A stretch of DNA of 49,015 nt, taken from NCBI GenBank assembly GCA_002067745.1, contig MVRU01000014.1, positions 1-49,015 of the forward strand. The letters are read 5' to 3'. The translations under genes were made by a program, and so were the position numbers. This DNA is from Syntrophus sp. PtaU1.Bin005 (GTDB lineage: Bacteria; Desulfobacterota; Syntrophia; Syntrophales; Syntrophaceae). Shown here piece after piece: positions 1 to 49,015 of the stretch. Numbering within the stretch: position 1 is the stretch's first letter; every line of letters begins with the position of its first letter. The notes under the pieces are model-generated. The model did no database searches. It had not been told where the DNA came from and was given only the letters and a program-made list of their open reading frames with translations.

Positions 1-471
1 ACCAGACGAAACAGCGAAAAAGAAAAAAGGCAAAACAGCAAGGTCAAAAGCAAGAAATCTTCTGGAACGCCTCGACTCCGAGAGGTTCGGCGTCAAGGCG
101 CCTATCTTATCGGGAGCGTCAACAATGGAACGGCAGGACCCGGAAGCGCTATCGACCTCATGATTCATTTTCAGGGCGATGAAGAACAGCTCAGTCGCCT
201 GAACTCCCGGCTTGAAGGCTGGAGCATCGCGCTGGCGGAGATCAATTATCTGAAAACGGGCGATGCCTCTGAAGGACTCCTGGACGCGCATATCATTACG
301 GATGACGATATCGCCAGGAAAACATCCTACGCGGTGATAATAAACGCCGTCACGGATCCGGCGGCTCCCCTGGCCGTTGCCGGGAAAAAGCGCAGCCGCT
401 GCCCCCCCCCGGGCAAGACAGGAAGTCCGTTTTTTCGCGCCGACCCTGCAGGTTGCCGCAACCGTCCATAG
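1..471 (+). CDS. 3' end of a gene; C-terminal nucleotidyltransferase-like domain, possibly of a PEP/pyruvate-binding (PPDK-like) protein
   Basis: The reading frame is open from the first base to a TAG at 469-471, so the gene starts outside the window. The visible part carries GSVNNGTAGPGSAIDL (encoded at about 112-159), which has the look of the GS...D-x-D motif of nucleotidyltransferase folds, followed by a helical stretch rich in Leu and Glu. From memory, similar tails occur on PEP/pyruvate-binding proteins of Deltaproteobacteria; this is recall, not a search. The first acidic position of the D-x-D motif reads Ala (SAID instead of SDID), so catalysis by this domain is doubtful. The last ~30 residues, after the run of nine C at 402-410, are Pro/Arg-rich and look unlike the rest, so the natural C-terminus may lie elsewhere. 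Confidence 0.5.
   Translation, partial: TRRNSEKEKRQNSKVKSKKSSGTPRLREVRRQGAYLIGSVNNGTAGPGSAIDLMIHFQGDEEQLSRLNSRLEGWSIALAEINYLKTGDASEGLLDAHIITDDDIARKTSYAVIINAVTDPAAPLAVAGKKRSRCPPPGKTGSPFFRADPAGCRNRP
402..410. repeat. Homopolymer run of nine C inside the 3' end of the first gene
   Basis: Nine consecutive C bases follow the conserved-looking part of the first protein. Such runs are prone to slippage, in the cell or in sequencing. Everything encoded after it (Pro-Pro-Pro then Arg-rich) looks unlike a conserved domain. Confidence 0.6.
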
Positions 472-827
472 GCTCGCATCCCTGTCGACCCCGGGATTTT
501 CCGAAACGGGAGACATCGCCCCTTTCAGGGCTGACCGCAAAAGGCATTACAACACGTGTGTCGGACCCATTCACAAGCCCAACCCTTCAGAGCAGTAAAG
601 GGCGGCCTGTTGAAAGGGACTCCACAGCCTGTTCGGAATGCGGCCCCGGTATGCCCGAGCCCTTCGAGGACGGGTAAAAACTCCCGCTTCAAGGATCATG
701 ACCTGGATTTTGCAAAGGGAATGACCCATATCTCCGGCCCGAAAAACAACATCCGCAGGAATTCAACAAAAAGAGCAAGGCTGCAGGGTTGAGCCGGGAG
801 GGATTATTGACAGAGGATACCGGAACG
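472..827. other. Intergenic region between the first gene fragment and the type I secretion operon
   Basis: About 356 bases without a convincing gene. Several overlapping open frames exist on both strands but all are short, mutually shadowing and of unlikely composition. I see no clear hairpin plus T-run terminator and no convincing -35/-10 pair, although the promoter of the secretion operon should lie here. Confidence 0.4.
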
Positions 828-2192
828 ATGCCAGTCGACGAGAATGGAAATGGGAAAAAGAGGTGCCGCCGCCTTTCTGTTTCCCTTTTTCTGCTGCTTC
901 TCCTTGCCCTTCAGAGCGCCTTGGCCACACCTCTTGCCGCCATGGATTTGATGGAAGCCTACATCCGCGCCAGGCAGCATGATCCGCTCTTCGGGTCCTA
1001 CGTCCACGAGCATGAAGCGTCCAGGACGTTGCCGGCGCAGGGCCGCTCATTCCTTCTTCCCCAGATTCAGGCATACGGCTCCGAATCCAGATACTATTAC
1101 GACAACGCCCCCTCTTACTATCGGGATTTTGACAGCGAATCCCTGGGCGTGTCCCTCAAACAGCCCATTTTCAATGTTTCCCGTTTTTATGAATACCGGC
1201 AGCACAAGGTCCGCAAGAATATGGGTGACGCGCGATTTGTCTCAGCGGAGCAGGACTTGATCCTCCGGCTTGCTGAAGCCTATTTCAACGCTCTGGCTGC
1301 GGAAAATCTGCTGGACCTCATCGATGCCGAAAAGAGGGCCGTTCTGGAACAGCGCGAACAGGCCAAGCGGATGTTCCAGGCAGGGGTATCCACGATCACC
1401 GATGTCCATGATGCTGATGCCCGCTACGACTCGGTTCTTGCAAAGGAAATCGGGGCCAGAAGCAATTGTGAGGTTAAACGGCTGGCTCTCACAAGAATCG
1501 TGGGGAATGACACGACCGGATTGAATCCGCTCAGGGACGATGCCCCCCTGGGACTTCCCGATCCCGAGCGCCTTGAAACCTGGATCGAAACAGCAAGGGA
1601 AAACCATCCCCTGCTGAAATCCTATGCATACCGGATTTCCTACCAGGAGGCGGAGCTCAGGAAGAACGAAGGTCAACATTGGCCAAGTCTCGACTTTGTG
1701 GGAGGCTACAATAAGACCAACACGAACAACAATCTGCAGACAAACCGCATATCGTACGGCAGCGTAGGCGTTCAGCTCAATCTTCCTGTCTTCAGCGGGG
1801 GGTATACAGTGGCCAAGGTCAAGGAATCCAGGGCGATCCTGGAGAAGGCCAGGATGGAGTACGAAAATGCCCTGGCCGATATTACCCAGAAGCTCAGCGA
1901 AGCCTTTCTCGCCGTTCGGGACAGCGTGTCGCGGATCGATGCGCTGCAGACGGCGCGCAAATCGGCCTTGACCTCCCTGAAATCCAACAAAATGTCCCTG
2001 TTGGCCGGCGTGCGGACAACGATCGATGTCCTGAACGCCGAGCAGGACCTCCAGGATGTCCTGATTCGACTGCTGCAGGCGCGATACGACTGCCTGCTGA
2101 ACAGTGTGAGATTGAAAGCTTACTCGGGGACCATTTCAGAGAGGGATGTTCATGAAATCAACGGATGGCTGCAAACGGCGGCTGCGCAATAA
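828..2192 (+). CDS. tolC: TolC-family outer membrane efflux protein of a type I secretion system
   Basis: This 454-residue protein should be the trimeric outer membrane channel of the type I exporter encoded by the next two genes. It opens with a basic stretch (KKRCRR) and a Leu-rich hydrophobic core ending in ALATPLAA, a clear Sec signal peptide. The mature part has two related halves rich in long amphipathic helices, typical of the TolC/PrtF family, with the usual start MDLMEAY-x-x-A and an internal repeat near the middle (Leu-Pro-x-Pro ... W-x-x-x-A). The ATG at 828 is chosen because it places the signal peptide normally; an in-frame TTG at 789 would add 13 residues. An AGAGG lies 11 bases upstream. 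The stop is 16 bases before the ABC gene, so the two are co-transcribed. Confidence 0.9.
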   Translation: MPVDENGNGKKRCRRLSVSLFLLLLLALQSALATPLAAMDLMEAYIRARQHDPLFGSYVHEHEASRTLPAQGRSFLLPQIQAYGSESRYYYDNAPSYYRDFDSESLGVSLKQPIFNVSRFYEYRQHKVRKNMGDARFVSAEQDLILRLAEAYFNALAAENLLDLIDAEKRAVLEQREQAKRMFQAGVSTITDVHDADARYDSVLAKEIGARSNCEVKRLALTRIVGNDTTGLNPLRDDAPLGLPDPERLETWIETARENHPLLKSYAYRISYQEAELRKNEGQHWPSLDFVGGYNKTNTNNNLQTNRISYGSVGVQLNLPVFSGGYTVAKVKESRAILEKARMEYENALADITQKLSEAFLAVRDSVSRIDALQTARKSALTSLKSNKMSLLAGVRTTIDVLNAEQDLQDVLIRLLQARYDCLLNSVRLKAYSGTISERDVHEINGWLQTAAAQ

Positions 2193-2208
2193 GCGAACGA
2201 GGTGACCT

Positions 2209-3963
2209 ATGCCCAACATTTTCCGGCGACCATTGCCGACGGCAGAGGGCAAAAAAAACGAACTGCGCACTATTTTATGGTCCTTTAAAAATACGTTCGC
2301 GGCGGTCGGCCTCTTCAGCTTTGTTGTCAACCTGCTGCTCCTGGTGCCGGCAATCTACATGCTGCAGATCTATGACCGCGTCCTGACAAGCCGCAACCAG
2401 GATACCCTGGTCATGCTCACCATCATCATGGTTCTGATGTATATCGGCATTGGCTTTCTGGAGTGGATTCGCTCCCAGGTCCTCATTCGGCTGGGGAACA
2501 GCATGGATCAGCGCTTAAGCGGCAAGGTCTTCCAGGCAGCCTTCGAAAAGTCCCTGCGCTTCGGATCCGCCAACGCCACTCAGTATTTTCATGACCTGAC
2601 GGGTGTCCGCCAGTTTCTCACCGGCAATGGCCTGTTCGCCTTTTTTGACTTCCCCTGGACCCCTCTTTTTATCCTCGTCATCTTTTTCATGCATCCTTGG
2701 CTCGGGATTTTTTCCGTCTTCAGCGCCCTGTTTCTTCTCGCCATGGCTGCGCTTACCGAGCTTGTCAGCAGAAAGCCCCTTGCCGAGGCGAACCGGCTTT
2801 ACAACAGCGCCAACTCCTATGCGGGAGCCAATCTGAGAAATGCCGAAGCGATCGAGGCCATGGGAATGCTGAGTCGCGTCAGGGGGTACTGGCACCGGAA
2901 GCATGAAAGTTTTCTGAAACTCCAGGCGGCAGCCAGCGACAGGGCCAGCATCGTTTCCGCAATCACAAAGGCCTCCCGACTGACCTTTCAGTCCAGCATT
3001 CTTGGCTTAGGCGCCTACCTGGCGGTAAAGGACACCATTACCCCCGGAATGATGATTGCCGCGTCCATCCTCCTTGGAAGGGCCCTGCAGCCCGTTGAAA
3101 TGGCCATCGGCACGTGGAAGCAGTTTCTTGCCACCAGGACATCTTACCTGAGACTGGGAGAAATCCTGGCCGTCCTGTCCGAACATGAAGAAGAAATGTC
3201 TCTGCCGGCCCCCACCGGGGTGTTGACGGTCAGAAACCTCGTTGCCGGCCCCCCGGGAACCGGCAGACAGATTTTAAAAGGCGTCAGCTTTGCAGCCAAT
3301 CCTGGTGATGCTGTGGCGGTGATCGGGCCCAGCGCTTCAGGAAAAACAACCCTGGCGAGAATGATCGTGGGCATCTGGCCCCCTTTTTCCGGAGAGGTGA
3401 GACTGGATGGCGCGGCCATCTCAAAGTGGAACAAGGAGGAGCTGGGGCCGTACATCGGATATCTTCCCCAGGATATTGAACTCCTTGACGGCACGGTGGC
3501 CCAGAACATCGCCCGTTTTGGAGAGATCGACTCCGAGAAGGTGGTCAAGGCGGCAAAAGCGACGGGTATACACGAGATGGTGCTGCAGTTTCCGGACGGC
3601 TATGACACCCCTGTCGGAGAGGGCGGGCTGTTTCTCTCGGGGGGGCAGAAGCAGCGGATCGCCCTGGCCCGGGCAATCTACGACGACCCGGTGCTGTTTG
3701 TCCTGGATGAGCCGAATTCCAACCTCGACGAGGCGGGAGAGCTGGCCCTTCTCAAGACCATGGTCCAATTAAAAGCGGCAAAAAAAACGGTATTCGTCAT
3801 CACGCACCGCACCTCCATCCTTCGCGTCGTCGACAAGGTTCTGCTGCTGGTCAACGGGGTCAGCCAGGCCTATGGCCCGAGAGACGAAGTCCTCGCCCGC
3901 CTGAAAAAGGTGCCGACCCGGCAGCCGCCTCAGGTCCTGCAGGCAGGACAGGGAAAAGGATGA
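2209..3963 (+). CDS. prtD: Type I secretion ABC transporter, PrtD type (permease fused to ATPase)
   Basis: The 584-residue inner membrane exporter powers secretion of an unfolded substrate through the TolC channel. Residues ~25-310 form the transmembrane part, with the family-typical PAIYMLQIYDRVL near the first membrane helix. The ATPase has Walker A GPSASGKT at 373-380, signature LSGGQ at 476-480, Walker B VLFVLDEP at 495-502 and an H-loop ITHRT near the end. There is no N-terminal C39 peptidase domain, so it is of the protease/lipase/S-layer exporter class (PrtD) rather than a bacteriocin exporter. GAGGTG four bases before ATG serves as ribosome binding site. Its stop overlaps the start of the fusion-protein gene (ATGA). 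No RTX-repeat substrate is encoded next to it. Confidence 0.93.
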   Translation: MPNIFRRPLPTAEGKKNELRTILWSFKNTFAAVGLFSFVVNLLLLVPAIYMLQIYDRVLTSRNQDTLVMLTIIMVLMYIGIGFLEWIRSQVLIRLGNSMDQRLSGKVFQAAFEKSLRFGSANATQYFHDLTGVRQFLTGNGLFAFFDFPWTPLFILVIFFMHPWLGIFSVFSALFLLAMAALTELVSRKPLAEANRLYNSANSYAGANLRNAEAIEAMGMLSRVRGYWHRKHESFLKLQAAASDRASIVSAITKASRLTFQSSILGLGAYLAVKDTITPGMMIAASILLGRALQPVEMAIGTWKQFLATRTSYLRLGEILAVLSEHEEEMSLPAPTGVLTVRNLVAGPPGTGRQILKGVSFAANPGDAVAVIGPSASGKTTLARMIVGIWPPFSGEVRLDGAAISKWNKEELGPYIGYLPQDIELLDGTVAQNIARFGEIDSEKVVKAAKATGIHEMVLQFPDGYDTPVGEGGLFLSGGQKQRIALARAIYDDPVLFVLDEPNSNLDEAGELALLKTMVQLKAAKKTVFVITHRTSILRVVDKVLLLVNGVSQAYGPRDEVLARLKKVPTRQPPQVLQAGQGKG

Positions 3964-5318
3964 AGGGACTTTCAAGGGGCATTATGAACGGCAGCGAAAA
4001 ACAGGCTTTGAACGCCGGGGAAAAGACACCCCTGAAAACAAACACAAGGCCGATCATCCTGATCGCCCTTGCGGGTTTGATTTTCGGATTGGGGACGTTT
4101 CTGGCATGGGCTTCCCTTGCCCCCCTGGATGAGGGCGTGGTGGCTCATGGCGAAGTTGCCGTCGTTTCCAATAAAAAAACAATCCAGCATCAATATGGGG
4201 GAACGATTTCAGAAATCCTTGTCAGGGAAGGAGACCGGGTCAGGAAGGAACAGGTGCTCATCCGGCTCAACAATGCGCAGCCAAAAGCGAATCTGGCCGA
4301 GATTCGAGGCGAATACTACCAGGCGCTCGCCCTGGAAGCCAGACTGCTGGCGGAAAGGAGCAGAGCGGGAGCCATCGCGTATCCCGAGGAAATCACCGCC
4401 ATGAGCCATCTGCCTGAAATCGCGGATCTGGTCAGAACGCAGCAGCAGCTCTTCAATGCCAGGCGGGGCACCCTGCACACCGAACTCAACATCCTCAAGG
4501 AAAACATCGAGGGCATGAAGGAATACATTCGCAGGCTTGAAGAACTTCAGATGTCCCGGACCAGACAGATGGAACTCCTGAGCACGGAGATGAACTCGTT
4601 GAGGGACCTGGCGGATCAGGGCTACTACCCCCGGAGCAAAATTCTGGAAACGGAAAGACTGCTGGCCGAGCTCAGCGGAAAACGGAGCGAAGATCTCGGA
4701 AATATCGCCAGGGCGAAAAAGGCCATGAGCGAGTACAAGCTCACCATCGTGCGCCGCGAACAGGAATTCACCCAGGATGTGGAGACCCAGCTCAGCGAGG
4801 TTCAGAAAAAGCTGGCGGCCCTGAGGGACCAGTACGCAGCGACACAGGACGTTCTTGAGAAAACGGAGATCAGGGCGCCGGAAGAGGGAACGGTCGTGGG
4901 CCTTTCCGTGCACACGGCGGGTGGGGTGATCATGCCGGGGAATCCGGTCATGAGCATCGTTCCGGCAAACGAGGAGCTCATCGTGGAGGCAAAGGTGATG
5001 CCCACGGACAGAGACCGGGTGCGGGAAACGCTCAAAGTCGACCTGATGTTCACTTCCTTTGACGCTAAAAAGACCCCCGTCATCGACGGAGAGGTCATCC
5101 TGGTTTCCGCAGACCGGTTTACCGATGAGGCCACGAGGATCCCCTATTACCTGTGCCGGATCCGGCTTACGAAGCAGGGGCTGCAGAAGCTGGGGACCCG
5201 GGATCTTCAGCCCGGCATGCCCGTGCAGGTCGTCATAAAGACAGGGGAAAGGACCCTGATAAACTACCTTGTAAAGCCCCTTTTTGACCGGATTTCCGTC
5301 TCCTTCAAGGAGCGGTGA
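3960..5318 (+). CDS. Type I secretion membrane fusion protein, HlyD/PrtE family
   Basis: The 452-residue periplasmic adaptor joins the ABC exporter to the TolC channel. A short cytoplasmic N-terminus is followed by one membrane helix (about residues 30-52). Then comes a lipoyl/biotinyl-like half with GGTISEILVREGD and long coiled-coil hairpin arms rich in Glu, Arg, Leu and Gln (about 110-290). The second lipoyl half contains EIRAPEEGTVVGL, and a beta-barrel region ends with PGMPVQVVIKTGER, the usual HlyD-family C-terminal signature. The start ATG at 3960 overlaps the stop of the ABC gene by four bases, a sign of translational coupling; an in-frame ATG at 3984 is the alternative. It is the last gene of the operon, and a hairpin with a T-run follows. 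Confidence 0.93.
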   Translation: MKGLSRGIMNGSEKQALNAGEKTPLKTNTRPIILIALAGLIFGLGTFLAWASLAPLDEGVVAHGEVAVVSNKKTIQHQYGGTISEILVREGDRVRKEQVLIRLNNAQPKANLAEIRGEYYQALALEARLLAERSRAGAIAYPEEITAMSHLPEIADLVRTQQQLFNARRGTLHTELNILKENIEGMKEYIRRLEELQMSRTRQMELLSTEMNSLRDLADQGYYPRSKILETERLLAELSGKRSEDLGNIARAKKAMSEYKLTIVRREQEFTQDVETQLSEVQKKLAALRDQYAATQDVLEKTEIRAPEEGTVVGLSVHTAGGVIMPGNPVMSIVPANEELIVEAKVMPTDRDRVRETLKVDLMFTSFDAKKTPVIDGEVILVSADRFTDEATRIPYYLCRIRLTKQGLQKLGTRDLQPGMPVQVVIKTGERTLINYLVKPLFDRISVSFKER

Positions 5319-5324
5319 ATTTCG

Positions 5325-5384
5325 CCCCGGTGCTCGCCGCGCACCTGGCAGCGAGAAAGGCGCCGGGGGAAAAACCTTTTTTTT
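5325..5384 (+). terminator. Probable Rho-independent terminator of the type I secretion operon
   Basis: CCCCGGTGC (5325-5333) pairs with GCGCCGGGG (5360-5368), nine base pairs with one G-U, and a possible inner TCGC/GCGA stem. Eight T bases lie at 5377-5384. The eight bases between stem and T-run are longer than ideal, so strength is uncertain, but the position just after the operon fits. Confidence 0.5.
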
Positions 5385-5576
5385 AAGGCCCCCATCCGAC
5401 AACCGGATTTCAGGGACCCGGCCTTGCCCGCTCCGAGCTCCGTTCTCAACTTTTATTCCTGAAATATCTGAAACCTGCCTCAAACAGAAGCCTCTTAGGC
5501 TTGGGGAAAAAACCACCCGGCCACTTTTAAACCCCCTGTGGATTTGCAATAAAAATCATGATACGAAATGTTCCGC

Positions 5577-5594
5577 AAAGGGTCCTGACCCTTT
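5577..5594. promoter_or_regulatory. Perfect 18-base palindrome upstream of the Pat-like gene; candidate operator
   Basis: AAAGGGTC-CT-GACCCTTT: eight-base arms with a two-base centre, about 97 bases before the gene start. The spacer is too short for a stable RNA hairpin loop, so a binding site for a dimeric DNA-binding protein is the more natural reading. No regulator gene lies beside it. Role inferred only from symmetry and position. Confidence 0.35.
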
Positions 5595-5690
5595 TCAGCA
5601 GGCGATACGGCAGGTTCATCGACGCTGGATTGCCGAAAGCGGGACGGGGCTGAAAGCGCAATTTCATCAATAACGAAGAAGACCGTGTTC

Positions 5691-8300
5691 ATGGCCAGTT
5701 TAAGAGAGATATTGAATCCCGAATCGGTGGCGCTCATTGGAGCGACAGAGCAGGAGAACTCCATAGGCAGAGTGGTCCTGGCGAACCTTTCCCGGACAGC
5801 GAATCGCCCGCTCTATTTTGTGAATCCCAACAGAAAGACCATTCTCGGAGCCCGGTGCTTCCCGTCGATCAGGGATGTGCCCTCCCGCGTCACCCTGGCC
5901 GTTATCGTAACCCCGGCAGCCACCGTCCCGGGCATCATCGAAGCGTGTGGAAAGGCGGGTGTTTCAGTCGCCATCATCCTTTCCTCAAATTTCACCGAGG
6001 AGGAGCAGAGGGAACTGGCGGAGAACATTCTCGCCGCACGCAGGGAGTCCGGCATGAGAACGATCGGGCCCAATTCCCTGGGGATGATCCTTCCCCACAA
6101 CGGCCTCAATGCCACTTTTCTCAAGACGAACCCCAAACCCGGAAACATCGCACTCATCGCACCCGTTCTCGGCGATGCGATCCTCGACTGGGGGGATACA
6201 ATGGGAATAGGCTTCAGCATGTTCGCCTCCCTCGGCTCCCGGATAGACGTCGGGTACGGGGATCTCATCGATTTTCTGACGTACCACTACACGACAAGAA
6301 GTCTCATGATCTACATGGAAACCGTGGGGGACGCGAAACGATTCATAAGCGCCGCACGCGGCTTTGCGCTGAGCAAACCTATCGTCGTGCTCAAACCGGG
6401 CCGTTCAAAAGCCGGGGCATCCTTCGTCGAGATGCGGTCGGGAAGATCGGCGGGAAACGATTCCGTCTATGACGCCGTGTTCCGGAGAATCGGCATCGTG
6501 AGGGTGGCTGAGGTGATGGATCTCTTCAATATGGCAAAAGTCCTCGATTCGTCCTGCCTGCCCAGAGGGTCCCGGCTCGCCGTCATCACCAACGCCGGGG
6601 ATGTCGGAATCATGGCCACGGACACCCTGGCCGAGCTGGGAGGAGAGCTGGCCTGCATCTCCAGCGGAGACTCAGGCCGTGAAGATGTTCTCCTGCCGGA
6701 ACAATGGTGTCGGGATGATCCTGTCGACATGGGAGGAGCGGACGATGCCAGACGCTATAGGAACACCCTGGATCTCTGCCTCGGCGATGACGGGGTGGAC
6801 GGCATCATGGTGATCTATACGCCGCGGGTTTTTGCCGGGGCCATGGACCTGGCCCAGGCCATTATCCAAGCCGCCAGGAAGACCCGGAAGCCGATCATCG
6901 TCACCTGGGTGGGCGGCGCACGCGCCGCCGAAGGCCGCCGCATCCTTCTGCACAACAATGTACCGGCCTATGCCACCCCCGAAGAAGCGGTAAAGACCTA
7001 CCTTTACATGTACCGGTATCACAGGAATCTTGAACTCATCTATGAGACGCCGGCCGAGGGAACCCAGACAGGGGCCCCTCTTCTGAATTATCTCAAGACG
7101 GTTGTCCGGAAGGCCATCCGAGACGGGAAACGGACCCTCTCCCGCCGGCATGCCTTCGACCTTATCAGGAACTATCGAATTCGCACCCTCAGGACAACCA
7201 TTGTGTCGGACATCGACCAGCTTCGCCGGGAAATCCCGGGCCTGGGCCTCCCTCTGTCCCTCAGGATCCAGCCCCTCACCGGGGAGAAAGAAGAACAGGC
7301 GATCCCCTTGACCGCCACCGGGGACGTTGACGACGCCTGCCGGCAGGCGGGACAGCGGTTGCGCGATGGAGGCGTGGAAGTCATCCTTCAGAATACGCCG
7401 GCACCGGCGGCCTTGAGGCTTAAGCTCGAATCGAGAAGAGACCCCGAGTTCCACACCATCCTGATCATCAGCCCCGGCGCCGGTGGCCCCGACGATGAAC
7501 GCATCGGCCTGCCGCCTCTCAACCGGACCCTGGCCCGGCGCCTGCTTGAAGGTACGGGAATCTATCCCGTTTTAAAAAATGCCGATGAGGGTCGGCAGAT
7601 TCTTTCCCGGCTTGAGGATACCCTCCTGGGATTTTCCGATCTGGTTGTTGATTTTGCGGAGATCGAGCGCATGGAGCTTGTCCTGTGGATTGAACAATCC
7701 GAGGTGCTGGCAGGGGATGTGATGGTCGCCCTTGCTTCTGTTTCCGAGGAATCCGGGCCCTATTCGCACCTCGTGATCACCCCTTATCCCTTGCACTACA
7801 TAACGACGTGGAATCTTCTCGACGGGACGGAAGTTCTCCTGAGGCCTGTCCGTCCGGAGGACAAGCTCATGTCCCAAGAGATGCTTGATTCCCTCTCGGA
7901 GGAGACGTTGCGCAACCGATATTTCGGCGTCCGGGAAATAACCGACGATCTTGTTGTACGGTCCTGCAACATGGACTATGACCGGGAGATAGCCATCCTG
8001 GCTGAAATCAGGAGGAACGGGAAAAAGTGCATGATCGGGGGAAGCCGTCTCATCCACCATCCCGACACCGGGATCGGCGAGTTTGCCATCCTGGTTCACG
8101 ATCATTACCACGGCATGGGCCTGGGGGCAAAACTGATCGACATTCTCATCGGAATAGCCCGGGATAAGCATCTCCACAAGATCGAGGGGCTTGTGTTGAC
8201 CGAAAACGGAAAGATGCTTGGCCTGTGCCGGAAACTGGGGTTTCAGGTCAAGCCTGAACCCGAGGGCGTATCAAAAGTCATCCTGTCCCTTGATACCTGA
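5691..8300 (+). CDS. Pat-like protein: NDP-forming acyl-CoA synthetase-like domains fused to a C-terminal GNAT acetyltransferase
   Basis: An 869-residue protein with the domain order of Pat/PatZ (YfiQ) lysine acetyltransferases. A CoA-binding Rossmann domain (1-135, with VALIGAT) is followed by two succinyl-CoA-ligase-like domains (~150-450), a divergent ATP-grasp-like region (~480-690) and a GNAT domain (~710-869). The GNAT domain starts TEVLLRPVRPED and has the acetyl-CoA loop HGMGLGAKL. In true ADP-forming acetyl-CoA synthetases the phosphorylated His sits in a SHTG-type motif; here the equivalent is EMRSGRSAGND near residue 250, so that His is absent. The ATP-grasp part also lacks a recognisable Lys/Ser binding loop. 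Hence the synthetase half is probably a sensor and the GNAT half the active enzyme, perhaps controlling acyl-CoA synthetases. ATG 5691 is preferred over in-frame GTG 5685. Confidence 0.8.
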   Translation: MASLREILNPESVALIGATEQENSIGRVVLANLSRTANRPLYFVNPNRKTILGARCFPSIRDVPSRVTLAVIVTPAATVPGIIEACGKAGVSVAIILSSNFTEEEQRELAENILAARRESGMRTIGPNSLGMILPHNGLNATFLKTNPKPGNIALIAPVLGDAILDWGDTMGIGFSMFASLGSRIDVGYGDLIDFLTYHYTTRSLMIYMETVGDAKRFISAARGFALSKPIVVLKPGRSKAGASFVEMRSGRSAGNDSVYDAVFRRIGIVRVAEVMDLFNMAKVLDSSCLPRGSRLAVITNAGDVGIMATDTLAELGGELACISSGDSGREDVLLPEQWCRDDPVDMGGADDARRYRNTLDLCLGDDGVDGIMVIYTPRVFAGAMDLAQAIIQAARKTRKPIIVTWVGGARAAEGRRILLHNNVPAYATPEEAVKTYLYMYRYHRNLELIYETPAEGTQTGAPLLNYLKTVVRKAIRDGKRTLSRRHAFDLIRNYRIRTLRTTIVSDIDQLRREIPGLGLPLSLRIQPLTGEKEEQAIPLTATGDVDDACRQAGQRLRDGGVEVILQNTPAPAALRLKLESRRDPEFHTILIISPGAGGPDDERIGLPPLNRTLARRLLEGTGIYPVLKNADEGRQILSRLEDTLLGFSDLVVDFAEIERMELVLWIEQSEVLAGDVMVALASVSEESGPYSHLVITPYPLHYITTWNLLDGTEVLLRPVRPEDKLMSQEMLDSLSEETLRNRYFGVREITDDLVVRSCNMDYDREIAILAEIRRNGKKCMIGGSRLIHHPDTGIGEFAILVHDHYHGMGLGAKLIDILIGIARDKHLHKIEGLVLTENGKMLGLCRKLGFQVKPEPEGVSKVILSLDT

Positions 8301-8347
8301 ACATCAGCGGAAAGGGCGGCCTTAACCTGCACAGACAAGGAGGAGCA

Positions 8348-9052
8348 ATGAAAAGAGAATCCGTAGCGTTTGGACTCGCCGTTCTCATGATCACGGCACT
8401 GCCCGGCTTTTCGGAGGGCAAGATCATCTTAAAAACTCAAAGGGATAAGGTAAGCTATGCCATCGGTTACGGCATAGGAAGTGACTTTAAGGAAAAATCC
8501 ATCGGCATCAATCCGAATGTCCTTTTGAAGGGAATTACAGACGCCCTTTCAGGATCCACAAGGTCCTTGACACAAGCCGAAATGGATCAGATCATGATGA
8601 GCTTTTCGCAGGACCTCCAGGCAAGGCAAAGGGAATCCTTTGAAAAGGCAAGGGCCGTCAACAGAAAGGAAGGCTCGGAATTTCTCGAAAAGAACAAGCT
8701 CAAGGAGGGCGTAAAAGTCACCCCGAGCGGCCTGCAGTACAGGGTGGTCAAGGAGGGCACAGGAGACAACCCGAAACCGGGCGATACGGTAACCGTCCAT
8801 TACAGGGGCACGCTCATCGACGGGACGGAATTTGACAGCTCCTACAAGCGCAATCAGCCAGCCACGTTTTCTCTTGCAGGAGTCATCCGGGGATGGACTG
8901 AAGGCCTGCAGCTCATGAAGGCAGGGGGAACATATGAACTCGTCATCCCTTCCGATCTTGCTTACGGCGAGAGAGGCGCAGGCCATCTCATCGGACCGGA
9001 TGCCGTTCTGATTTTCACCGTAGATCTCATTTCCATTGAAAAGGAAGGATGA
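8348..9052 (+). CDS. FKBP-type peptidyl-prolyl cis-trans isomerase with N-terminal dimerisation domain (FkpA/Mip-like)
   Basis: A 234-residue exported folding catalyst. It begins with a signal peptide (MKRESVAFGLAVLMITALPGFSEG). The N-terminal domain (~25-120) opens with the family phrase KVSYAIGYGIG, followed by a charged helical linker as in Mip/FkpA. The FKBP domain (~125-231) contains GDTVTVHYRGTLIDGTEFDSS, with the active-site V-I-x-G-W as GVIRGWTEGL and the typical IPSDLAYGERG near the end. AAGGAGG five to six bases before ATG is a strong ribosome binding site. It follows the Pat-like gene by 47 bases and may be co-transcribed, though the functions are unrelated. Its likely clients are outer membrane or periplasmic proteins. 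Confidence 0.93.
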   Translation: MKRESVAFGLAVLMITALPGFSEGKIILKTQRDKVSYAIGYGIGSDFKEKSIGINPNVLLKGITDALSGSTRSLTQAEMDQIMMSFSQDLQARQRESFEKARAVNRKEGSEFLEKNKLKEGVKVTPSGLQYRVVKEGTGDNPKPGDTVTVHYRGTLIDGTEFDSSYKRNQPATFSLAGVIRGWTEGLQLMKAGGTYELVIPSDLAYGERGAGHLIGPDAVLIFTVDLISIEKEG

Positions 9053-9073
9053 CAGAGGGCCTTTCATTGCTGA

Positions 9074-9089
9074 TGCAGGGAGACCTGCA
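9074..9089. other. Short GNRA-loop hairpin after the FKBP gene
   Basis: TGCAGG-GAGA-CCTGCA, six base pairs closed by a GAGA tetraloop, 22 bases after the FKBP stop. There is no T-run after it, so it is not a classical terminator, but it could stabilise the 3' end of the mRNA. The rest of the 9053-9234 gap between the two convergent genes shows nothing further. Confidence 0.3.
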
Positions 9090-9234
9090 CCCGATAACAG
9101 CCGCCAGGTGGAATCGGGGAATTTTTTAAACGGATATTCCGTCGAGGTCTTCCTTCATGGATTCCGGGCCATTATCGAGCCTTCGGCCCTCGCGGCGGAC
9201 GGCGAGCATCGGACTTCCGGGGAGGCAAGTGCGC

Positions 9235-10596
9235 CTATGTCTTCTCATGGATCAGGGAATCAAACATTCGATACTGGCGTTTCGCCCAGTAGAGGATGAA
9301 CAGGAATGCGATGGCGTTGGCAAGCGGCTGGGCCATCCAGACGCCGTTGATGCCGAACCAGGAAGGTAGGAGCCACAGAAAGGGGATTAAAAAAAGGATT
9401 TCGCGACCGACCAGCAGGACCATGGCGGCTTTTCCCTGTCCGAGACCGATGAACATGTTGATCCACATCAGGCTGGGAGCGGCTGTGATCAGTATCAGAA
9501 AATTGATGCGCAGGGCTGTTGCCGTGAGCCTTCGCAGCTCCATGTCATCGGAGAAGAGCGTCGCAATGGCCGGAGCAAAGGCCTCCACGATCAGAAAACA
9601 GACCATGGCAATCGCAAAGGAAATTTTTACGGCGATCGCCACCGCCTCCATCAGTCTAACAGGAAGATTCGCCCCTTCACTGAAGGCAACCATCGGCATC
9701 AGGCCATGACCGATGCCGTAAAGCGGAATCATGACCAGGCCACTCATTCGGGAGACAATGCCCAGAGTGGCCACGGCAAGGTTGCTGTATCCGCCAAGGA
9801 CATGATTGTGAAGAAGCATTCCAAGGCTGAGCACGAGATTGATGATCATGGAGGGAAATCCCGTCGAGTAGATGGACAGAATAATCCGGTAATCCGGACG
9901 GAGATAATGCCATTTCAGCTGATATTTGGAGCTTTTCTGCCGCAAGAAATAAAAGGCAAGCGCTGCACCCGATATCTGGGAAATCACCGCGGCCATGGCG
10001 GCTCCCTCAATTCCCAGCCGGGGGAAGGGACCCCAGCCGAAGATGAGCATAGGATCCAGGATACCGCTGACGGCCGAGGTCATAAGAGCGCAATACATCA
10101 CGAGATGAGGCCTGCCTTCCGCCCGGAAGAGATTGCTGGCCATCATGATCAGAAACAGAAACGGCACGCCGGGCAGCAGTGTCAGGAGATACCGGCGGGA
10201 CAGGGGCAGAATTTCCGTTGTGGCGCCGAAATATGTCAAAATGAGATCCGGCCCGGCCATCCCCAGGCTGATGAACAGCGCTCCGAGCACAGCCGAAAGA
10301 AAAAAAACCTGGCCGGCTGTCTGTCGGGCCTTCCGGTTTTCCTCCGCACCGAACATCCTGGCGGCGTATGAGCCTGCACCCAATCCCGTTCCCACGCCGA
10401 CTCCGCCTAAAATCACCTGTATGGGAAGGCTTATGGTTAAGGCCGCAAGGGCATTCGAGCTGAGCCTGGCAAGCCAGAAGGCGTCTATGAGGTAATAGAC
10501 GTTTACGACCAGCACGGTGGCGATGGACGGCCAGCTCATTTGCAGCAGAAGAGGCAGGATGGGACCCTCCGCCATATTCAGACTTTTATTGTTCAT
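9235..10596 (-). CDS. MATE-family multidrug/metabolite efflux transporter
   Basis: A 453-residue polytopic membrane protein with about twelve hydrophobic segments in two similar halves, as in the MATE (NorM/DinF-like) family. The N-terminal half begins GPILPLLLQMSWPSIATV and has the phrase YYLIDAFWLARL; the second half repeats the pattern around PSMIINLVLSLGM. Family members exchange Na+ or H+ for cationic drugs or metabolites. The start at 10596 is chosen because translation upstream in the same frame (to 10890) gives a Cys/Arg-rich sequence unlike this family. No strong ribosome binding site is visible; an alternative ATG lies at 10575. It is divergent from queD and convergent with the FKBP gene, so it is a single-gene unit. 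Confidence 0.9.
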   Translation of the reverse strand: MNNKSLNMAEGPILPLLLQMSWPSIATVLVVNVYYLIDAFWLARLSSNALAALTISLPIQVILGGVGVGTGLGAGSYAARMFGAEENRKARQTAGQVFFLSAVLGALFISLGMAGPDLILTYFGATTEILPLSRRYLLTLLPGVPFLFLIMMASNLFRAEGRPHLVMYCALMTSAVSGILDPMLIFGWGPFPRLGIEGAAMAAVISQISGAALAFYFLRQKSSKYQLKWHYLRPDYRIILSIYSTGFPSMIINLVLSLGMLLHNHVLGGYSNLAVATLGIVSRMSGLVMIPLYGIGHGLMPMVAFSEGANLPVRLMEAVAIAVKISFAIAMVCFLIVEAFAPAIATLFSDDMELRRLTATALRINFLILITAAPSLMWINMFIGLGQGKAAMVLLVGREILFLIPFLWLLPSWFGINGVWMAQPLANAIAFLFILYWAKRQYRMFDSLIHEKT

Positions 10597-10761
10597 AACG
10601 ATGTGATTTACAGTAAAATTCTGTTTAAGGCAAACGATCGGTGCCTGTTCGGAGCTGCGGACGGACCTGCCGAACCCGTCGTCGCCCCGGCAAAAGCGCA
10701 TCGGATCAGCCGGGATGAACCGGCTCTGAAGCTTACGCTCCGCGGCCGCACAGACTGGCTC

Positions 10762-10775
10762 AGCACCGAGGTGCT
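10762..10775. promoter_or_regulatory. Dyad AGCACC-GA-GGTGCT; candidate operator in the MATE/queD intergenic region
   Basis: Perfect six-base arms with a two-base centre, between two divergent genes. As with the palindrome before the Pat-like gene, the spacer is too short for an RNA loop, which favours a protein binding site. No regulator gene is adjacent. The function is inferred from symmetry and location only. Confidence 0.25.
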
Positions 10776-10835
10776 TCGAGCTGCCGGCGCCCTTGGGAAA
10801 TCCTTTCAGCAGGTATGAACGTACATGAAAAAAGA

Positions 10836-10866
10836 TAGACAACTTTGGCAAAAAATGAAGTAATAT
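10836..10866 (+). promoter_or_regulatory. Possible sigma70 promoter of the queuosine cluster
   Basis: TAGACA (10836-10841) and TAATAT (10861-10866) with a 19-base spacer, about 80 bases before the queD start. The spacer is longer than optimal and the -35 is imperfect. Confidence 0.3.
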
Positions 10867-10948
10867 GATGGCTCGTTCCGTTTGGGACATCCGAAAAAAT
10901 GTTAAATTTCCGCGAAAAAGACGTGGATCCGTACAGCAGGGAGCCTTT

Positions 10949-11329
10949 ATGCCAGGAATTTTTGAAATCAGCGTTGAAGAGCAGTTTTCCGCCGCCCACG
11001 CGCTGCGGGATTACCCGGGAAACTGCGAGCACCTCCATGGACACAACTGGGCCGTCCGGGTCACCGTCGAGTGCCGGGAGCTCAATGAGATCGGAATCGG
11101 CATTGATTTTCGAGAGGTGAAGCAGACGGTTCGAGAGGCGCTCCACCGACTGGACCACATCAACCTGAACGAACTGCCGCCTTTCCAGAAGGCCAACCCC
11201 TCGTCGGAAAACATCGCCCGCCACCTCTATTTGGAGCTGAGCGGGAAGCTCAACAGGGATACGATACGGGTTTCGCGGGTCAGAGTTTCCGAAACACCGA
11301 CCAGCAGCGCCACCTATCGGGAGGACTGA
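10949..11329 (+). CDS. queD: 6-carboxytetrahydropterin synthase (QueD)
   Basis: A 126-residue protein of the 6-pyruvoyl-tetrahydropterin synthase fold. QueD converts dihydroneopterin triphosphate to 6-carboxytetrahydropterin, an early step to the 7-deazaguanine preQ0 and then queuosine in tRNA. The zinc ligands are visible as His17 (FSAAHAL) and His30/His32 (CEHLHGHNW), and the catalytic Cys26 lies in the same motif. The C-terminal VRVSETPTSSATY carries the conserved pterin-binding Glu. ATG 10949 is chosen for the AGGGAG five bases upstream and the length normal for QueD; an upstream extension to 10865 would be unusually basic. It opens the run queD, phosphoesterase, queE, queC. Confidence 0.93.
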   Translation: MPGIFEISVEEQFSAAHALRDYPGNCEHLHGHNWAVRVTVECRELNEIGIGIDFREVKQTVREALHRLDHINLNELPPFQKANPSSENIARHLYLELSGKLNRDTIRVSRVRVSETPTSSATYRED

Positions 11330-11615
11330 AGCGGGTCACACATTTTCTCTTTGCGGATCGGACGGCGACAGAAGAGGATCAGACTGAGAAGATCCTTCGA
11401 TGATGGGAAGCAGGGAAATGTTTTTCGAGCGTATCGATGATCGGAATCCCGTAAATCACCGTATCCGGCCGGAAATCCATCCGCGAAAACGCTTTTTGAA
11501 GAGGGTTGCCCACGGAAAGCCTTCAACCTCTCAGGCAACAACTCAGCCTGCTCCCAATTCCATGGCGATATGGACTGCAACCTTGAAATGTTCCGGGAAT
11601 AACCAGGAGGACACG
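11330..11615. other. Gap between queD and the metallophosphoesterase gene
   Basis: 286 bases. The phosphoesterase frame stays open upstream to 11400, but that extension lacks domain character. No terminator hairpin, promoter or other gene is evident. Confidence 0.35.
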
Positions 11616-12116
11616 GTGCGGATCCTCTTCACGAGCGATTTACATGGGATGATTTGGTTGTACGATTCGCTTGTAGACCTCTCCGAGCAGTGCAGGCCCG
11701 ATCTGATCATTCTGGGGGGAGATCTGCTGCCCAGGCTGGACAAACATGGAAATTTGCTCGATGCTCAAAGGCACTTTGCCATCACTGTTTTCCCCTCGTA
11801 TTGTTTGAAAATGCACGACATCAATCCGGATGTCCACATCGGGGTGATCCTGGGGAACGACGACTGTCAGATGGTGACGAGGGAATCGGAGGACCTTCAC
11901 CGGACAGGATTGATCCGGCTCGTCGATAACAGCGCCTGGAAGACCAGGCACTCATGGCAGGTCATCGGGACGAGCCTGGTTCCGGAAACCCCGTTTCACC
12001 TGAAGGACTTCGAAAGACGCGACTGCGAAGCGGATCCTGTGCGCTATCCTTCGGTACAGGCCATGTATTCCTCAGATCAGGGTATCGGCATCCTTTCCAG
12101 TTCGGCGTGGTTTTAA
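11616..12116 (+). CDS. Short metallophosphoesterase-like protein, apparently lacking the C-terminal half
   Basis: A 166-residue protein beginning VRILFTSDLHG. It shows the first three blocks of the calcineurin-like phosphoesterase fold: D-x-H (SDLHG), GD (ILGGDLLP) and GND (ILGNDD). The last blocks, a downstream His and the G-H-x-H metal ligands, are missing, because the frame ends shortly after a FERRD segment. Family members of this type are usually around 240 residues or more. Either the gene is decayed by a frameshift or deletion, or this is a shortened paralogue without a full metal site. GTG at 11616 is chosen because AGGAGG sits five bases upstream. It lies inside the queuosine cluster but has no known role there. 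Confidence 0.65.
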   Translation: MRILFTSDLHGMIWLYDSLVDLSEQCRPDLIILGGDLLPRLDKHGNLLDAQRHFAITVFPSYCLKMHDINPDVHIGVILGNDDCQMVTRESEDLHRTGLIRLVDNSAWKTRHSWQVIGTSLVPETPFHLKDFERRDCEADPVRYPSVQAMYSSDQGIGILSSSAWF

Positions 12117-12130
12117 TCCCGTGCATCCAT

Positions 12131-12155
12131 TGAAACCGAACGGATGAAACCGAAC
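12131..12155. repeat. Short tandem repeat TGAAACCGAAC, two copies
   Basis: Copies at 12131-12141 and 12145-12155, period 14, between the phosphoesterase and queE. Just two copies, so it may be chance; a direct-repeat protein site is possible. Confidence 0.4.
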
Positions 12156-12161
12156 TGACAA

Positions 12162-12178
12162 GACTGCCCACGGCAGTC
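12162..12178. other. Hairpin GACTGCC-CAC-GGCAGTC before queE
   Basis: A seven-base-pair perfect stem with a three-base loop and no T-run after it, about 77 bases upstream of queE. It could be an attenuator-like or mRNA-end structure. The 138-base gap otherwise shows only the two-copy repeat beside it. Confidence 0.35.
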
Positions 12179-12254
12179 GCTTATGACCGGACGGTGTTTG
12201 TTTCGCATTCGCCTCCGTATTCAACGCCATTGGACCTGGCCGTGAACGGAATCC

Positions 12255-12914
12255 ATGAGGAGTGACGTGTCCTTAAAGGTCAACGAAATCTTTTACAGCA
12301 TTCAGGGGGAATCGTCCTTTATCGGCATTCCCTGCGTCCTGGTGCGGCTCACCGGCTGCAATCTCCGCTGCTCCTATTGCGATACCCGCTACGCCTACGA
12401 GGGAGGGACCTTGTGGGAACTTTCCGACCTGCTTGGCCGGATCGCATCTCACCGATGCCGTCTGGTGGAAATCACCGGAGGGGAGCCGCTGCTCCAGGCG
12501 GAAACCCCGGCCTTGATCCGGAGCCTTCTGGAGGGAGGATATGCGGTTCTCCTGGAGACCAATGGATCTCTGCCCATCCGGGGGATTGACCGGCGCTGTG
12601 TGCGCATCGTCGATATCAAATGCCCTTCAAGCGGAGAAAGCCACAGGAACGATTTCAGCATCCTCGACGATCTGACGGAACGGGACGAAATCAAGTTTGT
12701 CCTGGGCGAGAGAGGGGATTATGAATTTGCCCGGGACATCCTTCTTTCCAGGAACCTGGCGGCGAAAACGCGGAATCCACCGCTCCTGTCCCCCGTCACG
12801 GAGCGCCTGGATCCGAAACGGCTGGCTCGGTGGATCCTCGAAGATCATCTTTCGGTCCGCCTCCAGCTCCAGCTCCACAAAATCCTCTGGGGGAAGGATG
12901 CCCGGGGCGTTTGA
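12255..12914 (+). CDS. queE: 7-carboxy-7-deazaguanine synthase (QueE), radical SAM
   Basis: A 219-residue radical SAM enzyme that turns 6-carboxytetrahydropterin into 7-carboxy-7-deazaguanine. The [4Fe-4S] cluster motif CNLRCSYC gives Cys35, Cys39 and Cys42 (CxxxCxxC), preceded by the QueE-typical VNEIFYSIQGES and followed by EITGGEPLLQ, the SAM-binding GGE block. The C-terminal part ends with LQLQLHKILWG, usual for the family. Start choice is open: ATG 12255 has a weak site, but the codons after it read AGGAG and lie four bases before an in-frame GTG at 12267, which would give a protein starting MSLKVNEIF. It is followed 37 bases later by queC. Confidence 0.94.
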   Translation: MRSDVSLKVNEIFYSIQGESSFIGIPCVLVRLTGCNLRCSYCDTRYAYEGGTLWELSDLLGRIASHRCRLVEITGGEPLLQAETPALIRSLLEGGYAVLLETNGSLPIRGIDRRCVRIVDIKCPSSGESHRNDFSILDDLTERDEIKFVLGERGDYEFARDILLSRNLAAKTRNPPLLSPVTERLDPKRLARWILEDHLSVRLQLQLHKILWGKDARGV

Positions 12915-12951
12915 AAAAAAAAGATAAAGGAAAAAAGACGAGGACACGCCA

Positions 12952-13650
12952 ATGAATTCAGATCGAAGGGCCGTCATCCTTCTCAGTGGAGGGCTGGATT
13001 CCACCACGACCATGGCCATCGCCAAGGCGGAAGGCTATGAGCTTTACGCCCTCACGTTCCAGTACGGGCAGCGCCATGCCATCGAGCTGGAGGCGGCGCG
13101 GCGCATCGCCAATGCCCTGGGCGCAAAGGAACATCTCATTGTTCCCCTTGATTTAAGCATTATTGGAGGATCGGCCCTCACCGGTCACCTTGAGGTCCCG
13201 AAAAGGGATTCCCCCGAGGAAGGGGAAGGGGTGGAAATTCCCGTAACGTACGTCCCCGCCAGAAACACCATCTTTCTGTCCTATGCCCTCGCATGGGCGG
13301 AGGTCCTGCAGACCGGTGAGATCTTTATCGGGGTGAACGCCGTGGATTACAGCGGCTATCCCGACTGCCGCCCCGAATACATCGCGGCCTTCGAGACCAT
13401 GGCCAATCTCGCCACCAAGGCATGCACGGAGGGCGGGATGCGCCTGAAAATCCGCGCTCCGCTGATCCTGCTCTCCAAAGCGGACATCATTCGAAAAGGA
13501 ATGGCCCTGGGCGTGGACTATGGAATGACGCACACCTGCTACGACCCTCTTCCCGATGGAAGGGCCTGCGGCCGATGCGACAGCTGCCACCTGCGCCGGA
13601 AGGGATTCCGGGAGGCCGGTTACGAAGATCCGGCATTTTCCGAAAAGTAG
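12952..13650 (+). CDS. queC: 7-cyano-7-deazaguanine synthase (QueC)
   Basis: A 232-residue ATP-dependent enzyme converting 7-carboxy-7-deazaguanine and ammonia to preQ0. The N-terminal PP-loop SGGLDS (12-17) binds ATP; FQYGQRH and YVPARNTIF are further family blocks. A C-terminal zinc site is formed by Cys196, Cys206, Cys209 and Cys212 (C...CGRCDSC). It is the last gene of the plus-strand queuosine cluster; queF and tgt are not in the window. Its stop is only nine bases from the stop of the convergent lpxK, so the two transcripts must terminate within each other's coding sequence or overlap. Confidence 0.95.
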
Positions 13651-13659
13651 CACAGGATC

Positions 13660-14793
13660 TCAGGCCTCTGCCTTGCCTTTCGTGAGGACCCCGAGGATCA
13701 GGCGTTCAAAATCCTCCAGGGGATCGACGGTCATCTCGATGCGCAGTGCAAAGCAGGGAATGGCAGGTAAATCGAGGGACATCACTTTCATCTGATCCTT
13801 CTCCGTGGTCACGATCATGTCCCCGCGGACGTCCTTGGCCGCCTGCGCAACAGCGGCGATATCGCTGGAGGAATAGCGATGATGGTCCGGGAAGGCAAGG
13901 AACGCGGCAATATCGGCCCCCAGGGATTCCAGGGTACCGCGGAAGCGCTCCGGAGCAGCGATGCCGGCGAAGGCGCAGATCCTCCTTCCCTTCAGATCAC
14001 GAAGTTCCCTGCTCCGGCCCTTGTTCAGGGAAACCAGGGAAGAGGGCCGATGGGTCCCTCGAAAGGCCGGAAGAGAACGCTTAAAAATCCGCTCTGTATC
14101 GTTGCAGCCATCTGGTTCGCTCCGGGTATCCCCCGGGGTTCCCCTTCGCTCCCCTGTCCGGACGAGGAGATCAGCCCGCTTCATGGCCCGGTCCGGTGGT
14201 TCGCGCAACGGTCCCCGCGGCAGAAGATAACCGTTTCCCCAGGGACGGTCGATATCCAGCAATACGATATTGAGGTCCCGGAACAGACGGCGATGCTGGA
14301 ATCCGTCATCGAGGATCAGAACATCGGCACCCAGGCGCGCTATGGCCGCCTTTCCCGTCAGGCGACGGTCCGGACCGGTCAGAACGGGAACGCCCGGGCA
14401 GCTTCGGGCGATCAGCACCGGCTCATCGCCTCCCGCATGGGGCCCCAGCAGGACGGAAACCCCATCGCTGACGATATTGACCGGCGCCGCCCCCGTACTG
14501 CCGTAACCCCGGCTCAGCACCGCCGGACGATAGCCGTTTCCCCGGAGCATCCGGGCCAGCAAAACCACCATGGGCGTCTTTCCCGTACCGCCCGCCGTTA
14601 CGTTCCCGACGCTGATCACCCTGCAGGGCAGCTTTGCCGATCTCAGAAGCTCCCGGTCATAAAGACCGTTCCGCAGGGAAACCCCGACCCGGTAAACATG
14701 GGAGAAGATCTCAAGCAGCAGGGCAAAGGGACTCCCGCCTTTGCGAGTCCCCGGCTCCTCCCAGAGCTGGCGGCAACGTTCACGAATCTTCAC
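13660..14793 (-). CDS. lpxK: Tetraacyldisaccharide 4'-kinase (LpxK)
   Basis: A 377-residue inner membrane kinase adding the 4'-phosphate to the lipid A disaccharide precursor. An N-terminal hydrophobic/amphipathic segment (about 20-45, GSPFALLLEIFSHVYRVGV) anchors it. The modified Walker A is SVGNVTAGGTGKTP (61-74), followed by LSRGYG and the D-x-x-x-Q-x-R block (ILDDGFQHRRL), all characteristic of LpxK. It is the last gene of the minus-strand envelope train, 22 bases after msbA. In many relatives waaA (Kdo transferase) lies between msbA and lpxK; it is not there in this window. Confidence 0.94.
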   Translation of the reverse strand: MKIRERCRQLWEEPGTRKGGSPFALLLEIFSHVYRVGVSLRNGLYDRELLRSAKLPCRVISVGNVTAGGTGKTPMVVLLARMLRGNGYRPAVLSRGYGSTGAAPVNIVSDGVSVLLGPHAGGDEPVLIARSCPGVPVLTGPDRRLTGKAAIARLGADVLILDDGFQHRRLFRDLNIVLLDIDRPWGNGYLLPRGPLREPPDRAMKRADLLVRTGERRGTPGDTRSEPDGCNDTERIFKRSLPAFRGTHRPSSLVSLNKGRSRELRDLKGRRICAFAGIAAPERFRGTLESLGADIAAFLAFPDHHRYSSSDIAAVAQAAKDVRGDMIVTTEKDQMKVMSLDLPAIPCFALRIEMTVDPLEDFERLILGVLTKGKAEA

Positions 14794-14815
14794 GGGAATA
14801 TCCTGTAGCCGGGGA

Positions 14816-16564
14816 CTACTTCAGGTCCATTTCCTCCCCCGCTTTGTTCTCTTTGAATTGCAGCTGGTGCAGTTTGCAATACTCACCCTGCCTGGCCAGC
14901 AGCGTATCGTGAGAGCCCTCTTCCACGATTTTCCCCCTGACCAGCACGACAATCCGGTCGGCCGTGCGGATCGTGGAAAGGCGGTGGGCGATCACCAGGG
15001 TCGTCCTCCCCTTCATCAGGCGCTCCAAGGCATCCTGAACCTCCATCTCGGCCTCGGTATCAAGCGAGGATGTGGCCTCATCGAGGATCAGGATCGGGGC
15101 ATTTTTCAGCAGCGCCCTGGCAATGGAGATTCGCTGCCGCTCGCCGCCGGACAGCCGGGTCCCCTGTTCTCCGATCACCGTATCGTATTGTTCGGGAAGG
15201 TTCTGGATGAACTCATGGGCATTGGCCGCCCTGGCCGCCTCGATGATCTCCTTCTCCGAGCAGTCGCGGCTTCCATAGGAAATGTTGTTCCGGACCGTAT
15301 CGTTGAACAGGATGGTCTGCTGGGTCACGATCCCGATCTGGCGGCGCAGCGACAGCAGGGTCACATCCCGGATGTCGTGGCCGTCAATGAGGATCTGCCC
15401 GTCGGATACGTCGTAAAATCTGGGGATCAGATTGACCAGCGTCGTCTTGCCTCCGCCGCTCATTCCGACAAAGGCGATCACTTCACCGGCACGGATGGTC
15501 AAATTGATATTTCTGAGCACCGGGGTTGCGTTGTAGGAAAAGGAAACATTTCGGATTTCGATCTTTTCGACGATGCGGGGAAGGTCCACGGCATGCTCTC
15601 TGTCAAGAATGTCGGGAACGAGATCCAGAATGTGAAAGACCCTCTGGGCGCCGGCTATCCCTTTTTGAATGGTGTTGTTGACGTTTGTCAATCTTTTGAC
15701 CGGTTCATACAGCATGATCAGCGCCGTCAGAAAGGAAAAAAAGGTTCCCGGGGTGGAGGAGCCGTGAATAACCTGGTAGCCTCCGTAAAAAATGATCGCG
15801 GCGATGCCGATCCCTCCCAGGAACTCCATGAACGGGCTGGAAATCGCGTTGATGGAAACGGACTTCAAAGCCAGGCGCATCAGCTTCTCGTTTTCCCTGG
15901 CGAAGCGCATGTTCTCATAGGCCTCCATGCAGAAGGCCTTGACGATGCGCGTGCCGGAAATGGTCTCCTGGAGCAGCGTGGTAAGGCCGGCCATGGTGAC
16001 CTGGGTTTTCGTCGCATTCCGTCTCATCTTCTCTCCGAACTTGGCAATGGGATAGATGGTCAGGGGAAAGACGAACATGGCGATGATGGCCAGCTGCCAG
16101 TCCCGGTAGAAAATGACGAAGACAAGGAAGATCAGGGTAAAGGTGTCCTTGAGGAGACTGGTCACCGCCTCGGAAACGGCATGCTGGATGGAAGTGACAT
16201 CGTTGGTGATCCGCGACATGAGCTCCCCTGTGTGATGCTTGGCAAAGAATCTCAGGGACTGCCTCTGGATCTGCTCATACAAATGGTACCGCAGGTCGGC
16301 GACGATGCGCTGACCGATGAAGCTCATCAGAATCGTCTGAAAATAACTGCAGGATCCCTTGACCGCGTAGATCAGAATGACGGCCAGGGGAATCCAGAGG
16401 AGCATTTCCGCATTCCTTTTGAGGAAAATGTCATCCAGGGCCGGCTTGACGAGAAAAGCCAGCGCAGAGGTAAGGGCGCCCACGACCAGCATGCAGACCA
16501 TGGCGACGGCAAACCGGGGAATGTGGGGTTTGGTCAATTTCAAAAGACGCTTAAAGATATCCAT
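14816..16564 (-). CDS. msbA: Lipid A export ABC transporter, permease/ATP-binding protein (MsbA)
   Basis: A 582-residue half-transporter flipping lipid A-core across the inner membrane. Six membrane helices occupy ~20-310. The nucleotide-binding domain has Walker A GMSGGGKT (367-374), signature LSGGE (471-475), Walker B ILILDE (491-496) and H-loop IAHRL. The membrane part has MsbA-like phrases such as MSRITNDVTSIQHAVSE, and the context among lpxB, lpxA, lpxD and lpxK decides for lipid A over other ABC-B exporters. ATG at 16564 starts MDIFKRLLKLTKPH. The gap to lpxB upstream is 66 bases. Confidence 0.93.
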   Translation of the reverse strand: MDIFKRLLKLTKPHIPRFAVAMVCMLVVGALTSALAFLVKPALDDIFLKRNAEMLLWIPLAVILIYAVKGSCSYFQTILMSFIGQRIVADLRYHLYEQIQRQSLRFFAKHHTGELMSRITNDVTSIQHAVSEAVTSLLKDTFTLIFLVFVIFYRDWQLAIIAMFVFPLTIYPIAKFGEKMRRNATKTQVTMAGLTTLLQETISGTRIVKAFCMEAYENMRFARENEKLMRLALKSVSINAISSPFMEFLGGIGIAAIIFYGGYQVIHGSSTPGTFFSFLTALIMLYEPVKRLTNVNNTIQKGIAGAQRVFHILDLVPDILDREHAVDLPRIVEKIEIRNVSFSYNATPVLRNINLTIRAGEVIAFVGMSGGGKTTLVNLIPRFYDVSDGQILIDGHDIRDVTLLSLRRQIGIVTQQTILFNDTVRNNISYGSRDCSEKEIIEAARAANAHEFIQNLPEQYDTVIGEQGTRLSGGERQRISIARALLKNAPILILDEATSSLDTEAEMEVQDALERLMKGRTTLVIAHRLSTIRTADRIVVLVRGKIVEEGSHDTLLARQGEYCKLHQLQFKENKAGEEMDLK

Positions 16565-16630
16565 TGTTTTCCTTGCAAAAGTCCCTGCGCTCAGGCCTTC
16601 CTTACCGGCCGGGTTCCCCGCAGACCCACG

Positions 16631-17782
16631 TTATCCCCGGGGTCTCTGCAGAAGCGACAAGGCCATATCGGCCGCCCGCCGGGCCGCACCCGGCCGGCCG
16701 AGTTTTTCCCGGAGCTGCGAAAGCTCCTCCTTGATGATTCTTCTCCGGTCGGCATCGCCGAGGATCGCCAGGACTTCCGCTGCGATGCGCTCCGGGTTGG
16801 CCTGGTGCTGGATCAGCTCCGGGGCCACGGTCTTTCCGGCCACAATATTCACCAGGCCGATATGATCCACAGAAATGAGCATCCGTCCAATCAGATAGGA
16901 AAGGGCTGAAACTTTGTAGATAACGACCAGGGGAGTCCCCAGAAGCGCTGTTTCCAGGGTGGCCGTTCCGGACACCACCACAGCTGCATCAGCCGCGGCC
17001 ACCGCGTCATACGTGGCACCTCGAACCAGGCGAATCTCAGGCACATCCACCCCCTGCATCCGGCTCTCCATCCAGGCCGGGTCCAGCGTGTCGGCCAGGG
17101 GGAGGAGAAACTGCACGGGCTGGATCTTCCCGGCGATGAGCCGCACCGCCTTCAGCATGCCCGGAAGCAGCCGGGTGACCTCCCCCTTCCGGCTTCCCGG
17201 CAAGAGCGCTACCGTCGTTACGTTGTCCCGCAGTCCCAGCCGGCGAAGGGTTTCGCTGCGCGAAGAGCTTACCTGGACGGCATCGAGAAGGGGGTGGCCG
17301 ACAAAGGAGGCATCAACACCCGACTTCCGGTAGAGCGGCTCCTCGAAGGGAAGGATGACCGCCATGCGGTCCACAACGCGGCCGAGGGTCTTGATCCTTC
17401 CTCTCCGCCAGGCCCAGATCTGGGGAGAAATGTAATAAAAAACGGGAATACCGTTTTTCTTTGCAGATCGTGCAAGGGGAAGATTGAAGTCGGGATAATC
17501 GATGAGAATGACGAGATCGGGTTTTTGGAACCGCATCGACTTTTTCAGGCGGCTCATGACAGACAGAATGACCCGCAGCTTGGACAGCACTTCCGTCAAC
17601 CCCACAACGGCCATGTTCCCCGCATCGGCCCACAAGTCCACGCCGGCCTCCCTCATACGGCCGCCTCCGACGCCGTAAAAGGAAAGCCCCGGGTTCTTCC
17701 GCATCATCGCGCGGACCAGGGAAGCCCCGTGAAGGTCTCCGGATGCCTCTCCCGCCACAATAAGGATGCGCTTTGAACTCAA
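16631..17782 (-). CDS. lpxB: Lipid-A-disaccharide synthase (LpxB)
   Basis: A 383-residue GT19 glycosyltransferase condensing UDP-diacylglucosamine with lipid X. Signature blocks: GEASGDLHGA (11-20), YGVGG-x-R-M-x-x-x-G, IDYPDFN (94-100), the UDP-site SPQIWAWR (119-126), FVGHPLLD (160-167) and LLPGSRKGEV. The family works at the inner membrane surface. It follows the Gfo/Idh gene by 16 bases and precedes msbA. The standard length and full motif set leave little doubt. Confidence 0.96.
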   Translation of the reverse strand: MSSKRILIVAGEASGDLHGASLVRAMMRKNPGLSFYGVGGGRMREAGVDLWADAGNMAVVGLTEVLSKLRVILSVMSRLKKSMRFQKPDLVILIDYPDFNLPLARSAKKNGIPVFYYISPQIWAWRRGRIKTLGRVVDRMAVILPFEEPLYRKSGVDASFVGHPLLDAVQVSSSRSETLRRLGLRDNVTTVALLPGSRKGEVTRLLPGMLKAVRLIAGKIQPVQFLLPLADTLDPAWMESRMQGVDVPEIRLVRGATYDAVAAADAAVVVSGTATLETALLGTPLVVIYKVSALSYLIGRMLISVDHIGLVNIVAGKTVAPELIQHQANPERIAAEVLAILGDADRRRIIKEELSQLREKLGRPGAARRAADMALSLLQRPRG

Positions 17783-17798
17783 GGGAAGGATTCGCTCT

Positions 17799-18746
17799 TC
17801 ATCTCAGGCTTCTGCGGGCCGATTCAATTCTGTCGACAATGTTCAAAGCCACTTCAAGAGACTGGCGGCCCTCCTCCCCCGTCACGGGAGGCGGCATGCC
17901 GGTTTTGACGGCCCGGACAAAGGCCTGGATTTCTTCTTCAAGGGGGTCATGCTTCGGGATATTCAACGGATTCGCAACAATTTCGACTTTACCATCGGGA
18001 GACCGCCTCGTTCTAAGAGAGGACACCTCACGCTTGGCGCAGTCGGCGGAATGGTAACCATTCGTTTCAAAGAACCGGATCTTCTGCATGGTCTTGGCCG
18101 TCACCCTGCTGGCCGTCAGGTTCGCCACACATCCGTCGGCAAAGGTCACACGGGCATTGGCAATGTCGATCTTCTCGGATAGAACGGAAACGCCGACGGC
18201 AGCGACATCCGTCACCGACGACTGGACAAAATGGAGGATCAGATCCAGATCGTGAACCATGAGGTCGAGAACCACGTCCACATCGGTTCCCCGTTCGAAG
18301 AAAGGGTGAAGCCGGTGGGCCTCAATAAAGACCGGCTTTTTCATCACTCCTTCCAGCGCAACAATGGCCGGGTTGAACCGTTCCACAAAACCGATCTGAA
18401 AGGCCAGGCGTTGCTTCTCGGCCAGGGCAACCAGTTCATCGGCCTGCGCCAGGGTTTCCGTAATCGGCTTTTCCAGAAGCACATGAACCCCGGCTTCAAG
18501 AAAATCGTGCGCTACCGCGTAATGCGCTCCCGTCGGCACGGCAATGCTCACCGCGTCCACCCGCCCCAGGAGCCGGCGATGATCGCTCAGCGCCTCGCAC
18601 CCAAACTGGTCCGCCGCCTTCCGGGCGCGTTCCGTCTGGCTGTCTGACGCACCGACGATTTCGACGTCTTCGATTCTGGCGTATTTCTGTAAATGGTAAT
18701 TGCCCAGATGCCCGATTCCGACAACTCCCACCCGTATTCTGCTCAT
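17799..18746 (-). CDS. Gfo/Idh/MocA-family NAD(P)-dependent oxidoreductase within the lipid A operon (GnnA-like candidate)
   Basis: A 315-residue sugar dehydrogenase-type protein. The Rossmann motif GIGHLG (10-15) binds the dinucleotide and EKP (92-94) carries the family catalytic Lys; a second alpha/beta domain follows from ~125. Start at 18746 (MSRIRVGVVG) is chosen over the frame-open 18809 because the extra residues are Ser/Arg-rich and unconserved in look. It sits between lpxA and lpxB. In Acidithiobacillus, GnnA, a UDP-GlcNAc 3-dehydrogenase of this family, is encoded between lpxA and lpxB together with the aminotransferase GnnB and supports amide-linked lipid A. Here no gnnB is adjacent, so a GnnA role is possible but unproven. 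Confidence 0.85.
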   Translation of the reverse strand: MSRIRVGVVGIGHLGNYHLQKYARIEDVEIVGASDSQTERARKAADQFGCEALSDHRRLLGRVDAVSIAVPTGAHYAVAHDFLEAGVHVLLEKPITETLAQADELVALAEKQRLAFQIGFVERFNPAIVALEGVMKKPVFIEAHRLHPFFERGTDVDVVLDLMVHDLDLILHFVQSSVTDVAAVGVSVLSEKIDIANARVTFADGCVANLTASRVTAKTMQKIRFFETNGYHSADCAKREVSSLRTRRSPDGKVEIVANPLNIPKHDPLEEEIQAFVRAVKTGMPPPVTGEEGRQSLEVALNIVDRIESARRSLR

Positions 18747-18768
18747 CCCTCTTTTCCCTGTCTCTGCG

Positions 18769-19542
18769 CTAGTGGCAGACGCCCCGTTCCGACGTCTGGA
18801 TGAACTCAATGAAATTGCGCACCTCCGGTGTATCCGTTACGGTTGTCCTCACCCGTTCCAGAGCGGCCTCAAGCCGCAGAGGTGAACGGAAGATGATCCG
18901 ATAGGCTTCCTTCAGAGCCGCAATGGTCTCCTTGCTGAACCCCCGTCGCTCCAGTCCGATGAGATTGAGTCCATAGAGTTTTGCGTGATTGCCCGCCGCC
19001 GTCACATAGGGCGGGATATCCTGAGTCACCGCAGATGCCCCTCCGATGATGCAGTGCGCCCCTATCCTCGTGAACTGGTGAATGCCGACCATGCCGCTGA
19101 TGATGGCGTAGTCGTCGACATGAATATGCCCGGCCAGATGGGATGCATTGGAAATGATGATATTGTTCCCCAGTTTGCAGTTATGGGCAACATGACAATA
19201 GGCCATGATGAGGTTGTGATCTCCGATCAGGGTAACGCCGATATCCGCCGACGTGGCCCGGTTCACGGTCACATATTCACGGAACACATTATGGTTTCCG
19301 ATGACAACCCGCGTCTTTTCCCCTTCGTACTTCAAATCCTGAGGATCGCCGCCCAGAGAGCAGAAGGATGAAATCCTGCAGTCCTCACCGATATCCGTAT
19401 CCCGTTCAATAACGACGTGCGATCCGAGAATCGTATTTTTCCCGATGGTCACACCGGGACCGATTACGCTGTACGCTCCGACTTCAACACCCTCCGCCAG
19501 GCTGGCCTCGGGTGACACGACTGCTGTGGAATGAATCCTCAT
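18769..19542 (-). CDS. lpxA: UDP-N-acetylglucosamine acyltransferase (LpxA)
   Basis: A 257-residue left-handed beta-helix acyltransferase, first step of lipid A synthesis. Hexapeptide repeats run through the first ~185 residues. GGDPQDLKY (64-72) and the catalytic His120 in HVAHNC are present, and the C-terminal helical domain begins around [20 protein letters not shown]. The length matches the family. ATG 19542 starts [13 protein letters not shown]. It follows lpxD by only 38 bases, leaving no room for fabZ, which many genomes carry between the two. Whether it accepts GlcNAc or the 3-amino analogue cannot be read from the sequence by eye. Confidence 0.96.
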
Positions 19543-19580
19543 GGTTGATTTGTTTCCTCTTTTGCCTTAGCTCATGAACG

Positions 19581-20642
19581 TTACTTCTTTTTTTCCAGAT
19601 GCTCACTGAACTGCCCTTCCAGCGCCTCCAAGCGCTTTAATGCATGGTTCAGTGTCGTGCGCATCTCCGGCAACCGTGGCACACAGGACATTGCTCTCAG
19701 CCAGGTCCGGTGGGGCATGCACGGCGAACCGGAAACGATGGAACGGGCCTTCACATCTTCATGAACTCCGCTCTGGGCACCGACCATGGCGAAATCACCG
19801 ATATCCAGATGGCCCACGAGCCCCGCCTGTCCGCCGAGAATCACGCTTTGACCCAGGTGGGTGCTGCCGGAAATGCCGACCTGGGAAACGATGATCGATT
19901 TTTCTCCGATCACCACGTTGTGGGCAATCTGAACGAGATTGTCGATTTTAACGCCCCTCTGAATCCAGGTCCGGCCGAGGGTTGCCCGATCGATGGTCGT
20001 ATTGGAACCGATCTCCACATCGTCATCGATCTGGACAATGCCGATCTGGGGGATTTTCAGATTGTCGCGCCCCGGATTGGCAAAGCCGAAGCCGTCACTC
20101 CCTACCACCGCACCAGCATGGAGAATGACCCGCCTGCCAATGAGGCATCGCCGGTAAACGCACACATTGGGGTAGAGAACGGAATCTTCACCGATGACGG
20201 CCTCGCGGCCGATAAATACGCCGGGATAGAGAACAGCCCCCGCTTCGATCCTGGCCCCCCGGCCGACGTAGACCCCGGGGTATACCGTGGCCGACGGAGC
20301 AATCTCAGCGCCCTCCTCAATCATCGCCCGGCCGCTGACGGCGGGAATTTCCTTCTCCTCCGGGTAAAACAAAGCCAGCAGCCTGCCGAGGGCTGCGTAA
20401 GGGTCGTCAACTTGAACCAGGTTTCTGCCGGGGCTTTCCGTGTCTCTGGAAACGAGGACCGCTGAGGCCTTTGTGGTCAGCAGCTTCTGTTCGTACTGCG
20501 CATTGGCGACAAAGGTGATATCTCCCGGACCGGCTTCGTCAATTCCCCGAACCGAGCGAATGAGAGCTTGATCATCCCCGACAACCGTTCCCCCCAGAAA
20601 AGAGGCGATTTCATTGAGCGTCTTTTTCACTTCCCCGTTCAT
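19581..20642 (-). CDS. lpxD: UDP-3-O-acylglucosamine N-acyltransferase (LpxD)
   Basis: A 353-residue trimeric acyltransferase adding the N-linked acyl chain in lipid A synthesis. An N-terminal uridine-binding domain (1-100, with RGIDEAGPGDITFVAN) is followed by hexapeptide repeats and a C-terminal helix. GSDGFGF (181-187) and the catalytic His241 in QIAHNV are intact, as is the NTTIDRATLG block. The C-terminus ends in a Lys-rich tail. It lies 60 bases after skp and 38 before lpxA on the same strand, matching the common bamA-skp-lpxD order. Confidence 0.96.
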   Translation of the reverse strand: MNGEVKKTLNEIASFLGGTVVGDDQALIRSVRGIDEAGPGDITFVANAQYEQKLLTTKASAVLVSRDTESPGRNLVQVDDPYAALGRLLALFYPEEKEIPAVSGRAMIEEGAEIAPSATVYPGVYVGRGARIEAGAVLYPGVFIGREAVIGEDSVLYPNVCVYRRCLIGRRVILHAGAVVGSDGFGFANPGRDNLKIPQIGIVQIDDDVEIGSNTTIDRATLGRTWIQRGVKIDNLVQIAHNVVIGEKSIIVSQVGISGSTHLGQSVILGGQAGLVGHLDIGDFAMVGAQSGVHEDVKARSIVSGSPCMPHRTWLRAMSCVPRLPEMRTTLNHALKRLEALEGQFSEHLEKKK

Positions 20643-20702
20643 ATTCCTTTCTGGAACGGATTACTTTTCCATTCGTTCTTTCCGATCCTTCATCACCAGC
20701 CG

Positions 20703-21239
20703 TTACTTTTTCGGCTTGTAGGTCCGATCGAATTCTTCGATAACGCGCTTGGTCAAATCATTTTCCCTGGAGAAAAAGGGCACGGGAACCGATCCGACAT
20801 CCAGGATGACCGTAAACTTCTCCTTCGTCCCGATGTCACTGATGACCTTCATGATCTCCGGCAGCAGAGTCTTGGAAAGCTCCTGGTCCCGTTTCTGCAT
20901 TTCTTCATTGGCATCCTTGACCATCTGCTGATAATCGCGAAGCTTCTTCTGGTAGGCGTTTTCCTTTTCTCTCAGGGCCGCCTCCTTCAGGACGGAACGC
21001 TGCTTATCCAGATCTTCCTTGAGTTTTCTAAGTTCCGCCTCCTTGGCCGAAATCTGCGCCCTGTTTTTTTCAAAGGTCTTTTTTAATTCCTCAGAGGCCT
21101 TTTTCCCCTCCACGGAATTCAGCATAACCTCCCGAACGTCCACAAATCCGATTTTTTCAGCGGCCAGGGCCGCGGGTAGCGAACACAGAAAAACAAAACC
21201 AAAGACCAACAGCGAAATCCTCATAAGTTTATCTTTCAT
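20703..21239 (-). CDS. skp: Periplasmic OmpH/Skp-family chaperone
   Basis: A 178-residue exported protein. The signal peptide MKDKLMRISLLVFGFVF...ALAA is followed by the family start EKIGFVDVREVMLNS, then a long charged coiled coil (~45-130, rich in Lys, Glu, Gln) that forms the tentacles of the Skp trimer, and a closing beta segment (FTVILDVGSVPVPF). It should hold unfolded outer membrane proteins on their way to BamA, encoded just upstream. ATG 21239 is chosen for the AAGGAGAG ribosome site; the frame stays open upstream to 21281, but that would bury the signal peptide. Confidence 0.92.
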   Translation of the reverse strand: MKDKLMRISLLVFGFVFLCSLPAALAAEKIGFVDVREVMLNSVEGKKASEELKKTFEKNRAQISAKEAELRKLKEDLDKQRSVLKEAALREKENAYQKKLRDYQQMVKDANEEMQKRDQELSKTLLPEIMKVISDIGTKEKFTVILDVGSVPVPFFSRENDLTKRVIEEFDRTYKPKK

Positions 21240-21284
21240 GAAAAAACTCTCCTTAACTGTGAAATAAACGGATCTGACCATCCC

Positions 21285-23942
21285 TTACATGAACATGCCG
21301 ATGGTGAATTCCCAGCGGCTCGCCGGTTCGTCCTCCTCGCGGTCAAGCACATAGCCCCATTCCAGGCGGAGCGGTCCAATGGGGGAATACCAGCGGATGC
21401 CGACGCCCGCCGTCTGGCGCAGATCGCCAAGATCGTAACCGCTTTCCCAGGCATTTCCGGCATCAAAAAAGATGACCCCCTTCATCCCCGCATTCTTGAT
21501 CAGCGGAAAGACAAAATCCACGTTGACGTTGAACATCGTCTTGCCGCCGATCACGTCGTCCTCCTCGTCCTTGGGCCCCACATCACGCAATCCGCGGAGC
21601 GAGTTGATTCCCCCAAGGTAAAACCGCTCATAAATGGGAAGCCTTTCGCCGCTGTGGGCCGAGATGTACCCCGCCCGGGCCCTGGTTCCCAGCACGGTTT
21701 CCAGCGGGAGAGGGAAGAACCAGGTGGAACTTAACGTGTATTTCGTGAACCCCACGGTTCCCCCCAGGGGACCGCCGGTATATTCCACCGCAATCGTGTT
21801 TTTCGATCCCTTCGATGGAAACATGTTGTCATCCGTCGTGTCCCGACCCAGCGACAAGGTCACTCCGCTCGTCGTGTTCTCGCCTTCCTGGTCCTTGACA
21901 TAGTTCGAAGCGTCCCCATCGACGTTCGTGACGTCATCCAGCGAATACCGGTAAGCGATGTAGCCGTTGATCTGATATTGCGGCCAGAGGGGATATCCCA
22001 GCGTGACACCCCCGCCCTTTGAATCCAGATCGTAGGAGTTGTATTCCCTCTCCAGGTTCCAAAGATCAAACTTGCTCCACAGGGGCATATCCATCAGGTA
22101 AGGCTCTATAAAGGACAGCTGATACAGGGTGGTTTTCGAACCCAGATTTGCCTTGAGGCTCAGGATCTGCCCTCTGCCGAAGAGGTTCTGCTGGGATATC
22201 TGCGCCGTCAGCATGGCGCGGTCCTGGGCGCTGTAACCGGCTCCCAGGCTGAGAAGGCCGGTCTGCTTTTCCTTGACCCGGATATTGACATCCGTTTTGC
22301 TTTCATCCGGACCTTTCTCCGTCTGAAAGTCGATTTCTTCAAAATAGCGCAGCCGGTTGAGGTTTGCGTAGCTCTTCTTCAGATTCGAGCTGTTGTAGAG
22401 CTCTCCCTCCTTGATGGCCAACTCGCGTCGGATGACCTTGTCCCTCGTCTTGGTGTTTCCGGTTATTTCAATGCGGTTGAAGTAGACATGCTGCCCTTTC
22501 GTAATATCGAACATGACATCCACGGACTGGGTTTTTTCCTGAGGGACCGTCCGGGGGCTGACATCGGCATAGGCATAACCCTCATCATTGCATGCCTGGG
22601 TCAGATAATCGATGTCCTTCATGATCGCTTCGCGGTCGAAATGCTCCTTTTTGGCGATTTTCAGCTTAGACAGCAGGTCCTTCCGGGAAACGGACAGTTC
22701 GTCGCCTGTGATCTCAACCGTTCCGACGCGATACCTCTCTCCTTCCGTAATGGGAATCTTGACATAGATGCCCTTCCGGTCATAGGAAATTTCCGGTTCT
22801 CCGACCTTCGCGTTCATGAACCCATTGTTCAGATAAAAAACATTGAGTTTGGCAACATCCTGCGTGAGCTGTTCCCTTTTGAGTATCCCGGAATCGGTAA
22901 AGAAAGAAAGGATGCCCTTTTCCGTGGTGCTGAGCATGTTGCGGAGTTCTTTTTCCGTGTAGGTCTTATTTCCCTCAAAGCTGATCTTTTCGATAAACAG
23001 CCTGTCATGCTCCTTGATCCTGTAAACGACACGCATGTCCTTGGGTCCGGAAGATTCAATCCGATCCAGGACCTCGGCATTGTAGTACCCTTTGCTGTCG
23101 TAGAGCTCCTTGATCTTCTGGACATCGGCCTTTACCTTCTCCGCATTGAGAATCTGTTTGGGCTTCGCGCTTATGACCGCTTCAATGTCACTTCGGCTGA
23201 GCGCCTTGTTGCCCTCGATCTGAACCTCCGCGATCATGGCCTTTTCCTGAACGCTGAAGACCAGAATCCGGCCTTCGGAGGTGCTTTTCGTCTCCGCCGA
23301 CACATCATTAAAATATCCCATCTTGTAGATGGCCTTGATGTCTGCTGAAACATCCTCCTCGGAAAAAAGGCTGCCCTGCCGGCTCTTCAGCACCTGTTCG
23401 ATGGCGCTGGACCCGATCTTCCGGTTGCCCTGTATCTCGACCCTTGCGATGCGCAATTCCGGTGCGATCTTGAGAAGAACGGTCGATTTGAGCTCCGCCG
23501 CAAGCTTGTCGATTGCGCTCCGTTTCCCCTGGACAAACAGGGGCGGCAGGGCCGTTGACCGGCGGATGTCCAGAACCCGGATATCCGCACTGAGGCTTTC
23601 CCCGAATTCAGAAAGGCTTCCCAGAACGACATAAGCGGCGCCCGTCATGCTCCCGATCTTGAAGCCCAGGGCTTCGGTGACCGCCTGACCGGCCAGGGCG
23701 TCCGCAAAAGATTTTTCCTCAACCAGCTGGACATTTTTGGATTTACGGAATTCGCTGGACAGCTGCCGGGACATCGCCTCCTGCAATGAGGCCTTCTCCG
23801 CGGAGGTAAAAATATCGAAGGGCAGGACGGCAATGCGCGCCGCCTCTCCGGCGATGGAAATTCCTGCTCCCAGCAGAAAGGCTGCAAGCCCGATCACAAA
23901 GATTCCGCATATCACTAGAGATAGTTTCTTATGCACAGGCAT
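21285..23942 (-). CDS. bamA: Outer membrane protein assembly factor BamA with an extra N-terminal TolB-N/CsgG-like domain
   Basis: An 885-residue protein that folds and inserts outer membrane beta-barrels. A signal peptide (MPVHKKLSLVICGIFVIGL...) is followed by a domain at ~36-160 absent from E. coli BamA. It starts ARIAVLPFDIF and includes AYVVLGSLSEFGESLSADIRV, the pattern of TolB-N/CsgG-like lipoprotein domains. Five POTRA domains run from ~163 to ~560, each opening with a [V/I]-x-[I/F]-x-G-N-type strand, and the 16-stranded barrel fills the rest, with SLRGLRDVG at the L6 loop (VRGF equivalent). The last strand reads WEFTIGMFM, a slightly unusual final Met. Start 23942 has GGGGA six bases upstream and overlaps the end of lolD by 14 bases; 23966 is the longer alternative. 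Confidence 0.94.
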   Translation of the reverse strand: MPVHKKLSLVICGIFVIGLAAFLLGAGISIAGEAARIAVLPFDIFTSAEKASLQEAMSRQLSSEFRKSKNVQLVEEKSFADALAGQAVTEALGFKIGSMTGAAYVVLGSLSEFGESLSADIRVLDIRRSTALPPLFVQGKRSAIDKLAAELKSTVLLKIAPELRIARVEIQGNRKIGSSAIEQVLKSRQGSLFSEEDVSADIKAIYKMGYFNDVSAETKSTSEGRILVFSVQEKAMIAEVQIEGNKALSRSDIEAVISAKPKQILNAEKVKADVQKIKELYDSKGYYNAEVLDRIESSGPKDMRVVYRIKEHDRLFIEKISFEGNKTYTEKELRNMLSTTEKGILSFFTDSGILKREQLTQDVAKLNVFYLNNGFMNAKVGEPEISYDRKGIYVKIPITEGERYRVGTVEITGDELSVSRKDLLSKLKIAKKEHFDREAIMKDIDYLTQACNDEGYAYADVSPRTVPQEKTQSVDVMFDITKGQHVYFNRIEITGNTKTRDKVIRRELAIKEGELYNSSNLKKSYANLNRLRYFEEIDFQTEKGPDESKTDVNIRVKEKQTGLLSLGAGYSAQDRAMLTAQISQQNLFGRGQILSLKANLGSKTTLYQLSFIEPYLMDMPLWSKFDLWNLEREYNSYDLDSKGGGVTLGYPLWPQYQINGYIAYRYSLDDVTNVDGDASNYVKDQEGENTTSGVTLSLGRDTTDDNMFPSKGSKNTIAVEYTGGPLGGTVGFTKYTLSSTWFFPLPLETVLGTRARAGYISAHSGERLPIYERFYLGGINSLRGLRDVGPKDEEDDVIGGKTMFNVNVDFVFPLIKNAGMKGVIFFDAGNAWESGYDLGDLRQTAGVGIRWYSPIGPLRLEWGYVLDREEDEPASRWEFTIGMFM

Positions 23943-24609
23943 ATATTTCCCCATCCCGCAAGCCAATGCTTCGCGACATTCTGCCGGCCAAGGACTGGTT
24001 GTGGGTTACCACAATCAGGGTAATCCCCTTTTGCCGGTTCAGTTCCAGAAGAATATCTTCAATTTTTCGGCCGGTTTCCGTATCGAGATTCCCCGTGGGT
24101 TCATCAGCAAGAAGAATTTCCGGCTCCATGATCAGCGCCCGGGCAACGGCAACCCTCTGCTGCTCGCCACCGGAAAGTTCCGAAGGTTTGTGCGTCATCC
24201 TATCACCAAGGCCTACATCATGCAATATCGTTTCAGCCTTCGCAAGGGCGTCGCGCCGTGACATCCCGTGGATCAGGGCCGGCATCATCGTATTTTCAAG
24301 GCTGTTGAACTCGGGCAACAGGTTGTGAAATTGAAAGACGAAACCGATCGTCCGGTTTCTGAAGGACGCCAGCTTTTTTTCCTGCCAGTCAAAAACATTC
24401 AGCCCGTTAAACAGCACCGTTCCGGAGGTCGGCCTGTCCAGCGTCCCCAGGATATGGACGAATGTCGTCTTGCCTGCGCCGGAAACGCCGAGAATCGCCA
24501 GAGAATCCCCGTCGTCAATACTCAGATTGATTCCGCGAAGCACCTCGATCCGGCTGCCGTCTTTAACAAAAGTCTTCTTGAGATCATGAACCTGGATCAC
24601 AACGCCCAT
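23929..24609 (-). CDS. lolD: Lipoprotein-releasing system ATP-binding protein (LolD)
   Basis: A 226-residue ABC ATPase of the MacB/LolD type which drives release of outer-membrane lipoproteins from the inner membrane. Walker A GVSGAGKT (41-48), the Q-loop in IGFVFQFHNLLPEF with the LolD-typical FQFHxLLPEF phrase, signature LSGGE (145-149), Walker B ILLADE (165-170) and NLD are all present. ATG 24609 is given as start; a TTG at 24633 with GAGGGG nearby would add eight residues. It lies 77 bases after the partner permease gene and overlaps the start of bamA, so translation is probably coupled. Confidence 0.94.
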   Translation of the reverse strand: MGVVIQVHDLKKTFVKDGSRIEVLRGINLSIDDGDSLAILGVSGAGKTTFVHILGTLDRPTSGTVLFNGLNVFDWQEKKLASFRNRTIGFVFQFHNLLPEFNSLENTMMPALIHGMSRRDALAKAETILHDVGLGDRMTHKPSELSGGEQQRVAVARALIMEPEILLADEPTGNLDTETGRKIEDILLELNRQKGITLIVVTHNQSLAGRMSRSIGLRDGEIYACA

Positions 24610-24686
24610 CCCCGGAATCGTTTTCCGCCGCAACCCCTCGCCCTTCCGTCGTCTGCCCTCATGACCGGCATCCCCCCTGGTCGCCC

Positions 24687-25961
24687 CTATTCATTTCGCA
24701 GGGCCTCCGCCGGATCCAGCCGTGCCGCCCGGTAGGATGGATAGAGCGTGGAAAGAAACGAGATGATGAGCGATCCAATCACAATGACGGCGACATCCGT
24801 ATAATCCACCCGGGAAGGCAGCTGGTTGAGATAGTAGACATCTCCCGGCAGAATCTTGAATCCGAAGAGCCGTTCGATAAAAGCGGACAACCCGGAGAGG
24901 TTGTGGGCCAGAGCCAACCCCCCCAGCATTCCCAGAGTCGTTCCAATCGTTCCGATCGTCACCCCCTGAAACACGAAGATTTTCATGATGCTTCGTGACG
25001 TGGCGCCCATGGATTTCAGGATTGCGATGTCCTTGTTCTTTTCCATGACCACCATGATCAGGGTGCTGATGATGTTGAAGGCGGCCACCAGCACGATCAG
25101 GCTGAGGATAATGAACATGACCCGCTTTTCAAGCTTGAGGGCCGAGAATAGATTCTTGTTCATTTCCATCCAGTGCCTGGCCCAGTAGGGGAAGCCCAGC
25201 TTTTTCTCGATGGTTCGGGCAATGACGTCGGCGCGATAGATGTCATCCACTTTGATCTCGATCCCCGAAACCGTATCCCCCAGGTTCAGAAATTCCTGGC
25301 AATCCGCCAGGGACACATAGGCCAGGGTGGAATCATATTCGTAAAAGCCCGAATCGAAAATGCCGACGACCACGAATTTCTTCATCCGCGGGACAAATCC
25401 CATCGGCGTGGAGACCCCCATGGGGGTGATGATATACACAGGGTCATGGAGGATCAGGCCAAGATTTTTAGCAAGCTCCTTGCCGATTACAATGCCGGGC
25501 GGAGCTTCCGCCTCCCCCGCGGCACGGTCGCGCGATTCCGTCCCCGCAAGGGCCTGGATGCTTCCCGCCTTCATACGCCCGAGATCAAGGACTCCGAAGG
25601 CGTCTTTCAAAGAAAGTCCCCTCAGAACCGCACCGCTGACGCTGCCTTCACTCTTGAGCATGGCCTGGCTGTAGATAAAGGGGGTGGAGGCCACAACCCC
25701 AGGCATCTCTTTCACCTCGCCCATGACCTGACGGTAGTTTTTCATCGTCCCCTGATATTCCATCAGAACGATGTGCGAATTAATCCCCAGGATCTTGTTG
25801 CGCAGATCCGTTTCAAACCCGTTCATCACGGCCAGCACGATAATCAGCGCCGCCACACCCAGAAAGATTCCCGCTATGGAAATAAACGTGATGATGGAAA
25901 CGAAAACCTGTTTCCTTTTTGCGCGTAGATAGCGCAGATTGATGAAAAATTCATAGGACAT
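24687..25961 (-). CDS. lolC: Lipoprotein-releasing system permease, LolC/LolE family
   Basis: A 424-residue inner membrane protein with the FtsX/MacB topology: one N-terminal membrane helix (~20-45), a large periplasmic domain (~45-270) and three C-terminal helices. The opening FFINLRYLRAKRKQVFVSIIT and the ending YPSYRAARLDPAEALR are typical of LolC/LolE. Just one permease gene is present, so it may act as a homodimer, as proposed for many non-gamma proteobacteria with a single LolC/E (sometimes called LolF). Start 25961 (MSYEFFINL) is preferred to the six-residue longer form at 25979. Confidence 0.92.
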   Translation of the reverse strand: MSYEFFINLRYLRAKRKQVFVSIITFISIAGIFLGVAALIIVLAVMNGFETDLRNKILGINSHIVLMEYQGTMKNYRQVMGEVKEMPGVVASTPFIYSQAMLKSEGSVSGAVLRGLSLKDAFGVLDLGRMKAGSIQALAGTESRDRAAGEAEAPPGIVIGKELAKNLGLILHDPVYIITPMGVSTPMGFVPRMKKFVVVGIFDSGFYEYDSTLAYVSLADCQEFLNLGDTVSGIEIKVDDIYRADVIARTIEKKLGFPYWARHWMEMNKNLFSALKLEKRVMFIILSLIVLVAAFNIISTLIMVVMEKNKDIAILKSMGATSRSIMKIFVFQGVTIGTIGTTLGMLGGLALAHNLSGLSAFIERLFGFKILPGDVYYLNQLPSRVDYTDVAVIVIGSLIISFLSTLYPSYRAARLDPAEALRNE

Positions 25962-26024
25962 TTTGTATAATAACCGCACCGGGTTGAAAAGAGATCTGCC
26001 GTTCAGGAAACGAAAGGCCGGATC

Positions 26025-27515
26025 TTATTCCACTCCCGGCTCTTTCCTCCGCATGTGGGGGAAGAGGATCACATCCCGTATGGACGGCGAATCCGTTAAA
26101 AGCATGACAAGCCGGTCAATTCCGATTCCCTCGCCGGCCGTCGGCGGCATGGCATATTCCAGAACCTGGACATAATCCTCATCCATGACGTGCGTTTCCT
26201 CGTTACCCTCTTCCCGCTCCTTGGCCTGCATGAGGAAACGTTCCCGCTGATCTTCCGGATCGTTCAACTCGGAGAAGGCATTGGCGATCTCCTTGCCGGC
26301 GATGTACAGTTCAAAGCGGTCGGTAACACCCGGATCCTCGACATTGCGCCGGGACAGAGGAGATACCTCGACGGGATAAAGGGTCACAAACGTGGGCTGC
26401 ACGAGTTTCTCTTCCACAATCTCTTCAAAGATGGCGGTCACGAGTTTGCCCAGGGCGTCCGTATTCTTGACCTCCAAACCCAGCTGGCGGGCATAGGCAT
26501 AGGCCTTCTCTTGATGCTCCAGGATTTCAGGGTCTATTCCACCGTAACGGAGGATGGAATCCTTCACCGAAATCCGCGTCCAAGGCGGAGTCAAATCGAT
26601 CTCCATTCCCTGATACTGGAAATTCAGCGTGCCCAGAACGCGCTGCGCAACGGTAGTCAGCAGCTCCTCCGTAAAGGTCATCAGGTCTTCATAGGTCGCA
26701 TAGGCCTGATAAAATTCCATCATCGTAAATTCCGGATTGTGAAAGGTGGAGATCCCCTCGTTGCGGAAATTCCGGTTGATCTCATAAACCCGCTCCAACC
26801 CCCCGGTAATGAGCCGCTTCAGGTAAAGTTCAGGGGCGATCCGGAGATACAGGTCCATTCCCAAGGCGTTGTGGTGGGTCCTGAAAGGCCTCGCTGTTGC
26901 GCCGCCCGCCTTGGGCTGCATCATGGGCGTTTCCACTTCCAGAAAATCCCGTTCGTCCATGAAACGGCGAATGGCATTGATGATCCGGCTCCGGGTCACA
27001 AAGACCTCCCGCACGCCTGGATTGACGATCAGGTCCACGTGCCGCTGCCGGTAACGGGTCTCAACATCCGTCAGACCATGCCATTTCTCCGGCAGCGGTC
27101 GAATGGCCTTGGACAGCAGCCGCAACTCATCCACCTCGATGGTCAGCTCCCCCGTTTTGGTTCGAATGGGCCTTCCGCCAATAAAAACGATATCCCCCAC
27201 ATCCAGCCTCTTGAAGAGGGCGTAGGCCGCATCTCCGATTCCGTTCCGGTGGAGATAGGCCTGAATTTTTCCCTTACGGTCCTGAATATTGATAAAGGCC
27301 GCTTTCCCGAAATTCCGGACGGCCATCAATCTGCCTGCCAGGGTGAACCGCTCATGAAGCCCCCCCAGGAGTTCATTATCCGCATCTTCGAATCGCTCCA
27401 GAATCGAAGCCGTCGTGTCGTCCACACGGACATCGTTCGGGTACAAATCAACCCCCTCGGCTTTCAGGGCGTCAATCTTCTCAATCCTTTTCCTAAAAAG
27501 TTCACTGTCTGCCAT
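26025..27515 (-). CDS. lysS: Lysyl-tRNA synthetase, class II (LysS)
   Basis: A 496-residue enzyme charging tRNA-Lys. The N-terminal OB-fold anticodon-binding domain covers ~50-140 (FTLAGRLMAVRNFGKAAFINIQD...). The class II core has motif 2 (YEINRNFRNEGISTFHNPEFT, split by family norms into R-x-E and substrate-binding parts) and motif 3 (GIGIDRLVMLLTDS) near the C-terminus. It is the first gene of the minus-strand envelope train, 63 bases ahead of the Lol permease, as in several Deltaproteobacteria. The promoter should lie in the divergent region shared with ssb. A GGTGA lies four bases before the ATG. Confidence 0.96.
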   Translation of the reverse strand: MADSELFRKRIEKIDALKAEGVDLYPNDVRVDDTTASILERFEDADNELLGGLHERFTLAGRLMAVRNFGKAAFINIQDRKGKIQAYLHRNGIGDAAYALFKRLDVGDIVFIGGRPIRTKTGELTIEVDELRLLSKAIRPLPEKWHGLTDVETRYRQRHVDLIVNPGVREVFVTRSRIINAIRRFMDERDFLEVETPMMQPKAGGATARPFRTHHNALGMDLYLRIAPELYLKRLITGGLERVYEINRNFRNEGISTFHNPEFTMMEFYQAYATYEDLMTFTEELLTTVAQRVLGTLNFQYQGMEIDLTPPWTRISVKDSILRYGGIDPEILEHQEKAYAYARQLGLEVKNTDALGKLVTAIFEEIVEEKLVQPTFVTLYPVEVSPLSRRNVEDPGVTDRFELYIAGKEIANAFSELNDPEDQRERFLMQAKEREEGNEETHVMDEDYVQVLEYAMPPTAGEGIGIDRLVMLLTDSPSIRDVILFPHMRRKEPGVE

Positions 27516-27547
27516 ATCGTCACCAGAACACTGTTATAAAGCGAAGT

Positions 27548-27576
27548 TCACTATCGTTTTTTTCCCCGTTAGTCAA
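27548..27576 (-). promoter_or_regulatory. Possible promoter for lysS and the envelope gene train
   Basis: On the minus strand, TTGACT (27576-27571) and TAGTGA (27553-27548) are separated by 17 bases, just upstream of lysS. The -35 matches well, the -10 poorly; a TTATAA lies further downstream. Confidence 0.3.
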
Positions 27577-27615
27577 GAAGGTTTTGAAAACACAGGACAG
27601 ATGCCCCGACCGTGA

Positions 27616-27636
27616 CCTGCCGCTCACAGCGGCAGG
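27616..27636. promoter_or_regulatory. Nine-base-pair hairpin/dyad between lysS and ssb promoters
   Basis: CCTGCCGCT-CAC-AGCGGCAGG is a perfect inverted repeat placed between the two divergent promoters, 12 bases before the ssb -35. No T-run follows on either strand, so it is not a terminator. It may be an operator or a structured leader of the lysS-side antisense. Confidence 0.4.
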
Positions 27637-27648
27637 GTTCAAATGAGA

Positions 27649-27677
27649 TTGCTAATTCGGAGGTATTTGTGTATAGC
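27649..27677 (+). promoter_or_regulatory. Probable sigma70 promoter of ssb
   Basis: TTGCTA (27649-27654), 17-base spacer, TATAGC (27672-27677), about 49 bases before the ssb start. Each hexamer matches four of six consensus bases. Confidence 0.45.
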
Positions 27678-27725
27678 AGAAACCATCTGCAGTTGACTTC
27701 GACAGGGGAGGATGACGGATATTCC

Positions 27726-28145
27726 ATGATCAATAAAGCGATCTTAGTAGGCAGGCTGGGAAAGGATCCTGAAGTTCGCTACACGCCGGATGGCGCCATG
27801 GTTACGAGCTTCAGTCTGGCCACGGATGAACAGTGGAAAGATAAAAGCGGCGAAAAGGTTCAGAAAACCGAGTGGCACAACATTGTCACCTTCGGCAAGC
27901 TTGCGGAAATCTGCGGCAATTACCTGGCTAAGGGGCTGCTTGTCTATATCGAAGGGCGGATCCGCACCCGCGCCTGGGAAGGGAAGGACGGCGTCAAGCG
28001 GTATACAACGGAAATCATTGCCCAGGATATGAAGATGCTCAGCCCTAAAGGGGCTGATCGGGGTGAAAGCAGGAGCGCACCGGAAGGGCATTATTCGCCC
28101 TTCAACGACGCCTCGGCTCTGCCGGAGGATGATGTCCCCTTCTGA
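27726..28145 (+). CDS. ssb: Single-stranded DNA-binding protein (SSB)
   Basis: A 139-residue protein that coats single-stranded DNA in replication, repair and recombination. The OB fold spans 1-~105 ([20 protein letters not shown] ... [18 protein letters not shown]), followed by a short flexible linker and the acidic tail EDDVPF, which recruits partner proteins. ATG 27726 is the family start; the frame is open further upstream to 27612 but that extension is not SSB-like. The AGGGGAGG (27704-27711) is 14 bases away, far for a ribosome site, and sits directly against a five-codon ORF (27712-27729) whose stop overlaps the ssb ATG. Confidence 0.96.
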
Positions 28146-28387
28146 CACATGCAACGGATTTCTTCACCCGGACACGCCGGCCGGCGGAGCGGCCCTCAGG
28201 CGGCAGACTTTCGGATTCCTATGTCGCCTGTACGGCGGCGCTCTGACCGCCTGCTGCCGGCTTTGATCTGAAACGGGAAGAAGACGACCGTGGAACGTTG
28301 AGGCGGGGCTCAGAAACCCTTACCCCCATTGCCCCGTGCCGGGAGGCGGCCGTTGTTCAGCCGGGCGGGGATATCCCGCAGGTGGTC
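28146..28387. other. GC-rich gap between convergent ssb and tatA
   Basis: About 240 bases rich in CGG/CCG repeats with many weak inverted repeats (for example AGGCGGCAG against CTGCTGCCG). No clean hairpin with a T-run is visible for either direction, and no supported gene. Confidence 0.4.
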
Positions 28388-28573
28388 TTATTTCGGCTCG
28401 ATCTTCTTTGAAGGGGAGGTAACGTCAATTTCTTCAGGTTCGTTTGTTGCCTTCTTAAAGTTCTTGATTCCCTTGCCGATTGCGCCTCCGATCTCCGGAA
28501 GTTTGCCGGCTCCGAAAATGATCAGGATGATCACCAAAATAACCAGCAATTCAGGCATGCCAATTCCAAACAT
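28388..28573 (-). CDS. tatA: Sec-independent protein translocase subunit TatA
   Basis: A 61-residue membrane protein of the twin-arginine translocase. A single N-terminal membrane helix ([23 protein letters not shown]) ends in the family FGAGKLPE hinge, followed by an amphipathic helix ([11 protein letters not shown]) and a charged tail. TatA forms the pore-like oligomer that moves folded proteins across the inner membrane. AAAGGAGA lies about nine bases before the ATG. tatB and tatC are not in the window, so this copy stands alone, with its own promoter at 28655-28683. Confidence 0.95.
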
Positions 28574-28654
28574 AGAGTTCTTTCTCCTTTACGCGTACAT
28601 TCGGTTTTCCGCAGGAAAACGAATTCGCTTCATTTCATATGAACCATGATCATC

Positions 28655-28683
28655 AGCATAAAATAACATTTTATCGTTGTCAA
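28655..28683 (-). promoter_or_regulatory. Strong sigma70-type promoter of tatA with a palindrome in the spacer
   Basis: On the minus strand, a consensus -35 TTGACA (28683-28678), 17 bases, then TATGCT (28660-28655). The spacer region holds a perfect inverted repeat ATAAAAT-AAC-ATTTTAT (28658-28674) that reaches into the -10. Such a site could let a repressor block RNA polymerase, or just reflect AT-rich promoter DNA. Confidence 0.6.
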
Positions 28684-28722
28684 ACAGATCATGAAGTGGA
28701 CAGGCCGATCGCCCGGCTTCGC

Positions 28723-29574
28723 TCAAGGGAGATTGAGGTGAACAACCTGCCCATGCCCCCCCAGATTTTCCAGCAGCCGATCCTGGAACAATACCCTGAC
28801 ACCCGCCGCATTGCCAATATCCAGGGCAAAGCGATCCTTGGCACTGAGGTCCAGCCGTTCTCCGGGTCGGAGCGTTCTTTCCGTGGTCTCCTGGCCATCG
28901 GTCCGGATCCGGAGCCAGGTCTTTTCCTTCGCTTCAATAATAAGCGTGTAGGAATTGGAGGTATGTTCACCAGCCTCCTGTAAGGGGGGCGTCTGAGCTT
29001 GTTCCGCTGGGGCCGCCTGGGGCTGAATGGCATCCGGTGCGGCCGGCAGGGGTTCCGCTGGAACCGGAGGTGTCGCAACCCCCTTGATAGCCGCCGTGCC
29101 GGCGGGCTCCTCTTCGGGAGAGGCCGTTCCTTCCAGCTTGCCCGAACCGGAATCCGGTAAAATCCGAATTTCATTGGTGTATGAAGCAAAGAGCCAGGCA
29201 AGGGCGCCGATAAAAAAAAGAACGGATACAATCAGGGCGAGACGTTTCCAGGAACGCTGTTGACCGGAAGGAAAGGTTCCGGTGAATTCCTTCTGAAGGA
29301 TGGGAGGAGGCGCCTGTTCGCTTTCATGCTTGAAATAATCCAGGAAGGGCTGACTGTCCACCTGGAGAAAATCGGCATAATTCCGGACAAAGTTCCGTGT
29401 ATAGACATCAGGCGGTAAAAGGTGGAACTCGCCCTTCTCCAGTGCGTCAAGGACCGAAACACTTATTTTCGTTTTTTCATGAACATCCTTCAATGAAAGC
29501 CCCTTTGCTTCCCTGACGGCTTTCAAGTCCGATACGAACGTTTTCAGTCCCTCATGAACCTGCTCTGCACTCAT
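28723..29574 (-). CDS. RodZ-like protein: N-terminal helix-turn-helix, one membrane helix, C-terminal DUF4115-type domain
   Basis: A 283-residue bitopic inner membrane protein. Residues ~8-80 form a Cro/RodZ-type HTH (LKAVREAKGLSLKDVHEKTKIS...LEKGEFHLLPPDVYTRNFVRNYA). A basic segment and a membrane helix follow at ~117-137 (LALIVSVLFFIGALAWLFA), then a Pro/Ala/Gln-rich linker (~150-205) and a C-terminal beta domain (~208-283, LIIEAKEKTWLRIRTDG) of the DUF4115 kind. RodZ links the MreB cytoskeleton to the cell wall machinery; family membership is clear, a role in cell shape is inferred. ATG 29574 has AGGTGG eight bases upstream. Divergent from the inositol phosphatase gene. Confidence 0.88.
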   Translation of the reverse strand: MSAEQVHEGLKTFVSDLKAVREAKGLSLKDVHEKTKISVSVLDALEKGEFHLLPPDVYTRNFVRNYADFLQVDSQPFLDYFKHESEQAPPPILQKEFTGTFPSGQQRSWKRLALIVSVLFFIGALAWLFASYTNEIRILPDSGSGKLEGTASPEEEPAGTAAIKGVATPPVPAEPLPAAPDAIQPQAAPAEQAQTPPLQEAGEHTSNSYTLIIEAKEKTWLRIRTDGQETTERTLRPGERLDLSAKDRFALDIGNAAGVRVLFQDRLLENLGGHGQVVHLNLP

Positions 29575-29759
29575 GGCACATCCACCTTTTTTCCTTACCT
29601 GAATCCAGGACCCATCCTGAATAACATCAAATGGAGAGCTCCGCAATACAAAGTTGCCCCCCATCGATCCGCCGGCATTAATCCTGGTTTTTTGTCTTTT
29701 TTGTGTGATAAGGGTTTTCGGCGATACGGAATCTGAACGATACAGGAGATTTTACTGGA

Positions 29760-30539
29760 ATGAATCCATTTACCGAGTTTGCTGTTTCAGCGGCACGAAA
29801 AGCCGGAGAGCTTCTTAAAAGCCGTCTGAACACACCGCATTCCATTGATTATAAAGGAGTCGTCAACCTCGTTACGGAAGCGGACCGCATGTCCGAAGCG
29901 CTGATTCTCGATCTCATTCAGCGGCAATTCCCCGACCACTCCGTTTTGACGGAAGAGTCCCCGGAACGAGAAAGGGACTCGAGCTACCGCTGGATCATCG
30001 ACCCCCTGGATGGAACGACCAACTATGCCCACGGCTATCCAGTCTTTTGCGTCTCCATCGCCTTGGAGCAGGATGGAAATATGATCGTCGGGGTTGTCTA
30101 TCATCCCATGATGGATGAAATGTTTGTTTCAGAAAAGGGAAAGGGATCGTGGCTCAACGGTCAACGCATCTGGGTGTCGGACACGTCCGACCTTTCCCGA
30201 AGCCTCATCGCCACGGGGTTTCCTTATGACGTCAGGGAAAGTGAAAACAACAATCTGAATTATTTCAACTCGATGATCATGAAAGCCCAGGCGATCCGCC
30301 GCGCCGGGGCAGCCGCCCTTGACATGGCTTACCTCGCCGCCGGCCGGTTCGACGGCTTCTGGGAATTGAAGCTGATGCCTTGGGATACCGCAGCCGCCTC
30401 GCTGCTCGTCCAGGAGGCCGGGGGAATCGTCACGGATCTTCGGGGCCGGAACTTTTCATTGACAGCCCCCCACGTACTGGCATCAAACGGAAAGATCCAT
30501 CAGCGGATGCTTTCCGCCCTTTCGGAAGCGCAGGAATAA
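29760..30539 (+). CDS. suhB: Inositol-1-monophosphatase family protein (SuhB-like)
   Basis: A 259-residue Mg2+-dependent sugar phosphatase. Metal ligands are visible: Glu65/Glu66 in LTEES, Asp81 and Asp84 in IIDPLDGTTN (79-88), and Asp209 in PWDTAA. The substrate may be myo-inositol-1-phosphate or another small phosphate ester; SuhB members also bind the transcription machinery in E. coli, which cannot be judged here. The length is normal for the family. AGGAG lies 11 bases before the ATG. It is a single-gene unit, convergent with the hybrid kinase gene (30 bases between stops). Confidence 0.92.
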   Translation: MNPFTEFAVSAARKAGELLKSRLNTPHSIDYKGVVNLVTEADRMSEALILDLIQRQFPDHSVLTEESPERERDSSYRWIIDPLDGTTNYAHGYPVFCVSIALEQDGNMIVGVVYHPMMDEMFVSEKGKGSWLNGQRIWVSDTSDLSRSLIATGFPYDVRESENNNLNYFNSMIMKAQAIRRAGAAALDMAYLAAGRFDGFWELKLMPWDTAAASLLVQEAGGIVTDLRGRNFSLTAPHVLASNGKIHQRMLSALSEAQE

Positions 30540-30569
30540 CAGCGGCTTATTCGGGCCACGCGGTTCGTG

Positions 30570-32372
30570 CTATCCTCTGGAGAGGACATCGCTGACAGCA
30601 GACTTCAAGGTCATGAGGGTGAAGGGTTTTGTAATCGCCTCCTTGAAACCGAAGTCCCTGAAGGATTGCACAATGGGGTCATTGGAATAGCCGGTCGCAA
30701 TAATGGCTCGAACATCGGGATCAAACTCCAGCATTTTCTGAATGGCCTGTTTCCCGCCCATGCCCCCTCGAACGGTCAGATCGAGGATGACCAGATCGTA
30801 GGGCCGAGCGGTCGTTTTGGCGTCTCGGTACATGGCAACGGCTTCCTCCCCATTTTCGGCGGTAACCACTTCATAACCAAGGTGGTTCAGAATCTGCCCC
30901 ATGACCTGTCGAACGGTTTCCTCGTCATCCATGACCAGAATCCGCCCCTGGGCACCGCCCGGTTTTTGATCGACATCTTTCAGGGAAAGAACCTTTTCTT
31001 CAATAGACGCCGGAATATAAACGGTAAACCGGGTCCCTCTGCCGATTTCTGTCGAATAGGTGATCAGACCTTCATGCTTTTTGATGATGGAATGGCAGAT
31101 GGCCAGCCCCAAGCCCTTTCCCTTGATATTGCCGAAAGACTTCGTCGTAAAATACGGATCAAAGATTCTGGAGCGGTCCTCTTCCGGAATGCCCTTGCCG
31201 TGGTCCTCCACCGACCATTCCACATAGGCGCCTTCCTTGAGCGCAGGATTTTCTCCTTTCATGATGCGGATGTTTTCCGCCCGTATGGTGACGATTCCGC
31301 CTTCGGGCATGGCTTCCCGGGCATTTCTGACCAGATGGAGAACAACCTGCTGCATCTGTCCTTCATCGATCAGTGCAGGCCACAGATTTTCTGGAAATTC
31401 AAAGGAAGACTGGATGTTGGAACCGCTCAGAGCAATGCTGGCCGATTCCCGGAGAAGACGATCCAGCATGTGAATCCTCTTGAGCGGCCCTCCTCCCTCG
31501 GAAAATGTAATCAGCCTTGAAGTCAGCTCCCGGGCCTGGATGCAGGCCGCCTCCGCTCGGCTCAATTCGTTGAAAATCTGGTCATCTTTCTTGCTGATCA
31601 TTTTTACCAGGGTGATGGTCCCCATGATCACGGCCAAAAGATTGTTGAAATCGTGGGCGATTCCTCCGGCAAGAATCCCGACGGACTCAAGTTTGTGGAC
31701 CCTGGTGATTTCCTCGTCGATCCGTTTGCGGTCCGTAATGTCATGGATGACGGAACACAGATGCAGCTGTTCATCGATATGGATCGGGCCGACGTACACT
31801 TCGACATCCCGGACCTGGCCATCGGCCAGACGATGCTGGGAATAAAAGTGATTGCTCGTGAACTCACTCTCCCGATTTCTTTCAAAAAACTCCTGCACCT
31901 CCGTCAGCGTATCGATATCCGTCACCTTCATCCGCCTCATCATTTCCCGGCTGCAATGGTAATATTGGCAGGCCGCGGGATTGGCATCGACAATGAGACC
32001 TGTTTGGGGATTGGTCAAGAGGATGACGGTATGATTGTTCTCAAAGAGAGTCCGGTATCGTTCCTCGCTTTCCCGCCTTGACGCTTCCGCAATCTGGTAC
32101 TTCCGGATCTCTTCGGAGAGCGCCAGGTTGGAATTCTCCAGTTGAACCGTGCGCTCCTGAACTCTCTGCTCAAGGTGTTTTTTCAGGATTTCCAGTTCGG
32201 AATTCTTTTTCCTCCATTCGTTGAGCATTTCCACGTATTTTAAAAAGACGCTTTCATTTTCCTCTTGCGTCAATATATTGTCATTCTCCAGGTGCCTCAC
32301 CCGGATGGCCATATCCTCAATCTGGCGTTGCAGAGCCTGAATCGTTTTATCCTTCGACTCGGTTTCGTTCAT
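30570..32372 (-). CDS. Hybrid sensor histidine kinase: coiled coil, PAS, HisKA, HATPase, receiver
   Basis: A 600-residue soluble signalling protein with no membrane segment. An N-terminal coiled coil (1-100, with VQERTVQLENSNLALSEEI) leads to a PAS domain (~100-215, RYRTLFENNHTVILLTNPQTG ... DITDRKR). The phospho-acceptor His240 lies in LAGGIAHDFNNLLAV. The ATPase domain has N-box LVRNAREAMP, G1 VEDHGKGIP and G2 KGKGLGLAI. The C-terminal receiver (476-600) has the acidic pair DDEE, phospho-acceptor Asp531, Thr560 and Lys582. No DNA-binding output is attached. Its start lies one base from the stop of the HDOD gene, so the two are coupled and probably act in one pathway. Confidence 0.93.
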   Translation of the reverse strand: MNETESKDKTIQALQRQIEDMAIRVRHLENDNILTQEENESVFLKYVEMLNEWRKKNSELEILKKHLEQRVQERTVQLENSNLALSEEIRKYQIAEASRRESEERYRTLFENNHTVILLTNPQTGLIVDANPAACQYYHCSREMMRRMKVTDIDTLTEVQEFFERNRESEFTSNHFYSQHRLADGQVRDVEVYVGPIHIDEQLHLCSVIHDITDRKRIDEEITRVHKLESVGILAGGIAHDFNNLLAVIMGTITLVKMISKKDDQIFNELSRAEAACIQARELTSRLITFSEGGGPLKRIHMLDRLLRESASIALSGSNIQSSFEFPENLWPALIDEGQMQQVVLHLVRNAREAMPEGGIVTIRAENIRIMKGENPALKEGAYVEWSVEDHGKGIPEEDRSRIFDPYFTTKSFGNIKGKGLGLAICHSIIKKHEGLITYSTEIGRGTRFTVYIPASIEEKVLSLKDVDQKPGGAQGRILVMDDEETVRQVMGQILNHLGYEVVTAENGEEAVAMYRDAKTTARPYDLVILDLTVRGGMGGKQAIQKMLEFDPDVRAIIATGYSNDPIVQSFRDFGFKEAITKPFTLMTLKSAVSDVLSRG

Positions 32373-32373
32373 C

Positions 32374-33240
32374 TCAGAACCATCCGTCCTTTTTCATCTG
32401 TGCAATCTGCGCTTCCACTTCATCCATGATAATTTCCAGAGCCCGTTCCTTGATCTGGAGCCGATTCAGGCAGAATTCATAAGCAGGGACATCGATCAGG
32501 CTTGTTTCTGAAAATCCGACCTTTCGCAGCTGGCAGGCGCAATTCGCAACATAAACCGTGTCGGCCATCAGAAGAGCGGGGGCCGCATCTCCCGCTTCGG
32601 TGCTTTCCGCCGTTCCGATGACGCGGCATAACTCCTCGGGAAAGTTCCAGTTTTCCGCCAGCATTTTCCCAATGTCTTGATGGCAATAGCCCAGAACATC
32701 CCGTTCGGCTGAGAGCAGATCGCTTTCAGTTTTTTCCTTCGTCGCCAGAATGGAGAGAAATTCGTCATGCAAAAACTTTTCTTCCACGATAATCCCGATG
32801 TCATGAAGAAGGCCGGCCGTGTACACCCCTCCGCCGCTTTTTCGAAATTCGCGCCGGTAAAGAAGTTTACCGCAAAGGGCAACCCCGATGCAATGCTCCC
32901 AGAGCGCCGTCCGGGAATAGCCGTATGTCTTCCTTCCATTGTCCTGGAAGAGCTCGAAAAATTTCTGATTGAGGGTCAGTTCCACAATGGCGTCAAATCC
33001 GACGAAGATGATGGCATCCATGATGCTCGCGATACCCCGGCGCATTCCGTATAACGCGGAATTGGCCCGGCGGAGCACGTTGGCGGACAGGGGCGGGTCT
33101 ATTTCGATGAGATTTTTCAAGTCCGTGACGCTGGAATCAGGATTATTAATGACTTCAATAAGTTTAACCAGGGTGGTTTTTAAAGAGGAAAGGTTTGACT
33201 TGTTGACGAGCAGCAGCACTTCTTCAAGGGATTTTGACAT
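32374..33240 (-). CDS. HDOD-domain signalling protein
   Basis: A 288-residue soluble protein of the HDOD family (an HD-related output domain). It has the family phrases LIEIDPPLSANVLRRANSALYG and IASIMDAIIFVGFDAIVEL, and a retained HD dipeptide in GLLHDIG. The remaining metal-binding residues of true HD-GYP phosphodiesterases are not obvious, so it is probably a regulatory rather than catalytic domain. The next gene downstream is the hybrid kinase, an arrangement common in Deltaproteobacteria. ATG 33240 is given; a TTG at 33249 is closer to GGAG and would add three residues. Confidence 0.88.
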   Translation of the reverse strand: MSKSLEEVLLLVNKSNLSSLKTTLVKLIEVINNPDSSVTDLKNLIEIDPPLSANVLRRANSALYGMRRGIASIMDAIIFVGFDAIVELTLNQKFFELFQDNGRKTYGYSRTALWEHCIGVALCGKLLYRREFRKSGGGVYTAGLLHDIGIIVEEKFLHDEFLSILATKEKTESDLLSAERDVLGYCHQDIGKMLAENWNFPEELCRVIGTAESTEAGDAAPALLMADTVYVANCACQLRKVGFSETSLIDVPAYEFCLNRLQIKERALEIIMDEVEAQIAQMKKDGWF

Positions 33241-33291
33241 AAGCTTCAAATGCTCCGTTTAGAGTCATGGAAAGGAATGCCTGACACTCCC

Positions 33292-33320
33292 AAGCTAATC
33301 GAAACCCCTTCCTATTTCAA
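33292..33320 (-). promoter_or_regulatory. Possible promoter for the HDOD/hybrid kinase pair
   Basis: Minus-strand TTGAAA (33320-33315) and TAGCTT (33297-33292) with a 17-base spacer, 52 bases upstream of the HDOD start. The -10 is poor. Confidence 0.3.
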
Positions 33321-33395
33321 GGGAAATTGTCCCCTATCATGACATTTCTTATCAGCATTTTAATCTATTTCTTCTTTTCTCAAGACCACACGTAA

Positions 33396-33578
33396 TCAAA
33401 AGGGAAGCGAAAGCTGCCTCCACCGCGAAAGGCAGCGGCGGCAGAAAGGCCGTTCGGCGGAACGTGCCACGCAGGCCTCTACATCGATGAAATATCCGTG
33501 CCGGTCACACCATCTATGCTCTCTCCGGAGCTTTCCCGCTTCAGGCGTTTCCGGAGGCGTTTTTTTTCTTTTCTTCAT
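33396..33578 (-). CDS. Small cysteine-containing protein, possible zinc-binding
   Basis: A 60-residue reading frame with a basic start (MKKRKKTPPETPEAG) and a compact Cys/His pattern: WCDRHGYF, then EACVARS, then FCRRCLSRW. Four to five Cys/His residues at such spacing suggest a small zinc ribbon or knuckle. The ATG at 33578 is directly preceded by an in-frame GTG. The ribosome site is weak. I do not recognise the family; it may be a real small protein or a chance frame, but the composition and the C-x-x-C motif favour a gene. Confidence 0.45.
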   Translation of the reverse strand: MKKRKKTPPETPEAGKLRREHRWCDRHGYFIDVEACVARSAERPFCRRCLSRWRQLSLPF

Positions 33579-33739
33579 CACCGAAGCCCGCAGAAGAGGA
33601 TCTTCGCCATAGTTTACCCTTTCAAAACCTTCAGTCCTCCCAGGATGGCAAAGTGGAGCTTATCTACATGATATGCCCTAAATTCTCAACATATTGTGTC
33701 TGTGTTACGGAAGTTTTTCTGATGAGAATGGATCGTTTC

Positions 33740-33769
33740 TTGACAGCCTTTCCTTAACTGTTGTATATC
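33740..33769 (+). promoter_or_regulatory. Sigma70-type promoter opening the surface-sugar locus
   Basis: Consensus TTGACA (33740-33745), 18-base spacer, TATATC (33764-33769). The start of transcription would fall near 33776, leaving about 18 bases before the first ATG with an AGGAGG ribosome site (33783-33788). Confidence 0.55.
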
Positions 33770-33793
33770 ACTGCATTCTACGAGGAGGAACTC

Positions 33794-34135
33794 ATGATTG
33801 TAAGACATCTGAATGACCCGGAAGTGCTTCAAACGACATATCGTGCCCATGGCGGCGGCATCGCCCGGATGATTCTGACCAGCCATTTCATGCAGGGCAT
33901 TGAATTTCTCGCTTATGCCTATTTGCCCAAGGGGAATACGCTGGAAGCACACATCGATCCCGTTGAAGAGATCTACTTCATTCTTCAGGGCGGCGGGTTG
34001 ATGCGTGTAGGCGATGACGAAAAGAGCGTAAAAGCCGGTGACGCCGTCTGGATCCCCGCCGGAGATCTCCACAGCCTGACCAACAACTCGGACGAAGACA
34101 CCGTGGTCCTGGTCGTCGCCGCTTATCCACGTTGA
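33794..34135 (+). CDS. Cupin-domain protein, first gene of the surface-sugar locus
   Basis: A 113-residue single-domain cupin. The core has motif 1 as LEAHIDPVEEIYFILQGGGLMRVGD and motif 2 as AGDAVWIPAGDLHSLTN. Three of the usual metal ligands can be picked out (His in AHI, Glu in EEIY, His in DLHS). A cupin of this size could be a sugar isomerase/epimerase, a small-molecule sensor or a metal-binding accessory protein; the sequence does not decide. AGGAGG six bases upstream of ATG 33794 is strong. Its stop is followed by the DPM-like transferase whose open frame begins in the overlapping TTG at 34132. Confidence 0.8.
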   Translation: MIVRHLNDPEVLQTTYRAHGGGIARMILTSHFMQGIEFLAYAYLPKGNTLEAHIDPVEEIYFILQGGGLMRVGDDEKSVKAGDAVWIPAGDLHSLTNNSDEDTVVLVVAAYPR

Positions 34136-34176
34136 GCCCTGAAGGGATCCGGCCATTGTCCGCCCGGAAACTTCAA

Positions 34177-35115
34177 ATGAAACATCCAGACCGCCCTGAA
34201 ATCAGCGTCGTCATTCCCGCGCACAATGAAGCCGCCAGTATCGGCGACATTGTCAAGCGCTCCTCCATCGTCCTGGAGGCCTGCAAATTATCCCATGAAA
34301 TCATCGTGGTTGACGACGGCTCAGAAGACGATACGGGCGAAAACGCCAGGTCCGTCGGCGCCGAAGTGATCCGCCACCCATATCCCATCGGAAACGGAGC
34401 AGCCGTCAAGACGGGCATCCGCAATACAAGGGGAAACATCCTGGTCATGCTCGACGCGGACGGGCAGCATGCCCCGGAAGACATCCCGCGTCTGCTGGAG
34501 CGGATGAACGCCTACGACATGGCAGTGGGCTCCCGCGATCGCCATTCAGCCACCCCCCTGCACCGGGATTTCGCCAATGCCGTTTACAATAAGTTCGCAT
34601 CCTACGTATGCAAAAGGAAGATTGACGACCTGACCTCAGGATTTCGCGCCATAAAGGCGGTCATCGCCCGTGAATTCGTCTCCCTGCTGCCCAACACCTT
34701 TTCCTACCCGACGACATTGACTCTGGCGGTTGTGCGCTCCGGCTACAGCCTGACTTATGTCCCTATCACCACGGCCCGCCGCATCGGGAAAAGCAAGATC
34801 CGCCTTTTCAGGGATGGAGCCCGATTTCTTCTGATCCTCTTAAAGATCGCCACCCTCTTCTCTCCCATGCGGGTCTTTCTCCCGGTCAGCTTCTTCATGT
34901 TCGCAGCGGGGCTTGGATATGGTCTCTTCAGAATTTTGACTCTGGACGGACGCTATGGCCCCACCTCCGCCATGCTCTTGACCATGTCCGTGGTCGTCTT
35001 CATGGTGGGGCTGGTTTCGGAACAGGTGGCCCAACTCCGGTATGAACGCACGGATCACCGGAGCCCCCAGCGACAACAGCATAATACGGGAAAGGAACAA
35101 ACCCATGAGCCTTGA
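34177..35115 (+). CDS. GT2 glycosyltransferase, DPM1/polyprenyl-phosphate sugar synthase-like, with two C-terminal membrane helices
   Basis: A 312-residue GT-A transferase. It opens EISVVIPAHNEAASIG, with nucleotide-binding VVDDGS (44-49) and the D-x-D-type DADGQH (93-98), then the DPM-family DLTSGFRAIK. Two hydrophobic segments at ~230-255 and ~268-292 anchor the C-terminus, as in polyprenyl-phosphate mannose/glucose synthases. The reaction would be sugar transfer from a nucleotide sugar to undecaprenyl phosphate; the sugar is unknown. ATG 34177 (GGAA nearby) is chosen over TTG 34132, which overlaps the previous stop. Its end overlaps the next cupin start by 11 bases. Confidence 0.88.
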   Translation: MKHPDRPEISVVIPAHNEAASIGDIVKRSSIVLEACKLSHEIIVVDDGSEDDTGENARSVGAEVIRHPYPIGNGAAVKTGIRNTRGNILVMLDADGQHAPEDIPRLLERMNAYDMAVGSRDRHSATPLHRDFANAVYNKFASYVCKRKIDDLTSGFRAIKAVIAREFVSLLPNTFSYPTTLTLAVVRSGYSLTYVPITTARRIGKSKIRLFRDGARFLLILLKIATLFSPMRVFLPVSFFMFAAGLGYGLFRILTLDGRYGPTSAMLLTMSVVVFMVGLVSEQVAQLRYERTDHRSPQRQQHNTGKEQTHEP

Positions 35116-35557
35116 AGAATCCGCCCCTCCCCTTGTCGAAACCATTTCTTCGGGGCTGGAGCCCCTTGCCCTGATCATCCGGGCAGAATATGACGAACCG
35201 GGCATCCGGTTTTTTACGCCTCCCACCTTTTCCCAGCAGGTGGCCTGCATGAAACATCCCCCCGGCCATACAATCGCTCCCCATGTTCACAACTTCCTCT
35301 TTCGACAGGTCATGTACACCCAGGAAGTCCTGATTATCCGGCGCGGCCGGATGAAGGTGAATCTCTTCTCTTCTGAGAGGGAGTTCATTGCCTCCCGGAT
35401 TCTGGAAAGTGGAGATCTCATTCTGCTGTGCGGTGGAGGACATTCCTTTGAAATGCTCGAGGAGACCTCGATGATCGAGGTGAAGCAGGGGCCGTATGCC
35501 GGCGAGGAGGATAAGACACGTTTTGCAACCAGGGAGACGGACAATGATTCCCGTTAA
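35105..35557 (+). CDS. Second cupin-domain protein of the surface-sugar locus
   Basis: A 150-residue cupin with metal-ligand-like His residues in HTIAPHVHNF, a YTQEVLIIRRGRMKV strand pair and a second motif GDLILLCGGGHSFEML. It ends IEVKQGPYAGEEDKTRF. From memory, close relatives with the same GGHxFEMLEE...EVKQGPY phrase are found in O-antigen and capsule loci beside DegT aminotransferases and GT2 enzymes; their biochemical role is not established. The start overlaps the end of the GT2 gene and its stop overlaps the start of the DegT gene by 14 bases, so the three are translated together. The chosen ATG has AGGA eight bases upstream. Confidence 0.82.
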   Translation: MSLEESAPPLVETISSGLEPLALIIRAEYDEPGIRFFTPPTFSQQVACMKHPPGHTIAPHVHNFLFRQVMYTQEVLIIRRGRMKVNLFSSEREFIASRILESGDLILLCGGGHSFEMLEETSMIEVKQGPYAGEEDKTRFATRETDNDSR

Positions 35558-36701
35558 TGAACCTTTGATTGGAGCAAGGGAGGAGGAATACGTTCTGGAA
35601 TGCCTCCGTACGGGGTGGATTTCCTCATCCGGTCGCTTTATTGAGAGGTTTGAAGAGGGATGGGCCACGTATTGCGGACAGAAATTCGGTATTGCCGTGA
35701 GCAACGGAACGACAGCTCTGCAGGTCGCCGTGGGCTGCCTCGGTCTGAAACCGGGGGATCTGGTTATCATACCGACCTTCACCATTATTTCCTGCGCCCT
35801 GGCCGTGATTTACAACGGGGGGATTCCGGTTCTTGCGGATTGTGACCCGAGGACCTGGTGCCTCTCCCCTGAAGGGGTTAAAGAGGCCGTGGAACGGGAA
35901 ACAAAAAAAGGAAACGGCCACAGGCTGAAAGCCATCATGCCCGTTCATATTTACGGTCATCCCGTGGACATGGACCCTCTCGAAGAGTTGGCGGAGGCTT
36001 ATTCCCTGGCGATCATTGAAGACGCCGCCGAGGCCCATGGCACGGAATATTTGAGCGGGCGCATGGGAAGCAGTCCGGCATGGAAGCGGTGCGGTGGACT
36101 GGGCGACCTGGGCGTATTCAGTTTTTATGCAAACAAGGCCATTACAACCGGTGAAGGGGGCATGGTCATCACCAGCAACGCAATCTTCGCCGAAAGGGCG
36201 CGTAATCTGCGCAACCTCTGCTTTCTCCCGGAGCAGCGTTTTCTGCATACTGAAGCCGGCCATAATTTCCGCATGACAAATCTCCAGGCTGCCATCGGGG
36301 TGGCGCAACTGGAACGGATAGAAGCCATCCTGGAGAAGAAAAAGGCCATCGGTAAAGCTTATTGCGAGCACCTGAAAGATATCCCCAGCCTGCAGCTTCC
36401 CGTTGAAGAGCCCTGGGCAAAATCGATCTACTGGATGTTCGGGATCGTACTCCACGAAGATACGGACATGAATGCCTCACAAATGGCACAGCGCTTGCGT
36501 GATAAAGGCATCGATACCCGGCCGTTTTTCCTCGGCATGCACGAGCAGCCCGTTTTTCAGCAGATGGGGCTTTTCGGGAACGAACACTATCCCGTTGCGG
36601 AGCGGCTGGCCCGCAGAGGGCTTTATCTGCCTTCAGGACTGACGCTCACGGAATCCCAGATTGATGAAGTTGCAGAAGCCGTAAAAGAAATCCTGCGTTG
36701 A
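35544..36701 (+). CDS. DegT/DnrJ/EryC1-family sugar aminotransferase
   Basis: A 385-residue PLP enzyme that aminates a nucleotide-bound keto-sugar (perosamine synthetase-like). Features: IPVNEPLIG start, SSGRFIERFE, SNGTTALQVA for PLP phosphate binding, IIEDAAEAHG with Asp160, and the PLP Lys198 in FYANKAITTGEGG. The C-terminal half has RMTNLQAAIGVAQLERI, usual for the family. The amino sugar should go into the polysaccharide built by the following transferases, or possibly serve lipid A modification. ATG 35544 has AGGGAG seven bases upstream and overlaps the cupin gene. No 4,6-dehydratase that would make its substrate is in the window. Confidence 0.92.
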   Translation: MIPVNEPLIGAREEEYVLECLRTGWISSSGRFIERFEEGWATYCGQKFGIAVSNGTTALQVAVGCLGLKPGDLVIIPTFTIISCALAVIYNGGIPVLADCDPRTWCLSPEGVKEAVERETKKGNGHRLKAIMPVHIYGHPVDMDPLEELAEAYSLAIIEDAAEAHGTEYLSGRMGSSPAWKRCGGLGDLGVFSFYANKAITTGEGGMVITSNAIFAERARNLRNLCFLPEQRFLHTEAGHNFRMTNLQAAIGVAQLERIEAILEKKKAIGKAYCEHLKDIPSLQLPVEEPWAKSIYWMFGIVLHEDTDMNASQMAQRLRDKGIDTRPFFLGMHEQPVFQQMGLFGNEHYPVAERLARRGLYLPSGLTLTESQIDEVAEAVKEILR

Positions 36702-36768
36702 AACTCTGCACCAGCGGCAGATAAAAGACGGGGCCTGAAAATTTTATTGTTTTCTTCCACATTTTGCC

Positions 36769-37542
36769 ATGACCAGCTCACCTTTTCAGAAAGACTATGC
36801 GGAAGCGTATGATGCCCTCTATCAGGACAAGGATTATCCGTCCGAGTGCGATCTCGTTGAAGAGATCTTCAGAAAATACGCATCGGGCAAGATCCGGACA
36901 ATTCTCGATCTGGGCTGCGGAACGGGCAATCATGCCATTCCACTGGCCTGCCGGGGATACCAGGTCACCGGGGTCGATCTCGCGGAAGACATGCTCCAGC
37001 AAGCCAGGTTAAAAGCGCAATTTCTGACAACAGGACAACTTGCGTTTCTGCTTCGAGACCTGCGTCAGTTATCGCTCCCTGATCCATTCGACGCGGTCCT
37101 GATGATGTTCGCCGTACTGGGCTATTCAACGACCAATGACGATGTTCTGGCCGCGCTCAATACAGTCAGCCGCCACCTGAAACCAGGCGGCTTATTTATT
37201 TGTGATGTCTGGTACGGCCCCGCTGTTTTGGTGCAGAAGCCCGCGACAAAAGAAAAAACAATACAGACTCCAGAAGGTACCATCATCCGGAATGCATCAG
37301 GGAGTCTGGATATTTTTCACCATCTTTGCACTGTTCATTATTCCCTGCGGTATTTTAGAAATGGTGAAATTTTCAGGGAAGCTGAAGAGAACCACACCAT
37401 GCGCTACTTCTTCCCGCAGGAATTGGCCTTTTTCATGAGACAGGCAGGTTTGGAACAAATCGACATCAGCGACATCAATGATCTATCGCGGCTCCCCAGC
37501 GAGGGTACATGGAATGTTCTTGTGGCGGGCAGAAAAGTATAG
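36769..37542 (+). CDS. SAM-dependent class I methyltransferase
   Basis: A 257-residue methyltransferase with motif I ILDLGCGTGNHAIPLA (45-60), the acidic loop VTGVDLAEDML, and PDPFDAVLMMFAVLGYST. The C-terminal part contains HTMRYFFPQELAFFMRQAGLE, as in small-molecule or sugar methyltransferases. The substrate is unknown; methylation of a sugar residue or glycan end is inferred from location. There is no clear ribosome site before ATG 36769 and a 67-base gap to the DegT gene, so expression may depend on a promoter in that gap. Confidence 0.85.
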   Translation: MTSSPFQKDYAEAYDALYQDKDYPSECDLVEEIFRKYASGKIRTILDLGCGTGNHAIPLACRGYQVTGVDLAEDMLQQARLKAQFLTTGQLAFLLRDLRQLSLPDPFDAVLMMFAVLGYSTTNDDVLAALNTVSRHLKPGGLFICDVWYGPAVLVQKPATKEKTIQTPEGTIIRNASGSLDIFHHLCTVHYSLRYFRNGEIFREAEENHTMRYFFPQELAFFMRQAGLEQIDISDINDLSRLPSEGTWNVLVAGRKV

Positions 37543-37673
37543 AGTCCCACAGAATACTTTCAATCCCTCAATTTCATCACCGCCGGTCATAAATTCGGAC
37601 AAGAAATGCTTAATCAAATGGGTGGCCCTATAAACCTTCCTATCCAAATTCAGAAACCAGCAACGGGGCACTG

Positions 37674-39143
37674 ATGAACGGAGAATCCATCACCACGAAA
37701 ATCGCGCGATCGGTTAAGTGGTCAGCCCTGACAGAAGTCGTATCACGAGTAGCCTCACCGCTTATTTTTGTCATATTGGCGCGCATTCTTACACCGGAAG
37801 ACTTCGGGGTGATGGCAACGGCTATGGTTGTCATCAGCTTTGCTCAAATGTTCTGGGATGCAGGCCTTGGAAAAACTTTAATCCAGATTAATGAAGCCTG
37901 CGAGGACGCCGCTCATGTGGTTTTCTGGACATGTCTTGGAATGTCCATCGTTATCTATTTTATACTTTTCCTAGCGTCTCCGTCACTGGCCGTTTTTTTC
38001 GATAGTCCGGACTCTGTCGCTATTCTGCGAGTCCTTGGTCTTCAAATTATCTTAGCAGCCTTGTCATCCACCCCATACGCCCTTTTTGCCCGTAAGTTCG
38101 ATTTTCATCGACTCTTTTGGATCAAATTGATCACAGCTTTCGTTCCGGGATTCATTTCTATTCCCCTGGCCCTACAGGGCTATGGCATCTGGGCTCTTGT
38201 GATTGGAACCATTTCTGGCCAGGTTTTAAATCTTGCCTTAATGTACCATTTCAGTTCGTGGTATCCCAGGTGGCGATATAATTTTACGCTTGCCAGAAAA
38301 ATGTTTCAGTTTGGCATGTGGGTTTTTGCTGAAAGTTTTGGCGGATGGCTGATTGTTTGGGGGGATAGCCTCATCGTAGGCCACGTCCTTGGCGTTCATG
38401 ATCTTGGCATATATCGAACAGGATGGATGGTCGTGACAATCATTTTTGGAATTGTGTTGAATCCGCTTTTACCCGTCATATATCCTGCTTTCTCGCGTCT
38501 TCAAGACGACTGGTCCAAACTGACGGAAGTGTTCTTCAAAACAAATCGCATCATCATGGCGTTGGCGTTACCGATAGGTTTTGGTCTTTTAGTGACGGGG
38601 CCTTATATAGCCACCTTATTTTTTGGACCGGTATGGAAGGACATCGGAATTACAATACAGATTTTGGGGCTTACCTATGCAGCCAGCTGGATGGTCAGCC
38701 TGAATCATGAGTTGTACCGCGGGATGGGAAAACCTGATGTCAACACAAAACTGATTTTCTTCTTTATCCTTTATTATTTGCCGTCATACTACATAGCCGC
38801 TCAACATGGGCTTACAACCTTTCTGTGTGCGCGTTTGATCGTTTGTGTATCCACAATTCCTATTCATGCTGTTGTCTGTATGCGCGTTTTGAACATTTCC
38901 TTTTTTTACCTATGGACGGAAGGCAAGAAATTGATATTTATTTCAACTCTGATGAGCATCGCTGTTGTTGTCTCAAATTGGTCGATTACCGCTTCATTTC
39001 CCGACATGCCAATCATTATTCAACTTATGATCATGGTATCTGTAGGATTTTTTTCGTATATCGGGTTACTCACAACCCTGGATAAGGTATTTGTTCTACA
39101 AACATCTGCTCTGTTCCACAAAGCTGTTCACATCGAGAAATAA
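37674..39143 (+). CDS. Wzx-type polysaccharide/oligosaccharide flippase
   Basis: A 489-residue membrane protein with about 12-14 hydrophobic segments. It begins TTKIARSVKWSALTEVVSRVASPLIFVILARILTPEDFG-type sequence (spread over residues ~5-45), the hallmark of MOP-superfamily lipopolysaccharide flippases. It would move lipid-linked sugar units across the inner membrane. The gene is distinctly AT-richer than its neighbours: a sampled line (38281-38340) has 22 G/C in 60, against 36 in 60 at 13201-13260. No good ribosome site is seen before ATG 37674. No Wzy polymerase accompanies it in the window. Confidence 0.9.
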   Translation: MNGESITTKIARSVKWSALTEVVSRVASPLIFVILARILTPEDFGVMATAMVVISFAQMFWDAGLGKTLIQINEACEDAAHVVFWTCLGMSIVIYFILFLASPSLAVFFDSPDSVAILRVLGLQIILAALSSTPYALFARKFDFHRLFWIKLITAFVPGFISIPLALQGYGIWALVIGTISGQVLNLALMYHFSSWYPRWRYNFTLARKMFQFGMWVFAESFGGWLIVWGDSLIVGHVLGVHDLGIYRTGWMVVTIIFGIVLNPLLPVIYPAFSRLQDDWSKLTEVFFKTNRIIMALALPIGFGLLVTGPYIATLFFGPVWKDIGITIQILGLTYAASWMVSLNHELYRGMGKPDVNTKLIFFFILYYLPSYYIAAQHGLTTFLCARLIVCVSTIPIHAVVCMRVLNISFFYLWTEGKKLIFISTLMSIAVVVSNWSITASFPDMPIIIQLMIMVSVGFFSYIGLLTTLDKVFVLQTSALFHKAVHIEK

Positions 39144-39286
39144 AAGCTCATACAGGAACAAAGGCTTACGGGTTCTGCCTTGTCATACCATAACGGAATT
39201 TAATGATTTTAATAAAGTTTTGCACGATGCAGCGATTGGAAATCCAGAAACATCATTGAGAAGATCAAATTAGATTCGATATTAAA
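39144..39286. other. AT-rich gap between the flippase and the first GT2 of the block
   Basis: 143 bases of low-GC sequence. A short frame runs across it but shows no domain character. I see no clear promoter or terminator. Confidence 0.35.
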
Positions 39287-40303
39287 ATGCATGTATCCAT
39301 TATCATCCCAACTTACAATCGGGCAGCATACCTAAATGATCTGTTGAAATCATTGATTGATCAAGAGAAGCGGGCTTTTTTTGACTACGAGGCTCTCATT
39401 GTCGATAACGGCTCGACGGATAGCACTCCCAGCGTGTGTGAAAAGCTTATTGCCCAATACGGGGAACAGAATGTTCGTTACATCAACGAACCAGTACCCG
39501 GATTGCTTGCCGCTCGTCACAGGGGAGTTATTGAGTCAGAAGGCGATATTCTTATTTTCATTGATGATGACATTATCCCGGGACAAAATTGGCTCATTTC
39601 AATAGCGGATACATTCCTCGAGCAAAATGTGCATCTGGTTGGAGGTAAAAGTTTGCCTGTTTACGAAGAATCGCCACCTTCATGGCACCAGGCGCTATGG
39701 ACGCAAGTTTCCGAAATTAAAAGCTCTTGCGGTTATCTTAGCCTTCTGGATTATGGGGAGACCTATTGCGAAATAGATCATTCCTTTATTTGGGGACTGA
39801 ACTATGCCGTTCGAAAAAATAGTTTAAAGTTGGCAGGCGGCTTCCACCCCGATGGTTTACCTTGGCACCTCCGTAAATTACGCGGTGACGGTGAGAGCGG
39901 TTTGTCCCATTCTCTTAAATCCCATGGCCTTAAGGCAATCTATCACCCCGCTGCTACCGTTTATCACAGAATTTCCAAAGACCGATTAAGCCTGGATTAC
40001 ATTTCAAAACGTAGTTACTTACAGGGAATATCGGACTCTTATACACAAATACGGTCACAGAATGGTTGTCATGCGCCGGAAGAATCAATGAAATTGCGGA
40101 TATCAAAAAGGATCAACAAATTAACTTCATTATTATCTCTTTTAAAAGATTCGAAAAAAAGGAATTTTTTTAATGTTTTCAGCACAATTAGTCAGGCATA
40201 TCAGGAAGGCTTTTCCTACCATCAACAAGAGGCAATGAAAAGTTCCAGATTAATGGATTGGATTTTAAAAGAAAATTATTGGGACTATCGTCTTCCAGAA
40301 TAA
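39287..40303 (+). CDS. GT2-family glycosyltransferase
   Basis: A 338-residue GT-A transferase: VSIIIPTYNRAAYLNDLL at the start, the nucleotide site IVDNGSTDST and the metal-binding IFIDDDIIPG. The acceptor half contains FIWGLNYAVRKNSLKLAGGF and a conserved-looking RGDGESGLSH. No membrane segment is evident, so it works at the inner face. The AT-rich composition matches the flippase, suggesting they moved together. The stop is directly followed by the next start (TAA then ATG). Confidence 0.9.
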   Translation: MHVSIIIPTYNRAAYLNDLLKSLIDQEKRAFFDYEALIVDNGSTDSTPSVCEKLIAQYGEQNVRYINEPVPGLLAARHRGVIESEGDILIFIDDDIIPGQNWLISIADTFLEQNVHLVGGKSLPVYEESPPSWHQALWTQVSEIKSSCGYLSLLDYGETYCEIDHSFIWGLNYAVRKNSLKLAGGFHPDGLPWHLRKLRGDGESGLSHSLKSHGLKAIYHPAATVYHRISKDRLSLDYISKRSYLQGISDSYTQIRSQNGCHAPEESMKLRISKRINKLTSLLSLLKDSKKRNFFNVFSTISQAYQEGFSYHQQEAMKSSRLMDWILKENYWDYRLPE

Positions 40304-41584
40304 ATGACTAAAAATCAAACCATCGGAATATTTCAGGCTGAATGGCCACTTCAATCACAGACTATTTCCTGCGCAAAAATGCTGGTAAAGGCAGGATTCC
40401 CGGTGGAGTTGTTTCTCTATGATGCAAAGGATCTTGCCGGTTTGCCTTTTCTAGCCAATATACCTGAAATTCGCGTACACAATTTTTCAAGAAGAGAAAC
40501 CCTTTCGCCTGGCAGAAAAAAGTTCATCAAGAAGCTCCCACCGGGAAAACTAAAAAAAATCAAGTGCATTCTTTTAAGAAAATACTTTTATTTCGCCACC
40601 CATTTATATCGATGCAACCCGCTTCCGCTCTATAGGCATTTATTTCCTCTGCCTTCCTGGTTAATTCAATCTTCTGAAAAAATTATCGAATCCAGAAAGT
40701 ATAACTGTTTTATCGGCGTGGAAAAAAAGGGGTTAAGCTGGGCAGGTTGGCATGGCGTAAAATTCAATATTCCCTTTATCTATCACAGCCTGGAACTTTA
40801 CACATACCGACATCCCGATCTTTATGAAATCCCCAAAGGGGTCCGCACAAAGATCGCTGAAGAATATTTTCACAAAAAGAGTGCGGCCACGATCGTACAG
40901 GACCCCGAGCGGGGGCGGATTCTATTGCAGGATAACGGCCTTAAGGAAACGCAGCTTCTATACCTTCCCGTCTCCGTTCTCAACGATACCGACAGAAGCA
41001 GGGATCATGACACCCATCTCCACGAAAAGTTCCATTTACCGAAGAATCAAATTCTGATCATCCAATTCGGTTTGTTTTACGACAGGCGCTATACGGTCGA
41101 ACTTGTGAGAACCGCTCAGAGATTCCCCGAGAACTGGTCTCTCGTACTGCATGGATACGGGCTTTCCGAGGCCTACCTCAACCAGATTCAAGAAGCGAAC
41201 AAGAACAACAGGGTGATTTTGTCTTTGGAACTGGTCCCGCCGGACCAAATCCAAAATGTCATCAATTCCGCCCACATCGGTTTGTCATTTTATGCGCCGT
41301 CAAATGACAATGACCGATTGACGGCTTATGCATCGGAGAAAATGGCCTTATACCAGAAATATGGCCTCCCGTTTATTGCCTTTGATTATTCCGGCTACAG
41401 GAAAGTGGCCGAGCAGTTTAAAAGCGGCGTTGTCATTCAATCCCTCGGCCAGTTGCCGGAAGCCATCGAGGTCCTCCTTTCATCCTATGAAATGTATCGT
41501 GAAAACGCCTTTTCCTGTTTTTCGGAATGTTATGACTATGCAAAAAATTTCAGGAGGGTCATTGATTTTCTCAAGACCTCATAG
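40304..41584 (+). CDS. Divergent GT-B (GT4-like) glycosyltransferase
   Basis: A 426-residue protein. The N-terminal half begins IGIFQAEWPLQSQTISCAKML, a donor/acceptor-domain opening seen in GT-B enzymes. The C-terminal half has the GT4-like order: a strand-start IIQFGLFYDRRYTVELVRTA, a LVLHGYG segment, LVPPDQIQNVINSAHIGLSFY, and ASEKMALYQKYGLPFIA in place of the usual E-x7-E block. The overall match to Glycos_transf_1 is weak, so the class is inferred from pattern and neighbourhood. No ribosome site is seen at its start, which abuts the previous stop. The first half is AT-rich, the second closer to the surrounding composition. Confidence 0.7.
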   Translation: MTKNQTIGIFQAEWPLQSQTISCAKMLVKAGFPVELFLYDAKDLAGLPFLANIPEIRVHNFSRRETLSPGRKKFIKKLPPGKLKKIKCILLRKYFYFATHLYRCNPLPLYRHLFPLPSWLIQSSEKIIESRKYNCFIGVEKKGLSWAGWHGVKFNIPFIYHSLELYTYRHPDLYEIPKGVRTKIAEEYFHKKSAATIVQDPERGRILLQDNGLKETQLLYLPVSVLNDTDRSRDHDTHLHEKFHLPKNQILIIQFGLFYDRRYTVELVRTAQRFPENWSLVLHGYGLSEAYLNQIQEANKNNRVILSLELVPPDQIQNVINSAHIGLSFYAPSNDNDRLTAYASEKMALYQKYGLPFIAFDYSGYRKVAEQFKSGVVIQSLGQLPEAIEVLLSSYEMYRENAFSCFSECYDYAKNFRRVIDFLKTS

Positions 41585-41638
41585 TCTCATGTATTGCCTC
41601 TCTTCCTTCGGCCCCTTTTTGCGCCAGGCGGATCTTCA

Positions 41639-42556
41639 ATGATTTCAGAAGCCGGACTTGTATCTGTCGTCATCCCCGCTTTCAACAGAGCGGAATTTCT
41701 ACGGAAAGCGGTGAAAAGTGTCCTTTCGCAAACCTATCCCGATCTCGAGGTGATTCTTGTTGACGACGGCTCGACGGACGATTCCTTCAAGGTCATGAAG
41801 GAGCTGCAGGCTCATGATCATCGCATCGCATGTTTTCGTCATGGGAAAAACGCCGGGGCACAGGCGGCACGAAACACCGGAATCAGGAACGCCCGGGGGA
41901 AATGGATTGCCTTCCAGGATTCCGATGATGAATGGATGCCAGACAAGATTGAACGACAAGTGGCCGCTTTATCGACGCAGAAATTCGATCCCTGGACGGT
42001 TGTCCATACAAACTGCCTGAAATACGATGGCAATACCGGGATGAAAGAACTCTGGAACCTGCCTGTTGTGGAAGGAAAACACGCGTATGCGGCCATGCTC
42101 AGGAATCCAGGCCCGACGTTTTCATCCCTGTTGACCTCGAAATCCGTCTTGGAAACGATAGGATTTCTCGATGAAAAAACCCCGTCTTATCAAGAGTGGG
42201 ACACCTCCCTGGCACTGGCCCGATACTGCCGTTTTATCCATATCCGGGAGCCCCTCTTCATCTATACACTTCATAACCAGGACCGAATTTCCAGGGATAT
42301 CAGAAGGGACATTGTCGGCTACCAGTTTGTTCTCAAAAAATATGAAAAAGATATCAAGGAACATTGTGGTATAAAGACATGGAACGATCATCTGCTTCAT
42401 CAGTCGTTGAAGTGCATCCGTTTCCGGCATCTTGAATTGTTTGATCTCTGTTCGCAGGATATCAACAGCAGATTTTTGTCGGGGGCGCTGAACCTCATCA
42501 GGCCGTCTGCCTTCACAGCATCTATTCTATTAAAATTGTTACATTTATTAAAATAA
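41639..42556 (+). CDS. GT2-family glycosyltransferase
   Basis: A 305-residue GT-A transferase with VSVVIPAFNRAEFLRKAV, ILVDDGSTDDS and the metal-binding block IAFQDSDDEWMPDKIERQ. This E/D-x-D-DEW pattern is typical of GT2 enzymes in O-antigen loci. ATG 41639 is chosen for the AGGCGG seven bases upstream; the open frame to 41594 adds 15 unlikely residues. It lies 54 bases after the GT-B gene and is followed by a 40-base gap. Confidence 0.9.
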   Translation: MISEAGLVSVVIPAFNRAEFLRKAVKSVLSQTYPDLEVILVDDGSTDDSFKVMKELQAHDHRIACFRHGKNAGAQAARNTGIRNARGKWIAFQDSDDEWMPDKIERQVAALSTQKFDPWTVVHTNCLKYDGNTGMKELWNLPVVEGKHAYAAMLRNPGPTFSSLLTSKSVLETIGFLDEKTPSYQEWDTSLALARYCRFIHIREPLFIYTLHNQDRISRDIRRDIVGYQFVLKKYEKDIKEHCGIKTWNDHLLHQSLKCIRFRHLELFDLCSQDINSRFLSGALNLIRPSAFTASILLKLLHLLK

Positions 42557-42596
42557 CTCCCCATGCGAACAACCATGAAAATGTCATCCGGTACCC

Positions 42597-43781
42597 ATGA
42601 AACATAAAATCGGCCTCTTTCTTGATACAGAGCCTTTCGAAGGCGGCGCATTCCAATATTCGCAGACGATCCTTGAGGCCGTATCGGCTTTACCCCGGGA
42701 TCGATTCGACGTTGTCGCCGCGCTTACCAATGATTCATGGAGTGGTCAGATGAAACGTCACGACCTGAAGGCACTCAAGGTGTCGTTCGGTTTTTGGAAG
42801 CACTTTCCCGGCAAAAGGCTGAGCGGATACCTTCCCATGACCCCCTGGCGTAAATTCGCTCGGAGTTTTCATGCCCCCTCAAAGTTCCTCAATGCACAAC
42901 TGTGCGATCTTTGGATTTTTCCGGCACAGGACATCTTTACCTACCTTCTCCCCCTGCCCGCGCTCGGTTCGATCCACGATCTGATGCACCGATACGAGCC
43001 TCAATTCCCTGAAGTTTCGGCCGGAGGCGAATATGGAAAAAGGGAGCGTCATTACCGGCATCTGTGTGCATGCGCCAAGGGAATTGTCGTTGATTCAGAA
43101 GTCGGCAGGAAACAGGTCCTGGAAAGTTACAGGATCTCCCCGCAGCGTATTCATGTCCTGCCCTATGTGGCCCGCCGCGAGATAAAAAAGGAGGAGGATT
43201 CGCCTCTTTTTGACGACAGGCACCCTCTTCCTGAAAAATTCATCTTTTATCCGGCTCAATTTTGGCAGCATAAAAACCACAGGGTATTAATCCTGGCCCT
43301 GGCGCTTCTGCGGGAAAAAATACCCGATATCCATCTCGTCTTTACCGGTACGGGGAAAAATGGATTCACGTCGCTCGAGAAGCTCATCGGGGATGTGAAG
43401 GTCAGCCGTCACGTCACCTTTTCCGGCTATGTCTCCGATGCCGACATGGCTTGCTTCTATCGAAGGGCACGGGCCATGATGATGCCCACTTTTTTCGGGC
43501 CCACAAACATCCCCCCTCTGGAAGCCATGACAAACGGCTGCCCCACCGCCGTATCCGATATTTATGGAATGCGTGAACAGCTTGGTTCCGCGTCCCTCTA
43601 TTTCAATCCCTCTTCCGCTGAAGAAGTGGCGCAGGTCATGGAAAAGCTCTGGTGCGATGACAAACTTTGTGACGAGCTGTCTCGTCAGGGGCTTTTGCGG
43701 ACCTCTCAATGGAATCAGGGCCATTTTAACCGCATGTTGTCGCAAATCCTTTCCGAGGTTTTGGCTCCCGTAAACTCATGA
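42597..43781 (+). CDS. GT4-family glycosyltransferase
   Basis: A 394-residue GT-B enzyme. The N-terminal part has a glycine-rich acceptor loop, EGGAFQYSQTILEAV, and SIHDLMHRYEPQFPE. The C-terminal donor domain has FIFYPAQFWQHKNHRVLILAL, LVFTGTGKNGF, VTFSGYVSDADMACFYRRA and PTFFGPTNIPPLEAMTNGCP, which contains the conserved Glu of the GT4 E-x7-E region. The opening sequence MKHKIGLFLDTEP has no membrane helix. Its stop overlaps the next start by four bases (ATGA). Confidence 0.9.
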   Translation: MKHKIGLFLDTEPFEGGAFQYSQTILEAVSALPRDRFDVVAALTNDSWSGQMKRHDLKALKVSFGFWKHFPGKRLSGYLPMTPWRKFARSFHAPSKFLNAQLCDLWIFPAQDIFTYLLPLPALGSIHDLMHRYEPQFPEVSAGGEYGKRERHYRHLCACAKGIVVDSEVGRKQVLESYRISPQRIHVLPYVARREIKKEEDSPLFDDRHPLPEKFIFYPAQFWQHKNHRVLILALALLREKIPDIHLVFTGTGKNGFTSLEKLIGDVKVSRHVTFSGYVSDADMACFYRRARAMMMPTFFGPTNIPPLEAMTNGCPTAVSDIYGMREQLGSASLYFNPSSAEEVAQVMEKLWCDDKLCDELSRQGLLRTSQWNQGHFNRMLSQILSEVLAPVNS

Positions 43782-44587
43782 CGATCAACAGCACTCTTCC
43801 ATACTCCAGCAGTGATGAAACCCGGCGCGATACTCCCCTTTTCACGATTCTTACCGCCTCTCTGAACGGAGCAGGGACCCTTGAGGAGACGATTCTCTCG
43901 ATCAGGAAGCAGACCACAAACCAGGTTCAGCACATCGTCATTGACGGCGGATCGACGGACGGAACACTGGATATCTTGAAGAGATACCAGAAAGACTATG
44001 ATCTTTCCTGGATTTCAGAGCCGGACAAAGGAATTGCGGATGCCCTCAACAAGGGGCTGCGTTTGGCGAAGGGAAAATATATTCTGGTCTTGCAGACAGA
44101 CGATCAGCTTTTAAAGAAGGACTCTCTCGAAAAAGCCTGGGCGGCCATAGAAAAAGGTCCGGCTGATTTTCATATTTTCCCCGTCATGTTTGACCGTCAC
44201 CAAAAAGGCAGAACATTGTTAACCCCGGTCCCCTTTTTATGGTGGAACCACTTTAAATTTCTTTTCTGTCATCAGGGCTGTTTTGCAGATCGTCACGTGT
44301 TTGAAAAAATTGGTCTGTTTCGGACGGAATTTCCCATCACCTTCGATTATGACTTTTTTTATCGCGCCTTGAACGTCCATTGCAGCGTAAAATTTGAAGA
44401 CTTTCCCGTGACGGTGATGGGTGCGGAAGGAATCAGCAGCAACCCCGCTTTTCTCTTCCAGCGGCTGGAGGAGGAATTCCAGGTTCAAAAATCCAACGAG
44501 GAAAGACTCTTCTGGGCATTAGCGCAGCGCATCTTTCGCATCCTCTACCTGCCCTACAAGCGGTTTGCTCAAAGCCTCACATCATGA
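43778..44587 (+). CDS. GT2-family glycosyltransferase (WcaA/PGL-type)
   Basis: A 269-residue GT-A enzyme: FTILTASLNGAGTLEETILS, IVIDGGSTDGTLDIL and SEPDKGIADALNKGLRLAKG, the phrase typical of the colanic-acid-type GT2 subgroup, then YILVLQTDDQL as the metal-binding region. FCHQGCFADRHVFEKIG is the usual acceptor-site block. Translation is probably coupled to the previous gene through the ATGA overlap. Confidence 0.9.
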   Translation: MTINSTLPYSSSDETRRDTPLFTILTASLNGAGTLEETILSIRKQTTNQVQHIVIDGGSTDGTLDILKRYQKDYDLSWISEPDKGIADALNKGLRLAKGKYILVLQTDDQLLKKDSLEKAWAAIEKGPADFHIFPVMFDRHQKGRTLLTPVPFLWWNHFKFLFCHQGCFADRHVFEKIGLFRTEFPITFDYDFFYRALNVHCSVKFEDFPVTVMGAEGISSNPAFLFQRLEEEFQVQKSNEERLFWALAQRIFRILYLPYKRFAQSLTS

Positions 44588-44615
44588 TCGGGGAAAAGAC
44601 ACGGAATGTATTTCT

Positions 44616-45656
44616 ATGGGCTTAAAACCTCGACGTGACTCTAAAAAAGGACGAATCATGATGTTAAGCCCCATGCCCACCGGAAACGGCGCCTTTGTCC
44701 TGCATAAAATGCTCGAAGCGGGAATAACGGGTTACCGGGTCTTCCCCTATTCGCCCTACCGGGAATTTTTCCCGGCGTCCCTGCCCTTTTTATTAAAGGG
44801 GCAAAGGCCTCCCCTGATTCACGCCACGGCGGATTACGGGATCTTCTTTCGCCGTCCGGGAGTTCCCCTGGTCCTCACACTCCACGGCTTTTTTCTCGAT
44901 ACCGCGATGATGCGCTACAGTACGCTCCTGCAACGCATCCATTATCAGACCGATCTGCGATGGTTCACTCGCGCTTCCTTAAACGCAGCCTCTTCGGTCA
45001 CCGCTGTCAGTCGGTTCATGGCGGACATTGCCCGGAAGGAGCTGGGATTTAGCCAGAAGATTCAAGTGATCTACAACGGCATCGACACGGCCGAATTTTC
45101 ACCGCCCCTCAAGAAACCAGCCTCTAAAACCCTCCGGGTCCTCTATGCAGGAAATCTCCATCGGCGGAAAGGTGCGTTCCTCCTTCCGGACATCGCACAA
45201 AAACTGAACCCCGGCATCCGCATCGACTATGCCCGTGGTTTGAAATCGAAAAGTTCTCTGCCGCCAGCCCCCAACCTGACGGATCTGGGAAATGTACCCC
45301 TGAGGGAGATGCCTGCGCTCTATCCGCAATACGATCTGCTGCTTTTCCCCTCCGTCAGGGAGGGATTCGGTCTGGTTGTTGCTGAAGCCATGTCCTGCGG
45401 GCTGCCGATTGTGGCGTCCAACACGTCGGCCATCCCCGAACTGGTTGTTGACGGCAGGGGCGGTTTGCTGTGCGAACCTGGAAATGCGAAGGATTTCGCC
45501 GAAAAGATCAATCTCCTTGCCGAAGCTCCGGAATCACGGCGGGAAATGGGCGAATTCAACCGTTCCCGGGTGGAACAATACTTCACCCGGGAACGAATGA
45601 TCTGTGAATATTCCGAACTGTTTAAAAAAATCCTTGATCGCGGTGTTTATGAGTAG
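44616..45656 (+). CDS. GT4-family glycosyltransferase
   Basis: A 346-residue GT-B enzyme. It has MPTGNGAFVLHKMLEAG, LVLTLHGFFLDT, VTAVSRFMADIARKELG, VIYNGIDTAEFSP and the donor-domain blocks RVLYAGNLHRRKGAFLL and FPSVREGFGLVVAEAMSCG, with both Glu of the GT4 E-x7-E motif. Start is uncertain: ATG 44616 gives a short polar leader, ATGs at 44658/44661 would begin at MMLSPMPTG, and a TTG at 44565 overlaps the previous gene. It is the last plus-strand gene of the locus and ends 14 bases before the stop of the convergent GT4 gene. Confidence 0.9.
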   Translation: MGLKPRRDSKKGRIMMLSPMPTGNGAFVLHKMLEAGITGYRVFPYSPYREFFPASLPFLLKGQRPPLIHATADYGIFFRRPGVPLVLTLHGFFLDTAMMRYSTLLQRIHYQTDLRWFTRASLNAASSVTAVSRFMADIARKELGFSQKIQVIYNGIDTAEFSPPLKKPASKTLRVLYAGNLHRRKGAFLLPDIAQKLNPGIRIDYARGLKSKSSLPPAPNLTDLGNVPLREMPALYPQYDLLLFPSVREGFGLVVAEAMSCGLPIVASNTSAIPELVVDGRGGLLCEPGNAKDFAEKINLLAEAPESRREMGEFNRSRVEQYFTRERMICEYSELFKKILDRGVYE

Positions 45657-45670
45657 ATAGTCGAAGGAAT

Positions 45671-46903
45671 TCATCCGGACGGCTTTCCCGTTGCGACCAT
45701 TGTTTCGATCATTCCGCGGTAGCGATCCGAAATCATGTCCCAGTCGTAGCGTTCCCGTACAAAGGCCCGGCCCTTCCGCCCCAGTTCTGCACGGATATCC
45801 GGATGATCCAGCAGAAAGATGACTTTTTCCGCCAGCGCCGACTCATTTCGCTGGGGAACGATGAGCCCGGTCTCTCCATCGGTAATAATATCCCGGAGTG
45901 CCGGAAGATCCGTCGCTACAACGCCGCACTCACACCCCAGCGCCTCCACCTGAACAAGCCCAAAACCTTCCTGGTCTCCATCAGCGGCAACGATCGATGG
46001 AAACACCACAATTTCAGTCCCCTGGTATAGCTCAGGCAGCTGGCGGTTCCCGACGGCACCCAGAAAAATGACCCTCCCGCCAAGGCTGAAACGCTCGGCT
46101 TCATTTTTCAGATCTCGCTGTTCGGGGCCGCTGCCGGCAATCAGGAGACGGCTTTCGGGGTGGGCCTGCAGGATGGCGGGCATGGCGCGAATCAGGTAAA
46201 TCAACCCTTTTTTTTCCACAAGCCGTCCGACGAAAAGAATCTGCCCGGAAATCCGGCACACTGCATTCCGAGGCGGAACGAAGTCTTTCGTCAGATCGAC
46301 GCCCATCGGGATGATATCCGTCAAAAGGTCACGGTTCCCGAGACTCGACACTTCGTTCTTCATTGCCCGGCTGACCACGGTAAGCCCCTGGATCCGGGAT
46401 AGAACAAAGCGTTTCAGCATCCGGAACAGCCCCCCTCTCAGCGCAAACAGATCCCCGCCATGAGAGGTGCACAGAATCGGGCAGCCTGACCTCGAGGCCG
46501 CTCTTGAGAGAATCGCAACAAGACCCTGCGGCAAAAGCCAGTGAGCATGGATTGCCTCATAAGAGTCGGCCCTGAGAAGGCGAATCAGCTTGGCCAGCGC
46601 ACCGAGAAGGAAAAAAGGAACCAGGATGAAACGCCAGGGATGCTGCTTCAGGTTTGGAAGGATCCCCCCCTCATAGGCAAGCTTTTCACGCTCCCCCCAG
46701 AAATAACGGAACCGGAATATCCGGACGCCGTCCATATCTTCAACCTCTTTCGCACCCGGTGCATGCGGCGCAAGAACATGGACGGTAAAATGACGGGCCA
46801 GCCGCCGGGACAGTTCATAAACAAAAGGAGGCTCACGATCTCCCGCCCATCGAGGAAATGTGGAAGTCAAGACCAGGATTTTACGCTTACTGAGGTCCGC
46901 CAT
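45671..46903 (-). CDS. GT4-family glycosyltransferase (minus strand)
   Basis: A 410-residue GT-B enzyme with the complete GT4 pattern: ILVLTSTFPRWAGDREPPFV with the GT4 N-terminal loop, IHAHWLLPQG, TSHGGDLFALR, ITVVSRAMK-like LTVVSRAMKNEV, IIPMGVDL, then ILFVGRLVEKKGLIYLIRA, LLIAGSGPEQ and EGFGLVQVEALGCE with the E-x7-E glutamates. Sequences of this kind transfer sugars in exopolysaccharide or protein-glycan assembly. It lies 31 bases downstream of the TMTC-like gene on the same strand, so they are probably one transcription unit. Confidence 0.93.
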   Translation of the reverse strand: MADLSKRKILVLTSTFPRWAGDREPPFVYELSRRLARHFTVHVLAPHAPGAKEVEDMDGVRIFRFRYFWGEREKLAYEGGILPNLKQHPWRFILVPFFLLGALAKLIRLLRADSYEAIHAHWLLPQGLVAILSRAASRSGCPILCTSHGGDLFALRGGLFRMLKRFVLSRIQGLTVVSRAMKNEVSSLGNRDLLTDIIPMGVDLTKDFVPPRNAVCRISGQILFVGRLVEKKGLIYLIRAMPAILQAHPESRLLIAGSGPEQRDLKNEAERFSLGGRVIFLGAVGNRQLPELYQGTEIVVFPSIVAADGDQEGFGLVQVEALGCECGVVATDLPALRDIITDGETGLIVPQRNESALAEKVIFLLDHPDIRAELGRKGRAFVRERYDWDMISDRYRGMIETMVATGKPSG

Positions 46904-46934
46904 CAGATTGCTGCCTTGGATTGGAAAAACGTCT

Positions 46935-49004
46935 TCACACCATTGGGGATTTTGGTTCCTTTTTACAAAACTTTTCCATTATAGCCAGTATTTTATCCGG
47001 ACTGGGAACATAAATTTGCAGCTCCTGCGTTGGCTGTGTCGATTTCCGCAAAAACATTCCTAATTCCTCCTGTCCCGTTTGTTTCAGCAAACGGGACATC
47101 TCCTGCCGTAAAAGCTGTTCCCGCCCGACATCAACGGACAGTTCAATCAAGGCCATTGTGGCGTTGACATCGGAAGGACATTTCTCCCGGAATGCGGTCC
47201 AGCAACGAATGGCCTCATCGGGTTTCCCGGCCTGGCGGGCACATTCCGCAAGAACCACCAGAGAACGGGGACTTTCCGGACTCAGAGACAGTGCCGTCCG
47301 TGCGGCCTTCTCCGCTTCCCGGAACAAGCCGGATCGCAAGCAGGAAATGCCGGCCAGTTCATTCAATCCGGCATGATGTCTCTTGATCTGCAGGGCATTT
47401 TTCAGATAGGCCGAAGCTGCTTCGTTGTTCCCCTCCTTGAGCATCACGGTCGCAATGCCGGCCATGGCTGCCCCATATGAGGGATAGATCGCCAGGGCTT
47501 GTTCATAGTAGAAAAGGGCACGTTTGTTCTGACCGTCACCGCTGTACATCTGGCCCAGGTTGTAATGAACCAGGGCCTTTTGAAACGTGCTGGCATACCG
47601 GTCTGCTTGAAGAGCCCGATGCAGTTCCTGCAGGGCTTCCTGGCGGAGCCCGCCATCCAGTAAATTCTTGGCAAGATTCACGTGGACGAGACTGAGTTGA
47701 GGGTATTTGATCCCGTTGTCAAGCCATAGAGTCATATCACTCGCCAGCACACTGTTTCTTGCAAAAACGGCTTGTCCCGAAAAGGCGAGAATCCCGGCGA
47801 AACAGGCAATGGACGTGATGCGCAGAACCCTTTGGCGGGATGCGGCCTCCAGCGCCTTTAAAACCAGGAGGGCCGGCAGGATGAAAATAAAAAGGGACGG
47901 GACATAATTCCGATGCTCGAAAATAATTTCCAGTGGAATGAATGAGGCTTCGATGACGTGATTGAGGAAGAAAAAGAGAATGCAGAAGGCAACCAGGGGC
48001 TTTCGCCGCACCAGAAGAATTGCGGCGGCATTTAAAAGCACAACGGCAAGAATCGCAGGCAACGTCGTCCAGGGATCGATCAATGACCGGGAAATCTCAA
48101 CATCATGGAGGAGGGCCAGCCGATCGTTGATGGGATAACACAGCAGGGAGAGGTAAAAAACCAGGACCCGCGGCTCCGTCAGCAGCCGCTCGGCTAAGGT
48201 GAAAGGGCGATTCCTGTATCCATCCATCAGGGTGGAAAAATCCACAAAGAACAAGGACGCGGCCAGCAGAATCAAAAACGGAAAGGCAACAAGAGGAAGA
48301 TTTTTTTTCAAGCTCCGGCGGGTAACACCCTGGATCAGAACCAGGTCATAAAGAAGAAGGCTCGCCGGAAGCATGGCGGCGTTTTCCTTCGCCCCGAAGG
48401 CAAGAAGGGCGAAAACACCGGACAGGACGAAGAAAAGCCCTTTCCTCCGCAAGGACTCTTCGGTTCTGCCAAGCAGATAGAAATACAGGCAAAGCACATA
48501 AAACAACCCGGCCAGAATCGCCATGCGCTGAACGATCATGCTTACGGCGGTCACCTGGACGGGGCTCGCCGCCCACAGGACTGACGCCAGCAGGGCAATA
48601 TCGTAGGATGCTTCGCCGCAGGAGGGCCGCAGCAACGGCAGAGACAGTGTACGTTGAATCAGGAGAAAGAGAAAAAAGGCGGTCAGCCAGTGAACAGCGA
48701 AATTGACGAGGTGATAGCCGAAAACCTCGGTTCCGCCCAGGTAGTAATTCAGGGCAAAGCTGAGATAGGAAATGGGCCGGCTGATATTGCCCCGAAAGTA
48801 AAAGCTCTTCTGAATATCCTGGAGGCTCAGTGAGGAAAGGTGGATGTTCTGATTTGCAACGATGTTGTCAAAATCATCGAAATGCCATTCCCCCTGGAAA
48901 CTGTTTCCATAGATAAGCAGCAGGAAAAGCAGGAGGCTGACAGCAGCGAATGTGCATCGTCTGGAAACGGATAATGTTTCGGCTGTGTCCAAGGAAAGGT
49001 TCAT
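46935..49004 (-). CDS. Multi-pass membrane protein with C-terminal TPR repeats, TMTC/GT-C-like
   Basis: A 689-residue protein. The first ~400 residues hold about ten to eleven membrane helices. After the first helix comes WHFDDFDNIVANQNIH, the acidic-pair loop (DD) seen in GT-C transferases and in TMTC/Pmt-like proteins. Residues ~415-640 are a run of about six TPR repeats (for example ALVHYNLGQMYSGDGQ, RALFYYEQALAIYPSYGAA, EAEKAARTALSLSPESP). The combination GT-C-like membrane domain plus cytosol- or periplasm-facing TPRs resembles eukaryotic TMTC O-mannosyltransferases and many uncharacterised bacterial proteins. Role as a polyprenyl-phosphate-sugar-dependent transferase is inferred. The gene is complete; its ATG lies 12 bases from the window edge. 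Confidence 0.85.
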   Translation of the reverse strand: MNLSLDTAETLSVSRRCTFAAVSLLLFLLLIYGNSFQGEWHFDDFDNIVANQNIHLSSLSLQDIQKSFYFRGNISRPISYLSFALNYYLGGTEVFGYHLVNFAVHWLTAFFLFLLIQRTLSLPLLRPSCGEASYDIALLASVLWAASPVQVTAVSMIVQRMAILAGLFYVLCLYFYLLGRTEESLRRKGLFFVLSGVFALLAFGAKENAAMLPASLLLYDLVLIQGVTRRSLKKNLPLVAFPFLILLAASLFFVDFSTLMDGYRNRPFTLAERLLTEPRVLVFYLSLLCYPINDRLALLHDVEISRSLIDPWTTLPAILAVVLLNAAAILLVRRKPLVAFCILFFFLNHVIEASFIPLEIIFEHRNYVPSLFIFILPALLVLKALEAASRQRVLRITSIACFAGILAFSGQAVFARNSVLASDMTLWLDNGIKYPQLSLVHVNLAKNLLDGGLRQEALQELHRALQADRYASTFQKALVHYNLGQMYSGDGQNKRALFYYEQALAIYPSYGAAMAGIATVMLKEGNNEAASAYLKNALQIKRHHAGLNELAGISCLRSGLFREAEKAARTALSLSPESPRSLVVLAECARQAGKPDEAIRCWTAFREKCPSDVNATMALIELSVDVGREQLLRQEMSRLLKQTGQEELGMFLRKSTQPTQELQIYVPSPDKILAIMEKFCKKEPKSPMV

Positions 49005-49015
49005 CCGGTTCTCAA

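Follow-up and report, generated by a model that had tools for sequence, protein, structure and literature searches.

Pilin genes accompanied by a modifying enzyme are known from Pseudomonas, where pilin-accessory cassettes share a pilin–terminator–accessory layout and two of them encode the pilin glycosyltransferases TfpO and TfpW (PMC11841053). TfpW, the group IV pilin arabinosyltransferase of Pseudomonas aeruginosa, is a GT-C enzyme. Three-component O-antigen systems such as GtrABC, in which a GtrB-like GT2 is linked to a GT-C enzyme, are well known (PMC11127046). In TMTC proteins the GT-C motifs M1 (DD), M2 (..RP), M3 (RxD), M4 (KE) and M7 (ERxxY) are followed by TPRs (PMC7801869). Finally, in the pilA cluster of Ca. 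Electrothrix the neighbours of pilA encode a 'phospholipid carrier-dependent glycosyltransferase', a predicted glycosyltransferase and TPR proteins; in that study the TPR proteins were taken to be protein-interaction factors, and pilin glycosylation was not proposed (PMC10580974). We liken this cluster to the present locus by gene descriptions only.

The DNA analysed here (the window, 49,015 nucleotides) is one complete contig (MVRU01000014.1; G000:C14) of the 2.9 Mb genome of Syntrophus sp. PtaU1.Bin005. A preliminary description had proposed that a DPM1-like GT2 and a TMTC-like transferase form both ends of one pathway in this window and frame a set of glycan genes. All genes named there were found in the window, and all were intact. 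The features of the locus are as follows.

34177-35115, plus strand: GT2 of the DPM/ArnC/GtrB type with two membrane helices at its C-terminus, predicted to make polyprenyl-phosphate sugar (PF00535, PDB matches, 20 orthologues)
~35105-35557, plus strand: small conserved cupin-like protein (80-85% identity in two congeners, each of which also has it between GT2 and DegT)
35544-36701, plus strand: DegT/DnrJ sugar aminotransferase (PF01041, E 1.2e-106; nearest NCBIfam LegC, below cut-off)
36769-37542, plus strand: class I SAM methyltransferase (PF13649, E 1.6e-22)
37674-39143, plus strand: Wzx-type polysaccharide flippase (PF13440, E 1.9e-80)
39287-45656, plus strand: six GT2/GT4 glycosyltransferases (39287-40303, 40304-41584, 41594-42556, 42597-43781, 43778-44587, 44565-45656)
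45671-46903, minus strand: GT4 glycosyltransferase, downstream of and in line with the GT-C gene (PF00534, E 1.3e-39)
46935-49004, minus strand: GT-C glycosyltransferase with C-terminal TPR domain, 689 aa, predicted pilin glycosyltransferase (fold prediction, structural matches, conserved residues)
48941-49015, no strand: 75 bp shared with the beginning of contig C67 (exact identity)
C67:162-560, projected to ~49102-49500, minus strand: type IV pilin (81% identity to the pilin of congener G002; prepilin motif PF07963)

The GT2 and GT-C genes lie on opposite strands with a gap of 11.8 kb, which holds the DegT, methyltransferase and Wzx-type flippase genes and seven GT2/GT4 enzymes in total. Five of the six glycosyltransferases at 39287-45656 showed 75-78% identity to their counterparts in G002, and the GT4 enzyme at 45671-46903 showed 80% identity in G002 and 71% in the other congener, G003. 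The cupin-like gene, which was absent from the preliminary gene list, had no Pfam match and was judged cupin-like by eye. For the DegT gene the start at 35544 is the more likely one, since the resulting length of 385 aa matches the DegT proteins of both congeners. The window yielded no Rfam match and no tRNA gene.

The GT2 protein carried the PF00535 domain (E 8.5e-28), and its nearest solved structures were Pyrococcus dolichol-phosphate mannose synthase (5mlz, E 2e-18), ArnC (9bhc, E 1e-16) and the GtrB-like sll0501 (5ekp). Conserved across 20 orthologues were the stretches DDGS, DxDGQ, SK and SPMR as well as a pair of hydrophobic helices at the C-terminus, which were read off the sequence as membrane helices. 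The DxD motif, the relation to DPMS and ArnC and the C-terminal helices place the protein in the DPM/ArnC/GtrB group. There is also a likeness to haloarchaeal AglJ/AglD/AglB N-glycosylation, as AglJ was the top NCBIfam match of the GT2 and AglB was among the top structural matches of the GT-C protein; however, the AglJ match stayed below its cut-off (115 bits vs 325), and acceptor and gene context differ. Because this was the one clearly DPM-like GT2 found in the source genome, and a search there for a PMT_2-family GT-C found none, the GT-C protein with TPR domain is the leading candidate for its partner.

This GT-C protein combines a membrane domain (residues 1 to ~430) with a TPR domain (~435-650) that gave many TPR matches. 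The membrane domain was folded separately because these matches swamped the structure search with the full-length protein. An AF2 model of the membrane domain alone, based on a 28-sequence alignment, reached a pLDDT of 84.5 and a pTM of 0.87, and its best 49 matches in the structural search were all GT-C enzymes (Z ~10-21; next match Z 4.1), including OST, AglB, ArnT, PMT, PglB and others. Foldseek alone returned nothing for this domain at E 1e-3, and its top 12 matches were all GT-C enzymes. The modelled multi-pass GT-C fold, together with the acidic pair D43 and D44 of the first extracytoplasmic loop, invariant in the 28 sequences, places the protein in the GT-C superfamily.

Within the same alignment DD 43-44, RP 76-77, K206 and E363-x-R365-x-Y367 were invariant or nearly so, K206 was followed by E in most family members, and R160 alone was retained from the RxD motif. 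The protein resembles the animal O-mannosyltransferases TMTC1-4 in its GT-C domain with C-terminal TPRs and its DD, RP, KE and ExRxxY-type motifs (PMC7801869), but it is bacterial and pilin-linked, keeps only the R of RxD, and matched neither PMT nor DUF1736 in Pfam at E 1e-3. The TMTC likeness proposed earlier is one of motifs and fold. The Wzy_C domain, a mark of TfpO/PglL oligosaccharyltransferases, had no match in the protein. A single-protein scan of genome contigs with the GT-C sequence returned nothing; an alignment-based scan recovered 479 relatives, of which the named ones belong to Syntrophales and other Desulfobacterota.

Only 11 bp of sequence precede the GT-C gene before the contig breaks off, which hides the pilin gene from the window. 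Since the final 75 bp of the window recur exactly at the beginning of contig C67, and at no third site in the genome, C67 very probably continues the window. With this join, which is based on the contig overlap and on congener synteny, the pilin gene of the source genome would lie ~100 bp upstream of the GT-C gene on the same strand. Between the two genes there is a 12-pair terminator hairpin, and a near-identical one is found in the same place in G002. A GT-C gene beside a pilin gene with a terminator between them is the layout of TfpW-type pilin accessories. The tfpW gene likewise lies directly downstream of its pilin gene behind a terminator hairpin, and a lipid-phosphate sugar donor is predicted for it. 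The comparison covers layout and donor; the present GT-C enzyme differs in its TPR domain and in having a DPM-type GT2 partner instead of an arabinose pathway.

The pilin linkage recurs among relatives. With a motif rule rather than curated models to identify pilin-like ORFs, one such ORF was found no more than 1 kb from the GT-C gene in 58 of 79 named loci. Of the 46 loci with 1.5 kb or more of flank on each side, 39 had one and 7 had none at this distance. These ORFs had a density of 0.69 per kb at distances up to 1 kb from the GT-C gene and of 0.03-0.04 per kb at 4-9 kb. Paralogous TPR/GT-C genes, which served as a control, had a pilin-like neighbour in 3 of 20 cases (Fisher p 1e-7). Because the orientation of GT-C and pilin genes varies among relatives, being either convergent or co-directional, their linkage is more than an operon effect.

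The co-occurrence of GT2 and GT-C genes expected from the preliminary description was seen at each level. Among 155 genomes of the class, many of the genomes compared being fragmented MAGs, the GT2 was present in 31 and the GT-C in 61 (both in 24, GT2 only in 7, GT-C only in 37, neither in 87). This association (odds ratio 8.1, Fisher p 1.8e-6) is inflated by relatedness, an effect that counting by genus (p 0.008) lessens but partly keeps. An evenly drawn phylum sample of 345 genomes held 44 with the GT2, 36 with the GT-C and 13 with both (p 1e-4). On one contig, 15 of the 24 co-occurring pairs in the class lay within 20 kb and 12 within 12 kb; outside the class, 5 of 11 pairs were 1-5 kb apart. 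Chance proximity was rejected under random placement (p ~1e-19 to 1e-22), a calculation that ignores shared ancestry, and the linkage nonetheless recurs outside the class. Co-occurrence in other genomes, the check named in the preliminary description, thus supports the idea that the GT2 makes the polyprenyl-phosphate sugar for the GT-C enzyme. To call the two genes, present here 11.8 kb apart, both ends of one pathway goes too far, because 7 of the 31 class genomes with the GT2, and 31 of the 44 in the phylum sample, have no GT-C-TPR gene, and the reverse holds for 37 class genomes. A GT2 dedicated to this GT-C enzyme was likewise rejected: it is often present without any GT-C and is therefore not exclusive to this pathway. 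Most of the phylum-wide GT2 loci without GT-C-TPR that were examined had no pil neighbours.

Two locus layouts recur in relatives. The tight one consists of the GT2, often a UDP-GlcNAc 2-epimerase, an AglD-like PF03706 protein, the GT-C and the pilin; the wide one has the GT2 at one end, glycan genes in the middle and GT-C plus pilin at the other end, as in the window. Genome G077 repeats the frame of the window, including cupin, DegT and methyltransferase genes, across family lines. Several genomes carry minor-pilin genes flanking the GT2 side. The closed genome of the congener G003 has kept the GT2 block and the last glycosyltransferase genes, and at the GT-C position it encodes a 559-aa PMT-family GT-C between two pilins (PF02366 and PF13231 above cut-off). 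This PMT family adjoins the GT2 in four further loci (L200, L204, L135, L145) and GT-C-TPR in several more, in a set of loci that was picked by GT-C or GT2 similarity and is thus biased toward such neighbours. In a distant genome of the phylum, locus L255 has PMT, pilin and GT2 genes in direct succession, with gaps of 64 bp and 6 bp.

Taken together, we consider it likely, with a rough probability of 60%, that the locus specifies a glycosylation system which depends on a lipid carrier and has the neighbouring type IVa pilin as its main acceptor, and that GT2 and GT-C probably attach sugar to the pilus together. Computation shows the GT-C fold, motif conservation, the adjacent pilin gene, the linkage of GT2 and GT-C and the GT-C replacement; by analogy with TfpW and three-component systems, the simplest account would be that a polyprenyl-phosphate sugar made by the GT2 is passed by the GT-C enzyme to the pilin. 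Judging from its family, the GT2 would use a nucleotide sugar to load polyprenyl phosphate at the cytoplasmic face of the membrane, and a flippase would then turn the product to the periplasm. A dedicated flippase for this step was not found in the window, which encodes only Wzx; relatives carry the LPG_synthase_TM/AglD-like protein (PF03706) as a candidate. Fold, motifs and gene order suggest that the GT-C enzyme would transfer the sugar to Ser/Thr of the pilin before or during assembly. The TPR domain of the enzyme probably faces the periplasm, where it may bind the pilin or some component of the pilus. An amino sugar is the probable product of the DegT, methyltransferase and cupin genes, and the remaining glycosyltransferases would probably extend the glycan or assemble a surface polysaccharide of their own. 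The amino-sugar genes may supply the transferred sugar; they could equally serve a separate surface glycan, since in both congeners they are followed by a Wzm/Wzt-type exporter. Points against this reading are the wide spacing and opposite strands of GT2 and GT-C in the window, the occurrence of each gene without the other, the seven well-flanked GT-C loci with no pilin-like ORF nearby and the failure to find a dedicated flippase in the window; no glycoproteomic data were found.

In both congeners this ABC polysaccharide exporter follows the GT2-cupin-DegT-methyltransferase block in the place of Wzx, which gives the middle genes, or at least part of them, the appearance of a common surface-polysaccharide cluster. 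For the same reason the GT2 could serve O-antigen, and GT2 and GT-C might then decorate the polysaccharide of the middle genes as a side branch, similar to GtrABC, with incidental pil neighbours. The typical polysaccharide cluster in the middle, the pairing of the GT2 block with the exporter and the precedent of three-component systems fit this explanation, which we nevertheless regard as unlikely, as pilin adjacency is kept in dozens of relatives, many of them without a large glycan cluster between the genes, another GT-C family also occupies the pilin-side position, and a compact PMT-pilin-GT2 cassette exists in L255. Of the alternatives offered by the preliminary description, protein O-glycosylation is favoured over a glycan side branch because the GT-C is pilin-linked.

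If the pilin is the acceptor, the GT-C enzyme might still be a TfpO/PglL-like oligosaccharyltransferase that moves an Und-PP oligosaccharide, built by the middle glycosyltransferases and flipped by Wzx, to the pilin, leaving a separate or branch role to the GT2. OST/STT3, AglB and PglB were among its top structural matches (Z 16-21), Wzx and seven glycosyltransferases lie between GT2 and GT-C, and a title cited in PMC11841053 reports TfpW as glycosyltransferase and oligosaccharyltransferase. The monosaccharide-type GT-Cs ArnT and PMT, however, fitted about equally well, no initiating phosphoglycosyltransferase was found among the window proteins scanned, and the tight loci of relatives contain GT2, epimerase, one glycosyltransferase and the AglD-like protein without Wzx, so that we see this as quite improbable. 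It would be very surprising if the GT-C-TPR protein were instead a pilin assembly accessory of the TfpY/PilW kind, acting through its TPR domain and non-catalytic on the pilin. Pilin accessories of the TfpY type are known (PMC11841053) and the TPR part resembles PilW/PilF (Z ~21), but TPR matches are generic, the catalytic-type DD, K and ExRxY residues are invariant in 28 sequences, and an independent PMT-family GT-C is able to occupy the same position.

The pilin-glycosylation system proposed here resembles GtrABC in the linkage of a GtrB-like GT2 to a GT-C, and differs in that the acceptor appears to be a pilin instead of O-antigen; a GtrA-type flippase was not found among the window genes scanned, and relatives have AglD-like PF03706 proteins. 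Since TfpW-type GT-C pilin glycosyltransferases and three-component systems are already known, the system can be called new as a variant and not in general. In the literature we found no prior description of pilin glycosylation in Geobacter or Desulfobacterota, the nearest being the cable-bacterium pilA cluster. Tentatively, and with chances we see as nearly even, many Desulfobacterota could carry a modular pilin glycosylation island in which polyprenyl-phosphate sugar synthase and pilin are fixed, the GT-C is interchangeable (TMTC-like with TPR or PMT-like) and the glycan cassette varies. Such an island would also cover syntrophs related to makers of conductive pili.

If pilin glycosylation is confirmed, many syntrophic and sulfate-reducing bacteria would have a glycoprotein as their major pilin. 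A Syntrophus species is reported to make conductive pili (PMC6771412), and a glycosylated pilin would bear on the debates about such pili and on cell-cell contact in methanogenic consortia. It might also bear on phage resistance, since pilin glycosylation shields Pseudomonas from pilus phages (PMC11841053). The GT-C protein would further be a bacterial relative of TMTC enzymes in architecture, with an acceptor that gene content reveals, and a TPR-bearing GT-C enzyme could thus be tested with a small, defined substrate.

The GC content of window 38001-42000, which covers the Wzx flippase gene and the first glycosyltransferase (GT) genes behind it, is ~44% compared with ~55% elsewhere. In the congener G002, Wzx and the first GT2 gene of the run beginning at 39287 are not conserved, whereas the GTs on either side are. 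The GC dip together with this break between conserved flanks suggests that the region is a cassette that was swapped in.

Several further genes lie near the predicted polyprenyl-phosphate sugar synthase (GT2) or the type IV pilin, in the window or at loci of relatives (L):

window 33686-34156, minus strand, ORF upstream of GT2, 47-61% conserved in two congeners
L205:535-4176 and L052:5393-9055, ~1200-aa proteins with a prepilin N-terminus, alongside small pilins and adjoining GT2
L065:948-1454, L049:5241-5765 and L217:13443-14051, small gene coding for a lipoprotein-like product, upstream of the pilin

The minus-strand ORF may be the shadow of a so far unrecognised plus-strand feature. The ~1200-aa proteins are putative large minor pilins or tip adhesins. 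The lipoprotein-like gene is conserved across three genomes of the genus. A winged-helix-like regulator ORF (~183 aa, L206:16403-16954) has similar ORFs at ten further loci, with 71-89% identity among them. It adjoins GT2 in many genomes, in G018 neighbours another DPM-like GT2, and is possibly a conserved regulator of the locus.

Two or three paralogous TPR/GT-C genes were found in tandem beside the pilin at L061:9504-15003 and L055:8188-12217, and some genomes may encode several predicted pilin glycosyltransferases. More distant TPR/GT-C paralogues at L225 and L226 also have pilin-like ORFs within 250 bp; the pilin association may therefore predate this TPR/GT-C subfamily.
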